Shown here one piece after another: positions 1-64,000 of a stretch of DNA of 64,000 nt. The position numbers and the translations under genes are program-made. The stretch spans positions 98,637 to 162,636 of the forward strand of contig JAKPTX010000089.1 of assembly GCA_029570835.1 (NCBI GenBank). The letters are read 5' to 3'. Source of the stretch: Bacteroidota bacterium. GTDB taxonomy: Bacteria; Bacteroidota; Bacteroidia; Bacteroidales; WCHB1-69. How positions within the stretch are numbered: the first letter of the stretch is position 1; every line of letters starts with the position of its first letter. The notes below the pieces were generated by a model. That model ran no database searches and was not told where the DNA came from. It was given only the letters and a program-made list of their open reading frames with translations.

Positions 1-10
1 CTTTCTTATT

Positions 11-2161
11 TTATTCCTTTCTTTTTAAGTAGTTTAGTACTTTTTTCACCTCTTCTACATGTTTTGAAGGAACCAGTTCTTCCGACAATAAACTTTCTAA
101 ATCTTCCACGCAACTTTCCCCATAAGTTTTGTTACTTTCAGGTGATTTTTGGCTAGATATTTCTTGATAAATTGACCAAGCTTCTTCATATTTTCCCAGT
201 AAAAGCAAGGCATGTGCCAGATTGGTTTTTATCCCTGTTTGTGTACTATCCAGGCGAAGGGCTTCAAGGGCATATTCCTCCGAAGAGCTATACTCTTGTG
301 TATAAAGTGTATAGAGAGATAGAGTACCCAAAGAAGATGCAACATTATTGGGGAGATCGTCAAATTTTTTTCTTAACAAAACACTACGTGATGCAAACGA
401 TACAGCTTTTTTGTATTTTTTATTTTTTTGACAAACAGATGCAAGATTTTCTGTTACATTGATTAATTTTAGTGTATAAGCGTTGGGATCTTTTTTAGCT
501 AATTTTTCATAGATTTTCAAACAGCGTAAATAGATCTCTTCAGCCTTGGCGTACTCTCGTTGGTCTTTATAATTAAGTCCCAGATTATTTAGTACTAGAG
601 TTACATCAGGTAAATAAACCTTTGGACTTTCTTTGGCTAATTTTTCATAAATTTCTAGACAACGTAAAAACATAGCTTCAGCCTTGGGATAGTTACTTTG
701 GGCTCTATAATTAAATCCTAGATTATATAGAATATCAGCTAAATCAGGTAAATAAACTGCAGGATTATCTTTAGCTAATTCTTCACGTATTTCTGAACAG
801 CGTATAAACATAACTTCAGCTTTGGAATAGTCATTTTGGTCGTTATAGTTAGCTCCCAGATTATTTAACAACGCAGCTAAATTAGGCAAAAAAATTCTTG
901 GATTTTCTATAGCCAATTCTTTGGATTCGTTATCTATATCTTCAAATTCACTGATAATTGTGATAGGTTTACCGTTTCGTTCGGTAAGTTCTACAGTGAA
1001 GGGCTGCTTTGTTGGCTGAGTGCTTTCTAATTCTTGCACTGTTTCAGGTTCTAAAAGGTAATCATCCAGTAATAATGCATTCAATTTATCTTCCCAGTCG
1101 CTATGTTTTATAGTTTCTTGTTGTTGACTAATTTTGATTGTCGATTTTACTTGATTCTTTGCCCTTATTCTATCTTTCAAATAGATGTCAACGAATAAAT
1201 TGCTTTGTTGGCGTTTTTTGAAAAGCGGTTCTTTGCAGTCAAACTGCACATCGCGTGCATCTTTGTAAAGCCCGGGAATATTGTTTTCATCGTATATCTG
1301 AAATTCTGTGGTGTGGGTACGCCTTTTATCTAAAATCCAATCAAACATCAAGCTGGGGTCGTAGATAAAGTAACGCACATAATCAACGTTTTCCGTGCCA
1401 TTTTCAGAATTATACCACTCTTTTTTCTCTAAGATACTTTTAGTTTTAACCTTTTTATGATTGTTAAAATTTCCACCGATTAATTCTATCGGGATATTCA
1501 CATCATGTGCCCATTCATGAGGGTTTTCAGGGCTTAGATTAATTAAGTCCAGTAAAGCTAAACCGAATGCAGAACATCCGCTTCCTTCATGCTCAAAGCG
1601 GGGATTAAAAGCACCACCATAAAACTCATATTCTGCTCGACCGTCTTCTTTTGGTTTAGTATATTCATCGATAAATGCTAAAATCCTTTCCATCGCTTCT
1701 TTGGAAATTCTGTATTTAATAAAAGCCAGTTTCTCTCGATCTGCATATATCTTAAGTTTTTCGCGAATTGTCTCGTCCGGCTCTATCCTTCCGTTCAAAA
1801 CTACACCCATAATAGCCATTCCGACTTTTTCTTTGAAAATCAAATCGCGCTTTTCTTTCATCGTACATGATAATTGAGCTATGTGGAGTTCGCCACCGGG
1901 CACTAAATGGCTTTGTAATCTTACAATAACGTGCCCAAACAGATAGTTGTTTTTTACGGCAATTGTTTTTATGTAACAACTCATCATGGATGAGTAGAGT
2001 GTCGATGGACTATCCCAAATAAACGGTTTGAGAGTGGGTATAGCGTAAATTGTAATTTCATGCTTTTCATCCGTATTGTTCTGTGCAGAAACAATAATCG
2101 AATAAAACACAAGCAGAAGTAGAATAAAATAGGTTCTTATTGATTGAAAATATCTTTTCAT
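11..2161 (-). CDS. Exported TPR protein with an unrecognised N-terminal domain
   Basis: A 716-residue protein if translation starts at the ATG at 2161. I chose this start because it opens a clear signal peptide (residues 1-27, ending VSAQ) and lies 48 bases downstream of a TAnnTTTG promoter element; the open frame continues upstream to 2335 but runs through that promoter. Residues 30-390 form a domain I do not recognise. It holds an isolated FGHVIVRL motif (His77) and a GSGCSAFG motif (Cys196), an order like circularly permuted NlpC/P60 papain-fold enzymes, but this is only a resemblance. From about residue 410 there are four 46-residue kinesin-light-chain-like TPR units, then a diverged C-terminal repeat region. 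The C-terminal 300 residues are nearly identical to those of the neighbour at 2348-4954, so the two are tandem paralogs. Likely periplasmic; function unknown. Confidence 0.8.
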   Translation of the reverse strand: MKRYFQSIRTYFILLLLVFYSIIVSAQNNTDEKHEITIYAIPTLKPFIWDSPSTLYSSMMSCYIKTIAVKNNYLFGHVIVRLQSHLVPGGELHIAQLSCTMKEKRDLIFKEKVGMAIMGVVLNGRIEPDETIREKLKIYADREKLAFIKYRISKEAMERILAFIDEYTKPKEDGRAEYEFYGGAFNPRFEHEGSGCSAFGLALLDLINLSPENPHEWAHDVNIPIELIGGNFNNHKKVKTKSILEKKEWYNSENGTENVDYVRYFIYDPSLMFDWILDKRRTHTTEFQIYDENNIPGLYKDARDVQFDCKEPLFKKRQQSNLFVDIYLKDRIRAKNQVKSTIKISQQQETIKHSDWEDKLNALLLDDYLLEPETVQELESTQPTKQPFTVELTERNGKPITIISEFEDIDNESKELAIENPRIFLPNLAALLNNLGANYNDQNDYSKAEVMFIRCSEIREELAKDNPAVYLPDLADILYNLGFNYRAQSNYPKAEAMFLRCLEIYEKLAKESPKVYLPDVTLVLNNLGLNYKDQREYAKAEEIYLRCLKIYEKLAKKDPNAYTLKLINVTENLASVCQKNKKYKKAVSFASRSVLLRKKFDDLPNNVASSLGTLSLYTLYTQEYSSSEEYALEALRLDSTQTGIKTNLAHALLLLGKYEEAWSIYQEISSQKSPESNKTYGESCVEDLESLLSEELVPSKHVEEVKKVLNYLKRKE

Positions 2162-2208
2162 GTGGTGTTTTAAAAATCTCCGTATGGAGTGGTGTGTAAT
2201 AAACTTTG

Positions 2209-2216
2209 CAAAGATA
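2209..2216 (-). promoter_or_regulatory. Bacteroidota -7 promoter element (TATCTTTG)
   Basis: TATCTTTG on the minus strand matches the TAnnTTTG -7 consensus of the phylum and lies 48 bases before the ATG at 2161. No convincing -33 TTTG was seen. It argues that the first TPR gene has its own promoter and that the upstream extension of its frame is not translated. Confidence 0.55.
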
Positions 2217-2221
2217 AATAC

Positions 2222-2290
2222 TTTTTTCAAGAGAAGCATAGGTGTTTTCCTGTTCCAAATTAGAATGCGTTGATAAAACACATTACCATA
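2222..2290 (-). pseudogene. Relic of the coiled-coil region of a TPR paralog
   Basis: On the minus strand the DNA around 2222-2262 resembles the part of the neighbouring TPR gene at about 4470-4515 that encodes LEQENAYAS. Here it reads LEQENTYAS, then drifts out of frame. The shared core is TTTGGAACAGGAAAA, followed by a CCTATGC word. It sits just upstream of the promoter of the first TPR gene and probably marks a recombination or duplication scar. Only about 40 bases align well by eye. Confidence 0.5.
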
Positions 2291-2347
2291 AAAAGGGGAA
2301 GTTGGTATAAAACAAAAAGAAATAATATGTTTCATTATATAATTTTT

Positions 2348-4954
2348 TTATTCTATTGATTTTAAATAGTTTACTATTTTCTTTACTTCTCCAACATGTG
2401 CTTCAGGAACTAGTTTCTCCGACAGTAAATTTTCTAAATCTTTTACACAACTTTCTCCATAATTCTTGTTAGTTTCAGGTGATTTTCGGCTAGATATTTC
2501 TTGATAAATTGACCAAGCTTCTTCATATTTTCCTAGTAAAAGCAAGGCATGCGCCAGATTTGTCTTTATTCCTATTTGTGTACTATCTTTACGTAAGGCT
2601 TCAAGAGCGTATTTCTTTGATGAGTTATACGCTTGCGTATAGAGTGCATATACAGAGAGAGTACCCAAAGCAGATGCAATCTTGTCCGGGGAATCGTTTA
2701 TTTTTTTCCGTAACCGTACACTTTGCAACGCATATGATACAGCTTTTTGGTGTTTTTTGTTTTTCTGTGTAACAGATGCAAGATTATCTGTCACATCGAT
2801 TAACTTTGGTGTATAAATATCAGAATCTTTTTTGGCTAATTTTTTGTAGATTTTCAAACAGCGTGAGTAGCTTTCTTCAGCCTTGGAATACTCTTGCTGG
2901 TCGTTGTAATTAAGCCCCAGATTATTCAACGCCAAAGCCAAATCAGTTAAGTAAACCTTTGGATTTTCTTTGTCTAATCCCTCGTAGATTTCCAAACAAC
3001 GTAAAAATACAGCCTCAGCTTTAGGATAGTTTTTTTGAGCTCTATAGTTAAATCCCAAATTATAAAAAATATCAGCTAAATCAGGCAAATAAATTTCCGG
3101 ATCCTCTTTAGCCAATTCTTCACGTATTTCGGAACAGCGTATAAACATTGTTTCAGCTTGAGTGTAATTTTGTTGGGAATAGTAGTTAATTCCCAAATTA
3201 TTTAACGTCGTGGCTAACTTAGGTAAATATACCTTTGGATTTTCTTTGGCTAACTTCTCACGTATATCTAAACAGCGTAAAAATATTGTTTCAGCTTTGG
3301 AAAAATCACCTTGAGCTTTATAATTAAAAGCCAGATTATTTAATACCAAAGCCAAATCAGGAAGATAAACCTTGTTATTTTCTTTAATTAGTTCTTCGTA
3401 GATTTCCAAACAGCGCAAATAGATCTCTTCAGACTTAGCAAACTCTCTTTGTTCGTTATAATTAAGTCCTAGATTATTCAAACCCAAGGCCACATCAGGC
3501 AAAAAAACCTTTGGATTTTCTTCGGCTAATTTTTCGTAGATTGCCAAACAACGTAAGTACATAGTTTCAGCTCTGGAATAATCCTTTTGATCATTATAGT
3601 TGGCACCCAGATTATTCAATAACGCTGCCAAATGAGGCAAATGAACTTTTGAATCCTCTTTTGCTAATTCTTCGTTGATTTCCAAGCAGCGTAAATAAAT
3701 CTTTTCAGCTTTAGAATACTCTTGTTGCTCATTATAATTTAACCCTAAATTGCTCAACACTGCGGCCAAATCAGGTAAATAAGCTTTTGGATTTTTTTTG
3801 ACTAATTTCTCTCTGATTTTTAAACAGCGTAAATAGCTTTCCTTAGCCTTGAAATATTCATGTTGTTCGTCATAATTAAGTCCCAGATTATTTAATGTCG
3901 AAGCCAAATTGGGTAAATAAATATTTGGATTTTCTTTGGCTAATTTTTCATAGATTTTTAAACATCGTAAATATACGGATTCAGCTTCGGAGTACTCTCG
4001 AAGTTCGTACAGATAATTAGCATATTCAAAAAGATATTCGACATTCAGGGTGTCTAATTCCATTATTTTTTCATACGCATCTATGGCGTCTGAGTACAAG
4101 TATAATGACGCTTTGGAGCGCGCATTGAGCAAAAGCGTTTCCACAAGACTTTTACGTTCTTGCTCTGCTTTGGCAAACTTTTGCTCAGCATTTGTAGTGA
4201 GTTGCTCAGCTAATTCTTTTTCATCCCGGGCATCAGATTCTAATTTCTGTATAGCAGCACGTTTCTTTTCATAATCGAGATGTTGATCAAGGTAACGAGA
4301 TACACTATCCAATTCACCTTGCTCAAACATACGATAGGCGTTGAGATAAACAGAATCCGCCCTATCCAGGTTAATCACAATCATGCGCTCAACATACTCC
4401 TTGATACGGGATAACGCATCGGCTCTGTCATCTGTAATAACCTTCAAACTGTCAATGGTTTTTTGATACTCTTCACTGGCATAGGCATTTTCCTGTTCCA
4501 AACGCGCAATACGCTTATTGAGCTCTTTAATCTTACGGGCTCGCATCTCGTCTTGCTTTTTCATGTTGATTCCTATGAGCTCTGCTTTGCGGCGGTCCAG
4601 TTCGGCTTTATTGCAAATATAAATCTGAACAGGAAGCGAACGTCCCAATGTGATGTCCTGGATTTCCCGTTCATTGACTACAACAAAATCTTTGTACTTA
4701 CCCATTGGGGTAACCTGTATGCCTATCTGTGTCCCACTTCCTACACCTGTGATATGCAAGCGAAATTTTCCATCGCTATCGGTAGATGTAGGTTTTGCCT
4801 TGGGATGTGTGATACTTGCATCTGAAACATATTCTGTTTTTCCTGTGTTTACACGGCTATTTTGTACCGTCACAACTCCCTCTAATGGAATCTGCTGACT
4901 ATGTAGATTTCCACAAATAAGGAAAAAAATAAGCGGAATTAAATGTTTTCTCAT
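2348..4954 (-). CDS. Exported protein: CarboxypepD_reg-like domain, coiled coil, 46-residue TPR array
   Basis: An 868-residue protein with a signal peptide (1-19), a beta-sandwich region resembling carboxypeptidase regulatory-like or CNA-B domains (about 20-115; TSTDSDGKFRL is the hallmark), a long charged coiled coil (about 120-270), then at least eight TPR units with a strict 46-residue period (about 330-740). Each unit follows a pattern close to YLRCLxIxEKLAKENPKVYLP, with a Cys at the same place in nearly every repeat. Kinesin-light-chain TPRs usually have 42 residues. The stop of the upstream gene (4961) is 6 bases before this ATG, so the two are probably co-transcribed. Probably periplasmic or surface-associated protein-protein interaction scaffold; partner unknown. 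Confidence 0.8.
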   Translation of the reverse strand: MRKHLIPLIFFLICGNLHSQQIPLEGVVTVQNSRVNTGKTEYVSDASITHPKAKPTSTDSDGKFRLHITGVGSGTQIGIQVTPMGKYKDFVVVNEREIQDITLGRSLPVQIYICNKAELDRRKAELIGINMKKQDEMRARKIKELNKRIARLEQENAYASEEYQKTIDSLKVITDDRADALSRIKEYVERMIVINLDRADSVYLNAYRMFEQGELDSVSRYLDQHLDYEKKRAAIQKLESDARDEKELAEQLTTNAEQKFAKAEQERKSLVETLLLNARSKASLYLYSDAIDAYEKIMELDTLNVEYLFEYANYLYELREYSEAESVYLRCLKIYEKLAKENPNIYLPNLASTLNNLGLNYDEQHEYFKAKESYLRCLKIREKLVKKNPKAYLPDLAAVLSNLGLNYNEQQEYSKAEKIYLRCLEINEELAKEDSKVHLPHLAALLNNLGANYNDQKDYSRAETMYLRCLAIYEKLAEENPKVFLPDVALGLNNLGLNYNEQREFAKSEEIYLRCLEIYEELIKENNKVYLPDLALVLNNLAFNYKAQGDFSKAETIFLRCLDIREKLAKENPKVYLPKLATTLNNLGINYYSQQNYTQAETMFIRCSEIREELAKEDPEIYLPDLADIFYNLGFNYRAQKNYPKAEAVFLRCLEIYEGLDKENPKVYLTDLALALNNLGLNYNDQQEYSKAEESYSRCLKIYKKLAKKDSDIYTPKLIDVTDNLASVTQKNKKHQKAVSYALQSVRLRKKINDSPDKIASALGTLSVYALYTQAYNSSKKYALEALRKDSTQIGIKTNLAHALLLLGKYEEAWSIYQEISSRKSPETNKNYGESCVKDLENLLSEKLVPEAHVGEVKKIVNYLKSIE
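2800..4010 (-). repeat. 138-bp tandem repeats encoding TPR units
   Basis: The anchor AAACAGCGTAAATA or close variants recurs about every 138 bases (near 2856, 2993, 3130, 3270, 3408, 3546, 3683, 3822 and 3960). The same unit recurs in the downstream paralog near 519, 657 and 795. Unit-to-unit DNA similarity is high, which suggests recent amplification or homogenisation. Confidence 0.85.
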
Positions 4955-4960
4955 GGCAAT

Positions 4961-6466
4961 CTATTTATTTTTACGAAGGTATAAACTAAAATCATGAGAA
5001 CCAACCATGGGTTGTTCAGTACGATAGGGTTCATATCCCTCTTTGTAAACCTGGATTTCCTGCCGTTCATTCTGTTTATCTAAAGGGATGGGAAGGGAAA
5101 ATTCTCCGAAATTATCGGTATAGGTGCTTTCACCGGCAATACGTACCATGGCACCAACAATGGGTTCCAGCGTGTTTTCATCTTTTATGTACCCGTGAGC
5201 CAATTCCAATCCTTCAATACTTACAGAAAGATAAGCTATTTGCTTTTTATTCACTGTTAGAATATCATCTACACAAAAATAGGGCATTCCTTCGGTGTTT
5301 TCAATGGAAACCTGTGCTATTTTACCGGAACAAGAGTGTGGTAACTCCATAAAAACAGCATTTCCCTCTTTGTTGATATCGGAACTGTAAATTTTATTAT
5401 CGATGGTTATCTTAATAGTTCCTGTACCTTGTAAAGGATGATGCTCTTTTCCTTTCCAGCCATGCACACTAACCGTCAGATTAAAAGGACGAGTTAATGA
5501 ACGATAAGAAACGATGGTACCGCCGACCAGTAAAATTGCAAGCACTCCAACAATCAATCCCAGTAAAATTCGTTCTCTGCGTTCCTGTTTTCGGTTGAGT
5601 TCAATCAACTCTTTTACCGTTTTATTTGTATGGGTAGTTATTTTTAATATCTCGTTTGCTTTATCTTCGACAGCGGAAAGAGCATCCGTCAAGTTATTGT
5701 TGAGTACGATATTGAAATGCTTTTTATCATTCAATAACTCATTGAGTTTTTTCAGTTCATTCAGTTGGGTTTCATTCAAACCGGTGGTACCTGTCTTAAT
5801 AGCAGAGATATCTTGCTGAATATCCTTTTGGGTTTGCTCAATACGTGTTACGATATCGCATATTTCGTCGGACATCATACGTTGGAAAGCTACCCATGCA
5901 TCGCGATGATCAGGATTTTTTAATCCTTCTCCAAAACAAAGTTGTATTTGAGCCGGAAAATGCTCAGCAATAAACTTTCCAAATGACTCGCTGATATTAT
6001 CCGATACCAATTTCTCAGCGATATAATTGGCTATTTCTCCATTATCGCTTTGAGGATTCTTTAAAAAAGAACTTATAATTTCATCATTAATATTGGGATC
6101 AGAAATGTTTTGAGCATCCAAAAATGCTTTTTTCAAAGATGCAATTATTTTCTTAGCCTCTTTTTTTTCTTTTTTCGATATCGGAGTCTCTGAATAAAGA
6201 ATCAATACATTGTCTAAAGCTTCAGCCATAGAGAGAAAAAACAACCTCTTTATACTATGATTGAGGTCATTAGGGTGAGTGCCAAAAATGATTTGTTTTA
6301 ACTTTTGTGGCGAAAGTTTTTGGATAGTATCTGCCGCAAAATTGGCAGTAATACCACTGATTAAGGTCAAAAATGCCGTACTCGTTATACCTGAAGTGAG
6401 GTACGACAAACCGACATGTATTACGGTGCCGGCTACAGACATTACCATTGGAGCTACTTTTGCCAT
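4961..6466 (-). CDS. Membrane-anchored coiled-coil protein with C-terminal CarboxypepD_reg-like domain
   Basis: I place the start at the ATG at 6466 (MAKVAPMV, 501 residues); a GTG at 6493 would add nine residues. It shows a glycine-rich hydrophobic N-terminus (about 5-45), a helical domain, a segment RDAWVAFQRMMSDEI followed by a Gln/Ile/Thr coiled coil of the sort often seen near the N-terminus of bacterial STAND- and TPR-type signalling proteins, and one clear transmembrane helix (about 301-322). Two beta-rich domains follow, the last being carboxypeptidase-regulatory-like (GYIKDENTLEPIVGAMVRI, then DNFGEFSLPI). No NTPase motif is present. It leads an operon with the TPR gene that starts 6 bases after its stop; the two share the CarboxypepD-like fold. 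Function unknown; a role as membrane sensor or scaffold is inference. Confidence 0.7.
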   Translation of the reverse strand: MAKVAPMVMSVAGTVIHVGLSYLTSGITSTAFLTLISGITANFAADTIQKLSPQKLKQIIFGTHPNDLNHSIKRLFFLSMAEALDNVLILYSETPISKKEKKEAKKIIASLKKAFLDAQNISDPNINDEIISSFLKNPQSDNGEIANYIAEKLVSDNISESFGKFIAEHFPAQIQLCFGEGLKNPDHRDAWVAFQRMMSDEICDIVTRIEQTQKDIQQDISAIKTGTTGLNETQLNELKKLNELLNDKKHFNIVLNNNLTDALSAVEDKANEILKITTHTNKTVKELIELNRKQERRERILLGLIVGVLAILLVGGTIVSYRSLTRPFNLTVSVHGWKGKEHHPLQGTGTIKITIDNKIYSSDINKEGNAVFMELPHSCSGKIAQVSIENTEGMPYFCVDDILTVNKKQIAYLSVSIEGLELAHGYIKDENTLEPIVGAMVRIAGESTYTDNFGEFSLPIPLDKQNERQEIQVYKEGYEPYRTEQPMVGSHDFSLYLRKNK

Positions 6467-6844
6467 AATAAAATTATTTTTTATAGTTTTCACTCACAAC
6501 CCGGTTGTAGAAATTAGAAGTAAGAGTTGGTAGATTTCGGATTTCGGAGGGCGGATTTTTGAGGTTTAAAGCCAGGGGATGGAAGTCAAAAAATAGAAAT
6601 CAGAAATCGGAATTGAGAGGTTTTGGTTGTTTTGACACTGCGAATATAGCTGTTTTTTTTGTATTTTTCGACTTTTTATGTGATTATTTTCAAAATATTA
6701 TTTTAAATAACTGATAATCAATCGATTATAATTAATAATATAATAATAATACACAAACAATCCTATCCGTAATATTTATTCCGAAATCTGAAATCCGGGT
6801 TAAACAAAAATCCATACCTTTGCAGATTATCAATTTTATCATTT
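6467..6844. other. Intergenic region with heptamer repeats and a core-A repeat copy
   Basis: No gene seen in these 378 bases. It holds short arrays of 7-base repeats (ATTTCGG twice at 6534-6547, AGAAATC twice at 6595-6608, CGAAATC/TGAAATC at 6782-6795). It also holds a diverged copy of the core-A repeat (6691-6733, minus orientation) and the promoter of the downstream glycosylase gene. Confidence 0.7.
6815..6822 (+). promoter_or_regulatory. -7 promoter element (TACCTTTG)
   Basis: TACCTTTG matches TAnnTTTG and lies 22 bases before the ATG at 6845, leaving a very short leader for the glycosylase mRNA. Confidence 0.65.
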
Positions 6845-7468
6845 ATGGATTTGCAGATTTTTCAATATGGGCAGGAAGAGATCGATTTTCTGAAGGCGCG
6901 GGATGAGCGGTTAGCTAAGGTCATAGAACGGTACGGAAAGATTGAGCGGCGGGTGAATCCGGATCTGTTTTCGGCGTTGGTGGATATTATTGTCGGACAG
7001 CAAATCTCTACCAAAGCGCACCGTACCATTCGGGGACGCTTTTTGACTGAGTTTGGGGCTATTACACCGGAAAGGATGGCACATTCCTCTGTTGAGCAGA
7101 TCCAAAAAATGGGGATTTCATTCAGAAAAGCGGGAAATATCAAAAAGTTGACAGATAAGGTGGTAAACCGGGAGCTTGACCTGGAGCAGTTGCATCACTT
7201 GTCGGATGAAGAGGTGTTGACCGCATTGACCGGTCTGGATGGAATCGGGATCTGGAGTGCTGAGATGCTGATGCTTTTTTCAATGCAACGTCCCAATATC
7301 CTGAGTTACGGAGACTTAGGGATTCATCGCGGATTGCAAAGAATATACGAGGTTCCCAAGGTGAGCAAGCAAGAGTTTATACAGTACCATGAACGATACA
7401 CCCCTTACGCCTCAGTGGCGAGCTTCTACCTGTGGGCTGTAGCAAGCGAACAATGCAAAGATAGATAA
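6845..7468 (+). CDS. DNA-3-methyladenine glycosylase II family protein (HhH-GPD)
   Basis: A 207-residue base-excision repair glycosylase of the AlkA-like HhH-GPD superfamily, expected to remove alkylated bases from DNA. The family segment VDIIVGQQIS is at about residues 48-57. The helix-hairpin-helix LTGLDGIGIWSAEMLMLF is at about 128-145, followed by LSYGDLGIHRG, whose Asp sits where the catalytic Asp of AlkA lies. It is shorter than E. coli AlkA because it lacks the N-terminal domain, as many family members do. No C-terminal Fe-S cysteines of the Nth/MutY type. It stands alone between two repeat-rich intergenic regions and has its own promoter. Confidence 0.9.
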   Translation: MDLQIFQYGQEEIDFLKARDERLAKVIERYGKIERRVNPDLFSALVDIIVGQQISTKAHRTIRGRFLTEFGAITPERMAHSSVEQIQKMGISFRKAGNIKKLTDKVVNRELDLEQLHHLSDEEVLTALTGLDGIGIWSAEMLMLFSMQRPNILSYGDLGIHRGLQRIYEVPKVSKQEFIQYHERYTPYASVASFYLWAVASEQCKDR

Positions 7469-7501
7469 AAAAGGCGACACTTAATTTTACTTTTTTTCTT
7501 C

Positions 7502-7573
7502 TTTTTGAAATAAAAAAAAATGGGGGCAGGATTTGGGGTGTCTTTTTGTTAATCCATCACCCCACTCTGGAAT
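7502..7573 (+). repeat. G6CAG repeat family, copy 1
   Basis: Begins TTTTTGAAATAAAAAAAA, then TGGGGGCAGGAT, a variable middle, and ends CACCCCACTCTGGAAT. It aligns end to end with the 73-bp copy at 58887-58959 and, inverted, with 8058-8120. The middle can form a hairpin between GGGGTG and CACCCC. Confidence 0.7.
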
Positions 7574-7600
7574 ATTCTGCCTTTAAGAGAATGTGTAAAA

Positions 7601-7649
7601 ATTACGAATTACGAATTACGATTTTACAAGGTAGAAGGTAGAAGGTAGA
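7601..7649. repeat. Heptamer arrays ATTACGA and AGGTAGA
   Basis: ATTACGA repeats almost three times (7601-7620), and AGGTAGA three times (7629-7649). Both have an exact 7-base period although their sequences differ. Confidence 0.85.
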
Positions 7650-7779
7650 ATGATTTCGGATTTTGGAAAAATCGATGTGTATAAATTCCCCTCCTTGGAG
7701 GGGTGCCCGAAGGGCGGGGTGGTTAATTTTAATTGAATTATTTGCTGTTTTATATCATAATACCCTGTAAATCAAATAC

Positions 7780-7815
7780 ATCAATAAGGTAAGTCAGATA
7801 TTTGACCATTTTCAA
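7780..7815 (+). repeat. Core-B repeat, copy 1
   Basis: 36 bases starting ATCAATAAGG and ending TTTGACCATTTTCAA match 62914-62949 at 31 positions by eye. In both places the core is followed by a TTTTCAA heptamer array and then by an ACTTTCGCC array. Confidence 0.7.
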
Positions 7816-7886
7816 CTCTCAATTTTCAATTATAATAAAAACTTTCGCCTTCCGTCTTCCGCCTTTTTTTCATTCCGCCTTCAGCC
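7809..7886. repeat. Heptamer arrays TTTTCAA and TTCCGCC
   Basis: TTTTCAA, CTCTCAA, TTTTCAA (7809-7829), then TTTCGCC, TTCCGTC, TTCCGCC, seven T (7843-7870), then TTCCGCC, TTCAGCC (7873-7886). Every unit is seven bases long. Confidence 0.85.
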
Positions 7887-7974
7887 TTTTAAATAACCCC
7901 GTAGGGGTGGCATGATTGTAGTAAAATGTTGACCCCAAGAGCCATAAGAACCCCGTAGGGGTGACATGATTGTA

Positions 7975-7995
7975 AAATTAGAAATTAGAAATCAG
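7975..7995. repeat. Heptamer array AAATTAG
   Basis: AAATTAG, AAATTAG, AAATCAG in direct succession, 7-base period. Confidence 0.75.
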
Positions 7996-8057
7996 AATTC
8001 AATTTTAGAGTGGTAGTCCGATTCATAATTGCCCAGGATTTTCCAAAAAGCAGTAAA

Positions 8058-8120
8058 ATTCCAGAGTGGGGAAATAAATTGACAAAGGAGGTACAACTAT
8101 GCTGCCCCCCTTTTATTTAA
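8058..8120 (-). repeat. G6CAG repeat family, copy 2
   Basis: Inverted relative to copy 1: starts ATTCCAGAGTGGGG on the plus strand and ends CTGCCCCCCTTTTATTTAA. It keeps both family ends; the middle differs. Read on the plus strand, GGGG ... CCCCCC followed by TTTTAT could act as a weak terminator. Confidence 0.7.
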
Positions 8121-8126
8121 ATTCCC

Positions 8127-8198
8127 AAATAAGAAATAAGAAGTAAGAAATCTATTATTGGAATTAAATGCCTGATAATCAAATAATTCTAAATTCTA
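8127..8198. repeat. Heptamer arrays flanking a core-A copy
   Basis: AAATAAG, AAATAAG, AAGTAAG (8127-8147) are followed by core A in minus orientation (8148-8198), whose end overlaps AATTCTA, AATTCTA (8185-8198). The core contains TGCCTGATAATCAA and matches the copy at 61651-61699, also set between heptamer arrays. Confidence 0.65.
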
Positions 8199-8265
8199 AT
8201 TTCAAACTTACAATTATGTTACTCCTACGGGGTTGTTGTAAAGATGGAATAAATCCGATTTTAAA

Positions 8266-8294
8266 TCGGGGTGCGACTCAAAGTCGCGCCCCGA
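8266..8294. repeat. GC-rich inverted repeat (REP-like)
   Basis: TCGGGGTGCGACT pairs with AAGTCGCGCCCCGA around a short loop, with one or two mismatches. Another small inverted repeat, CCGATTTTAAATCGG, precedes it. Similar GC-rich palindromes recur elsewhere in this window. Confidence 0.6.
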
Positions 8295-8301
8295 GTATCC
8301 T

Positions 8302-8363
8302 GTAATTCGTAATTCATTCCGCCTTCCGCCTTCCGCCTTTTTTTGATCCCGAAATCCGAAATC
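8302..8363. repeat. Heptamer arrays GTAATTC, TTCCGCC and CGAAATC
   Basis: GTAATTC twice (8302-8315), TTCCGCC three times plus a T run (8317-8345), CGAAATC twice (8350-8363). The last array ends just before the 3' end of murG. Confidence 0.85.
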
Positions 8364-8386
8364 ACTTTTATTTCCAAAAAAAGAGT

Positions 8387-9496
8387 CTACTTTTTAAGAT
8401 TCAAAATCGCATTGACAATATCCTCAATCGCATTAGGGAAGGAGAATTGTTTCATTTTTTCACCCATTTGGATGGCGCGTTCCTCGTCTTCCAGCAATGC
8501 CGTTAGGTTCGGAATTAATTGGCTATGTACCTCACTATCAGGGATCATAATGGCTGCACCATGGGTTGACAGCGCGGATGCATTCATAGTTTGATGATCT
8601 TCCGCCGCATAAGGGAACGGAATCAGGATTGTGGGCGTTCCAATCAGGGTGAGCTCCGCAATCGCCAATGCGCCGGCACGGGAAACAATCAGATCGGCAA
8701 CGCTGTAAGCATGGTCCATCCGCTGAATAAAGGGCACAATCTTGATATTTTCACTTTGGATTTGAATCCAATGGGGGGGAAGCGTTTTGTAAAACAGCTC
8801 GCCCGTTTGCCATATCAGTTGTAGCTGAGGATTATTAAAGGTGTCCATATTGGAAGCGATGGTCTGGTTGATAGAGCGTGCTCCCAGACTGCCGCCCATC
8901 ACTAAAATGGTCTTTTTATTGGGATCCAATCCGAAATATTCAAATGCTTCCTCTCTTTTTTTGACCACCTGACTGATCTCCGCACGGACGGGATTACCAG
9001 TTAGCACAATCTTCTCCTTGGGGAAATATTTCTCCAATCCTTCATAAGCGACAAAGATTTTTTGCACTTTTTTAGCCACCCAGCGGTTGGTCATGCCGGG
9101 ATAGGAGTTTTGTTCCTGGATTACAGCGGGAATTTTGAGCGCAGTGGCAGCCCGAAGGGCAGGACCGCTGGCAAAACCACCCACACCAATAACCACATCC
9201 GGATTGAAAAAGCGAATGATCTTTTTTGCTCTGTTGTACGCCTTGAGTAGCACAAAAGGAAGTTTGAGATTGCTCATGATTCCCTTGAGGTTAAAATCTC
9301 TGCTTACTCCGTAAATTTTTAATCCTTCGATAGGATAACCGGCATCGGGAACCCTTTTCATCTCCATCTTATTTTCGGCACCAATAAAGAGAATGTCAGC
9401 ATCGGGAACCTCTTTTTTGATTTGATTGGCAATCGCTAAGGCGGGGAAAATGTGTCCTCCGGTTCCCCCTCCGGAGATGATAAAACGTTTATTCAT
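8387..9496 (-). CDS. murG: UDP-N-acetylglucosamine--lipid II glycosyltransferase MurG
   Basis: A 369-residue GT28 glycosyltransferase that adds GlcNAc to lipid I on the inner face of the membrane, making lipid II for peptidoglycan. The N-terminal GGGTGGHIFPALAIA loop (residues 9-23), GVGGFASGP and the C-terminal donor-binding segment SRAGALAIAEL are all present. Length is normal for the family. It starts 23 bases after the stop of the threonine aldolase gene, so the two may be co-transcribed. No other mra/mur cluster genes (ftsW, murC, murD) are beside it, unlike the usual dcw cluster order. Confidence 0.95.
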   Translation of the reverse strand: MNKRFIISGGGTGGHIFPALAIANQIKKEVPDADILFIGAENKMEMKRVPDAGYPIEGLKIYGVSRDFNLKGIMSNLKLPFVLLKAYNRAKKIIRFFNPDVVIGVGGFASGPALRAATALKIPAVIQEQNSYPGMTNRWVAKKVQKIFVAYEGLEKYFPKEKIVLTGNPVRAEISQVVKKREEAFEYFGLDPNKKTILVMGGSLGARSINQTIASNMDTFNNPQLQLIWQTGELFYKTLPPHWIQIQSENIKIVPFIQRMDHAYSVADLIVSRAGALAIAELTLIGTPTILIPFPYAAEDHQTMNASALSTHGAAIMIPDSEVHSQLIPNLTALLEDEERAIQMGEKMKQFSFPNAIEDIVNAILNLKK

Positions 9497-9519
9497 GGTG
9501 ATTCATTTTTTATTTCATA

Positions 9520-10542
9520 TCAGGAGTAGATTTTTTTGAGATCGCGGATGAAGAGTTCAATATCCTCATGAGTAGTGTCCCAGGAGGTGACTAACCGAAT
9601 CTCGTTGTTGGCTTCATCCCACACGTAAAAAAAGTGGTTTTCCAGTAATTGATCTATTTTTTCCCGGTCCATCTTGACAATGATGATATTGCCTTGTGTG
9701 GGATAAGTAAACTCAAAAGGATGGATGAGGTTCATCTCCTTTCTGAGCAGTTGTGCCATTTGGTTGGCGTGTGTGGCATTGGTAAGCCATAGATTATCAG
9801 AAAGATAAGCTATAAATTGTGCTGACGCAAATCGCATTTTAGAAAAGAGCTGAGTAGATTGTTTGCGTATCAACTTCATATTTTCAGCCAGTTCCGGGCG
9901 CAGTGTAATCACGGCTTCTCCCATCATCATTCCATTTTTGGTTCCCCCGAAACTGAGGATATCAACTCCTACGTCGGTGGTCATCTCTTTGAAGCTGCAT
10001 TGTAATGTTGCAGCGGCATTGGCAATCCGGGCGCCATCCATGTGCAAGTACATGTTGTTTTGGTGCAACAGATTGGCGAGAGTTTGGATCTCAGCAGGTG
10101 TGTAGAGGGTTCCCAGTTCTGTTAATTGTGAGATATAGAGCACTTTAGGTTGGGAGTGGTGTTCAAAACCAATCAGGTGGAGCATCGATTCAACCATCGC
10201 GGGAGTAACCTTACCATCGGGAGTTTTGAAACTCTTGAGTGCTGCACCGGTGAGCCACTCGGGCGCACCGCACTCATCAATATAGATATGTCCCGTTTCT
10301 GCAGTGAGGATGGCGTTGAACGGTTGCGTGCAGGCGCGCAAAGCACAGATATTGGCGCCGGTACCGTTGAAAACAGGGAAAAAGTCAGCTTGCTCTCCAA
10401 AATATTTCCGAATCAAGTGAGTTGCTTCTGCTGTGTAATTATCATCACCATAAGCCAATTGATGATTACGGTTTGCACTAAGCAATACATCCATGATTTT
10501 GGGATGCACTCCGGAATGATTATCACTACCAAAACTTCGCAT
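9520..10542 (-). CDS. ltaE: Low-specificity threonine aldolase, PLP-dependent
   Basis: A 340-residue fold-type I PLP enzyme expected to cleave L-threonine or L-allo-threonine into glycine and acetaldehyde. Family marks are the start MRSFGSDNHSGVHP, FNGTGANICAL, the cofactor Asp in LHMDGARIANA and the Schiff-base Lys in LSFGGTKNGMM (about residue 203). Length fits the family. It lies upstream of murG in the same direction. The region 10543-10706 separates it from the divergently transcribed ackA. Confidence 0.92.
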   Translation of the reverse strand: MRSFGSDNHSGVHPKIMDVLLSANRNHQLAYGDDNYTAEATHLIRKYFGEQADFFPVFNGTGANICALRACTQPFNAILTAETGHIYIDECGAPEWLTGAALKSFKTPDGKVTPAMVESMLHLIGFEHHSQPKVLYISQLTELGTLYTPAEIQTLANLLHQNNMYLHMDGARIANAAATLQCSFKEMTTDVGVDILSFGGTKNGMMMGEAVITLRPELAENMKLIRKQSTQLFSKMRFASAQFIAYLSDNLWLTNATHANQMAQLLRKEMNLIHPFEFTYPTQGNIIIVKMDREKIDQLLENHFFYVWDEANNEIRLVTSWDTTHEDIELFIRDLKKIYS

Positions 10543-10653
10543 AAAGAATAGTTTAAAACAATCAACAAAAGTAGTAAAATTTAATGAAACAGGCCCCCTG
10601 AAATGGAATTGTTAAAATATCTTAATGGGCTGGATAAATCCTTTGTTTTTCGG

Positions 10654-10661
10654 TACCTTTG
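10654..10661 (+). promoter_or_regulatory. -7 promoter element (TACCTTTG) of ackA
   Basis: TACCTTTG, followed by C, lies 45 bases upstream of the ackA ATG. A well-placed -33 box was not found. Confidence 0.6.
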
Positions 10662-10706
10662 CACCGTTTTTAAAAATAACCCTATAAAATATATTATTAT
10701 CTGATT

Positions 10707-11903
10707 ATGAACATTTTAGTATTAAATTGTGGAAGCTCATCGATCAAATATCAATTGATTTACATGAATGACACCACTGAGTTGAAGGCAAAAGGATTGG
10801 TTGAACGTATTGGTTTGGAGGTAGGAGAGTTTACTCATCGCCCTACCGGTAAAGATAAATATTCAGTTCAAACTCCAATTAAGGATCACAGTGTTGGAAT
10901 TAAGTTGGTTTTGGACGCATTGGTAGATCCGAATCATGGCGTGTTGTCATCCATTGATCAAATTAATGCGGTAGGACATCGTGTAGCTCATGGTGGAGAG
11001 CATTTCAAAAAAAGTGCTTTGATTGATAAAGAAGCGTTGGAATATATTAGAAAATGTTCAGAATTGGCACCTTTACATAATCCCGCCAATATCATGGGGA
11101 TTGAGGTGATGCATGAGATGTTGCCCAATATACCACAAGTTGCAGTATTTGACACCTCTTTCCATCAAACTATGCCACCCGAAGCTTTCTTGTATGCTAT
11201 TCCCTTCAAATATTATGAAGAACATAAGATTAGACGTTACGGGTTCCATGGAACCAGTCATAAATTTGTAGCTCCCAAAGCAGCAAATCTTTTAGGTAAG
11301 AAATATGAAGATCTTAAGATTATCGTTTGTCACTTAGGAAACGGAGCTTCTATATGTGCTGTTAAAAATGGACAATCAGTAGATACTTCCATGGGGTTCA
11401 CTCCGGTTGAAGGATTGGTAATGGGAACCAGAGCTGGTGACTTAGACTTGGGAGCATTGCTTTATATCGCTGAAAAAGAGGGATTTGATTTTGAAGCAGC
11501 CAATAAATTGATCAACAAACAATCCGGATTACTTGGACTTACAGGCAAAAGTTCCGATATGAGAGATATCAATGATGGTGTTGAAGCAGGTGATCTACGC
11601 AGTATATATGCTCATAAAGTGTTCTGTTACAGAGTGAAAAAATATATAGGAGCTTATACAGCTGCTATGGACGGAGTTGATATCATCGCGTTTACCGGTG
11701 GAATTGGAGAAAATGGTATAGAGCAAAGAGAAGAGATTTTGAAAGATCTCAAGTTCTTTGGTGTTGATTTTGATCCGGTTGCCAACAAGGTAAGAGGAAA
11801 AGATGCGGTAATCACCAAACCGGGAAGCAAAACCGTAGCCATGGTTGTTACCACTGACGAAGAATTGGTGATAGCAACAGATACTTATAACCTTACAAAG
11901 TAA
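10707..11903 (+). CDS. ackA: Acetate kinase
   Basis: A 398-residue ASKHA-fold kinase that interconverts acetyl phosphate plus ADP and acetate plus ATP, the last step of fermentative acetate formation. It starts MNILVLNCGSSSIKYQL, has GHRVAHGGE, VFDTSFHQTMP, RRYGFHGTSHK, HLGNGAS, MGFTPVEGLVMGTRAGDLD and FTGGIGENG in family order. The usual partner pta is not next to it here. It converges on queE with only three bases between the stop codons. Confidence 0.97.
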   Translation: MNILVLNCGSSSIKYQLIYMNDTTELKAKGLVERIGLEVGEFTHRPTGKDKYSVQTPIKDHSVGIKLVLDALVDPNHGVLSSIDQINAVGHRVAHGGEHFKKSALIDKEALEYIRKCSELAPLHNPANIMGIEVMHEMLPNIPQVAVFDTSFHQTMPPEAFLYAIPFKYYEEHKIRRYGFHGTSHKFVAPKAANLLGKKYEDLKIIVCHLGNGASICAVKNGQSVDTSMGFTPVEGLVMGTRAGDLDLGALLYIAEKEGFDFEAANKLINKQSGLLGLTGKSSDMRDINDGVEAGDLRSIYAHKVFCYRVKKYIGAYTAAMDGVDIIAFTGGIGENGIEQREEILKDLKFFGVDFDPVANKVRGKDAVITKPGSKTVAMVVTTDEELVIATDTYNLTK

Positions 11904-11906
11904 AGA

Positions 11907-12539
11907 CTAAGGAATATTCATAAACTTATGGCTTTGGAGTGATATTCTCCATTGAGGGTGATCCAGAGCGTACTGTATAATATAAGGTAACATTTTGGGA
12001 GAATTACTCCATTCCGGTTGTAAAAACCGGAGCATATGACTCCCAATTTTTTTTGCATTCTCTTCCGCCCATTTAAAGTCGTCATGGTCATAGATGATCA
12101 CTTTCAGTTCATTGGCTATCTGAAAATAGATATCCAATGGCGGGTGATTTCTCTTAGGTGACAGGCAGATCCAATCCCACTCGCCACTGAGCGGTTCCGA
12201 TCCGGAAGTTTCCAAAAAGAGTTCAATATTGTGTTTGTGGAGTTCCCGGCAAAGGTAGCTGAGGTCGTACAGCATAGGTTCGCCACCGGTAACCACTACC
12301 GCTTTGGCAGGATTTTCGAGAATTCTTGCAATCGCCTCATCTGTACTGACTAAACTATGTTTGGACGCATCCCACGACTCTTTCACATCGCAAAAGAAAC
12401 AACCTACATCACAGCCGCCAATGCGCAAAAAATAAGCGGGCTTGCCCGTGTGAAAGCCCTCACCTTGTAAGGAATAAAACTCTTCCATAATCGGTAAAAG
12501 GTAGGGAGAAGGGGTCTGATTCGGGTTAAAATGAGTCAT
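11907..12539 (-). CDS. queE: 7-carboxy-7-deazaguanine synthase (radical SAM)
   Basis: A radical-SAM enzyme that converts 6-carboxytetrahydropterin to 7-carboxy-7-deazaguanine in queuosine synthesis. I start at the ATG at 12539 (MTHFNPNQ, 210 residues); the 26 extra upstream residues are hydrophobic and run across the promoter, so I reject them. EEFYSLQGEG is followed by the cluster motif CDVGCFFCDVKESWD, with a C-x3-C-x2-C spacing, and VVTGGEPMLY. LSPKRNHPP resembles the QueE substrate-binding segment. It is divergent from dnaX. Confidence 0.9.
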   Translation of the reverse strand: MTHFNPNQTPSPYLLPIMEEFYSLQGEGFHTGKPAYFLRIGGCDVGCFFCDVKESWDASKHSLVSTDEAIARILENPAKAVVVTGGEPMLYDLSYLCRELHKHNIELFLETSGSEPLSGEWDWICLSPKRNHPPLDIYFQIANELKVIIYDHDDFKWAEENAKKIGSHMLRFLQPEWSNSPKMLPYIIQYALDHPQWRISLQSHKFMNIP

Positions 12540-12565
12540 GCTATTCGGTTCGTTTAAAATTTTTA

Positions 12566-12573
12566 CAAAAATA
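12566..12573 (-). promoter_or_regulatory. -7 promoter element (TATTTTTG) of queE
   Basis: Minus-strand TATTTTTG, 27 bases before the chosen queE ATG. It supports the shorter start. Confidence 0.45.
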
Positions 12574-12606
12574 AGAAAAAGGATCGGAATAGTGAAAAAA
12601 AAGATG

Positions 12607-12614
12607 TATCTTTG
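12607..12614 (+). promoter_or_regulatory. -7 promoter element (TATCTTTG) of dnaX
   Basis: TATCTTTG followed by C, 33 bases before the ATG at 12647. With the queE element only 34 bases away it forms a compact divergent promoter region. Confidence 0.6.
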
Positions 12615-12646
12615 CAAGTTATGTTGTGATCAGAATCTTAAAAAGT

Positions 12647-13780
12647 ATGGATAACTTTATTGTATCAGCTCGAAAATATCGTCCTAACACATTCAACATG
12701 GTGGTTGGACAAGATTCCATCGTTGCCACCTTAAAAAATGCAATTAAAACCAATCAGGTTGCTCAGGCATTTTTATTTTGCGGTCCTCGTGGAGTAGGAA
12801 AAACCACCTGTGCCAGAATCCTGGCTAAAGCCCTCAACTGCACAAACTTAACTACAGAACATGAGCCTTGTAATGAGTGTCTCTCTTGTCAATCTTTTAA
12901 CCAATCTGCCTCTTTCAACGTCTATGAACTGGACGCTGCTTCCAACAACTCTGTTGAGGACATCCGTTCGTTGGTGGAGCAAGTGAGGATCAGTCCGCAG
13001 GGAGCAAAATATAAGGTCTATATTATCGATGAGGTGCACATGCTTTCCAATCAGGCGTTCAATGCCTTTTTGAAAACATTGGAAGAACCGCCATCTTATG
13101 CGAAATTTATTCTGGCTACAACCGAGAAACACAAGATTATTCCTACTATCCTTTCGCGTTGCCAAGTGTATGATTTTAAGCGAATTACAGATAATGATAT
13201 TGCCAAACATCTTGAATATGTGGCTAAGCAGGAGGGAGTAACTATTGAGCAGGAGGCGTTGCGTGTCATTGCTTTCAAGGCGGATGGTGCTTTGAGGGAT
13301 GCCCTTTCCATTTTTGACCAGTTGGTGAGCTCTTCAGGCAATCAGATCAGCTATAAAACAACGATTCACCATCTCAATGTGCTGGATGTGGATCATTACT
13401 TTAAAATGACGGAACATCTTTTCAGTGAGGATGTTACGAATGCATTATTACTTTTTGATGAGATATTGGCGCAAGGTTTTGATGGTCAGCATTTTATTTC
13501 GGGGTTGGCGACCCATTTTCGCAATTTGTTGTTGGCACAAACTCCGGGAACAGTGAAGTTGATGGAGAGTTCAGATGCCGTAAAGCAGAAATATATTCAA
13601 CAAGTGCAAGGAATTGACCGGATGTTGCTGGTTCGGGCGATGGAGTTGGCGAATCAGTGCGATTTCAACTATAAAATGTCCAATAATAAGCGTTTATCCG
13701 TTGAAATTTGCTTGTTGCAGATCAATGGTAACTACGTATACAAGCTAAAAAGCAGCGTCAGGCAATCACGGGAGGGATAA
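12647..13780 (+). CDS. dnaX: DNA polymerase III subunit gamma/tau, N-terminal part (frame broken)
   Basis: The AAA+ clamp-loader subunit of the replicative polymerase. Translation should start at 12647 (MDNFIVSARKYRP); a GTG at 12626 is in frame but close to the promoter. It has Walker A GPRGVGKT (about residue 44), four zinc-binding cysteines (CTNLTTEHEPCNECLSC), Walker B IIDEVHM and the LSRCQ sensor/arginine motif. The frame ends at 13780 with about 20 residues unlike any DnaX. By eye, the natural sequence continues in a second frame near 13726 (LRIQAKKQRQAITGG) and in a third near 13777 (DNTEKQPTPG), as if one base were missing at each place. The break lies just where clamp-loader domain III should end. 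Confidence 0.85.
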   Translation: MDNFIVSARKYRPNTFNMVVGQDSIVATLKNAIKTNQVAQAFLFCGPRGVGKTTCARILAKALNCTNLTTEHEPCNECLSCQSFNQSASFNVYELDAASNNSVEDIRSLVEQVRISPQGAKYKVYIIDEVHMLSNQAFNAFLKTLEEPPSYAKFILATTEKHKIIPTILSRCQVYDFKRITDNDIAKHLEYVAKQEGVTIEQEALRVIAFKADGALRDALSIFDQLVSSSGNQISYKTTIHHLNVLDVDHYFKMTEHLFSEDVTNALLLFDEILAQGFDGQHFISGLATHFRNLLLAQTPGTVKLMESSDAVKQKYIQQVQGIDRMLLVRAMELANQCDFNYKMSNNKRLSVEICLLQINGNYVYKLKSSVRQSREG

Positions 13781-14447
13781 TACAGAAAAACAACCCACTC
13801 CGGGGGCGACGACCGCTCAGACGGTGACTGCTGTGCCTCAGCAATCGACCCGTTCTTTTGTGCCGCCGACAGGTGTTCCAATTAAAAAGACAGTTCCTAT
13901 TTCTGATCTTTTGGAAAAAGAAATAAAGGGGGGAAGCGAAACTATCGCTCCACCCGTGGAAACAGCAAAAGAAGAACAAGCTGCCCCACTTGCTGCTGCT
14001 GAGGCACAGGTTACCGAGGGGGGTGACTCAGATCCCGAAGAGAAAGAAATATGCTGCCCCCCAAATATTGAAGATCCAAAAGAAGAAAAAGAAAAATTGA
14101 CCTTTGCAGAGCATTGGAAGATCATTTTTGCACAAGTTTTTGAAAAAATACCTCTTATTTTACACCCTTTGGATGAGTATGTGCCTGATATTGAGAATAA
14201 TATCATTACCGTAAGATTAAAAAATGATTTTCAAAAAGATTATTTTGAACCTGAAATCAGACACTTGCTCAGTTATCTGAGGAATCAATATGATGACCGA
14301 ATCGAAGATATTCAATTGGTGGTGGATGAGTCGGTAGAAACGAAAAAAATTATCTATGATTTGGTTGACAAAATGGATGATTTAAAACAGGAAAATCCTG
14401 AGTTTGAGAACTTTATATCTATATTGGGATTGCATGCTAACGATTAA
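13777..14447 (+). CDS. dnaX: DNA polymerase III subunit tau, C-terminal part (frame broken)
   Basis: The C-terminal part of dnaX, in a different frame from the N-terminal part. A Pro/Thr/Gln-rich linker (TPGATTAQTVTAVPQQ, then VPPTGVPIKKTVP) leads to a helical tail domain (EHWKIIFAQVF to ISILGLHAND), typical of Bacteroidota tau. An independent start is unlikely: the only candidate is a GTG at 13824 inside the linker. The linker carries a CysCys-containing insertion (GGDSDPEEKEICCPPN, DNA 14016-14063) whose ends, GAGGGGGG and GCTGCCCCCC, resemble the dispersed G6CAG repeat. The subtilase gene starts four bases after the stop. Confidence 0.75.
14016..14063 (-). repeat. Possible in-frame G6CAG-type repeat inside dnaX
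   Basis: TATGCTGCCCCCC occurs here and in repeat copy 2 (8097-8110), and the left edge GGGGGGTGAC resembles the left edge GGGGGTTGAC of copy 5. The middle does not align, so insertion of a repeat is only a possibility. Confidence 0.3.
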
Positions 14448-14451
14448 TACA

Positions 14452-16350
14452 ATGAAAAAATTAGGATTGGTTCTAAGTTTATTGTGCTTGCTGTCAGGAC
14501 TAAAAGCGCAAACATTCGAAATTCAAGGAAAACAACTACATCGCGCGATTCCGGATGCCACGGTGGATAGTGTTTGGAATGGGATTGGATTACCCTGGAA
14601 AATGACAGGAAAAGATATCATCATCGGCTTTACTGATTGGGGATTTGACTATACTCATCCTGTTTTTTATGATACATCCATGACCCGGTATCGGGTTTTG
14701 AGAGCCTGGGATCAGTTCAAAAAAGAGGGTCCTGCGCCTGCCGGTTTTGATTATGGTCGGGAATATGTAGGAGAAGCTCAATTGTTGGCTGCACAGTGTG
14801 ATACTTTCAATGTGTACCAATATGCTTATCATGGTACGCATGTGGCTTCGATTGCAGCCGGGGCGGGAGCCGGAACGATTTACAGGGGAGTGGCTTACGA
14901 AGCGGATTTGCTGTTTGCTACTTTTTTGGTGGATGAACAGGCAGTGGTGGATGCGTTTCAGTGGATGTACAATGTAGCTCAACAGGAGGGAAAACGATTG
15001 GTGATCAATATGAGTTGGGGATTGTACTATATTGACAATTATACCGGAACCGGGAAAATCGGTCAAAAGATGGAGGAGTTGTCGCAATTGGGCGTTGTGT
15101 TTGTGACCAGCGCGGGGAATAATGGGGATGTGAACTTCCATATTGATCAGGATTTTGATAGTGACAATGGGATTGATACTTTGCGGACTATTGTTCATTT
15201 TGCTGGAGGTTCACCCTACCAATATGGACAATCGATTACGATGACCAATTCACCTAATACCACTTTTTCTTTTGCGTTGCAACTGTTGAGCAATACCTAT
15301 CAACCTCTGTCCATGACTCCTTTTTACAACACTGCAGATAGTTCAGGCTATTTTGAATCCTACATAATTTATGAAACGGATACGATTCATTATACGGTAG
15401 AGATTGATCAGCAGGATGTGAACAATCATCGTCCGGAGGTGAGAGTGAGAGTTCAAAAACCGCAATCCACATACAAAATCGGACTTCATGTTACGGCACC
15501 ATCGGGTTATTTTCATGCCTGGAACGTGATAGAGCTTACTAACGATGTAGGTAATTGGGGGGGAGCATTTCTTACACATGCTTCATTACCGGGATGGAAA
15601 GCCGGGAATCCTCATTTTGGATTGGGAGCACCGGCCAATGTTGAATGTGCCATTGCAGTGGCAGCACATAAGTCGAGAGTGATTACCCCTAACTATACTA
15701 TTGGAGGTGAGATTACCTCTTTTTCCAGCTATGGACCAACGATTGATTATCAAACTAAGCCGGAGGTTTCAGCTCCCGGGAACAATATTGTGGCAGCTTT
15801 ATCCAGTTTTACCAATACTTATACCGGATCTTATACTAAACAAATCGAGTTTCAAGGAAGAGAGTACCGATTTGTATCTCTATCCGGAACCTCTATGGCC
15901 TCTCCCTTAGCAGCAGGAGTGGTAGGGTTGGTTTTGGAGGCTAATCGTTGGCTTACCCCACAACAGGTAAAAGAGGTATTGACTGCGACAGCGCGAAATG
16001 ATCAATATACGGCTGAAAGTGGTGTGGAGCGTTTTGGCTACGGAAAAGTAGATGCGTATCATGCGGTTTTAGCTGCTGTAGATTTAATAGGAGTGCAGGA
16101 AAATGAAATTCAACAATTTAGCTCTTATTTGTTCCCTAATCCTTCAGATGGTGCACTTTTTGTGGGTATAGAATCGGAGGGAACGGGAGCATTGATGGAG
16201 GTTTTCAACCTGGAAGGGAAAAGAGTTTATGTTCAATCATTGGTTTCCGGATTGCAACAATTGAATCTGACGGAACTTCCGGCCGGCTATTACATGATTA
16301 GAATAACTGCACAAAACAGACATGAAATCCATAAATGGATTAAATTTTAA
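14452..16350 (+). CDS. Secreted subtilisin-like serine protease (S8) with T9SS sorting domain
   Basis: A 632-residue secreted protease starting at 14452 (MKKLGLVLSLLCLL, signal peptide to about residue 20). The S8 triad is visible: Asp62 in GFTDWGFDYTHP, His127 in YHGTHVASIAAG and Ser in LSGTSMASPLAAGV (about residue 484). INMSWG and SAGNNGD are the usual subtilase segments. The last 75 residues (LFPNPSDGALFVG to IRITAQNRHEIHKWIKF) form a type A sorting domain for the type IX secretion system, so the enzyme should be exported to the surface or medium. It lies between dnaX and the RelA/SpoT gene with short gaps and may be co-transcribed with both, an odd setting for an exported protease. Confidence 0.92.
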   Translation: MKKLGLVLSLLCLLSGLKAQTFEIQGKQLHRAIPDATVDSVWNGIGLPWKMTGKDIIIGFTDWGFDYTHPVFYDTSMTRYRVLRAWDQFKKEGPAPAGFDYGREYVGEAQLLAAQCDTFNVYQYAYHGTHVASIAAGAGAGTIYRGVAYEADLLFATFLVDEQAVVDAFQWMYNVAQQEGKRLVINMSWGLYYIDNYTGTGKIGQKMEELSQLGVVFVTSAGNNGDVNFHIDQDFDSDNGIDTLRTIVHFAGGSPYQYGQSITMTNSPNTTFSFALQLLSNTYQPLSMTPFYNTADSSGYFESYIIYETDTIHYTVEIDQQDVNNHRPEVRVRVQKPQSTYKIGLHVTAPSGYFHAWNVIELTNDVGNWGGAFLTHASLPGWKAGNPHFGLGAPANVECAIAVAAHKSRVITPNYTIGGEITSFSSYGPTIDYQTKPEVSAPGNNIVAALSSFTNTYTGSYTKQIEFQGREYRFVSLSGTSMASPLAAGVVGLVLEANRWLTPQQVKEVLTATARNDQYTAESGVERFGYGKVDAYHAVLAAVDLIGVQENEIQQFSSYLFPNPSDGALFVGIESEGTGALMEVFNLEGKRVYVQSLVSGLQQLNLTELPAGYYMIRITAQNRHEIHKWIKF

Positions 16351-16381
16351 TTAAAAATTAATAAAATTTGGATAAAAATAT

Positions 16382-18622
16382 ATGATGAATACTTATATTC
16401 CCAATGAACGATTAGAGAAGGTTACTATCTTAAAGAAGTACAGAGTGTTGAGGAGTTCTTTGAAAGAAACAACAAGTGAGGAGAGTAAGAAGTTGTTTCG
16501 CAAAGCTTTTAGTCTGGCTGTTGATGCGCATAAGGATATGAGGAGAAAGAGTGGGGAGCCTTATGTATATCATCCTATCGCTGTTGCTGAAATTGTTGCT
16601 AAAGAGATTAAATTGGGGACCACCTCTATGATTGCCGCTTTATTGCACGATGTGGTTGAAGATACGGATTATACGACAGATGATATTCGCGATATGTTTG
16701 GAGAAGAGGTGTCCAAAATTGTATATGGGTTGACCAAGATTGATGATATTGTAATGGATGAAAATCAATCGATTCAAGCTGAAAATTTCAGAAAGATTTT
16801 ACTCTATACTGTGGATGATATTCGTGTCATTTTGATTAAGTTGGCAGATCGGTTGCACAATATGAGAACATTGAGTTCCATGATTCCGGAGAAACAGTGG
16901 AAAATCTCTTCCGAAACACAATATTTCTTTGTTCCGATAGCACATCGTCTGGGATTATATTCCATTAAGAGTGAGTTGGAAGATTTGGCGATGAAGTATA
17001 ATGATCCGATCACCTACGCTAATATTTCTCAACGACTAAAATCAAGTTATAATTTACGGCAAAACTTAATAGAAGATTTCACCAAACCGATTATTGAAAA
17101 GCTTAAAAATGCGGGGATTGATGCGGAAATGACCAGTCGTGAAAAATCAATTTACTCCATTTATCAGAAAATGAGACGCAAGAATATAGATTTTGATGAT
17201 ATTTATGACATTTTTGCGGTTCGTTTTGTGTTCGATTCTCCTCCGGAATTGGAAAAAGATATTTGCTGGAGAATCCATACGATTATTACCAGTTTATATA
17301 AGACTAATGAAAGTCGCGAAAGGAACTATCTGACCAATCCTAAGGCAAATGGCTATCAATCACTGCATGTTACTGCGATGAGTAGTGCAGGAAAGTGGAT
17401 TGAGGTACAGATTCGTTCCAAGAGGATGGATGAGATTGCAGAGAGGGGTTTTGCTGCGCACTACAGATATAAAGAGGAGAATAGAACTCCTGTCGAATAT
17501 GAAAATAGAGTAGAGGATTGGTTGGAAAGAGTTCGGGAGATGCTTAAAAGTGAAGACACCAATGCGCTTGAGTTTTTGAATGAAGTCAAGATGAATCTGG
17601 ACCTAAAAGAGGTAGTGATCTTCACCCCAAAGGGAGATAGAAAACTGCTTCCTAAAGGAAGTACGGTACTTGACTTTGCTTATTCGCTTCATACCAGTAT
17701 AGGAGATCAATGTATTGGAGCCAAGGTAAATTATAATATTGTTTCCATAGAGCATGTGTTGCAAAGTGGAGATCAGGTAGAGGTGATTACCTCTAAGAAG
17801 CAGTTTCCCAAAACGGAATGGCTTTCGATTGTTAAAACAGCACATGCGCGTGAGAGTATTAAAGATACCATCAGATCGGAACAAAAAAAGCAGGTTAGTG
17901 CGGGAAAAGAGCAGTTAAGACAGATTTTTTCAGAATTGGATATTCCTTATAGTAAGGATAATATCGGAAGGATTCAAGCGGATACGCGAATTGCTTCTGT
18001 AGCTGAGTTTTGGAGCCACATTGCTCAAGGAGTGATCTCTTTCGATAGAATAAAAAGTATTTTTAAGGGGAAGGGAGAATATAGGGATGTCCAAAAAAAG
18101 ATTGCAGAAGGATTGAAAGAAAAAACGTTGGATAAATTGATTTATGAACAATTGGAAGAAAAACCTGAAGTGTTCTTTTTGGATGAAACATCGGACAGTA
18201 TCAGACATATCATTGCCAGTTGTTGTAGTCCACTTCCCGGTGATCAAGTAGTTGGTTTTCAGATATCTAACGAGCTGATTGAAGTGCATATGACTAACTG
18301 TCCCAAAGCGATTGAGCAGATGTCTAAATTTGGAAACAGGATTATTAAAGCAAAATGGTATAATGATCAGGATATTGGTTTCCTTTCCGGGTTAAGTCTT
18401 GCCGGTTTTGATCGCAAGGGGATTATCAAGGAGATTGTAGATATTGTTACCCAGCAGTTGGATTTGAACATCAGAACGATTGAGATGTCCACCAAAAATG
18501 GCGTATTCACGGGAAAATTGATCTTATACATCAAAAACGTTAAAGCACTTAATGAGTTAATTGAAAAACTGTTAACGATTGATCAAATAGAGCAAATCGA
18601 ACGAATTGCACCCGGAGTTTAG
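16382..18622 (+). CDS. RelA/SpoT family (p)ppGpp synthetase/hydrolase
   Basis: A 746-residue long RSH protein controlling the stringent-response alarmone. The N-terminal HD hydrolase domain is intact (YVYHPIAVAEIV at about 53-64, ALLHDVVEDTDY at about 85-96). It is followed by the synthetase domain (SREKSIYSIYQKMRRK, DIYDIFAVRF, NPKANGYQSLHVT), a TGS domain (VVIFTPKGDRKLLPKGSTVLDFAYSLH) and a C-terminal ACT domain. Intact residues in both catalytic halves suggest a bifunctional enzyme. Two adjacent ATGs open the frame (16382 and 16385). Confidence 0.95.
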   Translation: MMNTYIPNERLEKVTILKKYRVLRSSLKETTSEESKKLFRKAFSLAVDAHKDMRRKSGEPYVYHPIAVAEIVAKEIKLGTTSMIAALLHDVVEDTDYTTDDIRDMFGEEVSKIVYGLTKIDDIVMDENQSIQAENFRKILLYTVDDIRVILIKLADRLHNMRTLSSMIPEKQWKISSETQYFFVPIAHRLGLYSIKSELEDLAMKYNDPITYANISQRLKSSYNLRQNLIEDFTKPIIEKLKNAGIDAEMTSREKSIYSIYQKMRRKNIDFDDIYDIFAVRFVFDSPPELEKDICWRIHTIITSLYKTNESRERNYLTNPKANGYQSLHVTAMSSAGKWIEVQIRSKRMDEIAERGFAAHYRYKEENRTPVEYENRVEDWLERVREMLKSEDTNALEFLNEVKMNLDLKEVVIFTPKGDRKLLPKGSTVLDFAYSLHTSIGDQCIGAKVNYNIVSIEHVLQSGDQVEVITSKKQFPKTEWLSIVKTAHARESIKDTIRSEQKKQVSAGKEQLRQIFSELDIPYSKDNIGRIQADTRIASVAEFWSHIAQGVISFDRIKSIFKGKGEYRDVQKKIAEGLKEKTLDKLIYEQLEEKPEVFFLDETSDSIRHIIASCCSPLPGDQVVGFQISNELIEVHMTNCPKAIEQMSKFGNRIIKAKWYNDQDIGFLSGLSLAGFDRKGIIKEIVDIVTQQLDLNIRTIEMSTKNGVFTGKLILYIKNVKALNELIEKLLTIDQIEQIERIAPGV

Positions 18623-18771
18623 CGTTCTTTTTATTGAAAAAAATAAAAAAGGGGGGAAGAAAATGTAAAACTGTTAATGTTTGTTAAATTTTAATAACCT
18701 CATTATCAGCGTTCTATCTAGTTTGTGATTAATATTTTAAAATATATTAACATTTTATCAAAAAAATGTAG

Positions 18772-18779
18772 TACTTTTG
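18772..18779 (+). promoter_or_regulatory. -7 promoter element (TACTTTTG) of acpP
   Basis: TACTTTTG followed by C, 25 bases before the acpP ATG, in a very AT-rich upstream region. Between 18623 and here only a G-run remnant (AAAAAAGGGGGGAAG near 18650) stands out. Confidence 0.65.
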
Positions 18780-18804
18780 CAATTCAATTAAAAATGAAAT
18801 AACT

Positions 18805-19038
18805 ATGTCAGAAATTATTGAAAGAGTACAAGGAATTATTGCTGAAAAATTAAGTGTTAATCCCGCTGATGTAACTCCAGAGAAAAGTTTTACAAACGAT
18901 TTAGGAGCCGACTCATTGGATACTGTTGAGCTCATTATGGAATTTGAAAAAGAATTTGGAATTTCTATTCCGGATGATGAAGCTGAAAAAATAGCAACAG
19001 TTGGGGACGCAATTTCCTACATTGAAAAAAACGTTTAA
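18805..19038 (+). CDS. acpP: Acyl carrier protein
   Basis: A 77-residue acidic acyl carrier protein that carries fatty-acid intermediates on 4'-phosphopantetheine. The attachment Ser is in [16 protein letters not shown] (about residue 37). Length and sequence are typical of Bacteroidota. In this phylum acpP is usually followed by fabF and rnc. Here two hairpins and an unrelated island follow, fabF is absent from the window and rnc lies 5 kb downstream. Confidence 0.97.
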
Positions 19039-19076
19039 TAAACGAAATTTCAATCTGATTGCTTCTTAGAAGCATA

Positions 19077-19141
19077 AAGTGCCTTTGCACTTAGAACTTG
19101 ATTCGTTTTCTATTACAGGGGACGGGTCAAGTTCTTCTTTT
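19077..19141 (+). terminator. Double hairpin with T-rich tail after acpP
   Basis: AAGTGC-CTTT-GCACTT (19077-19092) is followed by AGAACTTGA (19093-19101) pairing with TCAAGTTCT (19127-19135), then TCTTTT. The second hairpin has a 25-base loop. Together they look like a Rho-independent terminator that isolates acpP from the island. Confidence 0.6.
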
Positions 19142-19151
19142 AATTGAAAAT

Positions 19152-19309
19152 ATTGCTTATTTAAGTAATAAAATTAATTATTGCCTATATTGTTTATAAT
19201 TAAAATATTAGTTATTTAGCTTATAATTAAAAATATTACTTATTTAAGTAATAATTCTAATTATTACCTATTTAAGTAATAACTTAAATTATTGCCTATT
19301 TAAGAAATG
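19152..19309. promoter_or_regulatory. Six palindromic units at 28-bp period (operator or iteron array)
   Basis: Six copies of a 20-bp motif close to ATTACTTATTTAAGTAATAA begin at 19152, 19180, 19207, 19235, 19263 and 19291, spaced 28, 27, 28, 28 and 28 bases. The best unit contains the perfect palindrome TTACTTA-TT-TAAGTAA. Gaps are about 8 bases and AT-rich. The last, shortened unit ends 5 bases before the -7 element of the SatD-like gene, so a bound protein would block that promoter. The HTH protein encoded just downstream is the natural candidate; an iteron-like role is the alternative. Confidence 0.75.
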
Positions 19310-19314
19310 TTTTG

Positions 19315-19322
19315 TACATTTG
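19315..19322 (+). promoter_or_regulatory. -7 promoter element (TACATTTG) of the satD-like operon
   Basis: TACATTTG followed by C, directly after the last unit of the 28-bp array and 21 bases before the ATG at 19344. Confidence 0.65.
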
Positions 19323-19343
19323 CATTTCATAAAAATACTTATC

Positions 19344-19988
19344 ATGATAGCGGTGATTTCGGGTGATATTATAGGCTCAAGAAAGCTTGAAAATCAAGGA
19401 ATATGGTTGGATCCATTACAAGACCTGTTGAATGCGTGGGGCGAAAGTCCTAAAGATTGGAAGTTGGAAAGAGGAGATTTTTTTCAAGTAGAAGTTCCAG
19501 AGATTGAAGAAGCATTAAAAAAAGCATTGCAAATAAAGGCACTGATAAAAAAAATAAAACCACTTGACAAACAGAAAAAAGCAAACTCAATAGATGTTCG
19601 TCTGGCTATCGGTATCGGAGATAAAACATATTCGGGAGATACTATATCTATAAGCAATGGTTCTGCTTTTGTAAATTCGGGCGAAAAGTTAGATATATTG
19701 AAAAAAGAAAATATAACATTGGGTATCAAAACATCTAATTCTGAATTTGATGAAGAGATAAATCTCTACTTAGAATTATTAAGTCTATTTGCAGACAAAT
19801 GGTCTGTCTCGTCGGCAGAATTGATAGAAGTTGTTCTTAATAAACCAAGTAAAACACAAGCTGAAATTGGGAAAATATTGGGTATTAAGCAAAGTGGGGT
19901 AAGTAGGAGATGGAAAAGAGCCAATATGGACGAAGTGTTGGAAGTAGAGAAAATGTATCGTAAAAAAATTAAAAACCTATTACTATGA
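19344..19988 (+). CDS. SatD family protein with C-terminal helix-turn-helix
   Basis: A 214-residue protein starting at 19344 (MIAVISGDIIGSRK), a start that respects the promoter at 19315. The N-terminal region matches the SatD family as I know it: SGDIIGSR (Asp8), ERGDFFQVE (Asp45), DVRLAIGIGDKTYSGD (about 84-99) and NGSAFVNSGEKLD (about 105-117). The order of two isolated Asp motifs, an R-x-x-IGIG strand and a G-x-x-x-VN-x-x-E-x-L motif recalls the palm domain of class III nucleotide cyclases; I present that as a resemblance, not an assignment. Residues 171-192 (TQAEIGKILGIKQSGVSRRW) are a clear HTH. It is translationally coupled (ATGA overlap) to the DUF3307 membrane gene and likely regulates itself through the array upstream. 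Confidence 0.75.
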   Translation: MIAVISGDIIGSRKLENQGIWLDPLQDLLNAWGESPKDWKLERGDFFQVEVPEIEEALKKALQIKALIKKIKPLDKQKKANSIDVRLAIGIGDKTYSGDTISISNGSAFVNSGEKLDILKKENITLGIKTSNSEFDEEINLYLELLSLFADKWSVSSAELIEVVLNKPSKTQAEIGKILGIKQSGVSRRWKRANMDEVLEVEKMYRKKIKNLLL

Positions 19989-20692
19989 TAATACTCGTTA
20001 AACTTCTATTAGCTCATCTTATCGGAGATTTTATACTGCAACCCCAATCCTGGGTAAATGAAAAAGAGAAGTTGAAATATCGGTCACCCAAACTTTATAT
20101 ACACGCACTTCTGCATGGACTTTTGGTGTTGCTTCTGTTATGGGATTTGAAATATTGGTTTTTAGCAATGTTAGTTTCGACATTGCACTATGTTATTGAC
20201 GTGGTGAAACTTAATTGTCAAAAAAAGGAGAATAAATCTACCTGGTTTTTTATAGACCAGACTTTGCATCTTGTCACGATTTTACTGTTATGGGGACTGT
20301 TTTGTAAGCCCGAATTAGAGTTTACTTTCTGGTGCACAAACTCTGACTTTTGGATTTATTTAGCCGCAATAATTTTAATAACCGGTGTATCTTCGGTTGT
20401 TGTGCGGGAATTGATGTCGGGATGGACTAAAAACTTAAAGGACAATAAAGATGCTTCGTTAGATAACGCCGGAAAATATATCGGAATACTGGAACGCTTG
20501 TTTGTGTTTTTCTTTGTAATAATTGGAAATTGGGGAAGTATTGGGTTCATTTTGGCAGCAAAATCAATATTCCGCTTTGGAGATTTAAAAGAATCAAAAG
20601 ATAGAAAATTAACAGAATATGTTTTGATAGGTACCTTACTGAGTTTTGGAATTGCCATAGCTGTAGGAATGATAACGTTGAAGTTAACTTAG
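19985..20692 (+). CDS. DUF3307 family multi-pass membrane protein
   Basis: A 235-residue integral membrane protein with about six hydrophobic segments. The family start KLLLAHLIGDFILQPQSWVNEK is clear (His11, Asp15), and further conserved polar residues sit in or near membrane segments (IHALLHG, LHYVIDVVKL). The ATG overlaps the stop of the SatD-like gene (ATGA), so the two proteins are probably made together. SatD-like and DUF3307 genes are, to my knowledge, often paired, but neither has a settled function. No export signal beyond the first helix. Confidence 0.8.
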   Translation: MIILVKLLLAHLIGDFILQPQSWVNEKEKLKYRSPKLYIHALLHGLLVLLLLWDLKYWFLAMLVSTLHYVIDVVKLNCQKKENKSTWFFIDQTLHLVTILLLWGLFCKPELEFTFWCTNSDFWIYLAAIILITGVSSVVVRELMSGWTKNLKDNKDASLDNAGKYIGILERLFVFFFVIIGNWGSIGFILAAKSIFRFGDLKESKDRKLTEYVLIGTLLSFGIAIAVGMITLKLT

Positions 20693-20713
20693 TAACTATT
20701 TTTACCCTCAAAG

Positions 20714-20723
20714 TTACTTATTT
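20714..20723. promoter_or_regulatory. Possible half-site of the 28-bp array motif
   Basis: TTACTTATTT repeats the left half of the array motif exactly, 21 bases upstream of the promoter element of the DUF4062 gene. A 10-base AT-rich match can occur by chance. Confidence 0.3.
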
Positions 20724-20744
20724 TTTTATCCGGAATAAAACTGT

Positions 20745-20752
20745 TATCTTTG
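20745..20752 (+). promoter_or_regulatory. -7 promoter element (TATCTTTG)
   Basis: TATCTTTG followed by C, 66 bases before the ATG of the DUF4062 gene. Confidence 0.6.
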
Positions 20753-20818
20753 CAAGCAATAAAGGTTATGAAATAAATTTTACTATAAAATGCTTAGAAA
20801 AAGTATATTGGAGTAGTA

Positions 20819-22657
20819 ATGGGAAAGATAAAAGTATTTATAAGTAGCGTTCAGTCTGAGTTTGCCTTAGAGCGAAAGGCTTTAGCAGAATATATACGTG
20901 CGGATTCGTTACTTGGTAAATTTTTTGACCCTTTCATTTTTGAAGAGCTTCCGGCGGTCGATTTGACCGCTCCGAATCTCTATTTGAAAGAAGTTGGGAG
21001 ATGTAATATTTATTTGGGATTAATTGGGGCTAAGTATGGTTATCGTGATAGTGAAGGAGTATCGCCCACCGAGAGAGAATATAATAAAGCGACACAATTA
21101 CAAAAGACTCGACTCATTTTTCTAACTTACCACGAGCCTGTTCAGCGGGAACAAGAGGTGAATGCTTTTATTAAAAAAATTGAAAAAGAGGTGGTGCGAA
21201 GCAGATTCATAGGGCTATCATCTTTATTGCAAAACGTGTATCACAGTTTGATTCGTTATCTGGAAGAAAACAGATTTATTCAGTTGGGACCTTTCGATGC
21301 ACAGATTAATTCAGATGCAAGTCTAGAAGATATTGATGAAGAAAAAGTGATTTCTTTTGTTCGTTTGGCAAAATCACGCAGGGGATTTCCGCTGGATGAA
21401 GATAGTCCAATATTGAAGATATTACACCATCTTAATCTTTCACAAGATGAGAGGTTAACCAATGCAGCTCTCTTGCTTTTCGGCAAAAATCCACAACGTT
21501 TTTTTCCTACAGCAACTACTAAATGTGCTGTTTTTCATGGATTTACCAAAACAAAACCTATTCCATCTTATAAAATTATAAGTGGCGATATTTTTGAACA
21601 GATTAATCAGGCTGTGGAGTTTGTTATGTCACAACTTGATTTCAGAATAGGTACGCGTTCACAATCAAATATTGCGCCCGGCAGCTACGAAATTCCCAGA
21701 GAGGTGGTTACTGAGGGTATTGTGAACGCTATTGTTCACAGAAACTATGCCAATAACGCCAGTGTTGAAGTTATTTTGTACAAGGATAGATTGGAAATTT
21801 CCAATCCGGGTTCTTTGCCTTTGGGTTGGACAACCGAGCGACTAAAACAACTGCATAATTCTGTGCCGCACAATCCGTTTATTGCTCATCCTATGTATCT
21901 GGCGGGATATATTGAACAACTGGGTACCGGTACTGAAGAGATGGTGCAAAGAATGAAAGATCATGGACTTCCCGAACCTAAATTTATTCAAGAGTTGGAT
22001 TTCAGAACGATTATTTATCGTTATACTCCGCAAGCTACCCCCCAACTTACCGAACAACCCACCGAACAAGTTACCGTGCAACCTACCGTGCAACCTACCA
22101 TGCAACCTACCATGCAAGATATAAATTCATTAACTACCGCTGTTAAAAATTTAATCAAGGTATTGGAAGGAGCAATGTCAAGAGAAGAGTTGCAGGAGAT
22201 TTTAGAATTAAAAAACAGAGACTATTTCAGGATTAATTATATTAATACTGCTCTAGATGGCGGGTGGATTGAAATGACGGAAGTTGAGTCCAATCATCCT
22301 AACCAAAAATATCGTTTAACACAAAAAGGATTAGAAGCTAGGAAACAGTTTATCCCGCAACCCACCGAACAACCCACCGAACAACCTACCGAACAAGTCA
22401 CCGAACAACTTACCGAACAAGTTTACCGTTTGATTTTAACTATTGAGGGTGAAATGACTCGAGATGAACTCATGGATAAATTAAATTTAAGACATAGACC
22501 TACTTTTGTTTTGAATTACTCAAATCCGGCATTACACGGCGGGTGGATTGAAATGACGGAAGTTGAGGTCAATCATCCTAACCAAAAATACCGTTTGACT
22601 GAAAAGGGATTAAAAGTAAAAGAAGAGTGGAAAAAAATTAAACCTGATTATAAATAA
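20819..22657 (+). CDS. DUF4062 / HATPase-like / twin winged-helix protein
   Basis: A 612-residue multidomain protein. Residues 1-90 (KVFISSVQSEFALERKALAEYI, then RCNIYLGLIGAKYGYRD) match DUF4062, a TIR-like Rossmann domain found in signalling and conflict proteins. The middle (about 170-400) matches the RecG-related, AlbA/HATPase_c_4-type transcriptional-regulator-like region: SPILKILHHLNL, LTNAALLLFGKNPQRFFP, TEGIVNAIVHRNYANN, LEISNPGSLP and GYIEQLGTGTEEM. Two copies of a module follow, each a low-complexity PTEQPTEQ/PTVQPTMQ linker plus a winged helix ending GGWIEMTEVE-x-NHPNQKYRLT. The arrangement suggests an effector or sensor domain joined to a nucleotide-binding and DNA-binding regulator. 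Defence is a possibility, not shown. Confidence 0.8.
   Translation: MGKIKVFISSVQSEFALERKALAEYIRADSLLGKFFDPFIFEELPAVDLTAPNLYLKEVGRCNIYLGLIGAKYGYRDSEGVSPTEREYNKATQLQKTRLIFLTYHEPVQREQEVNAFIKKIEKEVVRSRFIGLSSLLQNVYHSLIRYLEENRFIQLGPFDAQINSDASLEDIDEEKVISFVRLAKSRRGFPLDEDSPILKILHHLNLSQDERLTNAALLLFGKNPQRFFPTATTKCAVFHGFTKTKPIPSYKIISGDIFEQINQAVEFVMSQLDFRIGTRSQSNIAPGSYEIPREVVTEGIVNAIVHRNYANNASVEVILYKDRLEISNPGSLPLGWTTERLKQLHNSVPHNPFIAHPMYLAGYIEQLGTGTEEMVQRMKDHGLPEPKFIQELDFRTIIYRYTPQATPQLTEQPTEQVTVQPTVQPTMQPTMQDINSLTTAVKNLIKVLEGAMSREELQEILELKNRDYFRINYINTALDGGWIEMTEVESNHPNQKYRLTQKGLEARKQFIPQPTEQPTEQPTEQVTEQLTEQVYRLILTIEGEMTRDELMDKLNLRHRPTFVLNYSNPALHGGWIEMTEVEVNHPNQKYRLTEKGLKVKEEWKKIKPDYK
22047..22117 (+). 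repeat. 12-bp tandem repeats encoding PTEQ/PTVQ linker (first copy)
   Basis: Units close to CAACCTACCGTG / CAACCCACCGAA repeat in frame. The second linker at 22357-22422 has the same units. Confidence 0.85.
22259..22318 (+). repeat. Duplicated winged-helix segment, copy 1
   Basis: About 60 bases starting GGCGGGTGGATTGAAATGAC recur almost unchanged at 22538-22597, roughly 279 bases downstream, so linker plus winged helix was duplicated recently. Confidence 0.85.
22357..22422 (+). repeat. 12-bp tandem repeats encoding PTEQ linker (second copy)
   Basis: In-frame repeats of CAACCCACCGAA and variants; same unit as the first linker, so copy number here may vary between strains. Confidence 0.85.
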
Positions 22658-22662
22658 AAATC

Positions 22663-23907
22663 ATGATAAAAAAACTAATTCTCATCTTATTTGTCACGAT
22701 TTCAGCTGTTGCATTTGGGCAAACTAATTCGGAAACTTTCAATAAATTTATTTTGGACATTACCCAAGTTGAAAGTCAATATAGGGAGTATTACAACAAT
22801 AAAGAGTATAAACAAACCGCAATATTATTGCAAGAAATGTTGGGTTTAGTTGAAAACTTAAAACTAACCCCGGATGAAGTAACTGATTATCATATTTTTA
22901 TTCAGAATATTAAAGCAGGAATACACTACAATTTAACGTGTACTTACGCTTTATTAAATCAAAAGAAACAAGCTATTGCTGCATTTGAACAAGCAATAGA
23001 ATCAGGATATTCCGAATACAGACATGCTAAAACCGATACAGATTTGGATAATATCCGTGAAGAGAAGAAATTCATTGATCTTTTAGATCGGATAAAACAG
23101 TTTGATAAGTTGGTTATTCTTCAAAATGCACCGGGTTATCAAGAAGAAAAAAGAGACTCTTTACCACAATTTGTATATCAATCTCCCGAAGATAATAATC
23201 TGCAACAGGTCAGGAGCTTTTTTAACTTAGATTCTGTAGCCGGTAATCGAGATGAATTAACTCAAATTGTTAATATTTTAAAGTTTGCTCATGATGCGAT
23301 TAAGCACAATGGAAGCAATTATGCGCTGTGTGAGTTCGATGCAATTGATATTTACAATTATAACAAATCAACCAATAAAGGGGTGAATTGTAGACACTTA
23401 GCAATTGCTCTCAATGAAATGTATCTCGCTATGGGGATTCCTTCGCGGTATGTTACTTGTTTGCCGAAAGATGAAAATGATCCGGATTGTCATGTGATTA
23501 ACAGCGTATATTCCAGTCAGTTACAAAAATGGTTGTGGATTGATCCTACTTTTAATGCTTATGTAAAAGATGAAAATGGGAACTTTTTGAGTATAGCTGA
23601 AGTAAGAGAACGTTTAATTTCCGGAAAACCACTTGTGTTGAATGAAGATGCAAATTGGAATAATGAAACACCACAAACCAAAGAGTATTATTTAGAAACC
23701 TATATGGCTAAAAATTTGTATTGGTTTGAATGTGTTGCTTATAGCAGATTTAATCCGGAAAGTCGTTATAGAAAAGTGGATAACCAATATATAGGCTTGA
23801 AACCGGTTGGAGTAGGAGATAATGCAGTAGGAAGTGCTGTTATTATAACTCACGATCCTGAGTATTTTTGGCAGGCTCCACCCAGGAGGGAGAATAAAGA
23901 GGAATAA
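22663..23907 (+). CDS. Secreted transglutaminase-like (papain-fold) protein
   Basis: A 414-residue exported protein: signal peptide 1-20 (ending AFGQ), a TPR-like helical region (about 25-150) and a transglutaminase-core domain. The catalytic triad is readable as Cys243 (GVNCRHLAIALNEMYLAMGIPSR), His277 (DCHVINSVY) and Asp294 (WIDPTFNAY). Bacterial members are usually peptidases or amide hydrolases, not crosslinking enzymes. The start is five bases after the stop of the DUF4062 gene, so they probably share a transcript. A strong hairpin terminator follows (23934-23984). The substrate cannot be told from sequence. Confidence 0.85.
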   Translation: MIKKLILILFVTISAVAFGQTNSETFNKFILDITQVESQYREYYNNKEYKQTAILLQEMLGLVENLKLTPDEVTDYHIFIQNIKAGIHYNLTCTYALLNQKKQAIAAFEQAIESGYSEYRHAKTDTDLDNIREEKKFIDLLDRIKQFDKLVILQNAPGYQEEKRDSLPQFVYQSPEDNNLQQVRSFFNLDSVAGNRDELTQIVNILKFAHDAIKHNGSNYALCEFDAIDIYNYNKSTNKGVNCRHLAIALNEMYLAMGIPSRYVTCLPKDENDPDCHVINSVYSSQLQKWLWIDPTFNAYVKDENGNFLSIAEVRERLISGKPLVLNEDANWNNETPQTKEYYLETYMAKNLYWFECVAYSRFNPESRYRKVDNQYIGLKPVGVGDNAVGSAVIITHDPEYFWQAPPRRENKEE

Positions 23908-23933
23908 AGTATAAAGCAATAAAATATCTAAGC

Positions 23934-23984
23934 GGGGGTTGACAGAACCTTAGTGTGATGGATGTCCTGCCCCCCTTTTTTTTT
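23934..23984 (+). terminator. Rho-independent terminator
   Basis: GGGGG (23934-23938) and GACA pair with TGTC and CCCCC, followed by nine T. It ends the island transcript. The right part, CTGCCCCCC plus T run and ATTTCATAAA, is also copy 5 of the G6CAG repeat in minus orientation. Confidence 0.75.
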
Positions 23985-23992
23985 ATTTCATA
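23934..23992 (-). repeat. G6CAG repeat family, copy 5
   Basis: On the minus strand it begins TATGAAATAAAAAAAAAG, then GGGGGGCAGGACAT, matching the left half of copy 1. The right end is CAACCCCCGC instead of CCCCACTCTGG. Confidence 0.6.
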
Positions 23993-24012
23993 AATAATTA
24001 AAAGAAAATTGT

Positions 24013-24020
24013 TACTTTTG
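24013..24020 (+). promoter_or_regulatory. -7 promoter element (TACTTTTG) of rnc
   Basis: TACTTTTG followed by C, 31 bases before the proposed TTG start. It shows that rnc has its own promoter here. Confidence 0.55.
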
Positions 24021-24051
24021 CAAAGTCTAACTTTAGGCAGAGTCTTGTATT

Positions 24052-24807
24052 TTGTATCATTTAAAATGGAGGGATAGCTTGTTATTCAAACGGTTAAGGC
24101 ATCGGAAAGAAAGCGCATCTCAATCTATAGAAGATTATCTCCGGCATATTATCGGGATTAAAACGAGGAATTTGGAGATCTATCGTGTTGCTTTGACGCA
24201 TCGTTCTGCTTCGAAAGAGAGTAATCTGGCAAAATATATTAATAACGAGCGATTGGAGTATTTGGGTGATGCAGTTTTAAATAGTATCATTTCGGAATAT
24301 CTCTTTAAGAAATATCCATTGGTAAATGAGGGGGCGTTGACGGAGATGCGTTCGAAGCTGGTTTGTCGGGAGCGGCTCAATATGTTAGCCAGGAAGATCG
24401 GGTTGTGTACTTATATTTCGGCACAAAGTGGGGTTAAGGCAAAATCGATTGACGGAGATGCTTTTGAGGCCTTGGTTGGTGCAATATATCTGGATAAAGG
24501 ATATAAAATGACTCAGGAGATTGTGTTAAAACGTCTCTTTTTACTTCATTTAGATGTTGAAAGTGTAATTCAGGAGGATACCAATTATAAGGGGAAATTG
24601 TACAATTGGGGGAATAAGAATAATCGGGAAATTCGTTTTGAAAATCAACTTAATTATGAGGGGGATGAGCGGAAATTACATAAATCGGAGGTGTTTATTG
24701 ATGGTGTTTTATTTGGAGAGGCGCTCCATTATACGATAAAAAAAGCGGAGCAGATGGCAGCATCTCGGGCATTGGAAACTATTTCAGAGCAAGAGTATGA
24801 AAGCTAA
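24052..24807 (+). CDS. rnc: Ribonuclease III
   Basis: A 251-residue double-strand RNA endonuclease for rRNA and mRNA processing. The signature NERLEYLGDAVLNSIISEYLF is at about residues 64-84 and the second acidic motif GDAFEALVGAIYLDKGY at about 139-155; a double-stranded RNA-binding domain fills the C-terminal third. No ATG exists upstream of the signature, so translation must start at TTG (24052, or 24079). The gene normally follows acpP-fabF in this phylum; here it follows the island. Its end overlaps the next gene by 11 bases. Confidence 0.93.
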   Translation: MYHLKWRDSLLFKRLRHRKESASQSIEDYLRHIIGIKTRNLEIYRVALTHRSASKESNLAKYINNERLEYLGDAVLNSIISEYLFKKYPLVNEGALTEMRSKLVCRERLNMLARKIGLCTYISAQSGVKAKSIDGDAFEALVGAIYLDKGYKMTQEIVLKRLFLLHLDVESVIQEDTNYKGKLYNWGNKNNREIRFENQLNYEGDERKLHKSEVFIDGVLFGEALHYTIKKAEQMAASRALETISEQEYES

Positions 24808-25573
24808 AGAGATTCAAATTAGGGATATTAACTTCTTTTTTGGTAACAAAAATGAGTATTTCATCAGTGCCGTTCGTTCTCATTTGGACTCGATTCCTTT
24901 TGCTCATCAATTGGGATTAAATCTCGATTGCACATTTTCTTGGTTAACTCAAATTAAACCGGATCCTCAAGAGGGTGAAGCCTGTTTTAATTTGTACCAC
25001 GCCTCTTTAGCCTCCGAATATAATGTCCATTGTTGTATTTTGGAAAATAAAACTACGGAGTATCAATTGCAATTTTTTATCACAGGTAAAGGTAAAAAAA
25101 AATCAACACCCCAAACCGGATTTTTATATAAACCGGATCTTTATCTTTTAAATAAAGGGGGATTAACAGTTTTTAAAACAGATCTTTTTAATGTCGATTA
25201 CCTTCTTCTTTTTTATGGTGAGAATCTCCAGCAACTGACTCATTCGAGAGATCGTGTAAATCAACTTTATTTAGGGAACGTTGCAGAGTTGTCACATTAT
25301 CTCAAACCCGGGACTGATAGAAAGACAAAACAGATAGAACAATTTTTGAAAAATAGTTTCTACTTTATTGAGATTACCCGAGCTCAAAAAAAACAGGAAG
25401 AACAATTGAAACAGTTTGGGATTTATAATAGAATCCCTAGGGAGAATCCGGATGATCCCGTGTTAACAGCGGTTTACAATGATCCAATCTGTACTCCAAT
25501 CAATGAAAAAGTGACCATTACGATCAATAAGTATCTGCAATCGATTTTATCAGATGAAGAGGATTACTATTAA
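24797..25573 (+). CDS. IPExxxVDY-like family protein of unknown function
   Basis: A 258-residue soluble protein whose middle contains FNVDYLLLFYGEN, matching the VDY half of the family known from the rnc neighbourhood in Bacteroidota; the IPE half is not clear. The start region KEIQIRDINFFFGNKNEY recalls the same family. It is longer than most members (usually 150-200 residues); the C-terminal Lys/Gln-rich extra part is not recognised. It overlaps rnc by 11 bases, so the two are likely co-expressed. Confidence 0.55.
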   Translation: MKAKEIQIRDINFFFGNKNEYFISAVRSHLDSIPFAHQLGLNLDCTFSWLTQIKPDPQEGEACFNLYHASLASEYNVHCCILENKTTEYQLQFFITGKGKKKSTPQTGFLYKPDLYLLNKGGLTVFKTDLFNVDYLLLFYGENLQQLTHSRDRVNQLYLGNVAELSHYLKPGTDRKTKQIEQFLKNSFYFIEITRAQKKQEEQLKQFGIYNRIPRENPDDPVLTAVYNDPICTPINEKVTITINKYLQSILSDEEDYY

Positions 25574-25587
25574 TGCCGCTTTTTTTG

Positions 25588-25595
25588 TACCTTTG
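25588..25595 (+). promoter_or_regulatory. -7 promoter element (TACCTTTG)
   Basis: TACCTTTG, 44 bases before the ATG of the permease gene, after a T run that ends the previous gene. Confidence 0.6.
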
Positions 25596-25639
25596 TAGTT
25601 TGTTTTCGGTTATAGTGTCAAATTTATGAAAAAAATCTA

Positions 25640-26857
25640 ATGAAACTTTATAAGCTTTCGTCACAATTATTAGAAACGAAGTCTCATAAATACTCTCGTC
25701 CCATAGTTCGATTGAGTATCATAGGAGTTGCATTGGGTTTGGTAATCATTATATTGGCTCTTTTCATTACTCAAGGTTATAAAAAGGCGATTCGGGAGAA
25801 GGTGGTCAGCATGGGGTCTCATATCAGAATTTCAAATTATGATCATAATCTCTCTTTTGCTCCGGTTCCATTTAATCGGAATCAACCTTTTATTCAACGC
25901 TTAAAAGCGAATCCCCATGTTGAAAAAATTCAATATTACACAACCAGAGTAGGGATTTTAAAGGCAAAGGATCAAGTTGAAGGAATTGTCTTTAAAGGAG
26001 TTGACACCTCTTTTTCATGGAGTTTATTTGAACCTAATTTGATAAAAGGAGAGCGGGAAGATTTTGGCGCGGAAAAGACGAGTAATGCACTCTACATATC
26101 TAAGCGAATAGCCAATAAATTGGAAGTTGGAGTGGGAGATAAGGTTACTGCTTTTTACGTCCAGGATCCCCCCAGACAAAGAAATTTGAAGATAGCCGGT
26201 ATATTTGAAACTTTTTTGCCCGACTTTGATGATAAAATGGCACTGGTTGATTTGAGGTTGTTACAGAGATTGAACAACTGGGACTCATCGCAAATTGGAG
26301 GGATTGAGATTTTGATTGATGATTATGAAAAGATTGATCAGTTGGGAACGGAGATTAATCTGGATATCGGCTATGAATTGAAAGCGGAGACGATCAAGCA
26401 GATTTATCCTAATATTTTTGAATGGTTGAATCTTTTTGATACGAATGTCATTGTTTTATTGGTAATCACGCTTTTTGTGAGTATTATTACGATGATTTCC
26501 ACCTTTTTTATTATTGTTTTGGAGCAAACCAGAACCATCGGGATATTGAAAACATTGGGAATGGAGACCCGGGCGCTGTTTAAACTGTTCGTTTTAATGG
26601 GTACACGATTGATTTTGAAGGGCATGATATATGGAAATCTCATTGCTTTGAGTTTGGCGTGGGTGCAATCTCACTTTAAAATCTTAACTTTAGATCCGGA
26701 AACCTATTATCTATCTTATATTCCTATGGATTTGAATGTTTACACACTTTTGTACGCTAATGTAGGGGTTTACGCTGTTTGTATGGGAGCTTTATTACTT
26801 CCGGCACTCTACGTTTCTCATAAAATTACTCCGATTAACGCGATTCGTTTTGACTAA
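25640..26857 (+). CDS. FtsX/LolE-type ABC transporter permease
   Basis: A 405-residue permease of the MacB/FtsX/LolCE topology: an N-terminal helix (about 25-45, IVRLSIIGVALGLVIIILALFIT), a large periplasmic domain, and three C-terminal helices (about 272-300, 322-345 and 370-395). Such proteins pair with a LolD-like ATPase to move lipoproteins from the inner membrane. The ATPase gene is not adjacent; in Bacteroidota it is commonly elsewhere. polA starts about 10 bases downstream. Confidence 0.85.
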   Translation: MKLYKLSSQLLETKSHKYSRPIVRLSIIGVALGLVIIILALFITQGYKKAIREKVVSMGSHIRISNYDHNLSFAPVPFNRNQPFIQRLKANPHVEKIQYYTTRVGILKAKDQVEGIVFKGVDTSFSWSLFEPNLIKGEREDFGAEKTSNALYISKRIANKLEVGVGDKVTAFYVQDPPRQRNLKIAGIFETFLPDFDDKMALVDLRLLQRLNNWDSSQIGGIEILIDDYEKIDQLGTEINLDIGYELKAETIKQIYPNIFEWLNLFDTNVIVLLVITLFVSIITMISTFFIIVLEQTRTIGILKTLGMETRALFKLFVLMGTRLILKGMIYGNLIALSLAWVQSHFKILTLDPETYYLSYIPMDLNVYTLLYANVGVYAVCMGALLLPALYVSHKITPINAIRFD

Positions 26858-26867
26858 ATTAATGATA

Positions 26868-29561
26868 ATGAAAAAAATATTTCTATTGGATGCTATGGCG
26901 TTGATTTATCGAGGTTATTATGCTTTGATTAAATCACCACGAATTACTTCTAAAGGAGTTAACACTACTGCAGTTTTTGGGTTTATGAATACCCTTTTTG
27001 ATCTGCTTCAGAATGAAGAACTAACCCATATTGCCGTATCTTTTGATACCGGAGCTCCCACCCTCAGACACGCGGAATTTGAGGATTACAAAGCAAATCG
27101 GGAAGCTACACCTGACGATATTGTGAATGGAATCCCGATTATTATGGAGATCCTTAAAGCGATGAATATTCCGATTATTCTTAAAGATGGCTATGAAGCA
27201 GATGATATCATCGGAACGATGGCCAAAAGAGCAGAGATGGAAGATTTTGAAGTGTATATGATGACATCGGATAAGGACTACGGGCAGTTGGTTTCAGAAC
27301 ATATCCATATTTATAAACCCGGGAAAATGGGTCAAAAAGCTGAGGTTATAGGGGTTAAAGAGGTATGCGAAAAGTATGAAATTCAAAAACCGGAACAATT
27401 GATAGATATTTTGGGATTATGGGGCGATGCTTCCGATAATATTCCGGGAGTGCCTTCAATTGGAGAAGTGAAAGCAAAAAGGTTGATTTCAGAATATCAC
27501 TCTATTGAAAACATCTATCAAAATATAGATCAACTTCCGGAAAATAGTATAAAAAAAGCATTGGTTGAACATCAGGATAAGGCAATCCTTTCCAAATCAT
27601 TGGCAACCATCATTACGGATGTTCCTGTAGAGTTCGACTTGGATGAGATGAAAAGGAGTGCTCCTAATATGGATCAGTTGCAAGCCATCTTTAGAGAGTT
27701 GGAATTCAGGACTTTATCAAAAAGACTTGAAAAAATATATCCTACTGTTACTCAACCTGTTGCAACACAACCGGATCTGTTTTCAAGTCCTGTTCCGGCA
27801 GAAACAGACCAACAAACTCTTTTTTCCCATTTTGATGAACTGGCACACCATTATCGCAGCATAGAAGAGTGGTCTGAAACAGGGATAGAGCTGGAAAAGT
27901 CGACCCAATTGATGTTTGACTGGATTTTTAAGGAGGATAAGATTGTGGGTTTTGCTGTTGCAGCAGATCCCAACGATATTTGTTATCATCTTTTTGAAGA
28001 GGAGAAGAGAAACTACCTTTCAATGCTGAAAGAGCTCTTTGAAAAACCTGTTTTTGTGATCTCTTATCAGACCAAGCAAACCTATAAGTACTTAAGGATT
28101 CTCAATATTGATCCTCAAGTTCAGTTTTTTGATATTCAGATTGCACACTATTTGATTCAACCTGAAAGATCACACCAGTTAAGTCATTTGACAGAGAGTT
28201 ATTTGGAGTACACTTTGTTGGAGATACCCAATTCACCAACAGTGAATCAAATCGTTACTATAGCGTGCGAGAAAGTGGAATTGTATCATCCTCTATATCA
28301 GGTTTTAACGAAAGAACTCAAAGAGAGTCAACTAGAGAAACTATTCTATGATATGGAGATGCCTCTTTCCAACATTTTAGGAGAGATGGAATTGCAAGGA
28401 ATTCGTTTGGATAGCGAGATTTTGAAAGAGAGTTCAGAGCAAATCACTCGTGAAATAGAGGAACTGGAAAAGAAAATCTTTGAATATGCAGGGGTTACTT
28501 TTAATGTAGCGTCACCCAAACAGCTCGGGGAAGTATTATTTGAAAAGATCAGGATTATTGAGAATGCCAAACTGACCAAAACCAAGCAGTATCAAACGGG
28601 TGAAGAGGTGTTGCAAAAATTGGTGAATAAACATCCGATAGTTCAGCATGTATTGGATTGGAGAACATTATCCAAGTTGAAATCCACATACATAGATGCG
28701 CTTCCTGATCTGGTTAATCCCAAAACAGGAAAGATTCATACCACTTTCCAACAAACAGTAACTGCAACCGGGCGGTTGAGTTCTACCAATCCCAATATTC
28801 AGAACATACCGGTCAGAACAGACAGAGGAAAGGAGATCCGAAAAGCTTTTATTGCATCTTCAGAGGATTATCAACTGGTTTCTGCCGACTATTCTCAAAT
28901 TGAATTGCGTGTGGTGGCTTCTGTTGCTGAAGATCAAAATATGATTCAGGCTTTTAAAAATGGGGAGGATATTCACACGGCTACTGCTGCCAAGGTTTTT
29001 CATATTGCCATTGATGAGGTAACAGCTGAGCAAAGAAGATATGCCAAAACGGTAAATTTTGGGATTATTTACGGTATTTCAGCATTTGGATTGTCGGACA
29101 GATTGGGTATTCCTCAAGCAGAATCAAGGGAGCTTATAGCTAACTACAACAAGAGTTTTCCTCAAATTGAGCAATATATGACCAATGTGATCGAGTTTGC
29201 CCGTAAGCATGGTTATGTTGAGACGCTCATGGGAAGAAGACGCTATATTCAGGATATCAACTCATCCAATGGATTGATTCGCAAAAATATGGAAAGAAAC
29301 GCCATTAATGCTCCTATTCAGGGCACAGCAGCGGATATTATCAAAGTGGCTATGATTTATATTGATCGGGAGCTGAAAGCCAGAAACTTCAAAACCAAGA
29401 TGTTATTGCAGGTGCATGACGAATTGATTTTCGACGTTCCTAAGGAAGAGCTGGAGACCATTATGAGTTTAATTCCTCAATTAATGGCAAATGCAATCGA
29501 ACTGAAAGTCCCTTTGGAAGTGGATATTCGAAATGGAAACAATTGGTATGATGTACACTAA
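26868..29561 (+). CDS. polA: DNA polymerase I
   Basis: An 897-residue family A polymerase starting MKKIFLLDAMALIYRGYYAL (an ATG at 26862 is also possible). The 5'-3' exonuclease domain (about 1-290) keeps VSFDTGAPTLRH, DGYEADDIIGTMA, TSDKDYGQLV and GLWGDASDNIPGVPSIGEVKA. The polymerase domain keeps TATGRLSSTNPNIQNIPVR, SADYSQIELRV, RRYAKTVNFGIIYG and QVHDELIFD. The intermediate proofreading domain lacks the usual metal-ligand motifs: there is STQLMFDWIF where FDTET is expected and no Asp at the other two positions, so 3'-5' exonuclease activity is probably lost. Role: Okazaki-fragment maturation and repair. Confidence 0.95.
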   Translation: MKKIFLLDAMALIYRGYYALIKSPRITSKGVNTTAVFGFMNTLFDLLQNEELTHIAVSFDTGAPTLRHAEFEDYKANREATPDDIVNGIPIIMEILKAMNIPIILKDGYEADDIIGTMAKRAEMEDFEVYMMTSDKDYGQLVSEHIHIYKPGKMGQKAEVIGVKEVCEKYEIQKPEQLIDILGLWGDASDNIPGVPSIGEVKAKRLISEYHSIENIYQNIDQLPENSIKKALVEHQDKAILSKSLATIITDVPVEFDLDEMKRSAPNMDQLQAIFRELEFRTLSKRLEKIYPTVTQPVATQPDLFSSPVPAETDQQTLFSHFDELAHHYRSIEEWSETGIELEKSTQLMFDWIFKEDKIVGFAVAADPNDICYHLFEEEKRNYLSMLKELFEKPVFVISYQTKQTYKYLRILNIDPQVQFFDIQIAHYLIQPERSHQLSHLTESYLEYTLLEIPNSPTVNQIVTIACEKVELYHPLYQVLTKELKESQLEKLFYDMEMPLSNILGEMELQGIRLDSEILKESSEQITREIEELEKKIFEYAGVTFNVASPKQLGEVLFEKIRIIENAKLTKTKQYQTGEEVLQKLVNKHPIVQHVLDWRTLSKLKSTYIDALPDLVNPKTGKIHTTFQQTVTATGRLSSTNPNIQNIPVRTDRGKEIRKAFIASSEDYQLVSADYSQIELRVVASVAEDQNMIQAFKNGEDIHTATAAKVFHIAIDEVTAEQRRYAKTVNFGIIYGISAFGLSDRLGIPQAESRELIANYNKSFPQIEQYMTNVIEFARKHGYVETLMGRRRYIQDINSSNGLIRKNMERNAINAPIQGTAADIIKVAMIYIDRELKARNFKTKMLLQVHDELIFDVPKEELETIMSLIPQLMANAIELKVPLEVDIRNGNNWYDVH

Positions 29562-29572
29562 ATAGAAATCTA

Positions 29573-30496
29573 ATGGATCAGATTATTACAATTTTGGGTC
29601 CGACAGCTACCGGAAAAACGAAGGTGGCGGTGCAACTGGCTGACCGGTTGGGTGCTGAAATTGTGAGTGCCGATTCCAGACAGGTGTATCGTGGGATGAA
29701 TCTGGGTACCGGTAAGGATTTGCTGGAGTACACATACAATGGGAAGGAGATTCCTTATCACATGATTGATATTGTTGATCCCGGCATTGAATATAATGTG
29801 TATCAATATCAACAAAAAGCCTTTTTGACGATTCAAAGATTGCAAAAACGTGACATTCCTGTCGTTTTATGTGGCGGAAGCGGTTTGTATTTGGAGGCTT
29901 TAATCAAGGGATATCAACTTTACCCGGTGCCTGAAAATCCGGAATTGAGGAAAGAGTTTGATCAACAATCGATGGAGGAGCTGATCGAAAAGTTATATCA
30001 GTTGAAACAGGTGCATAACAAGACTGATATTGAAACGAGAGATCGTATCTACAGAGCTTTGGAAATCGAGATTTTCAATCAAGAGAATCCGGAAATAGCT
30101 CACTATGCAACGCCTATCCCATCCATAATTTTTGGATTGAAAGGAGAGCGTGATCTGATCCGGTCCCGAATTACACAAAGATTGCAAGCGCGTTTGGAAG
30201 AGGGAATGATTGATGAGGTCAAACAATTGATCGATTCGGGAGTGAGTCAGGAGCAACTGATTCGCTACGGATTAGAATACAAATACATCACGTTATACTT
30301 GCAGGGAGCGTTGGATTATCAAACCTTTTTTGATCGGTTAAAAGTTGCAATTCATCAATTCTCTAAGAGGCAGATGACCTGGTTCAGGAAGATGGAACGG
30401 GATGGAATGCAGATCCATTGGATTGATGTAACATGGTCTGATGATGAGAAATTAAACTTTATCAAAAAAATAATGTCTAATAATATTGATACATAA
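29573..30496 (+). CDS. miaA: tRNA dimethylallyltransferase
   Basis: A 307-residue enzyme that adds a dimethylallyl group to A37 of tRNAs reading UNN codons. The P-loop ILGPTATGKTKVA is at residues 7-19, followed by GAEIVSADSRQVYRGMNLGTGK and VLCGGSGLYLEAL, all family marks. KRQMTWFRKM is the C-terminal hallmark. Length is normal. It starts 11 bases after polA and is followed after 15 bases by folD, so polA-miaA-folD likely form one transcript. Confidence 0.95.
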   Translation: MDQIITILGPTATGKTKVAVQLADRLGAEIVSADSRQVYRGMNLGTGKDLLEYTYNGKEIPYHMIDIVDPGIEYNVYQYQQKAFLTIQRLQKRDIPVVLCGGSGLYLEALIKGYQLYPVPENPELRKEFDQQSMEELIEKLYQLKQVHNKTDIETRDRIYRALEIEIFNQENPEIAHYATPIPSIIFGLKGERDLIRSRITQRLQARLEEGMIDEVKQLIDSGVSQEQLIRYGLEYKYITLYLQGALDYQTFFDRLKVAIHQFSKRQMTWFRKMERDGMQIHWIDVTWSDDEKLNFIKKIMSNNIDT

Positions 30497-30511
30497 CAAA
30501 TTAGAATAATT

Positions 30512-31381
30512 ATGAAAACAATAGATGGTAAGCTTTTAGCGGCAAAAATTACAGGAGCAGTTCGGGAAGAGATTGCTGTTTTACAACCAAAATTGGGAAG
30601 GGCACCCAAAATGGATATTATCGTTGTGGGAGAAGATCCATACAGTATTAAATATGTAAATAGTAAAAAGAAAAAATCCGAAGAGGTTGGGATTGAATGT
30701 GATGTTCACTTGCTTTCCGCTACTACTAAACAGGAGGAGTTACTGCATTTGATTGATCAGTTGAATCAAAATAATCAGGTGGATGCTATTTTGGTACAAC
30801 TGCCTCTTCCTAAAGGATTTGATGAGCAACAAGTGTTGGAAGCGATCGATTATCGCAAAGATGTGGATGGTCTTCATCCAATGAATGTGGGGTTGATGCA
30901 ACGGGTTGAAGATCCTATTATTCCCTGTACTTCCAGAGGTATTCTTTCGCTTTTGCAAGAGGCAAAAGTGGATATTGCGGGTAAGCACTGTGTTGTTGTG
31001 GGAAGAAGTAATCTGGTAGGTTATCCGACCGCTCAGTTAATGTTGAAGATGAGCGCGACTGTGACGGTTTGTCATTCGCAAACAAGAAATTTGGCGCAGC
31101 ATACTAAAGAAGCAGATATTTTGATTTTGGCTACCGGTAATCCTCGTTTGGTAACTCCCGATATGATGAAACCGGGCGTTGTGGTGATCGATGTGGCGAT
31201 TAATTTTGACAATGGGAAAATGGTTGGAGATGCTTATCATCCTGCATATTTGGATAAATTGGGAAAAGTTGTTTCTGCAATTACTCCTGTGCCGGGCGGG
31301 GTAGGTCCCATGACCGTCGTTTCATTACTCCAAAATTGCCTCGATTTGTATAAGAAGCATAATAATTTGGAAATAAAATAA
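30512..31381 (+). CDS. folD: Methylenetetrahydrofolate dehydrogenase / cyclohydrolase
   Basis: A 289-residue bifunctional enzyme of one-carbon metabolism, interconverting 5,10-methylene-, 5,10-methenyl- and 10-formyl-tetrahydrofolate with NADP. The catalytic region YVNSKKKKSEEVGIE (about 50-64) keeps the Tyr and Lys, and VQLPLPKGFDEQQVLEAIDYRKDVDGLHPMNVG, GRSNLVGYPTAQLM and TPVPGGVGPMTV are all in place. A G-rich hairpin with a T tail follows directly. Confidence 0.96.
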   Translation: MKTIDGKLLAAKITGAVREEIAVLQPKLGRAPKMDIIVVGEDPYSIKYVNSKKKKSEEVGIECDVHLLSATTKQEELLHLIDQLNQNNQVDAILVQLPLPKGFDEQQVLEAIDYRKDVDGLHPMNVGLMQRVEDPIIPCTSRGILSLLQEAKVDIAGKHCVVVGRSNLVGYPTAQLMLKMSATVTVCHSQTRNLAQHTKEADILILATGNPRLVTPDMMKPGVVVIDVAINFDNGKMVGDAYHPAYLDKLGKVVSAITPVPGGVGPMTVVSLLQNCLDLYKKHNNLEIK

Positions 31382-31384
31382 ATT

Positions 31385-31415
31385 GGGGGGCAGCGAAAGC
31401 TCCCCTTTTTTGTTA
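31385..31415 (+). terminator. Rho-independent terminator after folD
   Basis: GGGG and AGC pair with GCT and CCCC around a GAAA loop with a small bulge, followed by six T. It overlaps copy 4 of the G6CAG repeat. Confidence 0.7.
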
Positions 31416-31434
31416 TTTTGTCGCCCCACTCTTT
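31385..31434 (+). repeat. G6CAG repeat family, copy 4
   Basis: GGGGGGCAGC at the left end and GTTATTTTGTCGCCCCACTCT at the right end match the family. It is the shortest copy (about 50 bp) and works as the folD terminator. Confidence 0.65.
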
Positions 31435-31477
31435 GAGTGAAGCGCTTTTTATTCAAGAACTCAAAATTTAGGGCTAT

Positions 31478-31999
31478 TTACTTAATTATTAGCTCTTTAA
31501 ATTTAATAGATTGCTCTTCTTTGGAATTATTCAACAATATTTTCAATGTTTTATTTTCAAGATCCAAAGTTTCAAACATGATGTGATATCCTTCATTGAG
31601 TCCAAAATCATAAGTTTCAGAGATGAAAAACTCTAATGGATTTTCTTTGACAATAATAAAATAATCATATCCAACCAGAAATTCGCACATTAATATGGCG
31701 TATATATTTGTGTTGTAATATTTCAATTTAGTGAATTTACTTAAACAAGAAGTAGATTCACTGTAACTATCTATTTTATATTCAGTATTTTCTGTAATAT
31801 AATAGAGTTCATCATTGACCAAATTAATATCTTTATCAACACTATCTGTTTTTATAAAAAAGGGCATTTCCCCTTTGAGTAACTTGTTGATATAAATACA
31901 ACTGCTATCACACGAAATCTCAATAGTTTCAACTTTCTCTTGGGCTGACAAACTATGTGATAAAGTCAGCAATAAAATAATATAAAATATCTTTTTCAT
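31478..31999 (-). CDS. Small exported protein of unknown function
   Basis: A 173-residue protein with a typical signal peptide (MKKIFYIILLLTLSHSLSAQ). The mature part is rich in Asp, Glu and beta-forming residues, with three cysteines in the N-terminal half (CDSSC and a later SCLSK). I recognise no family. It is AT-rich, unlike the flanking housekeeping genes. The next gene upstream, also a small exported protein, ends 63 bases away; both lie on the minus strand before the cvpA operon. Probably periplasmic. Confidence 0.65.
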   Translation of the reverse strand: MKKIFYIILLLTLSHSLSAQEKVETIEISCDSSCIYINKLLKGEMPFFIKTDSVDKDINLVNDELYYITENTEYKIDSYSESTSCLSKFTKLKYYNTNIYAILMCEFLVGYDYFIIVKENPLEFFISETYDFGLNEGYHIMFETLDLENKTLKILLNNSKEEQSIKFKELIIK

Positions 32000-32062
32000 T
32001 GTTTTATTTACGGTTCAAAAATTAATTGAATTTCAAAATCTTTCATATCATCTATTATATTA

Positions 32063-32656
32063 TTAGCTCATCCAACAACCACATTTTTTATCAATACTCC
32101 ATTCACCATTATTGATGAGAAATAGAATACCGGAGCGTTCAAATCTAAACCCATTATACAGGTAAAACCCAATTATAATGAACTTATCTTCAATGCAATA
32201 GGGCTGAGTTAAACTGAGTGATCTGAATTGCTTCATATTTTCTGTGATAGGAATATTTTCCGGATAGTTCCAGGTAAAACTTAATTCATTCAAGTTTATT
32301 ACTTGATTTAGAAGCTCCAATTTGTTTTGATAGTTTAGTTTATCTTTGATGATCTGTTTGTAACCGCAAAAATACAGATGCAGCAATGAGTCAATCTCAA
32401 ATTCTTGAATATCAACAATATAATTGGGGTCAATATCAATAGGATTTGGGTTGCCCAGAACAAAATCCCATTGAGCCGGAACTATATTAAAGTACAAACT
32501 ATCAGGTTGAGAAGATTTTTCGATAAAATCCTTGATTACCAATTCATTTATCTTATCAATTTCATAATCTGCCAAACCGCTTGGATATTTTTGAGAATAA
32601 ACAAACGGCAAATATGAAATGATGGATATAAATAATAAAAACCTTAATTTAAACAT
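32063..32656 (-). CDS. Small exported protein of unknown function
   Basis: A 197-residue protein with a signal peptide (MFKLRFLLFISIISYLPFVYSQ) and a mature domain ending in a Cys-rich motif KKCGCWMS at the very C-terminus. FTWNYPENIPITENMK and GFRFERSGILFLINNGEWSID suggest a beta-rich fold. No family recognised. It lies 30 bases downstream of the cvpA-like gene and could be an accessory addition to that operon's end. Confidence 0.65.
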   Translation of the reverse strand: MFKLRFLLFISIISYLPFVYSQKYPSGLADYEIDKINELVIKDFIEKSSQPDSLYFNIVPAQWDFVLGNPNPIDIDPNYIVDIQEFEIDSLLHLYFCGYKQIIKDKLNYQNKLELLNQVINLNELSFTWNYPENIPITENMKQFRSLSLTQPYCIEDKFIIIGFYLYNGFRFERSGILFLINNGEWSIDKKCGCWMS

Positions 32657-32686
32657 AATTACAAGATTTATTCTAATTCTCCATTT

Positions 32687-33178
32687 TTAATTCTCAGAAG
32701 GTTTTTCTTCCTCCTCCTTATTAAAAAAAGCTTGTAGTTTAGGAATGATAGGCTCAGTGTAGGGATAAAAAAAGGATTCAGCTTTGGTTTTGGGTTTGAT
32801 GAGTACCTCTTTGGTATCCAAACTATTAACAATAAAGAGGAGCGCACTCACAATAGTTAACACCTTTGCTGCACCAAAAAGAGCACCCAGGATTTGATTG
32901 ATAATTGGAGGAATCACCACTTTAACTATTTTTTCTACAAATGCTCCGGCAAGATAGGTTAGAATCAAAACTCCAAAAAAAGTAATTACAAAGTAGAGTG
33001 AGGAGGGAATTGAATCAAAATGTAGTTTTTGAGCCACCCAATCTGAAAATCGAAAAGCAACAAATAAACCACCCACCAATGCAAGAATGGAGGCCAACTC
33101 ACGAACTAATCCATTGGTAAACCCTTTATATCCAAACCATAAAAGAGGTATTACTATTAAAAAATCCAGGTAATTCAT
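32687..33178 (-). CDS. cvpA: CvpA family membrane protein
   Basis: A 163-residue protein with four hydrophobic helices and the family pattern: MNYLDFLIVIPLLWFGYKGFTNGLVRELASI at the start and NQILGALFGAAKVLTIVSALLF near the third helix. CvpA proteins are linked to colicin V production, envelope integrity and bile tolerance in other bacteria. It is the last gene of the purD-MlaE-MlaF-CvpA run with a 3-base gap, so probably one transcript. Confidence 0.85.
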   Translation of the reverse strand: MNYLDFLIVIPLLWFGYKGFTNGLVRELASILALVGGLFVAFRFSDWVAQKLHFDSIPSSLYFVITFFGVLILTYLAGAFVEKIVKVVIPPIINQILGALFGAAKVLTIVSALLFIVNSLDTKEVLIKPKTKAESFFYPYTEPIIPKLQAFFNKEEEEKPSEN

Positions 33179-33181
33179 AGG

Positions 33182-33940
33182 CTATTGCTTAATAAATTCT
33201 CTAATTTTTTGGGTTAATGGTTGAGCGTAAATAAAGCTATTCAATTTTTGATTATCACTAGTCAGGACATTCTCCTTATTTCCTTGCCATTCTAAACAAC
33301 CATCCTGAAGATAAGCAATATTTTCTCCAATAGTGATAACTGTATTCAGGTCGTGTGAATTGATAATGGTTGTAATATTAAATTCATGAGTAATACCAAA
33401 GAGTAGTTCATCAATCATAATGGATGTTTTAGGATCGAGTCCGGAATTGGGTTCATCACAAAACAGGTATCTTGGTTTGGCAGCGATAGCTCGGGCAATC
33501 GCGGCTCTTTTTTTCATTCCTCCACTGAGCTCACTGGGATAAAGGTGATTGGTGTTTTCTAAACCCACTCTTTGTAGACAGTAATTGATCCTTTCAAGTT
33601 TTTCCTCCAATGATTGATCGGTGAGCATATTGAGGGGGAACATTACATTTTCCTGGATTGTTAAGGAGTCAAAGAGTGCTGCACCCTGGAAAACAACTCC
33701 CATCTCCATTTTCATCTTTTTCTGTTCTTTCTCTGAAAAAATAGAAAAGTCTCTATTATCAAATAGAATTTGACCGCTTGTGGGTTTCATTAAGCCAATG
33801 ATACATTTTAACAGTACTGTTTTTCCTGAGCCTGATCTCCCAATAATCAGATTAATTTTACCCTCCTCAAATTGAGTATTAATATTTTTTAATACTTCAA
33901 AATCATCAAACTGTTTATATATGTTTTTGACTGTAATCAT
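33182..33940 (-). CDS. MlaF-type ABC transporter ATP-binding protein
   Basis: A 252-residue ATPase with Walker A IGRSGSGKT (about 32-40), signature LSGGMKKRAAIARAIA (about 138), Walker B YLFCDEPNSGLDP and the switch His in TTIINSHDLNTV. Together with the permease encoded just upstream it resembles the MlaFE pair that moves phospholipids between the membranes. The MCE-domain partner (MlaD-like) is not in this window. Confidence 0.9.
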   Translation of the reverse strand: MITVKNIYKQFDDFEVLKNINTQFEEGKINLIIGRSGSGKTVLLKCIIGLMKPTSGQILFDNRDFSIFSEKEQKKMKMEMGVVFQGAALFDSLTIQENVMFPLNMLTDQSLEEKLERINYCLQRVGLENTNHLYPSELSGGMKKRAAIARAIAAKPRYLFCDEPNSGLDPKTSIMIDELLFGITHEFNITTIINSHDLNTVITIGENIAYLQDGCLEWQGNKENVLTSDNQKLNSFIYAQPLTQKIREFIKQ

Positions 33941-33944
33941 AACT

Positions 33945-34694
33945 TTAAAGCATAATTTGAGTGATGATTAAGTTTAGTATTAATAACAAAAAACTCGATG
34001 TAACAACAGCCTGAGTGCTGGCCTTTCCTAATTCAAGAGCCCCCCCCTCAATTTTATATCCATAAAAAGAAGCGATAGAACTGATAACAAATGCGAAGAC
34101 AACGGTTTTAATCAAGGCATAATACAGATCATACATTCTGAAGAAAGAGGTAATCCCGTCAATATAATTGTATGGAGCAACAACGGTACCCATCAAAGCC
34201 ACTAAATAACCTCCTAAAAGAGCCAGAAACATACTGATTACAATTAAGATAGGATTGACAATCAACAAGGCAACAATTTTGGGCAGAACCAAAAATGAAG
34301 CAGAATTAATTCCCATGGCATCCAGTGCGTCAATCTGTTCAGTTACTCTCATTCCTCCAATTTCAGCAGTAATTCTAGATCCCATATTTCCAATGAGAAG
34401 TAAGCTAAGAATTGTAGGGCAGAACTCCATAACGATGGATGTTCTGGCGGTAAATCCCACAGTCCACTTAGGAATCCAGCTACTCTCAATTTGTAATCCG
34501 GTTTGTATTGTTACCACAGCTCCCATGATAATAGAAACGATAATAACAATAGGGAGGGATCCTACTCCCATGGAGTACATTTCATCGATTGTTTTTTTAA
34601 AAAATTGCTTCCACCTTTCCGGGACTGAGAAAACTTTTCCCAGAAACATAAAATATTCACCAATAAGTGTTAATGCATTCAGGAGGAGCCTCAT
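33945..34694 (-). CDS. MlaE-type ABC transporter permease
   Basis: A 249-residue integral membrane protein of the MlaE family, with five to six helices and the conserved stretch ISIVMEFCPTILSLLLIGNMGSRITAEIGGMRVTEQIDALDAMGIN (about 85-130). It overlaps the end of purD by four bases and is followed after four bases by its ATPase. Expected role: lipid transport that keeps outer-membrane asymmetry. Confidence 0.9.
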   Translation of the reverse strand: MRLLLNALTLIGEYFMFLGKVFSVPERWKQFFKKTIDEMYSMGVGSLPIVIIVSIIMGAVVTIQTGLQIESSWIPKWTVGFTARTSIVMEFCPTILSLLLIGNMGSRITAEIGGMRVTEQIDALDAMGINSASFLVLPKIVALLIVNPILIVISMFLALLGGYLVALMGTVVAPYNYIDGITSFFRMYDLYYALIKTVVFAFVISSIASFYGYKIEGGALELGKASTQAVVTSSFLLLILNLIITQIML

Positions 34695-35938
34695 GTTTTC
34701 ATAGCTTGATATCCGATATCGGTTCTATAGAATAGGTTTGGAGCATTGATTTGCGCAACTCCTTGATATGCATCTTGTTGTGCAGCCTCAATGGTTTCCC
34801 CTCTACCTACAATCAGTAGCACTCGACCTCCACTATTGTACCATTTGCCATCTTTAAACTCTGTTCCCATGTGAAACAAAGGATTAGTTACTTTTTCCAG
34901 TCCTTGAATCTCTTCACCTTTAGTAAAAGAGCCGGGGTATCCTTTCGATGCCAACGCTACTCCGAGGTAAAAACGGGAATCCCATTTAATTTCCGGAGTT
35001 TTACCTTTTAAAAGTTCGAGGATAATCTCTACTAAGTCACTTTTCATTTTTGGGAGAATCACTTCCGTTTCCGGATCTCCAAAACGGGCATTGAACTCAA
35101 TCACTTGTGGACCTGATGAGGTTAGGATCAGTCCCCCGTAAAGCACTCCCGTAAAGGGGATTCCTTCTTGAACCATAGCTAGAGCCATCGGTTTCATAAT
35201 CTTTTCTACAGCATCTTGTACAACCGATTCGGAGATGAGAGGTACAGGAGTATAGGCTCCCATACCTCCGGTATTAGGTCCTTGATCCCCATCATAAGCA
35301 CGTTTATGATCTTGTGCAACAACGAGAGGAACAACTTTTTCTCCATGAACTAATGCCATCAGGGAAAATTCAGATCCTTCTAAAAATTGCTCTATAATCA
35401 CTTCTCCATCACCGAATTTTTGGTCTAACAACATCTCTTTGAGGGCTTGTTCAGCTACTTCAATGGTAGGTGCTACTACAACACCCTTTCCAGAGGCAAT
35501 ACCATCATATTTAATGACGATGGGAGCTCCAACGCTATCTAAATATGCTTTTGCTTTGTTATAATCTGAGAAAGTGGCATATTGTGCTGTCGGGATTCCA
35601 TATTTTTGCATTAATCTTTTAGCAAAATCCTTAGAGCCTTCAACCATAGCTGCTCCTTTTGTAGGAGAGAACAGAGTCAGTCCATGTTGTTGAAACTGAT
35701 CAACCAGACCATTCATCAAAACTGCTTCCGGTCCAACAATAGTCAAGTCAACTTTATTTTTTAGAGCAAATTCTAACAGTTGATCTGTATGATTCTCACT
35801 AATTTGAACACAATTGAACTGAGCTTTCATACCATCATTGCCGGGTGCAATAAAAATTTCAGACACCAGGGGAGATTGTTTTATTTTCCACGCGATGGCA
35901 TGTTCTCTGCCCCCCTTTCCGATGATCAGTATTTTCAT
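34691..35938 (-). CDS. purD: Phosphoribosylamine--glycine ligase
   Basis: A 415-residue ATP-grasp enzyme for the second step of purine synthesis, making glycinamide ribonucleotide. It starts MKILIIGKGGREHAIAWK and keeps the family segments GPEAVLMNGLVDQF, IVIKYDGIASGKGVVVA, NTGGMGAYTPVP and FNARFGDPETEVILP. Length is normal. It begins three bases after the DUF2723 gene and overlaps the MlaE-type gene, so it sits inside a mixed operon. Confidence 0.97.
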   Translation of the reverse strand: MKILIIGKGGREHAIAWKIKQSPLVSEIFIAPGNDGMKAQFNCVQISENHTDQLLEFALKNKVDLTIVGPEAVLMNGLVDQFQQHGLTLFSPTKGAAMVEGSKDFAKRLMQKYGIPTAQYATFSDYNKAKAYLDSVGAPIVIKYDGIASGKGVVVAPTIEVAEQALKEMLLDQKFGDGEVIIEQFLEGSEFSLMALVHGEKVVPLVVAQDHKRAYDGDQGPNTGGMGAYTPVPLISESVVQDAVEKIMKPMALAMVQEGIPFTGVLYGGLILTSSGPQVIEFNARFGDPETEVILPKMKSDLVEIILELLKGKTPEIKWDSRFYLGVALASKGYPGSFTKGEEIQGLEKVTNPLFHMGTEFKDGKWYNSGGRVLLIVGRGETIEAAQQDAYQGVAQINAPNLFYRTDIGYQAMKT

Positions 35939-35940
35939 AT

Positions 35941-38900
35941 TTATTCGTTTGTATTAGCCAGTTCTTCTGTTTTTTCCTCTTCTGCTTTTACTTCTGAATC
36001 AGGATATAAGTAAGCTTTATATGAGGCACCTAATCCCGGTTGCAATTGATCCAAAGCGTTAAAATGTTTTTCAAGTTCAGTAGCAATAACAGTTACGAGT
36101 TTGGTATCGCTATATTTTATTGCTCCTTCAATGAGAATAATATCCTGAATGTTTTTTGCCAGTTCACCTTGTAGTTCCCTTTGTTGATCAGGATTTGCAC
36201 TTCTCATTTTTTTGATTACAGCATCTACTTTTTTACTGATATTATTTACCATGGTGGTTCCAAAAGAGGAGATATCCAGCTGTTTTAACTGTGGTTTTAG
36301 CTGTTCGATTTGTTCGGGAGTAAGACTTTCTAACACTTGAGATAAAAAGAGCACAGTATATCTGAAGTTCTCACTTTGAATCTGTAGCGTTTTATCATTA
36401 CAACGGGCATACCAGTCGAAATTCATTTTGGTAAAATCAATAAAACGAGAAGCTATTTTCATTGCCTTTTCAGTACCTGTTGTGGTATTAAGTTTCATGT
36501 AGCTTTGTATCACTTCGTTAGTGAGCGATGAATAGTACAGTTGACTCATAACGAGGTAAGGCGTTTTTTCAGGAGGGAAAAGTAGTTCAATATGATCCAG
36601 CACCTTTTCAGCTTTATCGATTTTACCCTCTTTCATCAATTGATTTACTAAAACTAAGTGCAGAGATTTAATGGTAGCAAATAGACGGAAATTATCTTCG
36701 TTATTATATACTCGGGGATCATTGATTCCACCCCATTGGTATTGATAGGGTTGGTGGGTAGATGAGGCAGGATAATTAATGATATCTATTCTTGAATGAT
36801 CATTGAAACGATTTATTAAATTATCATATAGAATATCCGAATCAATTCTACCAATCTCTCTACTGGCTCTGTTAGCCGGTGTTTTAATAGGCACTAAACG
36901 ATAAGCTAAACCTTCCAGTTGGAAATAATCTTCTAAGCCAAACCATCCTTCAGAACCTGTAGTGGAAGCAAAATAGATAGGTCTTTCCCAATTATTATGT
37001 GCTAAAATATCCATCATAACCAAATAGGCTTTAATTACAGTACTAGTATTTCCGTTATTTGGGATATTCCATGCAATCCGATCCACGATTAAAGCACTAT
37101 CTTTTAATGCAACTGTTCCATTTGCCAATACTTTTTCTTTATCAACGGGGAAAGCGAAGCTTCCGGGGATTGGATTGCCATCTGATTGGTATCCACTAGG
37201 TAAAAAGAGAAGTAATCTTTTATTATTAAATTGTGATTGTGAAATATAATCTATTGTTGATTTCAGATCTACGAATTGGCCTTCTCCTTTGTGGAACACA
37301 ATTTGCTCACGGGAACCTTCTTTGTATAGATCCCAGGTTAAAGAGATGGGAAGCGGTTCACTATTATATGCTTTGCGCTTCATTTGGTCGATATACCAGC
37401 TTGTATTTAATAAGCTCAAATTACAAACGCGGACATCGGTACGGTAACCTTCTACTTCCTGAGCGTACCACAGAGGAAATGTATCATTATCACCCAGTGT
37501 GAAGATAATTGCATTAGGAGCACAAGAGTCGAGGTAATTTTTCGCAATAGCTAAAGTACTGTATCTATGTGAACGGTCATGATCATCCCAATTTTGTTCT
37601 GCCATGATGCCGGGGACGAAACCGATTAAAAGTAAAATTGAGAGAACAGAGGCAGCCCACTGGATTTTTTTATTTTTTATTTTTTCAATTAAAGAGACAA
37701 CAGCGAAAACAGCCATTCCGACCCAAATTGTGAAAGCATAAAATGAAGCTGCAAAGGCATAATCTCGTTCCCGAGGCTGGAATGCATACATATTCAGGTA
37801 GAAAGCAATGGCCAAACCGGTCATAACGAAGAGTAGTGCAACAACAAAAGAGTTTTTAGGATCTTTCCTTGAATACCAAACCAATCCGACAATTCCTAAT
37901 AGGAAAGGTAACAAATAATATTTATTGGTTCCGGGTCTTTCCATAGTAATTGGAAGTTCGTCGTATTTCCCAACTAGCTTTTTGTCAATAAAAGGGATAC
38001 CTGTAATCCAACTACCATTGTCAAGATCACCCCTACCTTGAATGTCATTTTGTCTACCTGAGAAGTTCCACATAAAGTAGCGGAAATACATATAATCAAA
38101 TTGGTATGTCCACATAAACTTCTTATGTTGACCAAAAGTGGGAACATATTTTCCTCTTTCCAATGATCTGATATTCTCTTTTCCTGAAGCAGACTCAGAA
38201 TCATATTGATTTTTAAGCCAATTAATATATTCAGCAGATTTTTCCCTTGACCACATTCTTGGGAAAAACCCTAAATCGTCAGGATGATAAACATATTTTG
38301 ATTGTTTTCGATCATTGGCAATGATATATTTTTTGGATGCATCGTCTCGAACATAAACCGGAGTTCCATCTTCCATTCCGGTTATCCTGGAGTTATAAGA
38401 TTCTCCATAAAAAAGAGGATTGGATCCATATTGTTCTCTATTTAAATAGGAGAGTAAAGCTACTGCATCCTCGGGATTATTTTCATCAATAGTAGGATTG
38501 GCATTAGAGCGAATCACTAATGTTAAGAAAGTGGAATAACCAACTAAGAGAAAAGCAAATGAGAGGAGGGAGGCAGCGAGTACTCTTTTTTTCTTTTTGT
38601 AGCTATAAAGTAGTCCCCAAACAATAGCACCAATAATAATTAAGAAATAGATTAAAGTCCCCACATTAAAGGGTAATCCAATAGTATTAACACAGAAAAT
38701 TTCAAATTTTCCTGCATAATTTACAATTCCTGGTATAATTCCGTAAAGGATAAGACCCAATAAAATAAAGGACCCTCCCAGAGTTAGGAGTACGCCCCAC
38801 TCAGCTAAAGAACCGAATGATTTATTTTTAAATGAATAATAAAATGAAGGAATAGTCGCTAAGAGCAAAACTAAAATAGCTTTAGGAGTATCGAGGAAAG

Positions 38901-39606
38901 GGAGGATGACTAATGAGATTATTGCAATGGCTAATACAACACCGCGAACGGAAGATTTTTTGGATAATTTAAAGTACATAATCATTGCAATAGCAGGTAA
39001 AGTCAACAAGTTGAGGAGGTGGACCCCAATTGAAAGTCCTACTAAATAGGCAATTAGTACCAACCAGCGGTGTGGATTAATATGTTCATATCGATTATCA
39101 TATTCTTCTTCCCATTTAAGAATACACCAAAATACAAGTGCTGTAAAGAAGGAAGATAGAGCATATACTTCACCTTCAACAGCTGAAAACCAGAAAGTAT
39201 CTGAAAAAGTATAAGTTAATGCACCTAAAATTCCGGCACCAAATAGAGCTATTTGTCTGGTAGTGGTAATTTCTCCACTTGATTTGAGGAGTTTTTTCCC
39301 GAGAAGAGTGATAGTCCAGAACAAAAACATGATAGTCATTCCGCTGGCAATAGCAGACATAGTGTTAATTGCAAAGGCAACTTTGGTTACATCTCCGCCT
39401 GCAAATAGAGTAAATACAGAACCTAAAATTTGAAAAGTAGGCGCCCCTGGGGGGTGTCCAACTAATAATTTGTAAGAAGTCGCAATATATTCGCCACAAT
39501 CCCACCATGATACTGTAGGCTCCGCAGTCGCAATATATATGATTGAAGCAAAAATTCCAATAATCCAACCTAGGGAATTGTTAATTAATTTGTAGTGTCT
39601 GGTCAT
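35941..39606 (-). CDS. DUF2723 (TMEM260-like) large membrane protein
   Basis: A 1221-residue protein. The N-terminal half holds more than ten transmembrane helices with the family marks PTVSWWDCGEYIATSYKLLVGHPPGAP (about 29-55) and GEVYALSSFFTALVFW, resembling GT-C glycosyltransferases such as protein O-mannosyltransferases. The C-terminal half is soluble and rich in helices, ending in an acidic tail. Vertebrate TMEM260, of the same family, is an O-mannosyltransferase; for bacterial members the substrate is not settled. It has its own upstream promoter element and is followed by purD. Confidence 0.85.
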   Translation of the reverse strand: MTRHYKLINNSLGWIIGIFASIIYIATAEPTVSWWDCGEYIATSYKLLVGHPPGAPTFQILGSVFTLFAGGDVTKVAFAINTMSAIASGMTIMFLFWTITLLGKKLLKSSGEITTTRQIALFGAGILGALTYTFSDTFWFSAVEGEVYALSSFFTALVFWCILKWEEEYDNRYEHINPHRWLVLIAYLVGLSIGVHLLNLLTLPAIAMIMYFKLSKKSSVRGVVLAIAIISLVILPFLDTPKAILVLLLATIPSFYYSFKNKSFGSLAEWGVLLTLGGSFILLGLILYGIIPGIVNYAGKFEIFCVNTIGLPFNVGTLIYFLIIIGAIVWGLLYSYKKKKRVLAASLLSFAFLLVGYSTFLTLVIRSNANPTIDENNPEDAVALLSYLNREQYGSNPLFYGESYNSRITGMEDGTPVYVRDDASKKYIIANDRKQSKYVYHPDDLGFFPRMWSREKSAEYINWLKNQYDSESASGKENIRSLERGKYVPTFGQHKKFMWTYQFDYMYFRYFMWNFSGRQNDIQGRGDLDNGSWITGIPFIDKKLVGKYDELPITMERPGTNKYYLLPFLLGIVGLVWYSRKDPKNSFVVALLFVMTGLAIAFYLNMYAFQPRERDYAFAASFYAFTIWVGMAVFAVVSLIEKIKNKKIQWAASVLSILLLIGFVPGIMAEQNWDDHDRSHRYSTLAIAKNYLDSCAPNAIIFTLGDNDTFPLWYAQEVEGYRTDVRVCNLSLLNTSWYIDQMKRKAYNSEPLPISLTWDLYKEGSREQIVFHKGEGQFVDLKSTIDYISQSQFNNKRLLLFLPSGYQSDGNPIPGSFAFPVDKEKVLANGTVALKDSALIVDRIAWNIPNNGNTSTVIKAYLVMMDILAHNNWERPIYFASTTGSEGWFGLEDYFQLEGLAYRLVPIKTPANRASREIGRIDSDILYDNLINRFNDHSRIDIINYPASSTHQPYQYQWGGINDPRVYNNEDNFRLFATIKSLHLVLVNQLMKEGKIDKAEKVLDHIELLFPPEKTPYLVMSQLYYSSLTNEVIQSYMKLNTTTGTEKAMKIASRFIDFTKMNFDWYARCNDKTLQIQSENFRYTVLFLSQVLESLTPEQIEQLKPQLKQLDISSFGTTMVNNISKKVDAVIKKMRSANPDQQRELQGELAKNIQDIILIEGAIKYSDTKLVTVIATELEKHFNALDQLQPGLGASYKAYLYPDSEVKAEEEKTEELANTNE

Positions 39607-39681
39607 TATCCGGTTTTTTTGAATGTTTACTAATAATTTATTTTTTTATTTCACTTTTAGATTCTTGCTGAGATCAACTTG

Positions 39682-39689
39682 CAAAAATA
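39682..39689 (-). promoter_or_regulatory. -7 promoter element (TATTTTTG) of the DUF2723 operon
   Basis: Minus-strand TATTTTTG followed by C, 76 bases before the ATG of the DUF2723 gene, just after the end of dnaG. Confidence 0.5.
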
Positions 39690-39696
39690 CAAAAAG

Positions 39697-41673
39697 TTAT
39701 TTTGTTATTACAATCTTTAATCTAGAACTGATTTCTTCAATCCTACTGTTGACTTGATCAAGCTTGTCTAGTATTTTATCAATATGTTCATCAGTCATTT
39801 CAACTTTAAGTTCTTTTACTAAAAAGGATTGGTATTTTTCAAGCAACCTCAATTTAAACATGTGAATTGTACTTTCAACGTCGTTATTTAGTTTGTGGAT
39901 GTTATTGTCAGCATATCGTGTGGAAGTATCAAACCGAAGATTCCAATATTTACTATATTCAGGATCCTCTTTAACAAAATTTTGAGCAACAAAGTGGTTG
40001 ATCGCTTCGTCAGAATGATTTGTAAAATAGAGGATTATTTTCTCCTGTGAGTCTATGTTAGGAGCAACAAAAGCGTACTCTTCATAAATTTTTTGAAATA
40101 ACGGATTTGAAAAACAGATTTGTTGATCATGAAATTCATCAAAGAGCAGTTGATCTATTCTGCATTTATCATAGCTGACTCCTTTTGGATCGTCAATTTC
40201 GACATCTACCTCATACATACCATACTTTAAAAGGAGCAGAATGATAAGCCTTTCGTTATTTTCAATTAAGTCAACATCGGTAATTCCTGTTTGAATAGTA
40301 CTTTGATGATGATGTTCAACAGGAAGTTCTTCAACTTCTCTCTTTTCAGTTTTATTCTGATTTATATTTTTCCACACCCGTTTTCTAAGCTGTACATTGA
40401 GTGTTTCTTCAGAAAGTTGAAAAATTTGAGCACATTCTTTGATGTACATGGAGCGCACAATAGGATCAAATATTTTAGCAATATCTCCGATAATCTCATT
40501 CACCAAGGCTGCTTTTTTTATTGGGTCTGAACCAGCATCTTCTGAAAGAACTTTAGTTTTAAAAAGGATAAAATTGAGCGTATTATTTTTTAAGTATTCC
40601 TGTAATTCTTGATCTCCTGTTTTTCGAGCAAAAGAGTCAGGGTCTTCGCCATCGGGTAGTGGAACAACGTGGATATTCAGGTTGCTATCTAAAAGTAGGT
40701 CGATTCCTCTAAGTGAAGCTTTGATTCCGGCAGGATCACCATCAAATAGAATTGTAATATTATTGGTTTGGGATGCAATCAACTTAATTTGGTTTTGAGT
40801 CAATGCAGTTCCGGATGATGCCACAACATTTTCAACCCCGGATGCATTCATAGAGATTACATCGGTATAACCTTCAACAATATACACATTATCTAAAGAA
40901 CGAATCGCCTTTCTAGCTAAGTGAAACCCATATAGAACATCACTTTTATGATAGATCTCACTTTCCGGAGAGTTAAAATACTTAGCTATTTTTTCTTCGG
41001 TTTTGAGTATTCTTCCACCAAATCCGATAGTTTTTCCAATGGTGCTGTGAATGGGAAACATAATTCGACCACGGAAAAAATCAAAATATTTACCACTATC
41101 ACTTTTTTTGACCAATCCGGTTTGTAATAGATGATCTAATTTGAATCCATTTTTAATAGCATGGGTATAAAAAGGATCCCAACCTTCAGGGGAATATCCT
41201 ATTTTAAATTTTTTGATGGTTGCCTCGTTGAGGCCTCGTTCTTTGAGGTAGGAAAGGGCAATATTTTGTCCTTCTTCAGTTTTAAAAAGTTGGTCAATAA
41301 AATAGTTTTCTGCAAATAGGTTAAGAGTGTAAAGTGAATCTCTAACACTTTGAGCTTCTATCTCTTCAGGTGTTTTAGGGAGTTCCTCTTCAATGGGGAT
41401 ATGATATTTTTTTGCCAGAAGGGTTAATGCTTCCGGATAACTGATATGTTCGTGATTCATCACAAAGTTTACAGCATTGCCCCCGGCATTACAAACAAAA
41501 CACTTGTATATCCCTAATCGGGGACTAACATACATAGAGGGGTTTCTATCCTCATGGAAAGGACAGAGTCCTACCCAATTTTGTCCTCTTTTTTTAAGAG
41601 AAATAAAATCTGAGACAACTTCTTCAATTTTAGAAACCAAGAGTATCTCATCTATGGTTTTCTGCGAGATCAT
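39697..41673 (-). CDS. dnaG: DNA primase
   Basis: A 658-residue replication primase. The CHC2 zinc finger is at the N-terminus (CPFHEDRNPSMYVSPRLGIYKCFVCNAGGNAVNF), followed by the RNA polymerase core with the Toprim motifs VYIVEGYTDVISM and ILFDGDPAGIKA, and a C-terminal helical DnaB-interaction region. Its start overlaps the stop of the S41 peptidase gene by one base (41673), so the two are co-transcribed. Confidence 0.95.
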   Translation of the reverse strand: MISQKTIDEILLVSKIEEVVSDFISLKKRGQNWVGLCPFHEDRNPSMYVSPRLGIYKCFVCNAGGNAVNFVMNHEHISYPEALTLLAKKYHIPIEEELPKTPEEIEAQSVRDSLYTLNLFAENYFIDQLFKTEEGQNIALSYLKERGLNEATIKKFKIGYSPEGWDPFYTHAIKNGFKLDHLLQTGLVKKSDSGKYFDFFRGRIMFPIHSTIGKTIGFGGRILKTEEKIAKYFNSPESEIYHKSDVLYGFHLARKAIRSLDNVYIVEGYTDVISMNASGVENVVASSGTALTQNQIKLIASQTNNITILFDGDPAGIKASLRGIDLLLDSNLNIHVVPLPDGEDPDSFARKTGDQELQEYLKNNTLNFILFKTKVLSEDAGSDPIKKAALVNEIIGDIAKIFDPIVRSMYIKECAQIFQLSEETLNVQLRKRVWKNINQNKTEKREVEELPVEHHHQSTIQTGITDVDLIENNERLIILLLLKYGMYEVDVEIDDPKGVSYDKCRIDQLLFDEFHDQQICFSNPLFQKIYEEYAFVAPNIDSQEKIILYFTNHSDEAINHFVAQNFVKEDPEYSKYWNLRFDTSTRYADNNIHKLNNDVESTIHMFKLRLLEKYQSFLVKELKVEMTDEHIDKILDKLDQVNSRIEEISSRLKIVITK

Positions 41674-43424
41674 TACCTTGCAACTTTAAATTTTCTAAAT
41701 ATTTTATCGTTATTGATAATTTCAACTGCTTGAATAAAAGTTTCATCGTTCATCAGGAAGGTCTGATACGCCTCTCCATATGTATACAGGTTACGAGCAA
41801 ATTCGAACATAATTGCTTCTTTGATAAACTCACGTACTTTGCCCAAATTTCTTAATTGCATTGATTCGCTGTAGGATTCCTCCATAAATTGAGTGAAGAG
41901 AGATTGAAACTGTTCCATGTTTTGAACATCTTGAATATTAGCATAAGTAGAATCTAGCTGTTTTTCATTCTCCTTGAGAAATAGTTGAGCACGCTGAGTA
42001 AAGTTTAAAGGAACACTATCCTTAACACCTTCTTTATGCGCATACTCCATAACTTCTCCAAGGAGTTGATCACTTACTCGAAAGTTAGCTTTAAATTGTT
42101 CAATAGTTGGGTAGAGTTCTATCAAATCTTTTTTATGTGTATTCATATAGTTAAGGGTGAAACCGCTAAAAATTCCTTTTCTTATCATTTCACCGTAGAG
42201 AGAAGAGTATTTTGTAGTATCCAGAGGAACAAAAATATCAGGCATGATACCACCTCCTCCATATACAATTCTTCCGTTGGGAGTTTTATATTTCAATGAA
42301 TCGGGAAATGATATACTATCTTGAGAAATCAACTCCCCATGTTGGGATCTTTTGTTCAACTCATTATAATACTCCTCTAATCCATCCTCATAAGGTTTTT
42401 GGATACATCTTCCGGTGGGAGTGTAATATTTTGAGATAGTGAGCCTGACTTGTGATTTATCAGCCAAATAGAATGGCTTTTGTACCAATCCTTTTCCAAA
42501 GGTTCTTCTTCCCACAACCAATCCTCGATCCCAGTCCTGAACCGCGCCCGAAACAATCTCACTGGCAGATGCGGATCCTTCATCTACAAGGATAACCAGT
42601 TTCCCTTTTTCGAAATCACCTTTTGAAGTTGCTTTGAAAGACTCACCGGTTTTTCTAAAATTATCCGTATAAACAATCATCTTATCTTTCTCGATAAACT
42701 CATCGGCAATTTCAAATGCGATATTCAAATATCCACCCCCATTACCTCTGAGGTCAAAAATAAGATTTTTCATTCCTTTCTCTTGCAACTGATGTAAAGC
42801 ATCAGAGAATTCCTGTTTTGAAGTTGCAGCAAAACGTTCTAATCGGATATATCCGGTATTTTTATCAACCATAAAGAACACATTGATGCTATTCATGGGG
42901 ATTTTATCCCGGATGATATGGAAAGTAAGGGGTTCGCTGTTTCTTCCACGCACTATTAAAAGTTCGACTTTTGTTCCCTTTTTCCCACGTAAATGTGTAG
43001 TTACCCATTGGTTATTGATTTTTTTTCCAACGGCATCTAGGGTGTCCACTTTAATTATTTTATCTCCCGCCATCAATCCAACTTTATCCGAAGGGCCGCC
43101 AACAATCACTTCCATCACATTGATGGTATCTTTAATAATTTGAAAAGTAACGCCGATCCCTTCAAAAGCACCTTGCAGCGGTTCGTTAGCTTGAGCTACT
43201 TCCTCTTCCGGAATATAAACAGAATGAGGATCTAATGATTTTAACATTTCAACAGTGGCACTTTCAACAATCTTGTTAAAATTAACCGTATCCACGTAAA
43301 GATCATTGATGGCACGCATCAATTGATTTATCTTATTTGCATTGATTTGATAAGTGCCATTTTGCGAAAAAAGGGGACTTGTAAAAAAGAGACAAAAAAC
43401 CAGTACGAAATATTTCGTTTTCAT
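41673..43424 (-). CDS. C-terminal processing peptidase (S41), exported
   Basis: A 583-residue Ctp/Tsp-type protease with a signal peptide (1-20), an N-terminal helical region and a PDZ domain (GVTFQIIKDTINVMEVIVGGPSDKVGLMAGDKIIKVD). The S41 core keeps the catalytic Ser in VDEGSASASEIVSGA and Lys in GRRTFGKGLVQ. A long C-terminal helical tail follows. It acts in the periplasm on C-termini of envelope proteins. It lies 48 bases after the ilvE terminator palindrome and shares a transcript with dnaG. Confidence 0.93.
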   Translation of the reverse strand: MKTKYFVLVFCLFFTSPLFSQNGTYQINANKINQLMRAINDLYVDTVNFNKIVESATVEMLKSLDPHSVYIPEEEVAQANEPLQGAFEGIGVTFQIIKDTINVMEVIVGGPSDKVGLMAGDKIIKVDTLDAVGKKINNQWVTTHLRGKKGTKVELLIVRGRNSEPLTFHIIRDKIPMNSINVFFMVDKNTGYIRLERFAATSKQEFSDALHQLQEKGMKNLIFDLRGNGGGYLNIAFEIADEFIEKDKMIVYTDNFRKTGESFKATSKGDFEKGKLVILVDEGSASASEIVSGAVQDWDRGLVVGRRTFGKGLVQKPFYLADKSQVRLTISKYYTPTGRCIQKPYEDGLEEYYNELNKRSQHGELISQDSISFPDSLKYKTPNGRIVYGGGGIMPDIFVPLDTTKYSSLYGEMIRKGIFSGFTLNYMNTHKKDLIELYPTIEQFKANFRVSDQLLGEVMEYAHKEGVKDSVPLNFTQRAQLFLKENEKQLDSTYANIQDVQNMEQFQSLFTQFMEESYSESMQLRNLGKVREFIKEAIMFEFARNLYTYGEAYQTFLMNDETFIQAVEIINNDKIFRKFKVAR

Positions 43425-43456
43425 TGTATAAGAGATAAAAAATAATGGTTATAAAA

Positions 43457-43497
43457 CAATAGTAGATAACGCTTAAGCGTTATCTACTATTGTACAC
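43457..43497 (-). terminator. 36-bp perfect palindrome at the end of ilvE
   Basis: CAATAGTAGATAACGCTT followed by its exact reverse complement (43457-43492), with the ilvE stop codon near its centre. On the minus strand it is followed by TTTTAT. It most likely forms a terminator hairpin whose first arm encodes the last ilvE codons. Confidence 0.7.
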
Positions 43498-44498
43498 CAA
43501 TTAAATTTATCTTCAATTTCTCCATATTGAACACCGGTTAAGTAGTTATACAATTTAGTACACCATTCTCCGGCTTTTCCATCTTTAGAGATTTCATAAA
43601 TCACACCTGTTTCACGATCTTGGATTGCACCAATAGGCGAAATTACTGCGGCAGTTCCACAAGCACCGGCTTCTTCAAAAGTAGCGATTTCTTCAATAGG
43701 CACAGATCTTTCCTCAACGATAAGTCCCAATTCACGAGCAATAACTCTTAAACTCATATTGGTAATAGAGGGTAAAATAGAGGGTGATTGTGGGGTAATA
43801 TATTTTCCGTCTTTAATTCCAAAGAAGTTAGCAGGGCCGGCTTCATCAATTAATTTTTTAGTTTTAGCATCTGCAAATATTGGAGAAGAATAGCCTTCTT
43901 TATGAGATCTCACCACTGCAGCTAAACTTGCAGCATAGTTTCCACCCACCTTAATACTACCGGTACCAAGAGGTGCAGCACGGTCATAATCTTTTATGAT
44001 TTGCATTTTTACCGGTTTGAACCCTTCTTTAAAGTATGGTCCAACTGGAGTTACAAAAATCATGAATAGATATTCATCAGCAGGACTAACACCCACTTTA
44101 GCTCCTGATCCAATCAATAATGGGCGAATATATAGTGAGCCATTAGTTCCATAAGGAGGGATATAATCCTTGTTTTTTTGGATTACTATATCTAGGGCTT
44201 CTTTAAAGAGTTCTTTTGGTACTCGTTGCATTAAGATTCCATCAGCGGAACGTTCTAATCTTTTCCAGTTTTCTTCCCAACGGAATAAACGCACTTTACC
44301 ATCTTTTCCACGATACGCTTTCATTCCTTCAAAAGCTTCCTGTCCATAATGTAGTGCAGTAGCAGCCATGTGGAGAGTAATAGTTTCATCTGAGGTTACC
44401 TCTATAGGACCCCAGCTGCCATTTCTGTAATAACTACGAACGTTGTAATCAGTTTTTAGATAACCAAAACCTAGACTTTTCCAATCAATGTTTTTCAT
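43473..44498 (-). CDS. ilvE: Branched-chain amino acid aminotransferase
   Basis: A 341-residue fold-type IV PLP enzyme for the last step of valine, leucine and isoleucine synthesis and the first of their breakdown. HYGQEAFEGMKAYRG, the Lys in GSIKVGGNYAASL and FEEAGACGTAAVISPIG mark the long (type I) BCAT subfamily. It stands alone: a promoter element precedes it and a palindromic terminator overlaps its end. Confidence 0.95.
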   Translation of the reverse strand: MKNIDWKSLGFGYLKTDYNVRSYYRNGSWGPIEVTSDETITLHMAATALHYGQEAFEGMKAYRGKDGKVRLFRWEENWKRLERSADGILMQRVPKELFKEALDIVIQKNKDYIPPYGTNGSLYIRPLLIGSGAKVGVSPADEYLFMIFVTPVGPYFKEGFKPVKMQIIKDYDRAAPLGTGSIKVGGNYAASLAAVVRSHKEGYSSPIFADAKTKKLIDEAGPANFFGIKDGKYITPQSPSILPSITNMSLRVIARELGLIVEERSVPIEEIATFEEAGACGTAAVISPIGAIQDRETGVIYEISKDGKAGEWCTKLYNYLTGVQYGEIEDKFNWCTIVDNA

Positions 44499-44608
44499 AA
44501 TTTTTATTTTTATTTATAAGTTAATTAAATTAAATAGTGTTTTTTAATTTGTTTTTGTGTTAAACAAGATCATTTTAATTTAAAATGAGCCCTGTTGTGA
44601 TTAACTTG

Positions 44609-44616
44609 CAAATGTA
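44609..44616 (-). promoter_or_regulatory. -7 promoter element (TACATTTG) of ilvE
   Basis: Minus-strand TACATTTG followed by C, 111 bases before the ilvE ATG. The leader is long for this genome. I see no leader peptide or riboswitch fold in it. Confidence 0.55.
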
Positions 44617-44666
44617 CTAAAAATTATGGACATATTCCTTCGTTAATTGGCAATATTATTTTTATT

Positions 44667-45830
44667 TTAGCTTAATTTCTTTTTATAGTCTTCATATTGT
44701 CCTGGTTCGGAAAGTAGAATAAACTCTCCATCGGCTTTAACGACTCCAATTGCAGGATGTTTTACCCCATTGAAATAGGTGGTTTTTACCATTGTATAAT
44801 GGATCATATCATCAAAAATAATGAGATCTCCCGGTTCAAGAGGTTCATTGAAAGCAAAATCACCCATTCCGATATAATCACCGGCTAAACAGGAGGAACC
44901 TCCAAGTCGGTATACATGTTTGCTTGTTTCAATGGGTTCTGTTGCTCCCAGTACAGTGGGTTTATAGGGCATTTCCAAGCAATCGGGCAGGTGACAAGAG
45001 AAAGAGATATTTAACATTGCGATTTTTGTTCCCCTATTTTCAATAACATCCTCAACTGTTGAGATTAATACTCCGGTTTGCCAACCCACTGCTTCTCCAG
45101 GTTCAAGAATGACCTCTTCCAGATTAGGATATCTTGCTTTAAACTGTTTTAAGATATCAATCAAGTGTTCAACATCATAATCCTCTCTGGTGATGTGGTG
45201 TCCACCGCCTAAATTAACCCATTTACACTCTTTGATTAAATGAGCAAACCTTTCTTCAAACGCCCGGAGTGCATTTTCCAAAGCATAGCTGTCATTTTCA
45301 CAAAGTACATGAAAATGAAGTCCTTCAATGTGTTCAGGAAGATGGGGAGGCATGTTTTCAACTAAAATACCCAGACGGGAACCGGGGAGTGCAGGATTAT
45401 AAAGATCTGTCGTAACTTCCGAGTATTCAGGATTGACCCTTAATCCAAAGCTTATTTTTTTATTAATGCTAAGTGCTTTCTCCTTGTATTTATACCATTG
45501 ATTTAAGGAGTTAAAGGTAAGATGTGAGCTATAAAAAAGCAGTGATTCAAACTCCTCTTCCAGATATACCGGTGCATAAGTATGAGCTTCACACTGCATC
45601 TCTTCAGCAATTAAACGGGCTTCATTGAGGGAGCTTGCAGTAGCACCAGAGAGATAGCTTCTGATAAGTGGGAAGGAGTGCCAGAAAGCAAATCCTTTCA
45701 GAGCACAAATGATGGATACTCCACTCTCTTCTTCAACTAAACGAAGTAATTGTAAATTAGCTTCTAACGCCTCTTCATACATCACATAACAAGGTGAAGG
45801 GATTCCGGCGAATTTTGAAAGATCAGTCAT
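44667..45830 (-). CDS. nspC: Carboxynorspermidine decarboxylase
   Basis: A 387-residue PLP enzyme (alanine-racemase fold, group IV decarboxylase) that makes spermidine or norspermidine in the route common in Bacteroidota. The Lys in ICALKGFAFW, HFHVLCENDS, WVNLGGGHHIT, EPGEAVGWQTG and GSSCLAGDYIGMGDF support it. I start at the ATG at 45830 (MTDLSKFAG); a TTG nine bases upstream is also in frame. It begins six bases after the rsmA stop region, so both genes share a transcript. Its usual partner carboxynorspermidine synthase is not in the window. Confidence 0.92.
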   Translation of the reverse strand: MTDLSKFAGIPSPCYVMYEEALEANLQLLRLVEEESGVSIICALKGFAFWHSFPLIRSYLSGATASSLNEARLIAEEMQCEAHTYAPVYLEEEFESLLFYSSHLTFNSLNQWYKYKEKALSINKKISFGLRVNPEYSEVTTDLYNPALPGSRLGILVENMPPHLPEHIEGLHFHVLCENDSYALENALRAFEERFAHLIKECKWVNLGGGHHITREDYDVEHLIDILKQFKARYPNLEEVILEPGEAVGWQTGVLISTVEDVIENRGTKIAMLNISFSCHLPDCLEMPYKPTVLGATEPIETSKHVYRLGGSSCLAGDYIGMGDFAFNEPLEPGDLIIFDDMIHYTMVKTTYFNGVKHPAIGVVKADGEFILLSEPGQYEDYKKKLS

Positions 45831-45835
45831 TGTTA

Positions 45836-46585
45836 TCAATTTATATGTAAGGTTATGAATTCAAATTGTTGGACACTTAATTGTTCAGGTCTAAGATTAA
45901 GGATGGGGTTATCCTTAAAAGCTGGGTTTAAGGGCATATTTTTTAATGAGTTTCTCAGTGTTTTTCGTCTTTGATTGAAAGCGGTTTTAACAATTGTTTT
46001 AAATAGTTGTTCGTCGCAATTTAACTTTTTATCCTGATTTCTCGTAATGCGAATCACGGCTGATTTCACTTTTGGTGGAGGATTGAATTGGTTTTCATCC
46101 ACAGTAAAAAGGTATTCTATGTCGTAATATGCTTGTAATAAGACACTTAATATTCCATAACTTTTTTTACCCGGGGGAGCCGCTACCCTTTCTGCCACCT
46201 CTTTTTGGAACATTCCCACCACTTCAGTACATAAGTTGCGATGATCCAGAATTTTGAACAATATTTGCGATGATATATTATAGGGAAAGTTACCAATAAT
46301 TGTAAAAGGAGTTGAGTAAATGTCCTCCAATGGAAGTTGTAAAAAATCTCCTTCAATAATACTCAAATCCGGAAACTTCCTTTGTAAATAGATTACCGAT
46401 TCAGTGTCAATTTCTACAACGGAAAAATGATCATGTTTAATGAGGTGTTTGGTCAGGACGCCCATTCCGGGACCAATTTCAAGAATAGGCTGATCTGTTG
46501 TTTTGATAGCCTGAACAATTCGAAGGGCAATCTCTTCATTGTTTAGAAAATGTTGTCCCAATTGTTTTTTAGGTCTTACACTCAT
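45836..46585 (-). CDS. rsmA: 16S rRNA dimethyladenosine transferase
   Basis: A 249-residue SAM-dependent KsgA-family methyltransferase that dimethylates A1518 and A1519 in 16S rRNA. It has KKQLGQHFLNN at the start, ILEIGPGMGVLTKHL (SAM binding), VEIDTES, IIGNFPYNISSQILFKIL (catalytic NFPY) and FNQRRKTLRNSL. Length is slightly short but complete. It lies three bases after the TPR gene upstream. Confidence 0.95.
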   Translation of the reverse strand: MSVRPKKQLGQHFLNNEEIALRIVQAIKTTDQPILEIGPGMGVLTKHLIKHDHFSVVEIDTESVIYLQRKFPDLSIIEGDFLQLPLEDIYSTPFTIIGNFPYNISSQILFKILDHRNLCTEVVGMFQKEVAERVAAPPGKKSYGILSVLLQAYYDIEYLFTVDENQFNPPPKVKSAVIRITRNQDKKLNCDEQLFKTIVKTAFNQRRKTLRNSLKNMPLNPAFKDNPILNLRPEQLSVQQFEFITLHIN

Positions 46586-46588
46586 ACA

Positions 46589-48520
46589 CTATTCAATTTG
46601 ATCACCTCTTAAATATCGGTATCGTTTTCTGGCGTCAACAACATAGATACTGCCGGGATAATCTTTGAGTAATCTTTGGTATGCTGCCATCGATTCAGGA
46701 ATATTAATCAAATGATACTCGTACAACTCGGCAAGCTTAAACAGTGCATCATCAGCCAGGATATCCGAGGAGTAATATTGTAGAATTTCAAGGTAATATT
46801 TTTCTGCGGCAAAATAATCTCTTTGTTTGGTAGCGATAGCTGCTTTTCGGAAAAGAACATCGTCATTGAGTGAGGTTAGTGGTGAGAATATGCTGAGTGA
46901 ATCGAGGTATTTCAGTGCTTCCTGGTCATTGTTTTGAAAGAGCAAGAAATCCGCTTTGGCAAAGTAGCGTAGTGCCATATTATCTGTGGGATGCTCTTTA
47001 AAAAGAGGTAAGATTTGCCCCCCCTCTTCATCATTATTTTCATAATCATCATCGTCATCATCTTCAAGATTATCGGAGATCAGGAAAGAGAGGTACATGG
47101 CGTCATTGGCGATAAATTTAGAGGTAGCCGCTCTCAGAATATCCAGCTGACTTTGAGCCCATGCAAACTCTCCAATATAGAAAGAGAGTTTTGCATTTTT
47201 AAACTTAGCGAGATAACCGATGGTGTCATTAGGAAAACTTTTATCAACTTGTGAATAGAGAAGGGTCGCTTCCCAAACCTCATTGGTGTGGAGGTAGATA
47301 TCCGCCATATCGATTTTGTACAAAGCCTCTACTTTTTTATCATTACCACTTTGAATTCTGGCACTATCCAAGATCTGCAAGGCTTCATTGGGCTTGTTTA
47401 CATAAAAAGCGAGTAAGTGTGCATATTTTCTTACCCATTCAACTGTTCCTGAGTGTGAGCCATACTGATCAATGACCTGTTTAAACTCTTTTTCCAATGC
47501 TCTGACTTCGGATAAAACAACAGGTGATGTAGTAGTGAGGAGAAGATATTTGATATTCAACAATTCAAAAGTTGCTGTTGTTAAAAATGGAGTTTTTTCT
47601 CCTTTAGCAATCAAAGATTCCAAGGCTTGAATGCCAATCTCATAAGCTCTGTTTTCTTTTGCAATCTGAGCAAACTCCAGTATCGCTTCTCCTTCAGATC
47701 TGCTTTTTCTATCGATTGATCGAACCAGGATAAAAGCTTCATTATACTCCTTATTAAGCAAAGCAATCCAATAATTGAGTTTTAAAAAACAAAGGTTATC
47801 GGGATCTTTTTGAATAGCTTTTTTTAAACCGGAAGAGACGAGGATCTTTTTTTGTGTATCAGACTCATCCATTAACATATTTTGTACAATCTCCTGGGCA
47901 GCGGGAAGATACGTTTCATCATCATCGGATACTAAGGAGATCACTTCCTCCACTATTTTGTCGTTCTGATTTAATTGTTGGTATATATTGGTTAATTCTT
48001 TGGAAAAGATTTTGGGATTGTTTAAGTTTTTACGACCTTTAATCAGCACCGTTTCTGCGTAGTCTCTTTTAGCAATAGAGAGGAATGCACTATATAGTTC
48101 GCGATAGCCATATTCAGTATTGGGAATATTTTTGATTACATCTTCATATACTTTATTGGCTTCCTTCGTTTTGCCGGTTAGTTCATAAAGGTAACCCAAG
48201 TCTGTTTTATATCTTTGAACTTGAGGAAATTTACGTTGCTGTTGTTTAACAACTTTTTCAAGCTCTTTATATTCTTGTAGTTCCAATAGGGTACGATAGT
48301 AGTAATAGTAAATATATGAATCCTGTTTTTTCGCAAAGATAGATTGAAAAAGTTCTTTAGCTTTATCGAATTCTCTATTTTGGTAGTGTTGTATGGCCAA
48401 TCTTTCTGTCGGATCACTTTGCGCCAATAGAGAGGATGACCTACCCACAGAGAGGATAGAGAAGAGAGCGATTAGAAATAGATAATATAGAGCAGAAAAG
48501 TGTTTACATTTTTTGGTCAT
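46589..48520 (-). CDS. TPR repeat protein, probably exported
   Basis: A 643-residue protein with an N-terminal hydrophobic segment (LYYLFLIALFSILSV, about 11-25) and many degenerate TPR helices; YRTLLELQEYKELEKV and LFKLAELYEYHL mark the first and last. A run of six Asp in EDDDDDDYENNDEEGGQ (about residues 495-511) forms an acidic loop. Such TPR proteins are common in Bacteroidota, often in the periplasm; no specific role is known. It sits between serS and rsmA with gaps of 9 and 3 bases. Confidence 0.85.
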   Translation of the reverse strand: MTKKCKHFSALYYLFLIALFSILSVGRSSSLLAQSDPTERLAIQHYQNREFDKAKELFQSIFAKKQDSYIYYYYYRTLLELQEYKELEKVVKQQQRKFPQVQRYKTDLGYLYELTGKTKEANKVYEDVIKNIPNTEYGYRELYSAFLSIAKRDYAETVLIKGRKNLNNPKIFSKELTNIYQQLNQNDKIVEEVISLVSDDDETYLPAAQEIVQNMLMDESDTQKKILVSSGLKKAIQKDPDNLCFLKLNYWIALLNKEYNEAFILVRSIDRKSRSEGEAILEFAQIAKENRAYEIGIQALESLIAKGEKTPFLTTATFELLNIKYLLLTTTSPVVLSEVRALEKEFKQVIDQYGSHSGTVEWVRKYAHLLAFYVNKPNEALQILDSARIQSGNDKKVEALYKIDMADIYLHTNEVWEATLLYSQVDKSFPNDTIGYLAKFKNAKLSFYIGEFAWAQSQLDILRAATSKFIANDAMYLSFLISDNLEDDDDDDYENNDEEGGQILPLFKEHPTDNMALRYFAKADFLLFQNNDQEALKYLDSLSIFSPLTSLNDDVLFRKAAIATKQRDYFAAEKYYLEILQYYSSDILADDALFKLAELYEYHLINIPESMAAYQRLLKDYPGSIYVVDARKRYRYLRGDQIE

Positions 48521-48529
48521 AATGAGAAT

Positions 48530-49804
48530 TTATTCAATAATATCAAAACCGGTATATTTTCTAAGCACTTCAGGTACGATAATACCGGAGTCAGTTTGAT
48601 AATTTTCAATAATAGCAGCTAAAATACGTGGCAATGCCAATGCACTTCCATTTAGGGTGTGTGCCAGTTGTGTTCTTCCGGTTTGTTCATTTTTAAAGCG
48701 AAGTTTCATTCTATTAGCCTGAAAAGATTCAAAATTTGAAACGGAACTTACCTCCAGCCATCGTTGTTGTCCTTTGGAGTACACTTCCATATCGTAGGTC
48801 AATGCCGAAGTAAAACTCATATCTCCTCCACACAATTTGAGAATTCTGAAAGGAAGACCCAGTTCTCTGATCAAATTAGCAACATATTGCTTCATCTGTT
48901 CCAGCGTATCGTATGACTGATCCGGGTGTTGAATTTGTACAATTTCCACCTTATCAAATTGATGTAATCGATTCAGTCCCCTCACATCTTTTCCGTAGGA
49001 CCCTGCTTCTCTTCTAAAGCAAGCAGAGTAGGCACAATTCTTAATAGGAAAATCGCTCTCCTTTAATATGGTGTCTCTGTAAATATTAGTGATAGGAACT
49101 TCAGCGGTGGGGATTAGATATAGATTATCTAGTGTAACATGGTACATTTGTCCCTCTTTATCAGGTAGTTGTCCGGTAGCATATGCCGAATCTTCATTAA
49201 CCATGTAGGGAGGCACAACTTCCGTGTAGTTTTCGTTAGCTGCGCTATCCAGGAAAAAATTGATTAGTGCTCTTTGTAATTTAGCACCTTTCCCTTTGTA
49301 GATCGGGAATCCGGATCCGGTAATTTTTGCCCCCAGATCAAAATCAATGATGTCAAACTTTTTCACTAATTCCCAATGGGGTGACAGTGCGTCATTGGGT
49401 TCTCCAATCTCTCCTTCCTGGAAGACTATTTCATTATCCTCAGCAGATTTCCCTACGGGGACAGACTCATGGGGAAGGTTAGGTAGGGTGATCAGTAAAT
49501 CAATTAATAGAATCTCTTTTTTAGCTAAATCTTCCTGTTCGGTTTTTTCTTTTACTTTAAGTTCAGCGATTCTTTCTTTAATTTGGTTTGCTTGATCAGC
49601 TTTTCCACTTTGAAAAAGAGCTCCAATCTCTTTGGATTTTTTATTTTGTTCCATCAAGTTATCATCCAAACTTTTTTTGAGAGCTCTTATTTCAGCATCT
49701 GTCTGTACAATTTGTTGGACTGTTTCTTGAGCGTAAATATTTTTAATTTTCAACCTGGCGATAACCAAGTCAGGATTTTCACGTATAATTTGAATAGGTA
49801 TCAT
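48530..49804 (-). CDS. serS: Serine--tRNA ligase
   Basis: A 424-residue class II aminoacyl-tRNA synthetase. The N-terminal coiled-coil arm (about 30-100) is followed by the three class II motifs: motif 2 in ACFRREAGSYGKDVRGLNRLHQFDKVEI, and motif 3 in LNGSALALPRILAAIIENYQ. TAEVPITNIY binds serine. It has its own promoter element just upstream. Confidence 0.97.
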   Translation of the reverse strand: MIPIQIIRENPDLVIARLKIKNIYAQETVQQIVQTDAEIRALKKSLDDNLMEQNKKSKEIGALFQSGKADQANQIKERIAELKVKEKTEQEDLAKKEILLIDLLITLPNLPHESVPVGKSAEDNEIVFQEGEIGEPNDALSPHWELVKKFDIIDFDLGAKITGSGFPIYKGKGAKLQRALINFFLDSAANENYTEVVPPYMVNEDSAYATGQLPDKEGQMYHVTLDNLYLIPTAEVPITNIYRDTILKESDFPIKNCAYSACFRREAGSYGKDVRGLNRLHQFDKVEIVQIQHPDQSYDTLEQMKQYVANLIRELGLPFRILKLCGGDMSFTSALTYDMEVYSKGQQRWLEVSSVSNFESFQANRMKLRFKNEQTGRTQLAHTLNGSALALPRILAAIIENYQTDSGIIVPEVLRKYTGFDIIE

Positions 49805-49820
49805 AGTTTCAATTTATTTA

Positions 49821-49828
49821 CAAAAGTA
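49821..49828 (-). promoter_or_regulatory. -7 promoter element (TACTTTTG) of serS
   Basis: Minus-strand TACTTTTG, 17 bases before the serS ATG, within the 43-base gap after lptC. Confidence 0.55.
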
Positions 49829-49847
49829 TGAAAAAATTATGGATCTG

Positions 49848-50411
49848 TTATAATCCTATTTCATCGGTTAGCATTTCCCCTCGAGGATTTTTAATAGCAT
49901 AGCGAGTAAATTTTTCGTCGGCTTCAAAACCATCTCCTTTATTGATGGTTCCATCGGCTTTAATTTGAGTTACTTCTACTTCGGAATAGATCTTTTTAGT
50001 GTATTTATTCCATATAATTTGTTCAGTTTTGATCGATTCGTGTTTTATCAAATCGGTAATAACCACATTTTTAGAAGCTTCCATTCTTTGAGTCCAATCC
50101 TCGCTAATAGCATAATCAGCAGTTAAAACAGATTGTTTTTCTCCATTGTTATATGAGGTAACAATGATTCCGCGTGGAAAGTCCAAATAGGGATCTATTC
50201 CCCCATATTTGTTCATCACCGGAGCATATAGTGTAAATATGATCATTCCGGAATCACTGATTGTAATTTCAATATTGGACGCTGATTCATCCGGATACTT
50301 TCCATCAAATTGGATTGGATCGTTGTACTGGAACTCTTTTTTAGAGCATGAAAATAAAAATGCCATTCCTAGAAAAACAAGAATGGCATATTGTATTTTA
50401 AAAAAGTTCAT
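49848..50411 (-). CDS. lptC: LPS export protein LptC-like, lipoprotein-type N-terminus
   Basis: A 187-residue protein with a signal ending FLFSCSKKE (a lipobox-like Cys at about residue 22) and an LptC/OstA-like beta-jellyroll: LYAPVMNKYGGIDPYLDFPRGI, VLTADYAISEDWTQRMEASKNVVITD and ETEQIIWN-type strands. LptC passes lipopolysaccharide from the inner-membrane ABC transporter to LptA. Placement between a TPR gene and coaX-linked genes upstream matches the usual order of this phylum. Confidence 0.88.
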   Translation of the reverse strand: MNFFKIQYAILVFLGMAFLFSCSKKEFQYNDPIQFDGKYPDESASNIEITISDSGMIIFTLYAPVMNKYGGIDPYLDFPRGIIVTSYNNGEKQSVLTADYAISEDWTQRMEASKNVVITDLIKHESIKTEQIIWNKYTKKIYSEVEVTQIKADGTINKGDGFEADEKFTRYAIKNPRGEMLTDEIGL

Positions 50412-50445
50412 CGATCTAATCTCTCAAAGAATCATTAAGGAAAAG

Positions 50446-51915
50446 TTATCTAACAGTAGTAGTTTCATTAATCCAGCAACCTACTCTATAGGTGTCACCG
50501 GAATTTAATCCTCTTTCAAATTTAGCATCTTTAGTGGGATAAGGCAAGCTATTTCTTTTTTGAGCAGCCACTTCGCTTAGACTAGGATCAACAGCAGCAG
50601 CCCTGATATATTTATCGGCAGCAGCCCAATTATACGCATATGGTAGGTTATCGCCACCGGAACATCTGGATCCAGATTGACTATATAAGTCACCAATGAG
50701 CATATAAGCTTGTCCATTATTGGATTTTAGTCTAATTGCTTCTAATGCAGCTGAACGAGACTCTACGAATTTTTGTTGTAGGAAATAGACTGTAGCAATC
50801 ATATACTGCACTGTAGATTTTTCTTCATTCGTTTCATACAGGGCTAGAGCTTCATTGTAATATTTTATGATTGTTTCGTAGTCTTCACTCGTTTTATCAT
50901 CGCGTTGAATTAAGAAATTACCCATCCAGAATGCTGCATCGGCACTAGGTTCATTTTTATACACAATTCCAAGTGCTTCTTCAAAAAGTGTATTGCCTTT
51001 TAAGCAATCTTTTGAGTTTTGGAAAAGCAATAACATTTTCTTAAGTGCATTGATATCATCACGCATTTGATCCATTTTTCTTCCATATACCTCCATCAAT
51101 ACTTCACAAGGTGCATAAGGAGTAAATGTTTTCTCAATGTTAGAAAGAGTTTGTTCGTAAGTGGTAATAAAATTGTTAATTCGAGCGGTATCTCTAATTA
51201 GAAGAGGGTATACTCTTTGATATTCTCCCGGATCAACCAATTTTTCATTATATTTTTGTTGTAGTTCTTCCAATCTGGCAGTTTGTTGGTCAAATCTTTT
51301 GTACTGTTCAGTCACCCCAATCTTAATGTATGTAGTTGCTCTTTCGTAAGCATCAATAATGATGGTAGTATCGTTTTCAAAAGCAACCATAGCCTTAGCT
51401 AATTGGAAATAGTTATTCCAAATTGTAGGTTGGGTATTTTCTTTATCCAATTCCACCGATTGTTCAAACATTTTGAAGATATCTTTGTATTTATTGGGCT
51501 CAGCATTCAATTCATCAGTATTATAGCGCAACATATTTAAAGCCTTGAATCCAATACAACTTCCTTCACTAAATTTTTTAGGGAAATAGGTGTTTCTCAC
51601 ATCATAAGTCCACAATAGTGTGTCTATTAGTCTACGCTTTGCTAATGAATCTGTTTCATCTTTGATCAAATTATCAAGCATGGTTTGAGAATAAGTATAA
51701 ATAGCATCCCAGGAACAGGGACATTTATTGATAACCATTTGCCAATTGTTATAGGCATCCTGATAATTTTTTGCTTCGTAATGTACTTTAAATAAATTTA
51801 CTTTTTCCAAACAAAATAGCGAATCTTCAGGGGTTTCTCCCCAGCAATTTGAAGTTTGTGCATGAACTCCAAGAGCAAAGAATGACACGATGGCCACGAG
51901 GAATAATCTTTTCAT
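50446..51915 (-). CDS. Exported TPR protein
   Basis: A 489-residue protein with a signal peptide (MKRLFLVAIVSFFALGVHAQ) and a chain of helical TPR-like repeats (YNNWQMVINKCPCSWDAIYTY, EDYETIIKYYNEALALYETNEEKSTVQYMIATVYF, AYMLIGDLYSQSG). In Bacteroidota a protein of this kind is encoded between an outer-membrane barrel and lptC; its exact role is unknown. The cysteine pairs CPC and two others may form disulfides in the periplasm. Confidence 0.85.
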   Translation of the reverse strand: MKRLFLVAIVSFFALGVHAQTSNCWGETPEDSLFCLEKVNLFKVHYEAKNYQDAYNNWQMVINKCPCSWDAIYTYSQTMLDNLIKDETDSLAKRRLIDTLLWTYDVRNTYFPKKFSEGSCIGFKALNMLRYNTDELNAEPNKYKDIFKMFEQSVELDKENTQPTIWNNYFQLAKAMVAFENDTTIIIDAYERATTYIKIGVTEQYKRFDQQTARLEELQQKYNEKLVDPGEYQRVYPLLIRDTARINNFITTYEQTLSNIEKTFTPYAPCEVLMEVYGRKMDQMRDDINALKKMLLLFQNSKDCLKGNTLFEEALGIVYKNEPSADAAFWMGNFLIQRDDKTSEDYETIIKYYNEALALYETNEEKSTVQYMIATVYFLQQKFVESRSAALEAIRLKSNNGQAYMLIGDLYSQSGSRCSGGDNLPYAYNWAAADKYIRAAAVDPSLSEVAAQKRNSLPYPTKDAKFERGLNSGDTYRVGCWINETTTVR

Positions 51916-51964
51916 TTTTTTTATTTTTTAAATTGTAACGTTATATTTTAAAGTTTTATTATAA

Positions 51965-53245
51965 TCAATCTAATTTAACTCTTTGATACCATTTTTCGTT
52001 CAAATTAATATTCAGAGTAAGACGCCAATAACTATCATCGATTAATCCATGAGAAGTAGTTCCCATTTTTCCATATTCAAGTTTTACGTTAATTAAGGAG
52101 GAAGAACTAAATGTTGTAATGGGGAAACCTGCACCGACAGAAATGGAATAAGAGGGGATAGGGTGTCCCCGAATTACTATATATCCGGTTGAATAGCTGA
52201 ATCCTGCACGATAATTTATTTTTGATATATATCGATTGGATTTAGCATTAGGAACATATTGCATTCCAATTGCGGTTATTAAATTATCTTGGAATTGATC
52301 GTCATTGCCGTCAGAGAATTTTTTCCAATTTTGCCATGTAAAGTCTGCGGCAAATAGATATCGGGAGTCCACTTTGTATCCTAAACCCACACCAACAAAC
52401 TGAGGTAGTTTCATTTTCCCTTTAATCCCATCTTCTTTAACGCGCAACCAAACCGTATCAAAAGTTGAAATTAATGCGAAAGGTCCACGATAGTTCATAA
52501 CGGTCTCATCTTCTCTTGTTGGCATAAACAAAGAGTTTTCATAAGAGATTCCAACCATTAGTTCTTGCTTATTCTTTAGAGGGAATCTGTATTGTAATCC
52601 AATATTGAAACGCATTCCATCAACGAGTATGTTTTGCGTAATCTTGGAGTTGTAAATAGTCAAATCATCATATTCTGCATATTTGGAACTATTCAAATTA
52701 CCCCACAAATATGAAAGATTCAATCCCAAGGAGAAATGATTGGTAATCTTAAAGCCATTTCCCCAAAATAACTGCATCAACCCACCACTTCCGGAATATC
52801 TGTAATTAACTTTTCCAATATGCTCTACTTCAGTGCTATCATATATATTGTAGCCCACTTCGCTAAAAGGGATTACCCCTAAAGAGGAAGACCATCTGGA
52901 TATTATTGGTAACCCAATAACAAGGTAGTCAAATTTAGCTCTCATGCTTTGGTGTTCTGCATCATCAGTTCTTAGAGTGGAGTTAATAACGCTGAATGCG
53001 AAGTCCACGTGGAAAGTGGAAGAATCAAAATTGGTATAGGAAGCCGGATTTTTAAAATTGATGTTATTTTTTTCCTGAATTGCATAACCAACCCCTCCCA
53101 TTGAAGCAGAAGTCGTATTGGATTGTTGATTTAAAATCCCTACTCCAAATGAAGAATATGGAGAAGAAGTCTCGTTTTGAGATTTCGAGATAAATGGGAA
53201 AAGGATTAAAATCCAAAGGGTTAGGATTGTTCTTATTCTATACAT
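51965..53245 (-). CDS. Outer-membrane beta-barrel protein (FadL/PorV-like)
   Basis: A 426-residue exported protein with a signal peptide (1-22, ending FISKSQ) and alternating amphipathic strands ending in an aromatic-rich C-terminus. SSPYSSFGVGIL and TTSASMGGVGYAI near the N-terminus are typical of barrel proteins encoded after coaX in Bacteroidota. The start overlaps the coaX stop by eight bases. Transport or assembly function unknown. Confidence 0.8.
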   Translation of the reverse strand: MYRIRTILTLWILILFPFISKSQNETSSPYSSFGVGILNQQSNTTSASMGGVGYAIQEKNNINFKNPASYTNFDSSTFHVDFAFSVINSTLRTDDAEHQSMRAKFDYLVIGLPIISRWSSSLGVIPFSEVGYNIYDSTEVEHIGKVNYRYSGSGGLMQLFWGNGFKITNHFSLGLNLSYLWGNLNSSKYAEYDDLTIYNSKITQNILVDGMRFNIGLQYRFPLKNKQELMVGISYENSLFMPTREDETVMNYRGPFALISTFDTVWLRVKEDGIKGKMKLPQFVGVGLGYKVDSRYLFAADFTWQNWKKFSDGNDDQFQDNLITAIGMQYVPNAKSNRYISKINYRAGFSYSTGYIVIRGHPIPSYSISVGAGFPITTFSSSSLINVKLEYGKMGTTSHGLIDDSYWRLTLNINLNEKWYQRVKLD

Positions 53246-53960
53246 TCATTTTCAATATTTTATTTAATCCAATGAGGACTAAATTTGAAACTGCAAATAT
53301 CTGATTTTTTATTGAATTTTGCAAAAAAGAGTGATCACCCCCGGTAATTAACACTTTTAGATGGTCAAAATGGGTATTATAAGTATCAATTTGCCCCCTG
53401 ATTTCGTGCAGAACACCATTCATAACACCGCTTTTGATAGATTGTTCCGTTGTCTTTCCAATAAAGTAATTGATCTTTTCTTTTTTGACAAGTGGAAGGT
53501 TGTGAGTTTGTTGATGTAATCCTATGAATCTCATATTGATACCCGGAGATATTGCTCCGCCATGATAAACGGAGTTTTGATCAACAAAGTCATAAACAAT
53601 ACAGGTTCCCAATTGAATTGAAAGACAGTTTTGATTTGGAAAATAAACAGTGGCTCCAACGGCATTGGCAATCCTGTCTGTTCCTAAATGTTCAATATCT
53701 TCATACTGAATAGTAATCGGGAAATTTAGTTTTTTGTTAAAGATGATACTATTGCTATTCTTTTGGAGAAAATCAACCAGTTGAGGATTGAGTTGGGCAA
53801 CAGTCGAAATAATCGAGTTTTTAATCTTCTGCTTTTCAAAAAGGTCCGCTATTTCATCTATTGAAATTTCATCCACAGCTTTCACAAAGATGAGGTTGTC
53901 ATCAGAATCAAAAAGTGCAAATTTTTGAAGCGTATTTCCTATATCGACTACGAAATTCAT
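53238..53960 (-). CDS. coaX: Type III pantothenate kinase
   Basis: A 240-residue ASKHA-fold enzyme that phosphorylates pantothenate, the first step of coenzyme A synthesis. VVDIGNTLQKFALFD (phosphate 1), EHLGTDRIANAVGA, SIQLGTCIVYDFVD (phosphate 2) and GGAISPGINMRF are all present. It overlaps the barrel gene and lies 15 bases after the ClC gene, so the block 55765 to about 49848 may be one transcript. Confidence 0.95.
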   Translation of the reverse strand: MNFVVDIGNTLQKFALFDSDDNLIFVKAVDEISIDEIADLFEKQKIKNSIISTVAQLNPQLVDFLQKNSNSIIFNKKLNFPITIQYEDIEHLGTDRIANAVGATVYFPNQNCLSIQLGTCIVYDFVDQNSVYHGGAISPGINMRFIGLHQQTHNLPLVKKEKINYFIGKTTEQSIKSGVMNGVLHEIRGQIDTYNTHFDHLKVLITGGDHSFLQNSIKNQIFAVSNLVLIGLNKILKMNV

Positions 53961-53974
53961 AACAATGGCAATCT

Positions 53975-55765
53975 TTAATCTTCTGATTCGGCAGCAATGA
54001 AATCTTTATATGCAGCTAAGAAATGTGCTTTGGATAAGAATCCAATATATTTTTCATCTTTATCAATTACAGGTAAATTGAAGTATCCTGACTCTTTAAA
54101 CTTATCAATGATCTCTTCACCGGAATCAGTGTCATAAGCAACGGTGGTAGGATAAAACATCAAATCCTGAACGGTTAAAGTGTCATACAGTTCTTGCTTA
54201 AAGATGGTTTCTCTGTGGTGATCCATACATAACATACCCTTAAAGTTATTTTCATCATCAACAACAACGAATAGGTTTCTGGTAGATCTTGTAATCACTT
54301 TTGTGTATTCACGTAATGTAGCTGTCATTGAAATAGTTAGTATGTTGTCATCCATTAAATTTTTCCACTTGATTTTTTTCATAGCGAACTTATCCTTGTT
54401 ATGTGTTTTAAGTTCACCTAATTCAGCCAATTGTCTGCTATAAATGGAGTGTTTTTCAAAAGGTTTTACCACCAAGTAGGATGCAATAGAGGTGATCATC
54501 AACGGAATCAGGAGTTGATATCCGGAAGAAAACTCGGCAATAAGGAAAATAGAAGTGACCGGCGTATGCATGATCCCGGACATTACCCCGGCCATTCCTG
54601 CCAATACAAAATTGGCAGCTGGTAAAGTAGTCCCAAAATATAAGTTAAAGATAGAAGCAATGAAATAACCGGCAAAAGCCCCAATGAAAAGAGAAGGAGC
54701 AAAAACTCCACCAATTCCACCGGATCCGGTGGTCAAGGAACTGGCAAATACTTTAATTAAGATAATTAACCCCAGGTAAAGTACAAAAAATAGATCTCTA
54801 CTTTTCAGTAAGTGGTAAACCGGAGAATTTTTAAAAAGTAACGTAGTTTTACTTTCTACCAAATATCCAATATTTTCATACCCTTCACCATATAAAACAG
54901 GAAACAGAAAGATGAGTAATCCTAATCCGACACCGCCAATAATTCCACGGAGATATTTCCTTTTGATCTTTTTGAGTTTCCGTTCAACCATTCGGGATGT
55001 TCTCAAGAAATATATAGAGACTAAACCGGTAAAGACTCCCAAAAGGATATAAAACAGGATATTTCCGGTCTCAAAAGGGATGATTGTGTTGATATTCAAC
55101 ATAATATCCTTTCCCAGGAATAGAATGGATAACACAGTTCCGGTTGCCGCAGAAATCAATAATGGAATAATAGTTGCCGCAGTGAAGTCGATCATCAACA
55201 CCTCAATGGCAAATGTAATAGCCGCAACAGGAGCTTTAAACACGGCAGCAATAGCAGCGGTAGAGCCACAAGCGAGCAATAAAGAGCTGTTTTTTGCATT
55301 GAGATTAAATAATCGGGCCAGATTGGACCCAATAGCTGAACCGGTGAGTACCATGGGCGCTTCTATTCCGACAGACCCCCCGAATCCAACAGTGATAGAA
55401 CTGGCAACCATAGAAGAGTAGGTATGGTGTGACCTTAATCTTCCACCTTTTTTAGATAACGCTCTTAAAGCAATACTGACGCCATGAGAAATATCATCTT
55501 TGATGATACGAGTGACAAAAAAGATAGTCAATAAGATTCCCATTAATGGAAATGCAAGATAAAAGTAGTTCTGTTCTGCCTCAGGGAAAGTGTTACTAAG
55601 TAAACTTACTGTGAAGTGAAGCAGGTTTTTAATGATAATAGCAGCAGTAGCCCCAAATACACCGGTAAAAAAACTTAACATCAATACTGTTTTGGGGATT
55701 CCCAATCCAACTTTACAACTGCGTCTGAATCTCGCAAAAAGCACTAAGATTTTTTTTAGCTTCAC
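53975..55765 (-). CDS. ClC-family chloride channel with tandem CBS domains
   Basis: A 596-residue membrane protein with about ten helices followed by two CBS domains (about 450-590). The gating Glu is kept in GFGGSVGIEAPMVL and the chloride-binding GGIGGVFAPSLFIGA is intact. The position of the proton-pathway Glu of exchangers is Val in FAIEVLMID, as in ClC channels. Translation starts at GTG (55765). CBS domains usually sense nucleotides. It heads the coaX-lptC block. Confidence 0.9.
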   Translation of the reverse strand: MKLKKILVLFARFRRSCKVGLGIPKTVLMLSFFTGVFGATAAIIIKNLLHFTVSLLSNTFPEAEQNYFYLAFPLMGILLTIFFVTRIIKDDISHGVSIALRALSKKGGRLRSHHTYSSMVASSITVGFGGSVGIEAPMVLTGSAIGSNLARLFNLNAKNSSLLLACGSTAAIAAVFKAPVAAITFAIEVLMIDFTAATIIPLLISAATGTVLSILFLGKDIMLNINTIIPFETGNILFYILLGVFTGLVSIYFLRTSRMVERKLKKIKRKYLRGIIGGVGLGLLIFLFPVLYGEGYENIGYLVESKTTLLFKNSPVYHLLKSRDLFFVLYLGLIILIKVFASSLTTGSGGIGGVFAPSLFIGAFAGYFIASIFNLYFGTTLPAANFVLAGMAGVMSGIMHTPVTSIFLIAEFSSGYQLLIPLMITSIASYLVVKPFEKHSIYSRQLAELGELKTHNKDKFAMKKIKWKNLMDDNILTISMTATLREYTKVITRSTRNLFVVVDDENNFKGMLCMDHHRETIFKQELYDTLTVQDLMFYPTTVAYDTDSGEEIIDKFKESGYFNLPVIDKDEKYIGFLSKAHFLAAYKDFIAAESED

Positions 55766-55783
55766 AAATATGATTTATTTCCG

Positions 55784-55791
55784 CAAAAATA
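55784..55791 (-). promoter_or_regulatory. -7 promoter element (TATTTTTG) of the ClC operon
   Basis: Minus-strand TATTTTTG followed by C, 19 bases before the GTG start. Confidence 0.5.
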
Positions 55792-55824
55792 GTAAAAAAG
55801 TATTGTGTATACATGAAAAAAATG

Positions 55825-55832
55825 TATTTTTG
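55825..55832 (+). promoter_or_regulatory. -7 promoter element (TATTTTTG) of the hydrogenase-like gene
   Basis: Plus-strand TATTTTTG, 28 bases before the ATG at 55860, back to back with the ClC promoter. Confidence 0.5.
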
Positions 55833-55859
55833 TTTTTTATTTGAATAATTTCAATTGAT

Positions 55860-57716
55860 ATGGGTAGTAAAGTAATTATTTGGGATAGAAATAAATGTAA
55901 AACCTGCTACGCATGTATACGTGCTTGTGATGTTAAAGCAATTCACGTGAAACCCAACAGTGTATTCCCTTATTTTGAAGATAATCTGTGTGTGCATTGT
56001 GGACATTGTATTGCAGCTTGCGCTTATGGTGCAATTTCATACCACGATTCCAAAGAAGAAGTAAAAGCAATGCTGAATTCCGGAGCTAAAGTAGCTGCCA
56101 TTTGTGCTCCCTCTATCGCCGGTGAGTTTGTGGATATTGCCGATTACAGAAAGTTTGTGAAAATGATCCGCTATCTGGGATTCTACTTTGTTAATGAAAT
56201 GGGCTTCGGAGTGGATGTTATTGCAGCTAAATATAGGGAGTTGACTGCTCAAAACTTTAATGGAAAATACTTTATTACCTCACACTGTCCGGCAGTTGTG
56301 GAACTGGTTGAAAAAAAATATAGTGACTTGGTACCCAATTTGGTTCCTCTGGTTTCTCCGGCAGCCGCAACAGCTGTGATCATCAGAAAACTCCATGGAA
56401 GAAATGTAAAAGCAGTTCATATTTCACCCTGTATTGCAGCAAAAAATGCAATTAATCGTTATAAGGGCAATGCTAAAATTGATGCCGTGTTGACCTTTAA
56501 AGAGCTAAGAGAACTTTTTGATGAGTTTAACATCAAAGAGGCTTATACTCAAATGTCGGATTTTGATGCTCCGATCGGTTATAAAGGGGGATTGTATGCC
56601 ATTGCTCAGGGTTTTGTTGAAGCTACCGGATTGGACTCCAGTTTGCAAAACGGAAATACAACAACCGTTGAAGGAGGCGCCAATACACTACAGGCTGTAG
56701 CCCAATTCAGAGATTTTCCGGAATTGATCAAAACAAACTTTTCTCTCTTCTACTGTGAAGGATGTGTTTCCGGACCCGGCATGTCGGATCTGAAAAATAA
56801 ATATTTGAAACATACTTTTACAAAGGATTATATCAAAAAGAGATTGGCAAATTTTGAGATTGATCGTTGGTTTAGTGACGTTATGAATCACTCAAAATAT
56901 AAAGAATTGGAAGTTCAATATGAATCAGAACCTTACGTGATTGAGGAACCGGATGAATATAGTGTGAGCGTGGCCCTCAAAAAAATCACGATTCCCAAAA
57001 AAGGTGTTGAGTTGAATTGTGGTGCCTGCGGGTATGAGACATGTAAAGGTTTGGCACATGCTGTGGCTCAGGGAACTGCAATCCCCGAAATGTGTATCCC
57101 AAATTCTCAAGTTGGGTCCCGGGAGGCGGTCATCAATATGAAAAGACATAACGAGGAGCTGGAAAAGACAGAATCTAAACTGAAAGAGGTGGAAGAGCAT
57201 TTTAATGATGCAGAAATAGCAAGAAGATCTCTGAAATCCGCTTTTTCCACTTTTGTAAGAAACTTGAGAACAGGAGTTGTCATTACTGATGCCGATTTAA
57301 AAGTGATTGATTCCAATCAGGGATTTTTGGATATTCTCGGCGAAGATGCCATTGAAATCCACGAAGTGGTGCCATTCCTGGTGGGTGCCAGCCTGAAATC
57401 ATTACTTCCCGCATCATTAATTTCCCAAATTACTTATCTGTTGCAACATAATGATGAGAAGTTAACTAAAGATGTGGAAATCCATGATCGACTGATCAAT
57501 GCGAGCATGTTCCCTTTGATTCCTAACCAGATTGTTTGCATTATTCTCCGCAATTTACACTCCACTGAAGAGAGACCGGAAGAGATTATTGACAGAATTA
57601 CTGAGGTGATCGAGGAGAATTTGCGTCAAGTGCAGCAAATTGGATTTATTTTGGGTGAAGGAGCTGCCAAGACGGAGAAAATGATGAATACGATAATTGA
57701 AACATATAAAAAATAA
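55860..57716 (+). CDS. [FeFe]-hydrogenase-like sensory protein with FeS and PAS domains
   Basis: A 618-residue soluble protein. N-terminal 2x[4Fe-4S] ferredoxin domain (CKTCYACIRAC, CVHCGHCIAAC). The hydrogenase large-subunit domain has altered H-cluster motifs: TSHCP (140-144) where catalytic enzymes have TSCCP, HISPCIAAKNA (188-198) for the PCxxK motif, and YCEGCVSGPG (298-307), with a CxxC spacing instead of CxxxC. A further 4Fe-4S domain follows (Cys387, 390, 395 and 412), then a PAS domain (about 460-570). This layout fits sensory (group C) hydrogenase homologs thought to sense H2 or redox state rather than make H2. A DegT gene starts four bases downstream and a PP2C gene lies 2.7 kb away. 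Confidence 0.85.
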   Translation: MGSKVIIWDRNKCKTCYACIRACDVKAIHVKPNSVFPYFEDNLCVHCGHCIAACAYGAISYHDSKEEVKAMLNSGAKVAAICAPSIAGEFVDIADYRKFVKMIRYLGFYFVNEMGFGVDVIAAKYRELTAQNFNGKYFITSHCPAVVELVEKKYSDLVPNLVPLVSPAAATAVIIRKLHGRNVKAVHISPCIAAKNAINRYKGNAKIDAVLTFKELRELFDEFNIKEAYTQMSDFDAPIGYKGGLYAIAQGFVEATGLDSSLQNGNTTTVEGGANTLQAVAQFRDFPELIKTNFSLFYCEGCVSGPGMSDLKNKYLKHTFTKDYIKKRLANFEIDRWFSDVMNHSKYKELEVQYESEPYVIEEPDEYSVSVALKKITIPKKGVELNCGACGYETCKGLAHAVAQGTAIPEMCIPNSQVGSREAVINMKRHNEELEKTESKLKEVEEHFNDAEIARRSLKSAFSTFVRNLRTGVVITDADLKVIDSNQGFLDILGEDAIEIHEVVPFLVGASLKSLLPASLISQITYLLQHNDEKLTKDVEIHDRLINASMFPLIPNQIVCIILRNLHSTEERPEEIIDRITEVIEENLRQVQQIGFILGEGAAKTEKMMNTIIETYKK

Positions 57717-57719
57717 GAG

Positions 57720-58841
57720 TTGGATTCTATTCAAATGGTTGACTTAAAAAGTCAATACCTCGCAATTAAAAAAGAAGTTGATGAAGCGATTCAAAATGTG
57801 ATCGATTCCTCTGTTTTTATTCAAGGTAAAACAGTGAGAGAGTTTGAGATACAACTGCAAGAGTATCTTCAAATCCCTTACGTAATCTCCTGTGGAAACG
57901 GTACCGATGCGTTGCAAATGGCGCTGATGGCGTTGGGCTTACAACCTGGAGATGAGGTGATTACCACTCCTTTTACCTTCATTGCAACCGCAGAAGTGAT
58001 CAGTTTGCTTCACTTGACACCCGTTTTTGTGGATGTGGATCCCAAAACGTTCAATATAGATCCGGCGTTGATTGAAGAGAAAATAACTACAAAAACCAAG
58101 GCGATTATTCCGGTGCACCTGTTTGGACAAGCTGCCAATATGCAGGAAATTCAGAGGATTGCAAACCAACATTCGCTTTTTATTATCGAGGATGCATGCC
58201 AGTCGTTGGGTACGCAATATATTGATCAACAAGGGAATACAATTCAGACCGGAACGATTGGAGATATCGGAGTCACTTCATTTTTCCCCACAAAAAATTT
58301 GGGATGTTTTGGTGACGGCGGTGCTATTTTTACCAAAAATAAGGAGTTGGCGGAACGGTGCAGAATGATTGCTAATCATGGTTCCGTGAAAAAATATCAT
58401 TACGAACTGATTGGCGTTAATTCCAGATTGGACGCGATTCAGGCTGCCATTTTGGGCGTGAAGCTGAAATATTTGGATGATTATATCAAAGCGCGGGAAA
58501 ATGCGGCGGCTTTATATGATCTGTTGCTTCAGGATGATCCCGGAGTTATTATTCCTCAACGTGTTGATTATTCGACACATACGTTCCACCAATATACCCT
58601 GACAGTGATGGATGGGCAGCGCGACCGACTCAAGGAAAAATTAGCGATGAATGGGATCCCCTCCATGATTTATTATCCAAAACCACTGCATCTGCAAAAG
58701 CCGTTTGCGCATCTGGGTCACACTTTGGGCAGCCTGCCGGTAAGCGAAAAGCTGTCAGAACAAGTACTTTCACTCCCGATGCACACCGAGTTAACCCCTG
58801 AACAGCAAACATTTATCGTGGAAAAAATACAAGAAGAGTAA
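57720..58841 (+). CDS. DegT/DnrJ/EryC1 family aminotransferase
   Basis: A 373-residue PLP sugar aminotransferase family protein. The frame starts at TTG (57720, LDSIQMVDLKSQYLAI in genomic terms), 4 bases after the previous stop; an ATG at 57735 is the alternative. GNGTDALQMAL, TPFTFIATAEVI, EDACQSLGTQY and the Schiff-base Lys in SFFPTKNLGCFGDGGAI are diagnostic. It should aminate a nucleotide-linked keto sugar for surface glycans, though no other glycan genes are near. Followed by a repeat-rich gap. Confidence 0.92.
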   Translation: MDSIQMVDLKSQYLAIKKEVDEAIQNVIDSSVFIQGKTVREFEIQLQEYLQIPYVISCGNGTDALQMALMALGLQPGDEVITTPFTFIATAEVISLLHLTPVFVDVDPKTFNIDPALIEEKITTKTKAIIPVHLFGQAANMQEIQRIANQHSLFIIEDACQSLGTQYIDQQGNTIQTGTIGDIGVTSFFPTKNLGCFGDGGAIFTKNKELAERCRMIANHGSVKKYHYELIGVNSRLDAIQAAILGVKLKYLDDYIKARENAAALYDLLLQDDPGVIIPQRVDYSTHTFHQYTLTVMDGQRDRLKEKLAMNGIPSMIYYPKPLHLQKPFAHLGHTLGSLPVSEKLSEQVLSLPMHTELTPEQQTFIVEKIQEE

Positions 58842-58886
58842 TCCATTTTCCTCAAGTTTTAGCTGATTATTTTTATCATAATCTTT

Positions 58887-58959
58887 TTTTTGAAATAAAA
58901 AAAATAAGGGGGCAGATCATGTTTCGCACTTTAGTTATTTTATTTCCCCACTCTGGAAT
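58887..58959 (+). repeat. G6CAG repeat family, copy 3
   Basis: Left end TTTTTGAAATAAAA, then GGGGGCAGATCAT; right end TTATTTCCCCACTCTGGAAT. It is 73 bp long, against 72 for copy 1. Confidence 0.75.
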
Positions 58960-58961
58960 CA

Positions 58962-58987
58962 TAGAGACGCAACGCATTGCGTCTCTA
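58962..58987. repeat. REP-like inverted repeat TAGAGACGCAA
   Basis: TAGAGACGCAA and its exact reverse complement TTGCGTCTCTA around the loop CGCA. Palindromes of this type recur in intergenic DNA of various bacteria; it directly abuts the G6CAG copy. Confidence 0.75.
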
Positions 58988-59074
58988 CAGCCATTTTTAT
59001 GACCTTTTTCATTGTTTTTATCGATTGTTCCCCTCCTTTGGAGGGGCTAGGGGAGGTCTAATTCGTAATTGGAT

Positions 59075-59139
59075 TTCCGCCTTCCGCCTCCCGCCTCCCG
59101 CCTTTTTTTCCTTTCGACTTTCGCCTTTCGCCTTTTTTT
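59075..59139. repeat. Heptamer arrays TTCCGCC/TCCCGCC and TTTCGCC
   Basis: TTCCGCC twice, TCCCGCC twice and seven T (59075-59109); then TTTCGAC, TTTCGCC, TTTCGCC and seven T (59112-59139). The promoter of elbB starts two bases later. Confidence 0.85.
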
Positions 59140-59141
59140 CG

Positions 59142-59149
59142 TATCTTTG
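59142..59149 (+). promoter_or_regulatory. -7 promoter element (TATCTTTG) of elbB
   Basis: TATCTTTG, 26 bases before the ATG at 59176, directly after the heptamer array and its T run. Confidence 0.6.
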
Positions 59150-59175
59150 AGGGTTGAATTTAAAACTAGAGAAGA

Positions 59176-59823
59176 ATGAAAAAAATTGCAGTTATTTTAT
59201 GTGGATCCGGCTCAATGGATGGTTCCGAAATTCATGAGTCTGTTATGACGCTGTTGGCAATCGATAAAGCCGGACATCAATATCAGATTTTTTCACCGGA
59301 TGGACCACAACATCATGTTGTCAATCATATTACGCAACAAGAGACCGGTTCTCAAAGAAACATGCTGGAAGAATCGGGAAGAATTGCCCGCGGTGATGTA
59401 AAACCCTTAGATCAGCTTCAATTGTCCCAATTTGACGGTGTGATTTTTCCCGGAGGATTTGGAGCGGCGAAAAATTTGATGACCTACGCTTTTGATGGCG
59501 TCAATGCGAAAGTTAGAGATGATGTTGCGGCATTAATTCGGGAAGCGCACCAAACTAAAAAGCCGATCGGAGCGCTCTGTATTGCACCGGTTTTAATCGC
59601 TAAAGTGTTGAAAAACATCACTGTAACAATTGGAAGCGACCCACAAACCATCAAAAATATTGAACAGATTGGAGCGAAACATGTGGTAACCAAACAAACA
59701 GAGGTGTATTCGGATATCGATAATTTGGTATTCACAACTCCTTGCTATATGCTTCCTGCAACGATAAAAGATATTGCAGCGTGTGCCGACAATCTGTTGC
59801 TGGCAATGAAAGATTATTTGTAG
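59176..59823 (+). CDS. elbB: Isoprenoid biosynthesis glyoxalase ElbB (DJ-1/PfpI family)
   Basis: A 215-residue class I glutamine amidotransferase-like protein. MKKIAVILCGSGSMDGSEIHES is the ElbB-type start, and GVIFPGGFGAAKNL and KPIGALCIAPVLIAKVL contain the nucleophile elbow Cys. Homologs show glyoxalase activity on small dicarbonyls; the isoprenoid link comes from lycopene screens in E. coli. Seven bases separate its stop from aroK, so they are co-transcribed. Confidence 0.92.
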   Translation: MKKIAVILCGSGSMDGSEIHESVMTLLAIDKAGHQYQIFSPDGPQHHVVNHITQQETGSQRNMLEESGRIARGDVKPLDQLQLSQFDGVIFPGGFGAAKNLMTYAFDGVNAKVRDDVAALIREAHQTKKPIGALCIAPVLIAKVLKNITVTIGSDPQTIKNIEQIGAKHVVTKQTEVYSDIDNLVFTTPCYMLPATIKDIAACADNLLLAMKDYL

Positions 59824-59830
59824 ATCTTTT

Positions 59831-60343
59831 ATGCACTCAAGGATTGTTCTTGTTGGATTTCCGGGCTCCGGGAAGTCAACCATAGGGAAAAAATTAGCAA
59901 AACAACTGGATTATCGTTTTGTTGATCTGGATCAAGAGATTGAGAAGCGGGTACAACTTTCCATACCCGCTATTTTTGAGCAATTTGGGGAAACCCAATT
60001 CCGGATCTGGGAGCAGACTCAGTTGCAAGAGACACTCCAATTGGAAAAGGTAGTGATTGCAACGGGAGGAGGAACGCCCTGTTTTTACCAAAATATGGAG
60101 TTGATTACTCAACATTCAGAGGCAGTTTATATCCAAATGTCAACAAAATCATTGTTTGACAGGTTGGTTCATTCCAAAAAAACGAGACCTTTGATTCGTG
60201 GTTTGTCGGATCAGGAATTGATGCAGTTTGTTGAAAATGAACTGCTAAAGCGGGAACAATTTTATCTGCAAGCACACCATGTAGTGAAAGGGGAGAATAT
60301 CAAGATAGAGCCATTGATTAAAATTCTGGAAGAGAATGATTAA
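59831..60343 (+). CDS. aroK: Shikimate kinase
   Basis: A 170-residue P-loop kinase phosphorylating shikimate in the chorismate pathway. Walker A GFPGSGKSTIGKKLA (8-22), the Asp in FVDLDQEIEKR that binds shikimate, FGETQFRIWEQTQL (second site) and VIATGGGTPCF (Walker B-like) are present. Length is typical. Confidence 0.95.
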   Translation: MHSRIVLVGFPGSGKSTIGKKLAKQLDYRFVDLDQEIEKRVQLSIPAIFEQFGETQFRIWEQTQLQETLQLEKVVIATGGGTPCFYQNMELITQHSEAVYIQMSTKSLFDRLVHSKKTRPLIRGLSDQELMQFVENELLKREQFYLQAHHVVKGENIKIEPLIKILEEND

Positions 60344-60358
60344 TTGACGGATTTTTTA

Positions 60359-60366
60359 TATTTTTG
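60359..60366 (+). promoter_or_regulatory. -7 promoter element (TATTTTTG) of the PP2C gene
   Basis: TATTTTTG, 19 bases before the ATG at 60386. It makes the upstream TTG start at 60371 unlikely. Confidence 0.5.
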
Positions 60367-60385
60367 AAGATTGAAAAAGAGTGTT

Positions 60386-61573
60386 ATGGAAAAGTATTAC
60401 CACGTTGAAGTAGATATCTATCAAACTTTTCACCATGGGGAAAGAATTTGTGGTGATGTTTTTATCTCTAAGCGAATTCCTGAAGAGAACAGAGTGTTGG
60501 CTGTCCTGTCGGATGGAATGGGTTCAGGAGTAAAAGCGAATGTATTGGCTACTCTAACGGCTACTATTTCCCTTAATTTATCCCAGGAGCATAAAGACCC
60601 CAAAACGATTGCGGAAATTATCATGAAGGCATTGCCGGTATGTAGTGAAAGAAATACAAGCTATGCCACCTACACCATTGTGGATATTTCCATTGACACA
60701 AATTCAGTTAATATTCTGGAGTATGATAATCCTCAAACGATTATCATGCGCGGGAAAAGAGTTTTTGAGCCCAACTGGGAGCCGATCGATGTGGATGCGG
60801 AATCGGATAAGCGATGGTTGGATCTGAAAACAACCTCTTTTGAACCTCAATTGGAGGATCGGATTATCTTTTACTCCGATGGAATAACCCAGTCGGGACT
60901 CGGAATGGGAATGCCCACCGGGTGGGGAAGGAATGATTTGAGAGAAGAGATCAGGATCCTGATTAGCAATAACAAGACCATATCGGCAAAAGAATTATCT
61001 GAAAAGATTGTAAAACGAGCCATGGCGAATGACCTGCATGTTCCGAAAGATGACCTCTCTTGTGCGGTGGTTTATTTCAGAGAACCTCGAAAGATGATGC
61101 TCTGTACAGGACCCCCCATGGAACCGGAAAAAGATCCCGAATTTGCACAAAAATTACTCACATTTTCCGGGAAAAAGGTGATATCAGGAGCAACCACCAC
61201 TGAGATTATTGCAAGAGAGTCGGGAAGAACTGTCGTAGATGAGCCTATTATGGACCATACGCTGCCTCCAACCTCCAAAATGATAGGAATTGATCTGATT
61301 ACAGAAGGAGTTCTCACTTTGAGTAAGGTGGTTTATCTGTTATCGAATCAATACAAACCCGGTTACCGGTTTGGAAAAGGACCCGCCGACCGATTGGCTG
61401 AACTGCTACTGGAAAGCGATGAAATCCACATTCTGGTAGGAACAAAAATCAACGAATACAATATAGACTACTCCCAACCCGTAGAGTTTGAGATCCGCAA
61501 AAATCTCATCCAAAGACTCACCAAAGTCCTAATGGATCAATACATGAAAGTGGTTTATATGGAATTTATGTAG
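60386..61573 (+). CDS. SpoIIE-type PP2C serine/threonine phosphatase
   Basis: A 395-residue protein starting MEKYYHVEVDIYQTFHHGERICGDVF. The PP2C/SpoIIE core spans about 20-240 with metal-binding Asp residues in CGDVF, VLAVLSDGMGSGVKANVLA and IIFYSDGITQSGLGMG. A C-terminal region of about 150 residues is not recognised. PP2C proteins of this type are often encoded beside group C [FeFe]-hydrogenase sensors and may relay the signal. Here the two genes are in the same direction but separated by three metabolic genes. Confidence 0.88.
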   Translation: MEKYYHVEVDIYQTFHHGERICGDVFISKRIPEENRVLAVLSDGMGSGVKANVLATLTATISLNLSQEHKDPKTIAEIIMKALPVCSERNTSYATYTIVDISIDTNSVNILEYDNPQTIIMRGKRVFEPNWEPIDVDAESDKRWLDLKTTSFEPQLEDRIIFYSDGITQSGLGMGMPTGWGRNDLREEIRILISNNKTISAKELSEKIVKRAMANDLHVPKDDLSCAVVYFREPRKMMLCTGPPMEPEKDPEFAQKLLTFSGKKVISGATTTEIIARESGRTVVDEPIMDHTLPPTSKMIGIDLITEGVLTLSKVVYLLSNQYKPGYRFGKGPADRLAELLLESDEIHILVGTKINEYNIDYSQPVEFEIRKNLIQRLTKVLMDQYMKVVYMEFM

Positions 61574-61590
61574 GATTTTGGACGATATCA

Positions 61591-61651
61591 ATTACGAATT
61601 ACGAATTACGAATTACGTTTCCTAATTTAGAATTTAGAATTTAGATTTTAG
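61591..61651. repeat. Heptamer arrays ATTACGA and AATTTAG
   Basis: ATTACGA almost four times (61591-61617), AATTTAG three times plus ATTTTAG (61624-61651). The first array repeats the sequence seen at 7601. Confidence 0.85.
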
Positions 61652-61699
61652 AATTAATTGAGTATCAGGCATTTACATTTTTTTAATAGATCTATTTCA
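61651..61699 (+). repeat. Core-A repeat, best copy
   Basis: Contains GAATTAATTGAGTATCAGGC, then ATTTA and, later, AATAGAT and TATTTC. Matches the minus strand of 8148-8198 and, weaker, of 6691-6733. Confidence 0.6.
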
Positions 61700-61712
61700 T
61701 ATTTCTAATTTA

Positions 61713-61757
61713 TACTTCATACTTCAAAAACTTTCGCCTTCCGCCTTCCGCCTTTTT
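61713..61757. repeat. Heptamer arrays TACTTCA and TTTCGCC/TTCCGCC
   Basis: TACTTCA twice (61713-61726), then TTTCGCC, TTCCGCC, TTCCGCC (61732-61752) and a T run leading into the promoter at 61762. Confidence 0.85.
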
Positions 61758-61761
61758 TATT

Positions 61762-61769
61762 TACATTTG
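61762..61769 (+). promoter_or_regulatory. -7 promoter element (TACATTTG)
   Basis: TACATTTG followed by C, directly after a TTCCGCC array and T run; 44 bases before the ATG at 61814. Confidence 0.6.
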
Positions 61770-61813
61770 CAGAGTCAATAGGTGAGAGTGGATATTATCA
61801 AAAAAATAACAAA

Positions 61814-62221
61814 ATGAAATTTTATTTTTTTATTATTGGTATGTTTTTATTACCTGAATTAATAGGTCAAAATAATATTCCATTAATCGGGTTTGTTTCA
61901 CTAGATGATAGTGTATTAACAATCGATCAATCGGATATAATTGTTGTCGACTCAACAACAATAGAACTAACAAATTCACAAAAAATAAATAAATTAGTAA
62001 ATTTTGATCTTAAAGAGGTCTTTTATTATTCCGAAAGTACAACGAATACTAAAATTGAACTTTTCGACGTTTTATCTTCTCAATATCCAACAAATCCATT
62101 TTTTATTTTAACTCGGAATAATCAACTTTATTTCACTCATAAAAAGTATATAAATTGCAGTACTAATTTAATAGAACAAATTAATAAAGCTATTAATGAA
62201 AACAATATGCAAAGAAAATAA
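61814..62221 (+). CDS. Small exported protein of unknown function
   Basis: A 135-residue protein with a signal peptide (MKFYFFIIGMFLLPELIGQ). The mature part has alternating short strands and ends in Asn/Lys-rich helix. No family recognised. It is very AT-rich compared with the upstream genes. The next gene starts 19 bases after its stop, in the same direction, so they probably form a unit. Confidence 0.65.
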   Translation: MKFYFFIIGMFLLPELIGQNNIPLIGFVSLDDSVLTIDQSDIIVVDSTTIELTNSQKINKLVNFDLKEVFYYSESTTNTKIELFDVLSSQYPTNPFFILTRNNQLYFTHKKYINCSTNLIEQINKAINENNMQRK

Positions 62222-62240
62222 AATATAAATCTTAAACATT

Positions 62241-62822
62241 ATGCATAAATTTGTACTTGTATTATCATTTATACTTTTTTACTCACCCTGTCAAGGGTCT
62301 GATACTTTAAAGTTTATTCCAAACATAAAAGCAACTACGCATATAAAGTTTTTTGTTCATGATTGTAAATGTGGTATGTTTAATCCTAAATTTTTTCATT
62401 TAGAAGTTAATACTACTGCAAATGAGCCTCATAATAGAACATATTGGATTTGTCCTCCTGACTTTGAACAGGGACATGCGGTGATTATTACCGGAAAACA
62501 AGGTGATTTTTTTAGAATCAAGTTTACAGACGAAGTAAACCCAGTTTGCGGTGAATTTTGTGAAGACAGTAGTTTTTTTGTAAAAAAAGGAACTTTGGGA
62601 ACGTGGGTCTATAATTATGATTATGACACCCGAATTTATAATGTAGTGCCTCTTTATAAAAAACCTCATGCTGATTCAAAAATAGTTGCTAAACTCACGG
62701 ATGAAGGCGCTGTAGTAATTTTGGATTGTGAGGGAAGCTGGATATACGTTGAAACAATCACAAAAGGAAGAAAAAAAAGAGGGTGGTTAAATTCAACAAC
62801 TGTAGACATGCCTCTTAGATGA
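62241..62822 (+). CDS. Exported protein with a C-terminal SH3-like domain
   Basis: A 193-residue protein with a signal peptide (MHKFVLVLSFILFYSPCQG). The N-terminal half has two Cys pairs (CKCG, CGEFC) that may form disulfides. Residues 135-190 (VPLYKKPHADSKIVAKLTDEGAVVILDCEGSWIYVETI, then RGWL) resemble bacterial SH3 domains, which often bind cell wall. Partner unknown. Confidence 0.7.
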   Translation: MHKFVLVLSFILFYSPCQGSDTLKFIPNIKATTHIKFFVHDCKCGMFNPKFFHLEVNTTANEPHNRTYWICPPDFEQGHAVIITGKQGDFFRIKFTDEVNPVCGEFCEDSSFFVKKGTLGTWVYNYDYDTRIYNVVPLYKKPHADSKIVAKLTDEGAVVILDCEGSWIYVETITKGRKKRGWLNSTTVDMPLR

Positions 62823-62913
62823 TGAGTGGTTGCGTTTCTACAAAGAAAAACTTAAAATCGATAAATTTGCTATTTTTACACAGTCTCTAAATATTAGGTC
62901 TATTGATATGAAT

Positions 62914-63011
62914 ATCAATGAGATACGCAAGATATTTGACCATTTTCAATTTTCAATTCTCAATTTTCAATTTATAAAAAAACTTTCGCCTTTCGCCTTC
63001 CGCCTTTCGCC
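62914..63011. repeat. Core-B repeat copy 2 with TTTTCAA and TTTCGCC heptamers
   Basis: ATCAATGAGATACG, AGATATTTGACCATTTTCAA, then TTTTCAA, TTCTCAA, TTTTCAA, an A-rich spacer and TTTCGCC, TTTCGCC, TTCCGCC, TTTCGCC. The same order of blocks occurs at 7780-7870. Confidence 0.8.
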
Positions 63012-63020
63012 TTTTTTATT

Positions 63021-63028
63021 TACCTTTG
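63021..63028 (+). promoter_or_regulatory. -7 promoter element (TACCTTTG)
   Basis: TACCTTTG followed by C, again directly after a TTTCGCC array and T run; 103 bases before the next likely gene at 63131. Confidence 0.6.
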
Positions 63029-63130
63029 CCAAATCAATTCCCATTGATTATGAAAACATTGCGTTATTTTTACCGCCCCTGATTATTTTGTTGGAGAAAA
63101 TTTAAAATTTTATGAATTCTTAGATAATAG

Positions 63131-63517
63131 ATGATATTAAAATACTTTTTTATAATGTTTTATAAAGGATTACTGAAAACTGATCACTCAGAGTTTTCCA
63201 GATTATACTCGAGTGCAGTATATGGTCTTCTGGTTACACTGAATGCAATAGTAGTTTTTGCTTTTTTATCAAAATTAGATTTAGTGTCTTTCCCATTTAA
63301 ACCCAAATATTCACCTTTATTATTACAATTCATAGTCACAATAATTATTTTTATTTATTTTTCAAAATCAAGAATAAACTCTTTATTGGTGGAGTTTTCC
63401 GATGAAAAATTCTTAAAAAAAAGAAGATCTTATAATTATATTTTTGTAATATACTTAGTATTAAGTATTGTTTTAGTATTTGTTGGACCATTCTATAAAC
63501 CAGGATATATACCATGA
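63131..63517 (+). CDS. Small membrane protein of unknown function
   Basis: A 128-residue protein with three predicted membrane helices (about 28-48, 63-80 and 101-121) and short charged loops (KKRRSYN). Start at the ATG at 63131; an ATG at 63155 is also possible. No family recognised. AT-rich and next to other small exported proteins. Inner-membrane location is likely. Confidence 0.6.
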   Translation: MILKYFFIMFYKGLLKTDHSEFSRLYSSAVYGLLVTLNAIVVFAFLSKLDLVSFPFKPKYSPLLLQFIVTIIIFIYFSKSRINSLLVEFSDEKFLKKRRSYNYIFVIYLVLSIVLVFVGPFYKPGYIP

Positions 63518-63547
63518 TGTTTTTTTGATTGATATTGCTGCAATGAA

Positions 63548-64000
63548 ATGAAAAAGTTATTATTACTACAAATAGTGATTATATTATTATTTTCTTGTAA
63601 TTCTTTTAAGAACAGTACAAGCTCTCAAATAAATGCTCAAGAAAAATATAGTACTATTGCCAATAATATAGATACAGTTAAAGAATTTGAACTTTATTAT
63701 GAAGATGTGTTAAATGAATATAGATCTATGTATAATGATACAATAAGTATTGATACAGTTATTCAAGTGAATAACCAATTATACAAACTAAAATTAAAAC
63801 ATTATTGTCTTTTTGATACGTTAATAATTCCGTCAAAATACTCTTGGGATGAGGAAACAAGACGTGAAAATTTTATTACTCATAATTTTGCTTCTAAAAT
63901 AATTTTGATAAAGCAAAATGACACGATATTTAATAGGATAATTGTAAAAGATGTTTTTAATAATTCCGTAGATAGTGTGTTAAGAAAATACGGAGTACTT
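63548..64000 (+). CDS. Lipoprotein of unknown function (cut by window end)
   Basis: A frame of 151 codons open to the window edge. It starts MKKLLLLQIVIILLLFSCNSF, a lipoprotein signal peptide with Cys at residue 18. The mature part is rich in Asp, Thr and Tyr (SIDTVIQVNNQLYKLKLKHYCLFDTL). No family recognised. It follows the small membrane protein gene by 30 bases and reads through the boundary, so it is partial at the 3' end. Confidence 0.65.
   Translation, partial: MKKLLLLQIVIILLFSCNSFKNSTSSQINAQEKYSTIANNIDTVKEFELYYEDVLNEYRSMYNDTISIDTVIQVNNQLYKLKLKHYCLFDTLIIPSKYSWDEETRRENFITHNFASKIILIKQNDTIFNRIIVKDVFNNSVDSVLRKYGVL

What the first reader, a model, noticed from the sequence alone, without database searches (positions are those of the whole stretch)
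11..6466. Three-gene accessory locus: membrane coiled-coil protein and two exported TPR proteins
The first two genes share a CarboxypepD-like fold and lie 6 bases apart; the third is a paralog with its own promoter and a different N-terminal domain. A membrane-anchored helical protein, a long coiled coil and large recently amplified TPR arrays look like a sensor/scaffold system in the envelope with no known name.
Basis: partly seen in the sequence, partly recalled or inferred. Interest (0 to 1): 0.6.

Follow-up and report, generated by a model that had tools for sequence, protein, structure and literature searches.

The report
Trans-envelope receptor pair with swappable heads
Two of these neighbouring genes look like a widespread but undescribed bacterial sensing system, with a repeat protein outside the inner membrane and a membrane partner whose inner end is swapped between immune-type domains, so it may let bacteria trigger immune-like responses from signals sensed in the cell envelope.

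Summary
Gene A (4961-6466) and gene B (2348-4954) lie 6 bp apart; gene C (11-2335, probably starting at 2161) is a chimera of B's 3' end and a fourth gene, D, just outside the window. An ~8 kb block carrying A-B-C-D is missing from a sister genome, so it is accessory.

A and B form a conserved pair. A's C-terminal module (membrane helix plus two transthyretin-like domains) recurs in 34 loci examined; 28 have a B-like exported TPR gene alongside. All 12 B-positive genomes in a 291-genome sample also carry A. The cytosolic head of A is swapped: TIR, DUF4062-like, C39-like with an ECF sigma gene, or the window's helical head. That helical head also begins an NB-ARC/TPR protein elsewhere, i.e. it is NLR-type.

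Best reading: a trans-envelope receptor in which periplasmic B signals through A to a swappable, mostly immune-type output. Linkage and topology are shown by sequence; A-B binding, ligand and defence function are inferred. C and D are separable: D relatives occur without A/B. I found no description in the papers searched. "Sensor system in the envelope" is partly supported; "three-gene unit" and "recent amplification" are not.

The parts
4961..6466 (-). gene A: 501-aa membrane transducer (cytosolic helical head, coil, TM helix, two periplasmic transthyretin/CarboxypepD-like domains)
5771..6466 (-). A head, aa 1-232: NLR-type helical domain with a nearly uncharged Gly/Ala/Ser/Thr-rich N-terminal ~50 residues
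5501..5569 (-). A transmembrane helix, about aa 300-322
4964..5491 (-). A periplasmic tail, aa 326-501, two beta-sandwich domains: the module shared by all head classes
2348..4954 (-). gene B: 868-aa exported protein (apparent signal peptide, CarboxypepD-like domain, coiled coil, 46-aa TPR array)
11..2161 (-). gene C from its likely start (ORF runs to 2335): chimeric exported protein
1169..2161 (-). C N-domain (D-like; invariant His and Cys across 7 relatives, candidate cysteine hydrolase)
11..920 (-). C TPR region related to the 3' end of gene B (80% DNA identity)
1..6805 (.). window part of the accessory block; its left end lies about 1.19 kb outside the window and includes gene D (contig C40:97550-98572)

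Best explanation
A and B are a trans-envelope receptor pair. B is exported to the periplasm and senses with its TPR array. It couples, probably through its CarboxypepD-like and coil N-terminus, to the two transthyretin-like domains of A in the periplasm. A carries the signal across the inner membrane to its N-terminal cytosolic head. The head is the swappable part of the family: TIR, DUF4062-like, C39-peptidase-like with a partner ECF sigma factor, or the helical head seen here. The window's helical head is a domain that also starts an NB-ARC/TPR (NLR) protein, so it is probably an immune-type effector or adaptor; its Gly/Ala-rich, almost uncharged N-terminus suggests membrane insertion or oligomerisation on activation, ending in cell arrest or death. 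Shown by sequence: linkage, co-inheritance, shared tail and B N-terminus, swapped heads, membrane topology by the positive-inside rule, homology of the head to an NLR head, accessory status. Inferred: A-B contact, the ligand, head activity and the role in defence. C and D are accessory cargo: an exported candidate cysteine hydrolase and its fusion to B-type TPRs.
For: 28 of 34 A-type loci have a B-like gene adjacent (27, all same strand and within 628 bp; L121 added by tblastn). In the order search, 17 of 20 A matches are so paired. All 12 B-positive genomes of 291 are A-positive (hypergeometric 1e-17 to 2e-21). B N-termini of four head classes are homologous: with each class held out, all 23 proteins were still found (22 at E <= 9.2e-19, one at 2.8e-6). 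Tail module: one alignment of 12 rows, 211 columns. Heads form separate clusters of 15 TIR, 6 helical, 6 C39, 4 DUF4062-like and 3 singletons; TIR_2 E 2.2e-11; the WVxxE-type Glu is kept in 15 of 15 TIR heads (catalytic role recalled). Window head versus the NLR of G428: HMM E 2.1e-9, hhalign 96.7%; that protein has NB-ARC E 3.6e-7 plus TPR_10. Topology: K/R more on the N-side in 30 of 34, 160 versus 43 in total. Accessory: ~8 kb absent from G001 with only ~45 bp in its place; the P. circumdentaria pair is flanked by relaxase, TraG-like, TopB and ParA-like genes.
Against: No experiment and no complex prediction. Six of 34 A loci lack an adjacent B (L033, L088, L092, L093, L115, L125); in G055 a partial B sits on another contig and in G186 a B sits on another contig. 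No PADLOC family matches A, B or C. The C39 class with an ECF sigma gene points to transcription, not necessarily defence. Only one NLR with this head was found in 296 plus 114 genomes. The head has low-confidence models (pLDDT 65.5 and 67.3) and no convincing fold match, so membrane insertion is a guess from composition. The N-terminal segment of the NLR relative is less alike: 16% charged versus 2-7% in the six A heads.
Confidence: 0.55

Rival explanations
1. A non-immune cell-surface signalling system (works like FecA-FecR-ECF sigma): B reports a nutrient or envelope state through A, and the heads are just different regulators.
For: The C39 class comes with an ECF-type sigma gene (Sigma70_r4_2 E 1.7e-6; sigma70-ECF E 1.4e-9). 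The B N-terminus profile weakly matches the SusC N-terminal region (5t3r E 0.002) and A's second tail domain matches a SusC NTE structure (9hfj Z 11.8, 75 residues, 1.9 A).
Against: Most loci carry TIR or NLR-type heads (21 of 34 TIR or helical), not sigma factors; distribution is patchy and accessory (17 of 393 genomes; ~8 kb block absent in a sister genome).
Confidence: 0.27
2. A structural envelope scaffold: A anchors B's TPR array to organise other periplasmic proteins, with no signalling.
For: Coiled coils, TPR arrays and transthyretin-like domains are typical scaffold parts.
Against: Does not explain why the cytosolic end is exchanged for TIR, C39 or NLR-type heads.
Confidence: 0.08
3. 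A self-recognition or toxin-antidote pair: B holds the A head inactive, and loss or mismatch of B releases a toxic head.
For: Tight pairing, variable length of B (651 to 1860 aa), mobile-element context.
Against: Six of 34 A genes persist without an adjacent B; no toxicity data.
Confidence: 0.1

Closest known systems
STAND/NLR proteins (NB-ARC + TPR) of bacteria
   Same: The window's head is homologous to the N-terminal domain of an NB-ARC/TPR protein; TPR arrays of the TPR_10/TPR_12 type are used as the presumed sensor.
   Different: No NTPase in A; the TPR array is a separate exported protein; A is a membrane protein with a periplasmic tail.
Thoeris ThsB and other bacterial TIR effectors
   Same: TIR heads of sister systems match TIR_2 and ThsB_TIR and PADLOC ThsB profiles weakly (2.4e-8).
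   Different: TIR is on a transmembrane protein paired with an exported TPR protein; a ThsA partner was not searched for by profile; the window's own system has no TIR.
FecR-type cell-surface signalling (recalled)
   Same: Inner-membrane transducer with periplasmic beta domains; one sister class is beside an ECF sigma gene.
   Different: No TonB receptor pairing shown; output heads are mostly immune-type; the window class has no sigma gene beside it.
Conflict systems with a constant core and swapped effector (TRADD-N, EAD, VMAP systems; PMC8195603, PMC7159879, passages read)
   Same: Constant core, exchanged N-terminal effector, patchy distribution.
   Different: The core here is a membrane helix plus periplasmic domains with an exported partner; 'CarboxypepD' does not occur in PMC8195603.
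Animal Toll-like receptors (analogy only, recalled)
   Same: In the TIR class: extracytoplasmic sensing, a membrane helix, cytosolic TIR.
   Different: Opposite protein orientation, sensor in trans, TPR not LRR, no homology claimed outside TIR.

Membership tests
NLR/STAND | NACHT or NB-ARC NTPase in the protein | tested here: not met
   no NTPase match in A at E<=1 or in any of 6 orthologues at E<=10
NLR/STAND | N-terminal effector/adaptor domain shared with NLRs | tested here: met
   E 2.1e-9 and hhalign 96.7% to the NB-ARC/TPR protein of G428
Thoeris | ThsB TIR plus ThsA effector | tested here: not met
   window A, B and C have no TIR and no PADLOC match; sister TIR heads only resemble ThsB
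FecR/ECF cell-surface signalling | adjacent ECF sigma factor | tested here: not met
   none seen among the ORFs beside the window pair (Pfam of four of the left neighbours and the ATPase); present in the C39 class
FecR/ECF cell-surface signalling | interaction with a TonB-dependent receptor | not testable with these tools
   needs experiment
HeLo/Bell/MLKL-like pore-forming heads | membrane-inserting helical-bundle fold | tested here: inconclusive
   helical bundle predicted at pLDDT 67.3; best PDB Z 5.8; no family profile was compared directly
this A-B family | TM plus tandem transthyretin-like tail on A | tested here: met
this A-B family | adjacent exported B with the shared N-terminus | tested here: met
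   6 bp gap; held-out HMM E 3.4e-24 for window B
permuted papain-like (NlpC/P60-type) hydrolases, for C and D | His before Cys, both conserved | tested here: met
   H77 and C196 invariant in 7 of 7
permuted papain-like (NlpC/P60-type) hydrolases, for C and D | profile or fold match to the superfamily | tested here: inconclusive
   no meaningful Pfam match (best 0.092, unrelated) or PDB sequence match; fold not predicted

The most novel reading that the evidence does not exclude
Bacteroidota possess a family of inner-membrane immune receptors: one protein pair in which a periplasmic TPR sensor drives a membrane transducer with interchangeable immune heads, i.e. a bacterial counterpart in layout of Toll-like receptors, with the window's member using an NLR-type death head freed from its NTPase.
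Probability: 0.4. Interest if true: 0.87.

Novelty: new variant of a known kind. Interest (0 to 1): 0.7.

Why it matters
Known bacterial TIR and NLR immune systems are understood as sensing inside the cytosol (recalled). A co-inherited pair that joins the same heads to a periplasmic sensor would mean that bacteria can launch immune-type responses from envelope signals, and it gives a testable set of loci in four head classes (for the helical class, for example, in Dysgonomonas hofstadii and Porphyromonas circumdentaria) to ask what is sensed and whether heads are interchangeable.

Tried and rejected
Three-gene unit: rejected. Gene D relatives (5 other genomes of 295) have no A or B in the 12-15 kb fetched, and C is a D x B chimera.

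Recent TPR amplification: rejected on unit identity.

Using the tail profile across the phylum was uninformative by counts: 346 of 392 genomes matched, mostly short stretches of the second tail domain (CarboxypepD-like, in long proteins that I take for TonB receptors); only G584 and G433 were near full length outside the own genome. The stricter order search (E<=1e-11) was used instead.

Rows dropped: from the 21 rows, neighbourhoods were fetched for 14 besides the window's own; G164 and G171:C108 were then dropped as chance or CarboxypepD-only matches (their neighbourhoods, L043 and L044, are shown and were not given to the HMM); six rows (G073, G083, G099, G090, G072 twice) were not fetched. 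G503 (E 0.0026) was treated as chance: in the fetched stretch the long ORFs are on the other strand.

A fold for the head: no PDB match with E<=0.001 by Foldseek; VIA best Z 5.8, which the tool calls possibly only a common arrangement. No relative of A or D in viral contigs or of A and the G428 head in plasmids. No direct repeats of 8-24 bases at the block ends in the 101-base stretches compared.

Head swapping is not frequent: the tail tree needs 5 changes for 5 labels (least possible 4) and helical, TIR and C39 heads each need one change, so a head class is usually inherited with its tail.

Literature: seven full-text searches aimed at this system and one on helical NLR heads listed nothing that by title and start of abstract describes this pair; only passages of PMC8195603 and PMC7159879 were read, and the library holds open-licence papers only.
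Full report
Where it is. The window is contig C40:98637-162636 of a 2.92 Mb, 277-contig genome. Three minus-strand genes are present: A (4961-6466, 501 aa), B (2348-4954, 868 aa) and C (11-2335; likely start at residue 59, position 2161, where an apparent signal peptide begins). A and B are 6 bp apart. Just outside the window lies gene D (340 aa, C40:97550-98572).

The block is accessory. Compared with same-genus genome G001, own sequence matches up to C40:97447 and again from 105442, while G001 has about 45 bp between the two. The missing ~8 kb holds A, B, C and D. Its GC is 35.4%, against 39.7% in the left flank and 37.2% in window 7001-64000, a modest difference.

C is a chimera. Its first 993 nt are 86% identical to gene D and its last ~910 nt are 80% identical to the 3' end of B. 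D relatives (5 other genomes of 295) share an invariant GH motif and an invariant Cys in a GxGCSA-like motif (7 of 7), in the order His then Cys, as in permuted papain-like hydrolases (recalled). Pfam, NCBIfam and PDB sequences gave nothing useful. The five loci carry no A or B. So the third gene is not part of a conserved trio.

A-type proteins have one tail and many heads. A relatives search (197 genomes, 19 with a match) gave full-length relatives only in G055 and G043; most of the other matches covered the membrane helix and tail. Alignment of 12 such tails is collinear over 211 columns. Searching 393 genomes of the order with that profile gave 20 near-full-length matches in 17 genomes. 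With the loci I examined 34 A-type loci. Their cytosolic parts cluster by blastp into 15 TIR, 6 helical (the window type), 6 C39-like, 4 DUF4062-like and 3 singletons. Pfam supports TIR (TIR_2 E 2.2e-11, 2.7e-10, 2.7e-14 and 1.1e-12 in the four tested) and Peptidase_C39_2 (2e-5 in L113, 0.0061 in L115; in L036 only Peptidase_C39 at 0.071). DUF4062 is sub-threshold (0.2 in L038, none in L034; none in L116), so that label is tentative. A gene beside the C39-class member L036 encodes an ECF-type sigma factor; genes of similar length and start lie beside other C39-class members.

Tail tree. The helical class is one clade with strong support (99/98), TIR and C39 one change each with weaker support (83/79 and 78/75), DUF4062-like two; 5 changes in all against a shuffled mean of 17.5. 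Heads were therefore exchanged several times in the history of the tail but then inherited with it. The window's genus contains both a helical-head system (window) and a C39-head system (G002).

The partner. In 27 of 34 loci a B-like TPR gene lies within 628 bp on the same strand; tblastn adds L121, making 28 of 34. Without one are L033 (3.6 kb contig), L088, L092, L093, L115 and L125. In the order search alone it is 17 of 20. The B N-termini are one family: with each head class held out in turn, an HMM from the rest found all members of that class (9, 4, 5 and 5 proteins), 22 of 23 at E <= 9.2e-19 and one at 2.8e-6 (database size set to 3000). A profile of B N-termini (one of its 14 rows was by my slip a whole protein, which lengthened the model) searched in 291 genomes of the order gave 12 positive genomes, all 12 among the 17 A-positive genomes; hypergeometric probability 1e-17 to 2e-21 depending on how many A-positive genomes lie in that sample. 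I could not verify that all 291 genomes were among the 393. In five genomes tested by hand, G000, G002, G043 and G055 have a B and G001 has none, matching A presence.

Topology and folds. K/R residues are more numerous on the N-side of the membrane helix in 30 of 34, on the C-side in 1, tied in 3: head inside, tail in the periplasm, where B, with its apparent signal peptide, should be. AlphaFold2 of A (pLDDT 65.5) gives a helix at 284-324 and beta-rich domains after it; aligned to solved structures, 418-501 matches the carboxypeptidase D transthyretin-like domain (Z 12.2) and the SusC N-terminal extension (Z 11.8), and 326-418 a pilin sandwich domain (Z 8.4). A CarboxypepD-like domain in B is only weakly supported.

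The window's head. A profile of the first 232 residues of A and five orthologues was sought in 296 genomes of the phylum. Besides the own genome, one good match came up: the first ~220 residues of an 848-aa protein of G428 (E 2.1e-9; hhalign 96.7%), whose remainder has NB-ARC (E 3.6e-7, above the curated cut-off) and TPR_10. The helical head is therefore an NLR-type head. 113 other genomes of G428's order lack it. The head model has a helical bundle at 65-230 and a low-confidence N-terminus (pLDDT 67.3); no PDB fold match is convincing. The first ~50 residues of the six A heads have 2-7% charged and 36-58% Gly/Ala/Ser/Thr, which could suit membrane insertion or oligomerisation; this is inference.

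Spread. The named scan found A orthologues in Porphyromonas circumdentaria (44% identity), Dysgonomonas hofstadii and three MAGs. In five of the six helical-type loci B follows A directly; the sixth, G055, has a partial B at a contig end elsewhere. The P. circumdentaria pair sits among TopB, relaxase, TraG-like and ParA-like genes, i.e. in a conjugative-type element; there B is split into two ORFs (750 and 250 aa).

Mechanism. The pattern of one constant trans-membrane core, one constant exported TPR partner and exchanged cytosolic heads that elsewhere serve in immunity is best read as a receptor: B senses in the periplasm, A transmits, the head responds. In the TIR class the response would be NAD-based (all 15 heads keep the WVxxE-type Glu; its catalytic role is recalled), in the C39 class probably proteolysis and transcription, in the window class probably an NLR-like death or adaptor function. 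Defence against phage is the likeliest purpose because of head identity and accessory, mobile context, but envelope or nutrient signalling is a serious rival.

Novelty. PADLOC has no match for the window proteins and only partial TIR or TPR matches for sister systems; the papers I searched list nothing describing the pair. The swapped-effector principle is known (PMC8195603, PMC7159879, passages). I therefore call it a new variant of a known kind, with a bolder reading left open.

Noticed in passing
L009 4742-7713 (contig C40:91378-94349; left of the window): A second accessory block beside the first: an ankyrin-repeat exported-looking protein and a 324-aa partner, GC 27%, absent from G001, so this site looks like an insertion hot spot.
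   Followed up: partly
L037 13021-18820 (G002:C39): Downstream of the C39/sigma-type system: a second C39-like protein (Peptidase_C39_2 E 4.5e-7), a dynamin-family GTPase (E 1.1e-22), another GTPase-like protein and an Hsp70-like start (by eye), a possible further conflict module.
   Followed up: no
L034 2180-9782 and L038 10934-20000: DUF4062-like-head loci carry several tandem B-like TPR genes after one A gene, suggesting expansion of the sensor side.
   Followed up: no
L131 9525-12071 (G428:C31): NB-ARC/TPR protein with the window's head: a bacterial NLR whose N-terminal domain matched no Pfam family convincingly.
   Followed up: partly
L033 2663-3478 (G186:C434): A-type protein with a very short (about 79-aa) cytosolic part containing a NNNITLQDVSGHDITIN stretch, perhaps a small adaptor motif; not identified.
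   Followed up: no
L087 10503-13540 (Porphyromonas circumdentaria): B is split into two ORFs (750 and 250 aa) that both match B; real break or sequencing artefact not decided.
   Followed up: no
L009 8793-10740 (contig C40:95429-97376): A DUF4143/AAA_14 ATPase and, next to it, a PrsW-family protease border the block on the left and are shared with G001.
   Followed up: no

Follow-up and report, generated by a model that had tools for sequence, protein, structure and literature searches.

A palindrome array at 28-bp steps upstream of satD in Bacteroidota, a probable autoregulatory operator of the satD–DUF3307 operon

Tandem autoregulatory operators are known in general, those of phage lambda (OR1–OR3) being an example. 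Two other groups of proteins bear comparison with the system described here: the C proteins of restriction–modification systems, small autoregulators whose operator lies 5' of their own gene, and the partition proteins ParR and TubR, which coat arrays of repeats at plasmid centromeres. The locus under study lies in a stretch of 64,000 nucleotides of Bacteroidota DNA (hereafter the window), where a row of palindromes precedes a gene encoding a SatD-like protein with a C-terminal helix-turn-helix (HTH). We consider it highly probable that this array is the operator of an autoregulated satD–DUF3307 operon, bound by SatD, which would repress the operon in a nucleotide-modulated manner. This reading was built on computed properties, namely the array itself, the conservation of its step, its covariation with the recognition helix, its overlap with the promoter, the predicted fold of SatD and the single genomic target.

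The window array consists of six gapped palindromes of about 20 bp, of the form TATTAC-N8-GTAATA, which span positions 19151–19309. The unit, TATTRCYTATTTAAGTAATA, starts at 19151, 19179, 19206, 19234, 19262 and 19290, i.e. at successive spacings of 28, 27, 28, 28 and 28 bp (the sole 27-bp step leads from unit 2 to unit 3), with gaps of 8 bp separating the units, or 7 bp in the case of units 2 and 3. A sequence-only reading had reported six palindromes at a 28-bp period, and this is confirmed: Tandem Repeats Finder returned a period of 28 (5.7 copies, score 120), and the palindrome chain with a step of 28 and 1-bp slack scored 21.3, whereas none of 1500 dinucleotide shuffles exceeded 12.3. The coordinates given there (19152 to 19291) are also correct, the unit chosen beginning one base inside ours. 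When no slack was allowed and all steps from 14 to 50 were considered, a four-unit chain scored 15.7, a value equalled in 1 of 1500 shuffles. The best score outside the array, at steps 28 and 29 over the 64-kb window, was 6.4, in agreement with the earlier statement that this is a regular array and not general AT richness.

The six units, to which no strand is assigned, are not equally well preserved. Units 4 (19234–19253, TATTACTTATTTAAGTAATA) and 5 (19262–19281, TATTACCTATTTAAGTAATA) have perfect arms, and a pattern search of the 2.9-Mb genome found the exact palindrome that they share at these two places only. Unit 1 (19151–19170, TATTGCTTATTTAAGTAATA) matches TATTAC-N8-GTAATA at 11 of 12 arm bases (one mismatch), and units 2 (19179–19198, TATTGCCTATATTGTTTATA), 3 (19206–19225, TATTAGTTATTTAGCTTATA) and 6 (19290–19309, TATTGCCTATTTAAGAAATG) are degenerate (9/12 each), the last site thus being among the weakest. 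There was no sign of a wider regulon genome-wide: with at most one mismatch allowed, 25 sites were found versus 38 for a reversed control pattern.

The array runs into the promoter of the HTH gene, as had been proposed. Indeed, the sequence and a promoter scan identify a Bacteroidota-type promoter on the forward strand, with a –33 element (TTG, 19292–19294) located within unit 6 and, at a spacing of 20, a –7 element (TACATTTG, 19315–19322; consensus TAnnTTTG). The satD-like gene follows on the same strand (19344–19988, 214 codons), and its stop codon is overlapped (ATGA) by the gene for a DUF3307 membrane protein (19985–20692, forward strand; Pfam E 2.8e-30). On the other side of the array lies acpP (18805–19038), followed by an inverted repeat (19093–19135, forward strand; arms 19093–19106 and 19122–19135, 86% complementary), a possible terminator separating acpP from the array.

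The neighbours of the window satD are acpP, DUF3307, a DUF4062/AlbA-type gene, a TPR gene and rnc. The interval from acpP to rnc (19039–24051), which holds the satD, DUF3307, DUF4062/AlbA-type and TPR genes, is only about 1.3 kb long in genome G002, where it presumably contains fabF; genome G001 keeps the DUF4062–TPR–rnc order, and neither acpP nor satD was found in the 4 kb upstream. The DUF4062 gene itself carries 12/24-bp tandem repeats encoding Pro-Thr-Glu-Gln linkers (22043–22117 and 22358–22422) and a duplicated Fic-like C-terminal domain, and its G001 homologue differs in the repeat and Fic-like part. Many perfect or near-perfect 7-bp tandem repeats, apparently intergenic, are found elsewhere in the window (7600–8339, 59075–59135, 61590–61754 and 62942–63014), with units such as AATTACG, AAGGTAG, TTCCGCC and CTTTCGC, among others. 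In addition, a decayed copy of satD lies elsewhere in the genome (G000, contig C144:70961–71083; L007, L160), preceded by one operator-like unit, TATTGCGTAATTAGGTAATG, and promoter-like sequence.

The sequence-only reading had suggested a search of related genomes, upstream of satD/DUF3307 pairs, for arrays with the same unit or period. The 125 distinct satD loci provided by genome searches are almost exclusively from Bacteroidota (satD is present in 100 of 395 sampled Bacteroidota genomes, about a quarter), and 124 of them had sufficient upstream sequence. Regions were scored as fixed-step chains, a procedure that replaced the plain palindrome count against shuffles because the latter is weak in AT-rich regions. 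The best palindrome step was 28 or 29 bp in 99 of the 124 upstream regions, as compared to 39 of 992 dinucleotide shuffles (3.9%) and 17 of 244 control stretches from the same loci (7%); 86 of the 124, versus 1 of the 244 controls, scored above the 99% shuffle level. The step is thus common to most loci, but the unit sequence is not: it differs from locus to locus, changing with the HTH. A clear array is missing in about a quarter to a third of satD loci, which counts against the operator reading, as does the weakness of the last site in the window.

Natural arrays range from two to ten sites, the longest being that of Petrimonas (L008), with ten units at exact 28-bp steps when read at the TATTAC phase (the automatic phase had taken a shifted frame, TAA). 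The commonest number is three, compared to six at the window locus. The earlier remark that six sites are more than a simple operator needs is to be qualified: with a family norm of three sites, the device in its basic form is a short operator in tandem, of which the window has an enlarged version. Two further observations concern subsets of loci. The 29-bp arrays are accompanied by a two-residue deletion in the linker preceding the HTH in 29 of 43 cases, versus 2 of 57 for the 28-bp arrays; this is possibly a geometric adjustment, shared ancestry could explain it too, and since the tree holds only about five step changes we keep the link as an observation. In three loci (L004, L038 and L073), a divergent satD relative lies directly 5' of a glycoside-hydrolase-like gene, with neither DUF3307 nor a 28/29-bp array.

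The position of the arrays bears on the sign of the control. Many loci have their last site in the interval between the –33 and –7 elements or on these elements, and at 28 loci the distance from its centre to the start of the –7 box is 6 or 8 bp; many arrays comprise merely three sites and run up to the start codon. Autorepression fits this arrangement. SatD could instead act as an activator, landing upstream of the –33 element and aiding RNA polymerase, activation becoming stronger as sites are added. Sites 1–5 of the window array do lie upstream of –33, and the long window and Petrimonas arrays grow in the upstream direction, so that such sites could also serve activation; however, the last site falls between the –33 and –7 elements or touches the –7 element in at least 28 loci, and the three-site arrays abutting the start codon occupy a position typical of occlusion. 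We therefore regard activation as unlikely, repression by SatD being the preferred reading of the array.

The operon partner is nearly constant: DUF3307 (PF11750) comes next after satD in 119 of the 125 loci. Its AlphaFold2 model is all-helical (pLDDT 94.2), with conserved His and Asp residues, and no similar solved structure was found either by fold (Foldseek) or by sequence. In two loci, L008 and L011, a type I restriction operon surrounds the pair, with hsdS upstream and hsdR downstream; hsdR also lies directly 3' of the pair in L010, L045 and L026, the last of which has hsdS upstream as well. A role of the pair chiefly as a restriction-system controller was considered and rejected, as same-strand type I hsdS or hsdR genes adjoin it in 6 of 125 loci (flanks of 1.5–3 kb), and overall the family shows no general link to restriction systems. 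These associations, together with the resemblance of the neighbouring DUF4062/AlbA-type gene of the window to pAgo-associated PADLOC models, might nevertheless point to an anti-phage defence module for which the array is the off-switch. Yet most loci in the neighbourhood sample lie among other chromosomal genes, PADLOC returned no match for SatD or DUF3307, and no relatives were found in plasmid and phage collections (tblastn) or in viral contigs (small-alignment scan). A defence function is in our judgement quite improbable, and we return to the operator as a device controlling the satD–DUF3307 operon.

The identity of the protein that binds the array is suggested by the sites themselves. When folded about their centres, they read W-TAT-NNN-N8-NNN-ATA-W. 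The outer TAT...ATA is common to the family and appears also in unanchored chains, although in the folded-site analysis the TAT signal stems in part from the anchoring of the phase on TAT. The NNN triplet, by contrast, is constant inside arrays and nearly free between them (1.4–1.7 bits within a locus versus 0.1–0.4 bits across loci). Its variation follows the recognition helix of SatD when the distance between N-terminal domains is taken into account (partial Mantel r 0.235, p 0.0005), but not the N-terminal distance given the recognition helix (–0.075), and the spacer, used as a control, gave 0.012 (not significant). Among about 200 protein columns, those most associated with the triplet are R188, G185 and S184, all inside the predicted helix 183–192 (QSGVSRRWKR in the window protein, codons 19890–19919 on the forward strand; AlphaFold2 model).

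Typical helix and site pairs are VSRR with TTAC, VSGR and VSER with CG, VNQH with AAG, and IHKR with AAC. R188 accompanies all 13 TAC arrays, including those of the window protein and of L015 within a clade otherwise characterized by VSGR and CGT. A tree built from the N-terminal domain alone requires the TAC state to have changed at least three times, and TTAC recurs with R188 on separate branches; independent pairs on well supported branches number only three or four, too few for significance, and the changes are almost all in one direction. Because the triplet covaries with recognition-helix residues, SatD itself most likely binds its own array, in line with the earlier prediction that the HTH protein is the binder. 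That SatD is predicted as the binder from sequence leaves some room for a different, unlinked global transcription factor, but the half-site triplets vary by locus and track the SatD helix, no regulon is seen, and the genome has no exact palindromes outside the array, which makes such a factor very unlikely. An iteron-like role, also raised by the sequence-only reading, or a partition or replication-type site lying by chance 5' of satD is hardly credible: the sites are regular and multi-copy, up to ten in Petrimonas, but the palindromes sit at a chromosomal promoter beside acpP, no rep or par gene was found among the neighbour genes surveyed, and conservation follows the satD promoter, the array being absent where satD closely trails another gene (a same-strand upstream ORF ends within 50 bp of satD in 0 of 91 loci with an array versus 8 of 33 without).

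The SatD protein, taken here as the binder, also carries a domain that may receive a signal. The window protein matches the Pfam SatD profile (PF16264) over nearly its full length (residues 2–195 of 214), with 26.5 bits (E 5.9e-6); as this is below the gathering score of 29, we call it SatD-like, a distant relative. Its AlphaFold2 model (104 homologues, pLDDT 95.5) predicts an alternating alpha/beta domain (about residues 1–130) with the strand order of the cyclase palm, followed by the HTH. The top 50 Foldseek matches to this model in the PDB are GGDEF-containing proteins and guanylyl or adenylyl (nucleotidyl) cyclases (probability 0.91–1.00, E at least 1e-3), and a comparison of the fold with viral proteins contributed nothing beyond phage diguanylate cyclases. 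At the sequence level, a profile matches the class III cyclase Ma1120 from Mycobacterium avium (E 4e-4), aligning D8 and D45 with the aspartates of its TDI and QGD motifs, which we take to be metal ligands. D45 is invariant and D8 at least 90% conserved among 104 sequences. The Ma1120 alignment ends near residue 94 and so does not locate the base-selecting Lys/Asp or the transition-state Asn–Arg; Ma1120 itself is without the usual transition-state Asn (PMC4215837). The N-terminal domain of SatD is thus predicted to fold like class III cyclases and GGDEF domains; it retains the two aspartates at the metal positions and likely holds a metal and nucleotide site.

In the mechanism that we infer, which covers binding, dimerisation, the sign of control, cooperativity and the ligand, one SatD dimer would occupy each palindrome, the C-terminal HTH reading TATNNN in each half and residues 184, 185 and 188 of the recognition helix setting the three variable bases. 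Where the array step is 28 bp, one TATNNN half-site follows another every 14 bp exactly, whether both belong to one palindrome or to adjacent ones, with the direction alternating; three 28-bp steps amount to eight turns of a 10.5-bp helix. Since the half-sites are evenly spaced throughout, neighbouring SatD dimers could touch and fill the row cooperatively, and this geometry would suit a continuous protein chain along the DNA. The sequence-only reading had likewise proposed cooperative binding, which the recurrence of sites at a constant step favours, and had raised filament formation, which is possible. Filling would start at the strong sites in the middle and end at the weak one over the promoter, thereby excluding RNA polymerase, and a full array would leave satD–DUF3307 repressed; with more sites, the threshold would shift or the hold tighten.

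The signal is likely to be a nucleotide held by the cyclase-type domain: the N-terminal domain would sense or turn over this nucleotide, loosening or tightening DNA binding, and the amount of the membrane protein DUF3307 would thereby be coupled to a nucleotide signal. A bolder version, in which SatD is a nucleotide-switched filament coating the DNA on 14-bp half-sites, nucleotide binding or turnover in the cyclase-type domain governs its assembly or release, and array length is a dial for the DUF3307 threshold, is put forward tentatively, as a possibility to which we attach a modest chance.

In open-access full text, each family name turned up once, in passing, and the search found no study of the family, nor any function, operator or fold for it; it covered open-access papers, and earlier work in subscription papers may have been missed. 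Neither the SatD family nor its 28/29-bp operator and recognition-helix code, nor the cyclase-type domain, appears to have been described before. If the predictions from sequence and model hold, a family of undescribed function can be given the role of a DNA-binding autoregulator whose sensor is a cyclase-type domain and whose operator is readable from sequence in most genomes. The natural HTH/operator pairs provide a ready recognition code for testing, the series of 2–10 sites suits the study of cooperative binding, and the system offers a way to approach DUF3307, a membrane protein of which no relative has been solved.

Among described systems, the SatD-like window protein and its partner stand closest to PF16264 and PF11750, by the near full-length match, short of the gathering score for SatD, and by the DUF3307 gene in the operon. 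The predicted fold, D8 and D45 liken the N-terminal domain to Ma1120 and GGDEF proteins, but in SatD it is fused to an HTH. A few satD pairs lie inside type I restriction operons, which recalls the C proteins; SatD is however unrelated to them, and most satD loci have no adjoining restriction genes. As with ParR and TubR, SatD would be expected to coat a regular array, but the satD repeats are palindromes at a chromosomal promoter. The likeness to lambda OR1–OR3 is that several palindromes resembling one another are spaced almost evenly across the promoter of the presumed binder's own gene, three sites being typical. By contrast with the lambda operators, the satD arrays would be read by an unrelated HTH protein with a cyclase-type domain, are spaced by 28/29 bp and reach six or ten sites, and the bases of their half-sites change from species to species along with the recognition helix.
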